Of a stretch of 9,108 nucleotides of DNA, positions 1 to 9,108 are shown one piece after another (position 1 is the stretch's first letter; each line of letters begins with the position of its first letter). Under the pieces are notes generated by a model that saw nothing but the letters and a program-made list of their open reading frames with translations, made no database searches and had not been told where the DNA came from. Position numbers and translations under genes: made by a program. This DNA comes from Aquamicrobium sp. (GTDB taxonomy: Bacteria; Pseudomonadota; Alphaproteobacteria; Rhizobiales; Rhizobiaceae): assembly GCA_014860725.1 (NCBI GenBank), contig JACZJD010000070.1, positions 1 through 9,108 of the forward strand. Direction: 5' to 3'.

Positions 1-3
1 CCG

Positions 4-27
4 GCTCCCGCGCGACGCGCCGGGAGC
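4..27. other. GC-rich stem-loop at left edge
   Basis: GCTCCCG (4-10) is perfectly complementary to CGGGAGC (21-27). The loop can pair further (CGC 11-13 with GCG 17-19, bulged C20). It could be the end of a terminator for a gene left of the window, but no T-run follows it on the + strand, and the reverse-strand side is cut by the window edge. The tail of an upstream + strand gene (a TAG lies at 32-34) cannot be excluded. Confidence 0.4.
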
Positions 28-53
28 GAGATAGGTTTAGACAGGTCAGACGC

Positions 54-112
54 CGCCACCGCCGTCATCCCGGCCAAGGCCGCGCAGCGGCCGCCGAGCC
101 GGGACCCATTGG
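54..112 (+). repeat. Palindromic intergenic repeat, copy A
   Basis: The unit starts CGCCACCGCCGTCATCCC and ends GAGCCGGGACCCATTGG. It is itself palindromic: CCCGGC near the left end pairs with GCCGGG near the right, and the core forms a perfect GGCCGC (78-83) / GCGGCC (87-92) stem with a GCA loop. This matches the general form of short palindromic repeats scattered between genes in many alphaproteobacterial genomes (known from such genomes; no search was run). Copy B lies inverted at 198-254. Confidence 0.75.
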
Positions 113-197
113 CCTGAACGTCATCGAGCGCGGCCCGGTTCAAGGTGCAGTGCATGCTGGCAACGCCCCCGCGAACCCATAATCCGGCCGCGCTTCT

Positions 198-254
198 CAA
201 CGGGTCCCGGCTCTCCCTCGCTCCGCTCGGTCGGCCGGGATGACGGCGGTGGCG
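198..254 (-). repeat. Palindromic intergenic repeat, copy B (inverted)
   Basis: Read on the minus strand this repeats copy A. The 22 bases at 233-254 are a perfect reverse complement of 54-75, and 198-213 matches 96-111 with one mismatch (A108 versus G). The cores differ. The pair, with an 85-bp spacer (113-197), has the inverted architecture of a REPIN, a REP doublet mobilised in other bacteria by RAYT transposases. No transposase is visible in this window. As RNA the outer arms could form a 22-bp stem closing the whole 54-254 segment. Confidence 0.75.
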
Positions 255-360
255 ATGGATCGACCGGAACGCATCCCGCCCTGCGCTCCGCCGCAGCCAC
301 CCGCCTTCCGGGAAGACGCCGCTCCGGCGAGGTGAAGGCCCCGCCGCGCTCCGCACCGGG
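255..360. other. Non-coding stretch without recognisable signal
   Basis: This GC-rich segment between the repeat pair and the operon control region shows no ORF with a plausible start and ribosome site on either strand, and no strong palindrome. Together with the repeats it makes positions 1-360 gene-free. Confidence 0.6.
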
Positions 361-370
361 CAAGACATAT

Positions 371-401
371 TTGCGATCCACAATGTGGATCGTGTTACGA
401 T
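371..401 (+). promoter_or_regulatory. Candidate promoter of the TRAP/ligase operon
   Basis: TTGCGA (371-376) could be a -35 element. TGTTAC (393-398, 16-bp spacer) or TACGAT (396-401, 19-bp spacer) could be the -10. Neither pair is a strong match. The location is supported mainly by the local drop in GC and by the operator-like palindrome at 374-392, which would sit in the spacer between -35 and -10, a classic repression position. A start site near 405-410 would leave a leader of about 185 nt before the first gene. Confidence 0.35.
374..392. promoter_or_regulatory. Operator O1: perfect 19-bp odd-centred palindrome
   Basis: CGATCCACAATGTGGATCG is a perfect 9+1+9 inverted repeat centred on A383. 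It shares the core GRTCCAYAATRTGGAYC with the palindrome at 458-474. Odd-centred palindromes of this size are typical of IclR-family operators (compare the E. coli IclR-type TGGAAAT-N-ATTTCCA), and an IclR gene lies in the operon. Binding by that protein is inferred; a GntR-type regulator encoded elsewhere is the main alternative. Confidence 0.7.
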
Positions 402-457
402 GTTTGTCTTGTGCGATCGCCTGTTCTGTGCAAGCAAATGAAACGGGAGAAGAAAAT

Positions 458-474
458 GGTCCATAATATGGACC
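458..474. promoter_or_regulatory. Operator O2: second copy of the palindrome
   Basis: GGTCCATAATATGGACC is a perfect 8+1+8 inverted repeat centred on A466. Aligned on the centre it differs from O1 at four positions, and these are symmetric, transition-type pairs that keep the palindrome intact. This is the pattern expected of two sites for one dimeric regulator. The centres are 83 bp apart, close to eight helical turns, so both sites would face the same side of the DNA. If the promoter is at 371-401, O2 lies in the transcribed leader. Confidence 0.7.
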
Positions 475-595
475 TGTTGGCGGATGTGCTTGCCGGAGAC
501 TGTTGCGGTCCGGCGGGCGGATTCGCCGGGCTGTGCCGCCGGTCGGGTAAGGATATCTGCCTGCATGGCCCGCCGGAAGGGGAGGAGGGACGTGC

Positions 596-2464
596 ATGGC
601 TGCCGTCGATGAGGAAGAGCTTTCCGTCGAAACGCAATCCGAGGTGATCGGCGCGCGCCCCGGCTCCGTCTTCATGCGGCCGGTCGAGGTGATCGCGGCG
701 ATCCTGCTGGTCGTCATCGTCGCCCTGCTGCTGACCGGCGTGGTCGCGCGCTACGGGCTGGCGATGCCCATCGTGTGGATCGACGAGGCGGCGTCAATCT
801 CCTTCCTGTGGCTGGCCATGCTGGGCTCGGCCATCGCCATCGACCGCAACGAACACCTGCGCCTGACGGTCTTCCTCAATTTCTTCCCCGCCCGCTGGCG
901 CGGCTTCATCGAGACGCTGGCGATGATGGTCGCCGTCACCGTGCTGGCGGCGCTGCTTCTGCCGGCGGTGGAGTATGTGCGCGAGGAATCCTGGGTCACC
1001 TCGGCCGCGCTCAAGATTCCGGTCAGCTACCGCGTGTCGGCCATCGTCGTCGGCATCGTGCTGATGCTGCTGGTCGCGTTCGGCCATATCGCCCGCACCG
1101 CGGCGAGGCAGGAGATCGTCGCGTCGGTCGCCGTCATCGCCGTGCTCGGCGGCCTCGGCTGGCTGCTGACGCCGTTCTTCCTCGTCCTCGGCTATCTCAA
1201 CATCCTGATCTTCCTCGTCGGCGTCGCCGCGCTCTGCCTCGTCCTCGGCGTGCCCATCGCCTTCTGCTTCGGCATGGGCACCATCGGCTTCCTCGCCTTC
1301 ACCACCCATGTGCCGATGATCGTGATGATCGGCCGCATGGACGAGGGCATGTCGAGCCTGATCCTGCTGTCGGTGCCGATCTTCGTGCTGCTCGGCTGCA
1401 TCCTCGACGCCACCGGCATGGGCAAGGCCATCGTCGACTTCATGGCCTCGCTGCTCGGCCATGTGAAGGCCGGCATGTCCTACGTGCTGCTCGGCTCGCT
1501 GTTCCTCGTCTCCGGCATCTCCGGCTCCAAGGTCTCCGACATGGCAACGGTCGCGCCGGCGCTGTTCCCGGAGATGAAGCGGCGCGGCCACAAGCCGAAG
1601 GAGATGATCGCGCTGCTCGCCACCGGCGCGGCCATGGCCGACACGGTGCCGCCGTCCATCGTGCTGATCGTGCTCGGCTCCGTCGCCGGCGTCTCCATCG
1701 CCGCCCTGTTCACCTCCGGCTTCGTCATCGCCATGGTGCTGCTGCTCTCGCTCGCGGTGCTCGCCCGCTGGAAGGCGCGCGGCGAGAGCATGGAAGGCGT
1801 GTCGCGGGCGCCGTTCAAGGTGGTGCGCGCGACGCTGCTGATCGCCGCACCCGCCCTGCTCCTGCCGTTCATCATCCGCGGCGCGGTCGGCGGCGGCATC
1901 GCCACCGCCACCGAGGTCTCGACCATCGCCGTGCTCTACGCCTTCGTCATCGGCATCGTGCTTTATGGCGGCATCCGGCCGGGCAAGATCTACGCCATGC
2001 TGGTCGAGACCGCCGCGCTCTCGGGCGCGATCCTGCTCATCCTCGGCACCGCGTCGGCCATGGCCTGGGCGCTGACCCAGACCGGCTTCGCCCACCAGCT
2101 CGCCGGCTATATGCGCGAGCTTCCGGGCGGCTGGTTCACCTACATGCTCGTCACCATCGCCGTCTTCATCGTGCTCGGCTGCGTCCTCGAAGGGCTGCCG
2201 GCCATCGTGCTGATGGCGCCGCTGATGTTCCCCATCGCCAAGCAGATGGGCATCCACGACGTGCACTATGCCATGGTTGTGGTCACGGCGATGAATGTCG
2301 GCCTGATGGCTCCGCCCATCGGCATCGGCTTCTACATCGCCTGCAAGATCGGCAACGTCTCGCCCGACGAGGCCATGGGCGCGATCTGGCCCTATCTCGG
2401 CGCGCTCATCGTCGGCCTCCTGCTCATCGCCGCCGTGCCGGCGCTGTCCATCGCCTACCTCTAG
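596..2464 (+). CDS. dctQM: TRAP transporter permease, fused small and large subunits (DctQM)
   Basis: Inner-membrane part of a tripartite ATP-independent periplasmic transporter, which uses an ion gradient to import organic acids delivered by the binding protein. In 622 residues the N-terminal part (about 25-170, four membrane segments) is DctQ-like, with W61-I-D-E and a later LGSAIAIDRNEHLRL stretch. From about 185 to the end it is DctM-like, with many hydrophobic segments, SGISGSKVSD (306-315), ATATEV with T439-E440 in the place of the usual PTEA motif, and a late GCVLEGLPA...MAPPIG region. Fusion of Q and M is known in other TRAP systems such as SiaQM, and the length fits a fusion. ATG 596 follows GGGGAGGAGGGA (579-590). 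The gene opens the operon; dctP follows after 32 bp. Confidence 0.95.
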   Translation: MAAVDEEELSVETQSEVIGARPGSVFMRPVEVIAAILLVVIVALLLTGVVARYGLAMPIVWIDEAASISFLWLAMLGSAIAIDRNEHLRLTVFLNFFPARWRGFIETLAMMVAVTVLAALLLPAVEYVREESWVTSAALKIPVSYRVSAIVVGIVLMLLVAFGHIARTAARQEIVASVAVIAVLGGLGWLLTPFFLVLGYLNILIFLVGVAALCLVLGVPIAFCFGMGTIGFLAFTTHVPMIVMIGRMDEGMSSLILLSVPIFVLLGCILDATGMGKAIVDFMASLLGHVKAGMSYVLLGSLFLVSGISGSKVSDMATVAPALFPEMKRRGHKPKEMIALLATGAAMADTVPPSIVLIVLGSVAGVSIAALFTSGFVIAMVLLLSLAVLARWKARGESMEGVSRAPFKVVRATLLIAAPALLLPFIIRGAVGGGIATATEVSTIAVLYAFVIGIVLYGGIRPGKIYAMLVETAALSGAILLILGTASAMAWALTQTGFAHQLAGYMRELPGGWFTYMLVTIAVFIVLGCVLEGLPAIVLMAPLMFPIAKQMGIHDVHYAMVVVTAMNVGLMAPPIGIGFYIACKIGNVSPDEAMGAIWPYLGALIVGLLLIAAVPALSIAYL

Positions 2465-2496
2465 AACACCATCATGCAGCCAAGGAGGAAACTTGC

Positions 2497-3510
2497 ATGA
2501 ACCTGAACCGTAGAACCCTGATGCTGGGCGCCGCCGCGCTGCCGCTCGTCAGCACCATCCGCCATGCCGGCGCGCAGGCCGCCGAGTTCAACTACAAATA
2601 CGCCAACAACCTGCCGATCACGCACCCGATGAACGTGCGCGCGCAGGAGGCGGTGGACAAGATCCGCGAGGAGACCGGCGGCCGCGTCGCCATCCAGATC
2701 TTCCCGTCCAACCAGCTCGGCGCCGACACCGACATGCTGAGCCAGGTCCGCTCCGGCGGCGTCGAGTTCTTCACGCTGTCGCCGCTCATCCTGTCGACGC
2801 TGGTGGCCAACGCCTCGATCAGCGGTATCGGCTTCGCCTTCCCGAGCTACGACCAGGTGTGGCCGGCGCTCGACGGCGAGCTCGGCGCCTATGTCCGCGG
2901 CGAGATCGAGAAGTCGAACCTCGTCGTGCTCGAGAAGATCTGGGACAACGGCTTCCGCCAGATCACCTCGTCGGTCGGCCCGATCGAGACCGCCGACGAC
3001 CTCAAGGGCTTCAAGATCCGCGTGCCGGTGAGCCCGCTGTGGACCTCGATGTTCTCGGCCTTCGAGTCGGCGCCGGCCTCGATCAACTTCGCTGAGGTCT
3101 ATTCGGCGCTGCAGACCGGCATCGTCGACGGGCAGGAGAACCCGCTCGCCATCATCTCGACGGCCAAGCTCTACGAGGTGCAGAAGTACCTGTCGATCAC
3201 CAACCACATGTGGGACGGCTTCTGGTTCCTCGCCAACAAGCGCGCCTGGGAGCGCCTGCCGGAAGACCTGCGTGAGATCGTCGCCCGCAACATCAACGAG
3301 GCGGCGGTGAAGGAGCGCGAGGACGTGGCCGCGCTCAACGCCACGCTGCGCGGCGAGCTCGAGGCCAACGGCATGGTCATCAACGAGCCGGACACCGCCT
3401 CCTTCCGCCAGAAGCTCGCGGATGCGGGCTTCTACGCCGAATGGAAGAAGAACTACGGCGACGACGCCTGGGCGATCCTCGAGAAGGCGGTCGGCACCAC
3501 GCTGGGCTGA
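2497..3510 (+). CDS. dctP: TRAP transporter substrate-binding protein (DctP family)
   Basis: Periplasmic receptor that captures the substrate and hands it to DctQM. The 337-residue length is usual. The N-terminus MNLNRRTLMLGAAALPL has a twin arginine (R5-R6) before a modest hydrophobic stretch and a likely cleavage after A28 (AQA|AE), so Tat export is possible; the motif lacks some consensus positions and Sec cannot be excluded. Family marks include KIRVP with R175, the arginine that normally clamps a substrate carboxylate, and NFAEVYSALQTGIVDGQENP (197-216, E200). The start at 2497 is set by AAGGAGGA (2482-2489) seven bases upstream, one of the strongest ribosome sites in the window, in keeping with the need for excess binding protein. 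The frame stays open far upstream inside dctQM, but that extension is not coding. The substrate is not predictable; a carboxylate is likely. Confidence 0.95.
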   Translation: MNLNRRTLMLGAAALPLVSTIRHAGAQAAEFNYKYANNLPITHPMNVRAQEAVDKIREETGGRVAIQIFPSNQLGADTDMLSQVRSGGVEFFTLSPLILSTLVANASISGIGFAFPSYDQVWPALDGELGAYVRGEIEKSNLVVLEKIWDNGFRQITSSVGPIETADDLKGFKIRVPVSPLWTSMFSAFESAPASINFAEVYSALQTGIVDGQENPLAIISTAKLYEVQKYLSITNHMWDGFWFLANKRAWERLPEDLREIVARNINEAAVKEREDVAALNATLRGELEANGMVINEPDTASFRQKLADAGFYAEWKKNYGDDAWAILEKAVGTTLG

Positions 3511-3527
3511 GCCTCCGGCTTGAATAG

Positions 3528-3558
3528 CGGCAGGCGGGCCGCCTCGGCCCGCCTGTTG
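3528..3558 (+). terminator. Strong hairpin after dctP (attenuator or mRNA-stabilising stem)
   Basis: CAGGCGGGCC (3531-3540) and GGCCCGCCTG (3546-3555) form a perfect 10-bp stem with a five-base loop, GCCTC. In RNA it extends by C-G and two G-U pairs to 3528-3558. No T-run follows, only TTGCGG, so a full intrinsic terminator is unlikely. Placed between the binding-protein gene and the catabolic genes, it may partly terminate transcription or protect the dctQM-dctP message from 3' decay. Confidence 0.6.
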
Positions 3559-3593
3559 CGGAACGTCGGTGCGGCGACGGGAGGAATGCGCGC

Positions 3594-4406
3594 GTGAGCG
3601 GTCGTCTCAAGGGCAAATCGGCCATCGTGTTCGGCGCCGGCTCGTCCGGGCCGGGCTGGGGCAACGGCAAGGCGGCGGCCGTCGCCTATGCCCGCGAGGG
3701 CGCGCGCGTCGCCTGCGTCGATCTCGTCGCCGGGGCTGCCGCGGAAACGGCGGCGATCATCCGCGGCGAGGGCGGCACCGCGCTGGCGCTCGCCGCTGAC
3801 GTCACCGACCTCGCCTCGGTGAGGAACGCCGTCGCCGAGGTCGCCGACGCCTTCGGCGGCATCGACGTCCTGCACAACAATGTCGGCGTCACCCACATGG
3901 GCGGGCCGGTCGAGCTCGACGAGGAGAAATTCCAGGCCGCGCTCGACCTCAACATCGGCCCGGTCTACCGCACGGCGAAGGCGGTGCTGCCCTACATGAT
4001 CGAGGCGGGCGGCGGCGCCATCGTCAACATCTCGTCGCTGGCCGCCATCCGCTATGTCGGCTACCCCTATTTCGCCTACTACGCCACCAAGGCGGCGGTG
4101 AACCAGGCGACCGTGGCGCTTGCCATGCAGTATGCGCGGTCCGGCATCCGCGCCAACTGCATCATGCCCGGCCTGATCGACACGCCGCTGATCTACAAGC
4201 AGATTTCCGGCCAGTACGCCTCGGCCGACGAGATGGTCGCGGCGCGCAACGCCATGGTGCCCCTGGGCCGCATGGGCACCGCATGGGACGTGGCCGCCGC
4301 GGCCGTCTTCCTCGCCTCCGACGACGCGCGCTTCATCACCGGCGTCTGCCTGCCGGTCGACGGCGGGCAGAGCTGCGCGGTGGCCCCGGTCGCCCCGGTT
4401 GGTTGA
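3594..4406 (+). CDS. SDR-family NAD(P)-dependent oxidoreductase 1
   Basis: Classical short-chain dehydrogenase of 270 residues, expected to interconvert a hydroxyl and a keto group in the cytoplasm. The Rossmann glycine loop is unusual: G14-A-G-S-S-G-P-G-W-G-N-G25 in place of the compact TGxxxGIG. D43 at the end of the second strand favours NAD over NADP. N95-N-V-G98 is the NNAG-type motif. The likely catalytic set is S148, Y162 and K166 (Y-Y-A-T-K), with a Ser-Tyr gap of 14, one more than usual. A C-terminal VDGGQS is typical. The GTG start at 3594 follows GGGAGGA (3579-3585); an ATG at 3586 is out of frame. It lies 83 bp after dctP, across the hairpin, and 3 bp before the regulator gene. 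Its substrate is presumably the imported compound or a derivative. Confidence 0.92.
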   Translation: MSGRLKGKSAIVFGAGSSGPGWGNGKAAAVAYAREGARVACVDLVAGAAAETAAIIRGEGGTALALAADVTDLASVRNAVAEVADAFGGIDVLHNNVGVTHMGGPVELDEEKFQAALDLNIGPVYRTAKAVLPYMIEAGGGAIVNISSLAAIRYVGYPYFAYYATKAAVNQATVALAMQYARSGIRANCIMPGLIDTPLIYKQISGQYASADEMVAARNAMVPLGRMGTAWDVAAAAVFLASDDARFITGVCLPVDGGQSCAVAPVAPVG

Positions 4407-4409
4407 GCC

Positions 4410-5255
4410 ATGCCGGTCGCCTCGCTTCCCCTCCGAAACGACATCACCGGCTCGCAGAGCGTCGACCGCGCGCTGGCGCTGCTGTCGATGGTCGGCCGCC
4501 ACGCCGAGCGCGGCATGACGCTGACCGACGCGGTGGAGAAGAGCGGCCTGAACAAGCCGACATGCCGCCGGCTGCTTCTGGCGCTGATCCGCGCCGGGCT
4601 GGTCGAGCAGGACGAGGAGAGCCGCCGCTACTATCTCGGCGAGGAGGCCTATGTGCTCGGCAGCCTGTCCTCGCGCCGCTTCGGCCTGCTTCAGCTGTCG
4701 ATGGAAAGCCTGCTCAGGCTGTCGAAGAAGACCGAGGATTCGAGCTTCCTCTCCGTGCGGCGCGATACCTATTCGGTCTGCCTCTATCGTGAGGAAGGCA
4801 CCTATCCGGTGCGCACCCATGCGCTTCAGGCCGGTTTCGAGCATCCGCTCGGCGTCGGCGCGGGCTCGCTCGCCATGCTGGCAGCGCTGCCCGACGAGGA
4901 TATCGAGGCGATCCTCGCCGCCAACGCCGCGGTGCTGGCCGAGAAATACCCGATGCTGCCGCCGGAGCGCATCCGCCTCGACGTGGCGCTGACCCGGCAG
5001 AAGGGCTTCGCGCTCAACCCCGGCCGCATCTTCGCCAATTCGTGGGGCATCGGCGTCGCGCTGCGCACGCCGGAGGGCGGCGTGGCGGGCGCGCTCAGCA
5101 TCGCCGCCATCGACAGCCGCATGCAGGATGCGCGGCAGGTCGAGCTGGCGGCGAGCCTGCTGCAGGAGGCCCGCCTCGTCGAAGGAAAGCTCGCCCAGAT
5201 GTTCGCCGCGCGGCGCTCGGGCAACAGGACCATGGAAAGGAGAGCGGCACGATGA
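4410..5255 (+). CDS. IclR-family transcriptional regulator
   Basis: A 281-residue regulator. The N-terminal winged helix-turn-helix spans about residues 14-76: SQSVDRALALL, then TLTDAVEKSGLNKPTCRRLL (37-56), then a wing ending in YYLG. The C-terminal effector domain runs from about 88 to 265, with HPLGVGAGSLAMLAALPD and the late NPGRIFANSWGIGVAL...GALSIAAID stretch typical of the ligand-binding half. IclR proteins act as dimers or tetramers, repressing or activating catabolic genes in response to a small acid. ATG 4410 lies 3 bp after the upstream stop with a poor ribosome site, so translation is probably coupled. The gene is inside the operon rather than divergent from it, which would make its expression autoregulated if it binds the palindromes at 374-392 and 458-474 (inference). 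Its stop overlaps the ATG at 5252. Confidence 0.93.
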   Translation: MPVASLPLRNDITGSQSVDRALALLSMVGRHAERGMTLTDAVEKSGLNKPTCRRLLLALIRAGLVEQDEESRRYYLGEEAYVLGSLSSRRFGLLQLSMESLLRLSKKTEDSSFLSVRRDTYSVCLYREEGTYPVRTHALQAGFEHPLGVGAGSLAMLAALPDEDIEAILAANAAVLAEKYPMLPPERIRLDVALTRQKGFALNPGRIFANSWGIGVALRTPEGGVAGALSIAAIDSRMQDARQVELAASLLQEARLVEGKLAQMFAARRSGNRTMERRAAR

Positions 5256-5287
5256 GCGCAACCCGTCCGGCGGAGCCTGCGGCATGA
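5252..5287 (+). CDS. Possible 11-codon leader ORF between regulator and ligase
   Basis: ATG 5252 overlaps the IclR stop as ATGA and is preceded by AAAGGAGA (5236-5243), a strong and well-spaced ribosome site. The ORF reads MSATRPAEPAA and stops at 5285-5287, overlapping ATG 5284 of the ligase, again as ATGA. It is either a short coupling peptide that hands ribosomes to the ligase start, or the true ligase N-terminus put out of frame by a one-base change or sequence error. The second reading is plausible because the strong ribosome site would otherwise serve only an 11-residue peptide. Without homologues the two cannot be separated. Confidence 0.3.
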   Translation: MSATRPAEPAA

Positions 5288-6894
5288 CGGCGGCGGCAGG
5301 CGGCATGCGCCCCGCGAGCACGCGGGTGATGAACCTCGCGCATTTCCTGACGCAGGCGGCGCGGCGCGATCCCGGCGGCATCGGCTTCGTCTGGGGCGAG
5401 CGGCGCTGGACATGGGCCGAGATGGACGCGCGCGTCGATGCCATGGCGGCGGCGCTCACGCAGCGCTTCGGGGTCCGCAAAGGCGACCGCATCCTCGTGC
5501 AGTCCTCCAACTGCAACCAGATGTTCGAGTCGATGTTCGCCTGCTTCCGCGCCGGCGCGGTGTGGGTGCCGACCAACTTCCGCCAGACGCCGGACGAGGT
5601 CGCCTATCTGGCGCAGGCGAGCGGCGCGCGCGGCATGATCTGCGGCGCGGAGTTTCCCGACCATGCCGCGGTCTGCCGCGCCGCCTCGCCCGCGCTCGAC
5701 TTCGTCGTCGCCATCGGCGAGGCCGAGTTCGGCGACGACTACGACCGCATCGTCGCGAGCCATCTCGGCACGAAGGCCGAGAGCGCCGCTGTCGACCGCG
5801 ACGATCCGTGCTGGTTCTTCTTCACCTCCGGCACCACCGGCCGGCCCAAGGCCGCGGTGTTGACCCACGGCCAGATGGCCTTCGTCGTCACCAACCATCT
5901 GTGCGACCTGATGCCGGGCACCGGGCCGGGCGATGCCTCGCTCGTCGTGGCACCCTTGTCGCACGGCGCGGGCGTGCACCAGCTCGTGCAGGTGGCGCAC
6001 GGGGTCAAGACCATCCTGCCCGCCTCGCAGCGCTTCGACGTGGCGGCGGTGTGGGCGCTGGTCGAGAAATGGCGGGTGACCAACATCTTCACCGTGCCGA
6101 CCATCCTCAAGATGCTGGTCGAGGACCCTTCCGTCGACCGCTTCGACCATTCCTCGCTGCGCTATGTCATCTATGCCGGCGCGCCGATGTATCGGACCGA
6201 CCAGAAGCTGGCACTGCGGAAGCTCGGCCCGGTTCTGGTGCAGTATTTCGGGCTGGGCGAGGTGACCGGCAACATAACCGTGCTGCCGCCGGCCTATCAC
6301 GACCCCGAGGACGGCCCGCATGCGCGCATCGGCACCTGCGGCTTCGAGCGCACCGGCATGCAGGTCGAGATCCAGGACGAGGACGGCAGGGCGCTGGCGC
6401 CGGGCGAGACGGGCGAGATCTGCGTCGTCGGCCCGGCCGTCTTTGCCGGCTACCACGACAACCCGGAGGCCAACGCCAAGGCGTTCCGCAACGGCTGGTT
6501 CCGCACCGGCGATCTGGGCCACATGGACGCCGAGGGCTTCGTCTACATCACCGGCCGCGCCTCCGACATGTATATCTCGGGCGGCTCCAACATCTATCCG
6601 CGCGAGATCGAGGAGAAGATCCTCCAGCATCCCGGTGTCGGCGAGGTCGCGGTGCTGGGCGTGCCGGACCCGGTGTGGGGCGAGGTCGGCGTCGCGGTCT
6701 GCGTCGCGCGCGAGGGCTATTCCCCGGCGCAGATCGACCTCGCCGGCTGGCTCGGCGAGAAGATCGCCCGCTACAAGATGCCGAAGCGGTTCGTGTTCTG
6801 GGACGAGATGCCGAAATCGGCCTACGGCAAGATCGCCAAGAAGCTGATCCGCGAGGAGCTGGCGCGGCGCGGCGAGCTGGAGGAAACGGCATGA
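5284..6894 (+). CDS. AMP-dependent acyl-CoA synthetase/ligase
   Basis: ANL-superfamily enzyme that activates a carboxylic acid as its acyl-AMP and transfers it to CoA. The 536 residues carry the ATP loop TSGTTGRPK (181-189), an A5 motif YFGLGE (321-326, where the usual YGxTE has Gly for Thr), TGD with D410, GRASD with R425 and D428 (Ser where Lys is common), GGSNIYPREIEE, and the catalytic lysine K516 in SAYGK. All residues needed for catalysis are present. The acid cannot be named; medium-chain, aromatic or alicyclic acids are all possible for this group. The start at 5284 is chosen for the ATGA overlap with the leader ORF and a moderate GGCGGAG (5269-5275). ATG 5305 and ATG 5329 (MNLAHFL) are alternatives. 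Its stop overlaps the next ATG. Confidence 0.92.
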   Translation: MTAAAGGMRPASTRVMNLAHFLTQAARRDPGGIGFVWGERRWTWAEMDARVDAMAAALTQRFGVRKGDRILVQSSNCNQMFESMFACFRAGAVWVPTNFRQTPDEVAYLAQASGARGMICGAEFPDHAAVCRAASPALDFVVAIGEAEFGDDYDRIVASHLGTKAESAAVDRDDPCWFFFTSGTTGRPKAAVLTHGQMAFVVTNHLCDLMPGTGPGDASLVVAPLSHGAGVHQLVQVAHGVKTILPASQRFDVAAVWALVEKWRVTNIFTVPTILKMLVEDPSVDRFDHSSLRYVIYAGAPMYRTDQKLALRKLGPVLVQYFGLGEVTGNITVLPPAYHDPEDGPHARIGTCGFERTGMQVEIQDEDGRALAPGETGEICVVGPAVFAGYHDNPEANAKAFRNGWFRTGDLGHMDAEGFVYITGRASDMYISGGSNIYPREIEEKILQHPGVGEVAVLGVPDPVWGEVGVAVCVAREGYSPAQIDLAGWLGEKIARYKMPKRFVFWDEMPKSAYGKIAKKLIREELARRGELEETA

Positions 6895-7634
6895 GCGGCG
6901 CGGTCGTCGTCACCGGCGGGGCCTCCGGCATCGGGCTGGAGACGGCGCGGCTGCTGCAGGAGCGCGGCTTTGTGCCCCACATCGCCGACCTGAAGCGCGA
7001 GGCGCTGGACGAGGCGCGCGCCACGCTCGGCCTGCCGCCGGAACAGGCGCACGCGCTGAGCGTCACCGACGAGGCGGCGGTGGAGGACATGGTCGCGAAG
7101 GTTGCGCAGGCAGGCACGCTCGCGGGCGTGGTCAACTGCGCCGGCATCGCCATGGATCGCCCGGCGGTCGAGACCAGCGTCGAGGATTTCCGCCGCATCG
7201 TCGACGTCAACCTCACAGGCACCTTCATCGTCTCGCGCGCGGCGGCCCGCCTGTGGCTGGCGCAGGGAGAGGGCGGCGCCATCGTCAACGTCACCTCCGT
7301 CTCCGGCATGATCGGCAACAAGGGCCGCAGCGCCTACGGCGCGTCCAAGGGCGGCCAGAACCTCTTGACGCTGATCCTGGCCAACGAGCTCGGCCCGCAC
7401 GGCATCCGCGTCAACGCCGTCGCGCCCGGGCCGATCGACACGCCGCTGACCAAGGCGATCCACACCGGCGACGTGCGTGCGCAGTGGAACGCGCGCGTCT
7501 CGCTGCGCCGCTACGGCGAGCCGCGCGAGATCGCCTCGGCCGTGGCCTTCCTGCTGTCGCCCGACGCCAGCTACGTCAACGGCCACATCCTCGTCGTGGA
7601 CGGCGGCTTCGTCACCGCCGGCCTGGCGCCGTAG
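6891..7634 (+). CDS. SDR-family NAD-dependent oxidoreductase 2 (FabG-like)
   Basis: Classical short-chain dehydrogenase of 247 residues with a textbook motif set: TGGASGIG (8-15), D33 after the second strand (NAD preference), N82-C-A-G85, S136, Y149 and K153 with the usual Ser-Tyr gap of 13, PGPIDTPL, and a C-terminal VDGGF. Homologues are often annotated as 3-oxoacyl-ACP reductases, but in this setting it more likely acts on the imported compound or its CoA ester. It is clearly diverged from the first SDR, so the two are not a recent duplication and probably act on different positions or steps. ATG 6891 overlaps the ligase stop (ATGA), with GGAGGA (6879-6884) six bases upstream. Confidence 0.93.
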   Translation: MSGAVVVTGGASGIGLETARLLQERGFVPHIADLKREALDEARATLGLPPEQAHALSVTDEAAVEDMVAKVAQAGTLAGVVNCAGIAMDRPAVETSVEDFRRIVDVNLTGTFIVSRAAARLWLAQGEGGAIVNVTSVSGMIGNKGRSAYGASKGGQNLLTLILANELGPHGIRVNAVAPGPIDTPLTKAIHTGDVRAQWNARVSLRRYGEPREIASAVAFLLSPDASYVNGHILVVDGGFVTAGLAP

Positions 7635-7646
7635 GGAGCGGCGCGG

Positions 7647-8504
7647 ATGCGGTCGCTGCGCCATCCCGGTCCGCCCGCCGCCGAGCGGGTGCGCGCGGTT
7701 CCCTGCCGTGCCCATCGCCTTTCCCTGACCCTGCCGGCGGGCAGCAGCGTCAACGAGGCGGTGACCGGCGCGCTGGCCGAAGCCGGCTTCGCCTCGGGCG
7801 TCGTGCGGCTCGACGGGGTCTCCGTATCGCCGATGCGTTACGTGATCCCCGCGCCCGCGCCGGACGAAACCCACGTCGCCTGGTACAGCGACACCCGTGC
7901 GCCGGAAGGCGTTGTCACCGTCGAGAAGGCGGCGGTGATCGCCGGCATCCGCGACGGCGAACCCTTCATCCATTGCCATGGCATCTGGCGAGCGGCGGAC
8001 GGCGTGCGCCGCGCCGGCCATCTCCTGCCGCACGATTCGGTCGTGGCGCACGAGGCCCGCGTCGAGGCGTGGGGGATCGAGGGGGCGGCCTTCGTCGCCC
8101 GCGACGATCCGGAAACCAACTTCAAGCTGTTTTCCGCCGAGGTAGCGGCTGCGGGAGCCGCACCTCGCGAGGGCGGCCGGCCGGCGCTCGCCTGCACGGT
8201 GAGGCCGAACGGCGACATCTCACACACGCTCGAAGCCGCCTGCGCCCGCAACGGCATTCCGGAGGCGGCAGTGCACGGCGTCGGCAGCCTGATCGGCGTC
8301 GATTTCGCGGACGGCCGCCACGTGCCGTCCTACGCGACGGAGGTGATGGTGGCGAGCGGGCGCGTGGCCGCGGGCGGGGCGGAGGCCAGCCTCGACGTGG
8401 CGCTGGCCGACATGGACGGGGCGGTCCATGAGGGCGTCCTGCTGCGCGGCGGGAACCCGGTCTGCGTCACCTTCGAGCTGCTCGTCGTCGCGTCGGCGGG
8501 CTGA
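7647..8504 (+). CDS. Tandem PPC/DUF296-domain protein
   Basis: A 285-residue protein that appears to hold two PPC (plants and prokaryotes conserved, DUF296/PCC) domains. The first (about 25-150) has F-I-H109-C-H111-G and then G-H125-L-L-P, matching the His-x-His...His set that binds a metal in prokaryotic PPC structures. The second (about 175-280) has HGVGSLIGVDFADG, LADMDG and GNPVCVTFELLV, but the matching positions are S248, D250 and V264, so its metal site seems lost. In plants the domain occurs in AT-hook DNA-binding proteins; in bacteria its role is largely unknown and there is no AT-hook here. ATG 7647 follows GGGAG (7634-7638), 12 bp after the SDR stop. As last gene of the operon it probably serves the same pathway. 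The domain call is by eye from motifs. Confidence 0.8.
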   Translation: MRSLRHPGPPAAERVRAVPCRAHRLSLTLPAGSSVNEAVTGALAEAGFASGVVRLDGVSVSPMRYVIPAPAPDETHVAWYSDTRAPEGVVTVEKAAVIAGIRDGEPFIHCHGIWRAADGVRRAGHLLPHDSVVAHEARVEAWGIEGAAFVARDDPETNFKLFSAEVAAAGAAPREGGRPALACTVRPNGDISHTLEAACARNGIPEAAVHGVGSLIGVDFADGRHVPSYATEVMVASGRVAAGGAEASLDVALADMDGAVHEGVLLRGGNPVCVTFELLVVASAG

Positions 8505-8513
8505 AGGCGATCG

Positions 8514-8531
8514 CTTCACATTTCTTCATAT
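8514..8531. promoter_or_regulatory. Tandem direct repeat, possible OmpR-type activator site
   Basis: CTTCACAT (8514-8521) and CTTCATAT (8524-8531) match at 7 of 8 positions with a 10-bp period, the layout usual for OmpR/PhoB-family response regulators. A weak -10 candidate, TAGTCT (8562-8567), would put the repeats just upstream of the -35 region, as in activator-dependent promoters without a good -35. They precede the Spy/CpxP-like gene, whose relatives are commonly driven by two-component systems. Confidence 0.4.
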
Positions 8532-8548
8532 TGGCCGGGAACGGCCGA
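8531..8548. other. Small inverted repeat in the gap after the operon
   Basis: GGCCG (8533-8537) and CGGCC (8542-8546) form a perfect 5-bp stem around GGAA, extendable in RNA by U-G and U-A pairs. It could be a weak operon end signal, but no T-run follows. It could equally be part of the promoter for the next gene. Confidence 0.3.
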
Positions 8549-8611
8549 AACAGTCCTTCCCTAGTCTGGCTCCATCGCGGCGATCCGGCCGCATGGACAA
8601 GGAGCTTCACG

Positions 8612-9108
8612 ATGGAACACGACACGCAGGAAACCGGCATCGCCACCAACACCCCTGCGATCGGCAGGCCCCGCACGCGCTGGATCGTCGCCGGCGGCAT
8701 CGCCGTGCTGGCGATCGCTGGCATCGGCGCGGCCGGCGCGATGGGCGGGCCTGACGGCATGGGCCGGCAGTTCATGGAGGTCGGCATGAAGCATGGCGGC
8801 CATTTCGCTGGGCGCGGCCTCACCCGCGCGCTCGACGCCGTCGACGCCACCGCCGAGCAGGAAGACCGCATCTGGGCGATCATCGACGACACCCGCGCCG
8901 ACCTTCGACCGATGATGCGCGAGTTCCGCGACACGCGGACCGCCGTGATCGAGCTGATGGCCGCCGGCACCGTCGACCGCGCCGCCGCCGAGACGTTGCG
9001 CGCCGAGCGCATCGCCGCGCTCGACGAGGCGTCGAAGAAGGTGACGGCCGCGCTCCTCGACGCCGCCGAGGTGCTGACGCCGGAACAGCGCGCCGAACTG
9101 GTCAGGCA
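8612..9108 (+). CDS. Spy/CpxP-like LTxxQ-family periplasmic protein (3' truncated by window)
   Basis: The visible 165 residues start with a short polar segment, then T-R-W and one hydrophobic stretch (about 24-44), which is an uncleaved anchor or signal peptide. A Gly/Met/His-rich linker follows (MGRQFMEVGMKHGGHFAGRG) and then a helical region. LTPEQ (155-159) is a canonical LTxxQ motif, and ATAEQ (79-83) is a weaker first copy, as in Spy/CpxP-type envelope chaperones and metal-responsive proteins. The Met/His-rich linker suggests metal contact, which is not proven. ATG 8612 follows AAGGAG (8599-8604). The reading frame is open to the window end, so the C-terminus is missing. The 107-bp gap and candidate promoter set it apart from the catabolic operon; response-regulator and kinase genes may follow it outside the window. 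Confidence 0.8.
   Translation, partial: MEHDTQETGIATNTPAIGRPRTRWIVAGGIAVLAIAGIGAAGAMGGPDGMGRQFMEVGMKHGGHFAGRGLTRALDAVDATAEQEDRIWAIIDDTRADLRPMMREFRDTRTAVIELMAAGTVDRAAAETLRAERIAALDEASKKVTAALLDAAEVLTPEQRAELVR

Follow-up and report, generated by a model that had tools for sequence, protein, structure and literature searches.

The window analysed here, the whole stretch of 9,108 nucleotides from Aquamicrobium sp., carries an operon of seven co-directional genes and, upstream of them, two palindromic sequences which we call O1 and O2 (Table 1). Of the pathway, NCBIfam gave a family name to the acyl-CoA synthetase alone. The product of the fourth gene is placed in the IclR family by both of its domains, the N-terminal HTH domain PF09339 (49.5 bits, cut-off 22) and the C-terminal effector domain PF01614 (43.8 bits, cut-off 24), and the solved structure nearest to it in sequence, 3r4k, is also of the IclR family (E 1.5e-16).

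Table 1. Positions of the operators, the inter-operator stretch and the operon genes in the window
Feature	Position	Strand	Basis and remarks
Operator O1, palindrome CGATCCACAATGTGGATCG	374..392 (17-bp core 375-391)	.	PWM score 26.8; equivalent site in relatives
Operator O2, palindrome GGTCCATAATATGGACC	458..474	.	PWM score 28.3; in the leader 5′ of the first gene
Inter-operator stretch, proposed to contain the operon promoter	392..457	+	Inferred from promoter-like pairs that several relatives have between the two operators
Fused TRAP transporter permease (DctQ-DctM), encoded at the 5′ end of the operon	596..2464	+	Pfam PF04290, PF06808
TRAP substrate-binding protein DctP	2497..3510	+	Pfam PF03480
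Short-chain dehydrogenase 1	3594..4406	+	Pfam PF13561
IclR-family regulator, proposed ligand of O1 and O2	4410..5255	+	Pfam PF09339, PF01614; sites co-occur and move with its orthologues
Acyl-CoA synthetase	5284..6894	+	Pfam PF00501; NCBIfam NF005676 990 bits (cut-off 774)
Short-chain dehydrogenase 2	6891..7634	+	Pfam PF13561
PCC (DUF296) domain protein, encoded at the 3′ end of the operon	7647..8504	+	Pfam PF03479

Several other elements were noticed around these features. Between iclR and the acyl-CoA synthetase gene (5255-5284) the window has no gene; Sinorhizobium carries an annotated acetyl-CoA acetyltransferase gene at this place (L062, 8080-9249) and many relatives show a gap of similar size. 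The operon is followed by a gene for a heavy-metal resistance / LTXXQ-type periplasmic protein (8612-9108), which lies outside the operon in the compared relatives and had no match above 120 bits in their loci. Just upstream of the operators there is an imperfect inverted repeat of about 200 bp (54-254), with outer arms of 36 nt that are 83 % complementary and two inner arm pairs. It resembles a small mobile or REP-type element and had no match in the plasmid collection. Finally, a reading frame of 63 codons (455-646) has its ATG just before O2 and overlaps the start of the TRAP gene. We rejected a conserved small gene starting at this ATG, as the corresponding frame of a relative (L002) hits a stop after 7 codons when compared by eye, and the reading frame is probably not a gene.

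Two palindromes of one consensus

The preliminary description of this DNA had reported two perfect odd-centred palindromes at the head of the operon, and we recovered both with the same positions and sequences. The consensus it had proposed for them is indeed common to the two, as each fits GRTCCAYAATRTGGAYC without a mismatch. When three mismatches were allowed, GRTCCAYAATRTGGAYC had four strand-wise matches at two places in the window, compared with a mean of 0.09 in the shuffled window, and four matches were reached in 0 of 200 shuffles. A third copy, which the earlier reading had not seen, was absent from the whole window also with up to three mismatches. O1 and O2 are the sole odd-centred palindromes in the window with arms of at least 8, and this holds for arms of at least 7 as well. 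Odd palindromes of any sequence with arms of 8 are expected 0.58 times on average (300 sequences simulated with the dinucleotide composition of the window), so a lone palindrome would be unremarkable, while two of one consensus are remarkable. The centres of O1 and O2, at 383 and 466, are 83 bp apart, i.e. 7.9 turns at 10.5 bp, in agreement with the near eight helical turns given previously. The pair of palindromes is real.

The symmetry of the two sites is a different matter. Half-site changes between O1 and O2 are mirrored as had been described, but the argument for selection drawn from this does not extend to the sites of relatives. Among 128 unique relatives' sites there were 101 purine-pyrimidine cases at position 2/16, of which 59 were mirrored, where independently varying halves would give 47.2; at position 7/11 it was 51 of 116, with 58.4 expected on the same assumption. 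The perfect symmetry of the window pair is therefore not a general rule, and we dropped the mirrored change as an argument for selection, since these counts give it no support. Positions 2/16 and 7/11 of the operator are degenerate R/Y positions.

Conservation of the sites and their association with iclR

We collected orthologous loci by several searches with the IclR protein. The scan of one genome per species gave 44 loci, with L001-L018 and L020 as clear orthologues (62-83 % identity), and in most of these the two sites were apparent at the operon head straight away. In the family, 47 of 199 genomes had IclR matches at E 1e-30 and 33 had them at an identity of at least 48 %; from the 47 matching genomes we left out G040, G110 and G142 as well as the second matches in G074, G099 and G199. 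The order search found matches in 28 of 397 genomes at E 1e-60 and the search of two further families in 14 of 149 and 3 of 12. A class-wide draw of 385 genomes contained the orthologue once, namely in the query's own centre genome. With two plasmid-borne loci added, the total was 84 orthologous loci, and the operon head is present in 82, as the contig ends before it in L015 and L157. The orthologue class rests on the tree position together with neighbours and identity: both the sites and the neighbours acs and pcc are present in L168, whose IclR is 45 % identical, and neither is present in L123 (44 %). The loci are not independent, and the six from Agrobacterium (L009-L012, L014 and L015) are closely related.

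Sites were scored with a symmetric matrix, which we derived from 27 sites in the window and the first 20 loci; the threshold was 9 in the earlier locus scans and 8 in the later ones. Absence of the palindromes upstream of orthologous operons that keep iclR had been named beforehand as the result that would speak against the operators. We found a head site scoring at least 13 in 81 of the 82 loci, the exception (L140) being just under this value (it rounds to 13.0), and a partner site in 78. In the loci outside the matrix set the head site reached 13 in 62 of 63 and a partner of at least 8 was present in 60 of 63. By comparison, none of the 12 loci with other IclR proteins (L019, L123-L133) reached 13 anywhere in the fetched stretch, and the top site score within 450 bp upstream of their iclR genes was 11.4. 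The pair, its conservation, its link to iclR and its clustered spacing can be read from the sequences themselves, and by phylogenetic footprinting O1 and O2 are putative group 1 operators of the IclR family.

The position of the sites relative to the genes varies. In the architecture of the window they precede the TRAP genes, and iclR follows at a distance of about 4 kb. In a second architecture (for example L008, L013, L016, L017, L020, L094, L097 and L099), which lacks TRAP genes of the window type upstream, the pair separates iclR from a divergent TRAP system that is unrelated (25-30 % identity). A third one, read in L119, L143 and L150, has the pair beside a divergent and again unrelated DctP, whose identity to the two other DctP types, as compared for L119, is 25 % and 21 %. 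The pair thus stays with iclR across exchanged transporters and architectures, which argues that the sites follow the regulator and not the transporter. The regulator-plus-operator unit has remained intact while the transporter set was swapped at least two times for unrelated TRAP systems. The IclR protein encoded in the middle of the operon, proposed previously as the ligand, is supported as a candidate by sites which co-occur and move with its orthologues, and we consider the interpretation of the pair as IclR operators to be well supported by these comparisons.

Additional pairs were seen in two cases. L166 carries two, one per operon (3770-3891 and 7921-8032, with iclR forward). The pair preceding the TRAP genes has a spacing of 105 bp, and the one that separates iclR from a divergent dehydrogenase gene has a spacing of 95 bp. 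Chelatococcus genomes have a second IclR gene (58-60 % identical) with its own pair spaced by 107-108 bp (L161-L163). In L161, the one locus that was annotated (stretches 7903-8027 and 12010-13785), the second iclR and its pair lie near genes for L-threonate dehydrogenase and 2-oxo-tetronate isomerase; the second switch perhaps serves a four-carbon acid sugar pathway.

We also searched genomes by pattern. The strict A/T-centred pattern GRTCCAYWWWRTGGAYC occurred at 14 places in the 199 family genomes, 12 of them at the head of this operon, and its reversed control occurred once. The 12 head matches fall in 10 of the 33 orthologue-bearing genomes, the strict match being missing from the other 23 because the motif is degenerate. 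The remaining two places belong to genomes among the 166 without the orthologue, lie inside reading frames and have no iclR adjoining. The looser pattern GRTCCAYNNNRTGGAYC was present at 20 places in 15 genomes, 16 of them at the operon head, with no occurrence of the reversed control. In the 199 family genomes it matched in 62, many times with G+C-rich centres, and we prefer the A/T-centred form because GRTCCAYNNNRTGGAYC is too unspecific across the family. A regulon beyond the operon was considered and rejected, as the remaining 4 of the 20 GRTCCAYNNNRTGGAYC places looked like background.

Spacing of the operators and a putative repression loop

Scanning 300 bp on each side of the head site, we found exactly one partner scoring at least 8 in the 78 loci mentioned above, always 83-138 bp away, and none nearer than 83 bp or beyond 138 bp within the scanned range of all 82 loci. 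Chance would give 1.6 partners over the 82 loci. L006, L095, L103 and L108, where such a partner is absent, have degenerate remnants at 85-86 bp, and the partner is weak (8-12) in L018, L062, L098, L100 and L106. In L018, L062, L098, L100, L103, L106 and L108 the left half of the downstream site is degenerate and the right half (mostly TGGACY) is kept, which suggests that the second operator is asymmetric in this branch.

The spacings of the 77 pairs are clustered in six classes of 83-87 bp (17 loci), 94-96 bp (12), 105-109 bp (24), 116-123 bp (16), 128-129 bp (7) and 138 bp (1), which correspond to approximately 8, 9, 10, 11, 12 and 13 turns; the spacings of 122 and 123 bp (L134 and L138) are off phase at 10.5 bp. 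After the loci were collapsed to 22 clades the phase concentration was 0.73, a value reached in 0 of 20000 draws from a uniform null. Parsimony gives 12 spacing changes, landing near whole turns. The p-values for phasing vary with the number of jumps assumed: when jumps were simulated along the IclR tree for the 77 pairs, p was 0.059, 0.023 and 0.010 for 16, 22 and 30 expected jumps. The first 65 pairs had given 0.09 to 0.014, and the uncollapsed version 0.41 to 0.0097. Judged by these values, helical phasing of the operator pair is likely, not proven. The earlier suggestion that the spacing is compatible with a loop agrees with the relatives, whose spacings cluster near whole turns (tree-aware p 0.01-0.06). 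Loops this short are below the persistence length of DNA, and helical phase should matter for them.

Regarding the promoter, the situation was less clear. In the window, a consensus scan found no convincing promoter between O1 and O2, and the second hexamer of the single consensus match (438-467) lies within O2. In several close relatives the best match coincides with the operator's own A/T core; such matches are probably spurious. We scanned 59 of the 77 paired loci of relatives, taking the two best matches per strand and using no shuffle control, and noted three recurrent promoter-like pairs. All five paired loci from Agrobacterium have TTGATT-17-TATCCC between the sites. Of the 32 divergent loci, 5 have TTTACA-17-TANNNT preceding the site on the iclR side, and 7 have TTGCAA-16-TATNNT on the opposite strand, where it precedes the second site. 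The start point would then fall just before a site, which is the position of a repressor.

Our preferred reading, to which we give a probability of about 0.72, is that O1 and O2 are a two-part operator of the IclR protein encoded in the operon, which would loop the promoter and repress it until released by an effector. An IclR dimer would sit on each palindrome and the two dimers would join as a tetramer, a form that IclR proteins are known to adopt. The joined dimers would hold about 8 turns of DNA as a short loop. The promoter would lie within this loop, and O2 would coincide with the transcription start or follow it closely. Such a loop would keep the genes for the TRAP transporter, the dehydrogenases, IclR and the acyl-CoA synthetase off, and iclR would thus be self-repressed. 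The complex of IclR and operator would be loosened by an effector, for which the acid that is transported, or the CoA ester of this acid, is the probable candidate. Where the genes are divergent, as in some relatives, a single pair would shut both promoters together. The loop is the mechanism we prefer, as yet unproven. For the Hyphomicrobiales lineage of this IclR as a whole, we see even odds for a broader proposal, in which the long-range pair would be obligate, a loop of 8-13 turns would span one or two promoters, its length would change by whole turns only, and transporters would be exchanged around a kept switch.

IclR might also bind the two sites independently and without a loop, O2 blocking the promoter or early elongation and O1 acting as a second control point, either for autoregulation of a divergent gene or as an upstream activator-like site. 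We regard this as rather unlikely, but it has points in its favour: the sections of PMC8222616 considered here describe IclR proteins acting at one site or at tandem sites close together (18-22 nt, but also 3-4 turns), divergent genes could alone demand two sites, and one site is degenerate in several lineages, so both need not matter equally. However, a pair at 83-87 bp is kept for example in the window and in L001-L004 and L007, where no divergent gene explains O1. The lack of any partner outside 83-138 bp and the landing of spacing changes near whole turns also speak against independent binding, even if the tree-aware p is just 0.01-0.06.

Somewhat less probable still is that IclR activates the operon, or both activates and represses it, from O1 as an activating site upstream of the promoter. 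Dual activator-repressor roles have been reported for IclR proteins, and in the portion of PMC11323563 used here such a role of Paracoccus BhcR was hypothesised from a divergent promoter. BhcR is the best NCBIfam match of the window IclR, far below the threshold. Against activation, the promoter-like pairs of several relatives, from the scan without a shuffle control, indicate that the partner site coincides with the start point or follows it, as is typical of a repressor.

It is improbable that the palindromes are the target of another transcription factor, with its gene elsewhere, and that iclR is a co-inherited neighbour. Co-occurrence alone cannot name the binding protein, but iclR is the only regulator gene found in common, the motif type fits IclR proteins, and the sites follow iclR through three unrelated transporters and, in L161-L163, to a paralogue in another pathway context. 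The least credible reading, in which O2 acts as an RNA hairpin of the leader or terminator type and O1 is there by chance, draws on the place of O2 in the leader and a terminator-like hairpin score on the minus strand; we rejected it because asymmetric changes at 2/16 and 7/11 give 57 A-C against 50 G-U, so that plus-strand pairing is broken as often as kept, and because an Rfam search of the window had no match, and the motif is moreover found on both sides of promoters.

Comparison with known systems

The operator consensus of group 1 IclR regulators has been described as GKTYCRYW3-4RYGRAMC (Suvorova and Gelfand 2021, PMC8222616). Compared by eye, O2 fits GKTYCRYW3RYGRAMC at all positions and O1 departs at 2 and 16, with A/T and not K/M. 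The kind of operator is already known, since the motif fits this published consensus, and the expectation that it would define a new operator for the subfamily did not hold against the parts of that study available for comparison. There, group 1 operators are odd 17-bp palindromes with the core TCCRYW3RYGGA, like the window sites, and the regulators control their own and one or two adjacent operons, as proposed here. The difference lies in the distance. The same parts report tandem sites 18-22 nt apart with a weaker excess at 3 and 4 turns, whereas the pairs described here span 8-13 turns; the window pair (83 bp) and those in 78 of 82 loci (83-138 bp) fall outside the range of side-by-side tetramers (18-22 nt or 3-4 turns). 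As far as the searched literature goes, this long and probably phase-kept spacing is new, and the orthologous group may already stand in the supplementary tables of PMC8222616. Among the titles and abstract beginnings of the open-licence literature, we found no IclR looping system.

The window system resembles those of E. coli IclR and AllR and of Paracoccus BhcR, which, as far as described in the consulted part of PMC11323563, are tetrameric repressors of the IclR family released by a small acid; BhcR also sits in a divergent promoter region. The window IclR protein scored 92 bits against the BhcR model NF045644 (cut-off 350) and 57 against the IclR model (cut-off 380), so it belongs to neither. 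The gene content of the window operon differs from that of all three systems.

In lac-type repression, two operators stand near whole-turn spacing around a promoter and the loop is below the persistence length of DNA. With its near-whole-turn spacing and a short putative loop, the O1/O2 pair would resemble such loops, which in E. coli lac span 6-8 turns according to the abstract of PMC5081198. LacI belongs to a family unrelated to IclR, and the loop in the window is a proposal made from sequence. For a widespread, unnamed IclR regulator the pair is a ready target, comprising the sites, the control and the governed operons, and if looping holds, the six natural spacing classes would offer a ready-made series on which helical phasing could be tested. 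In the literature covered, as far as its accessible parts go, the IclR family is described with side-by-side tandem sites only. The pair would then be the first looping switch of the IclR family, with a natural series for the phase dependence of short-loop repression.
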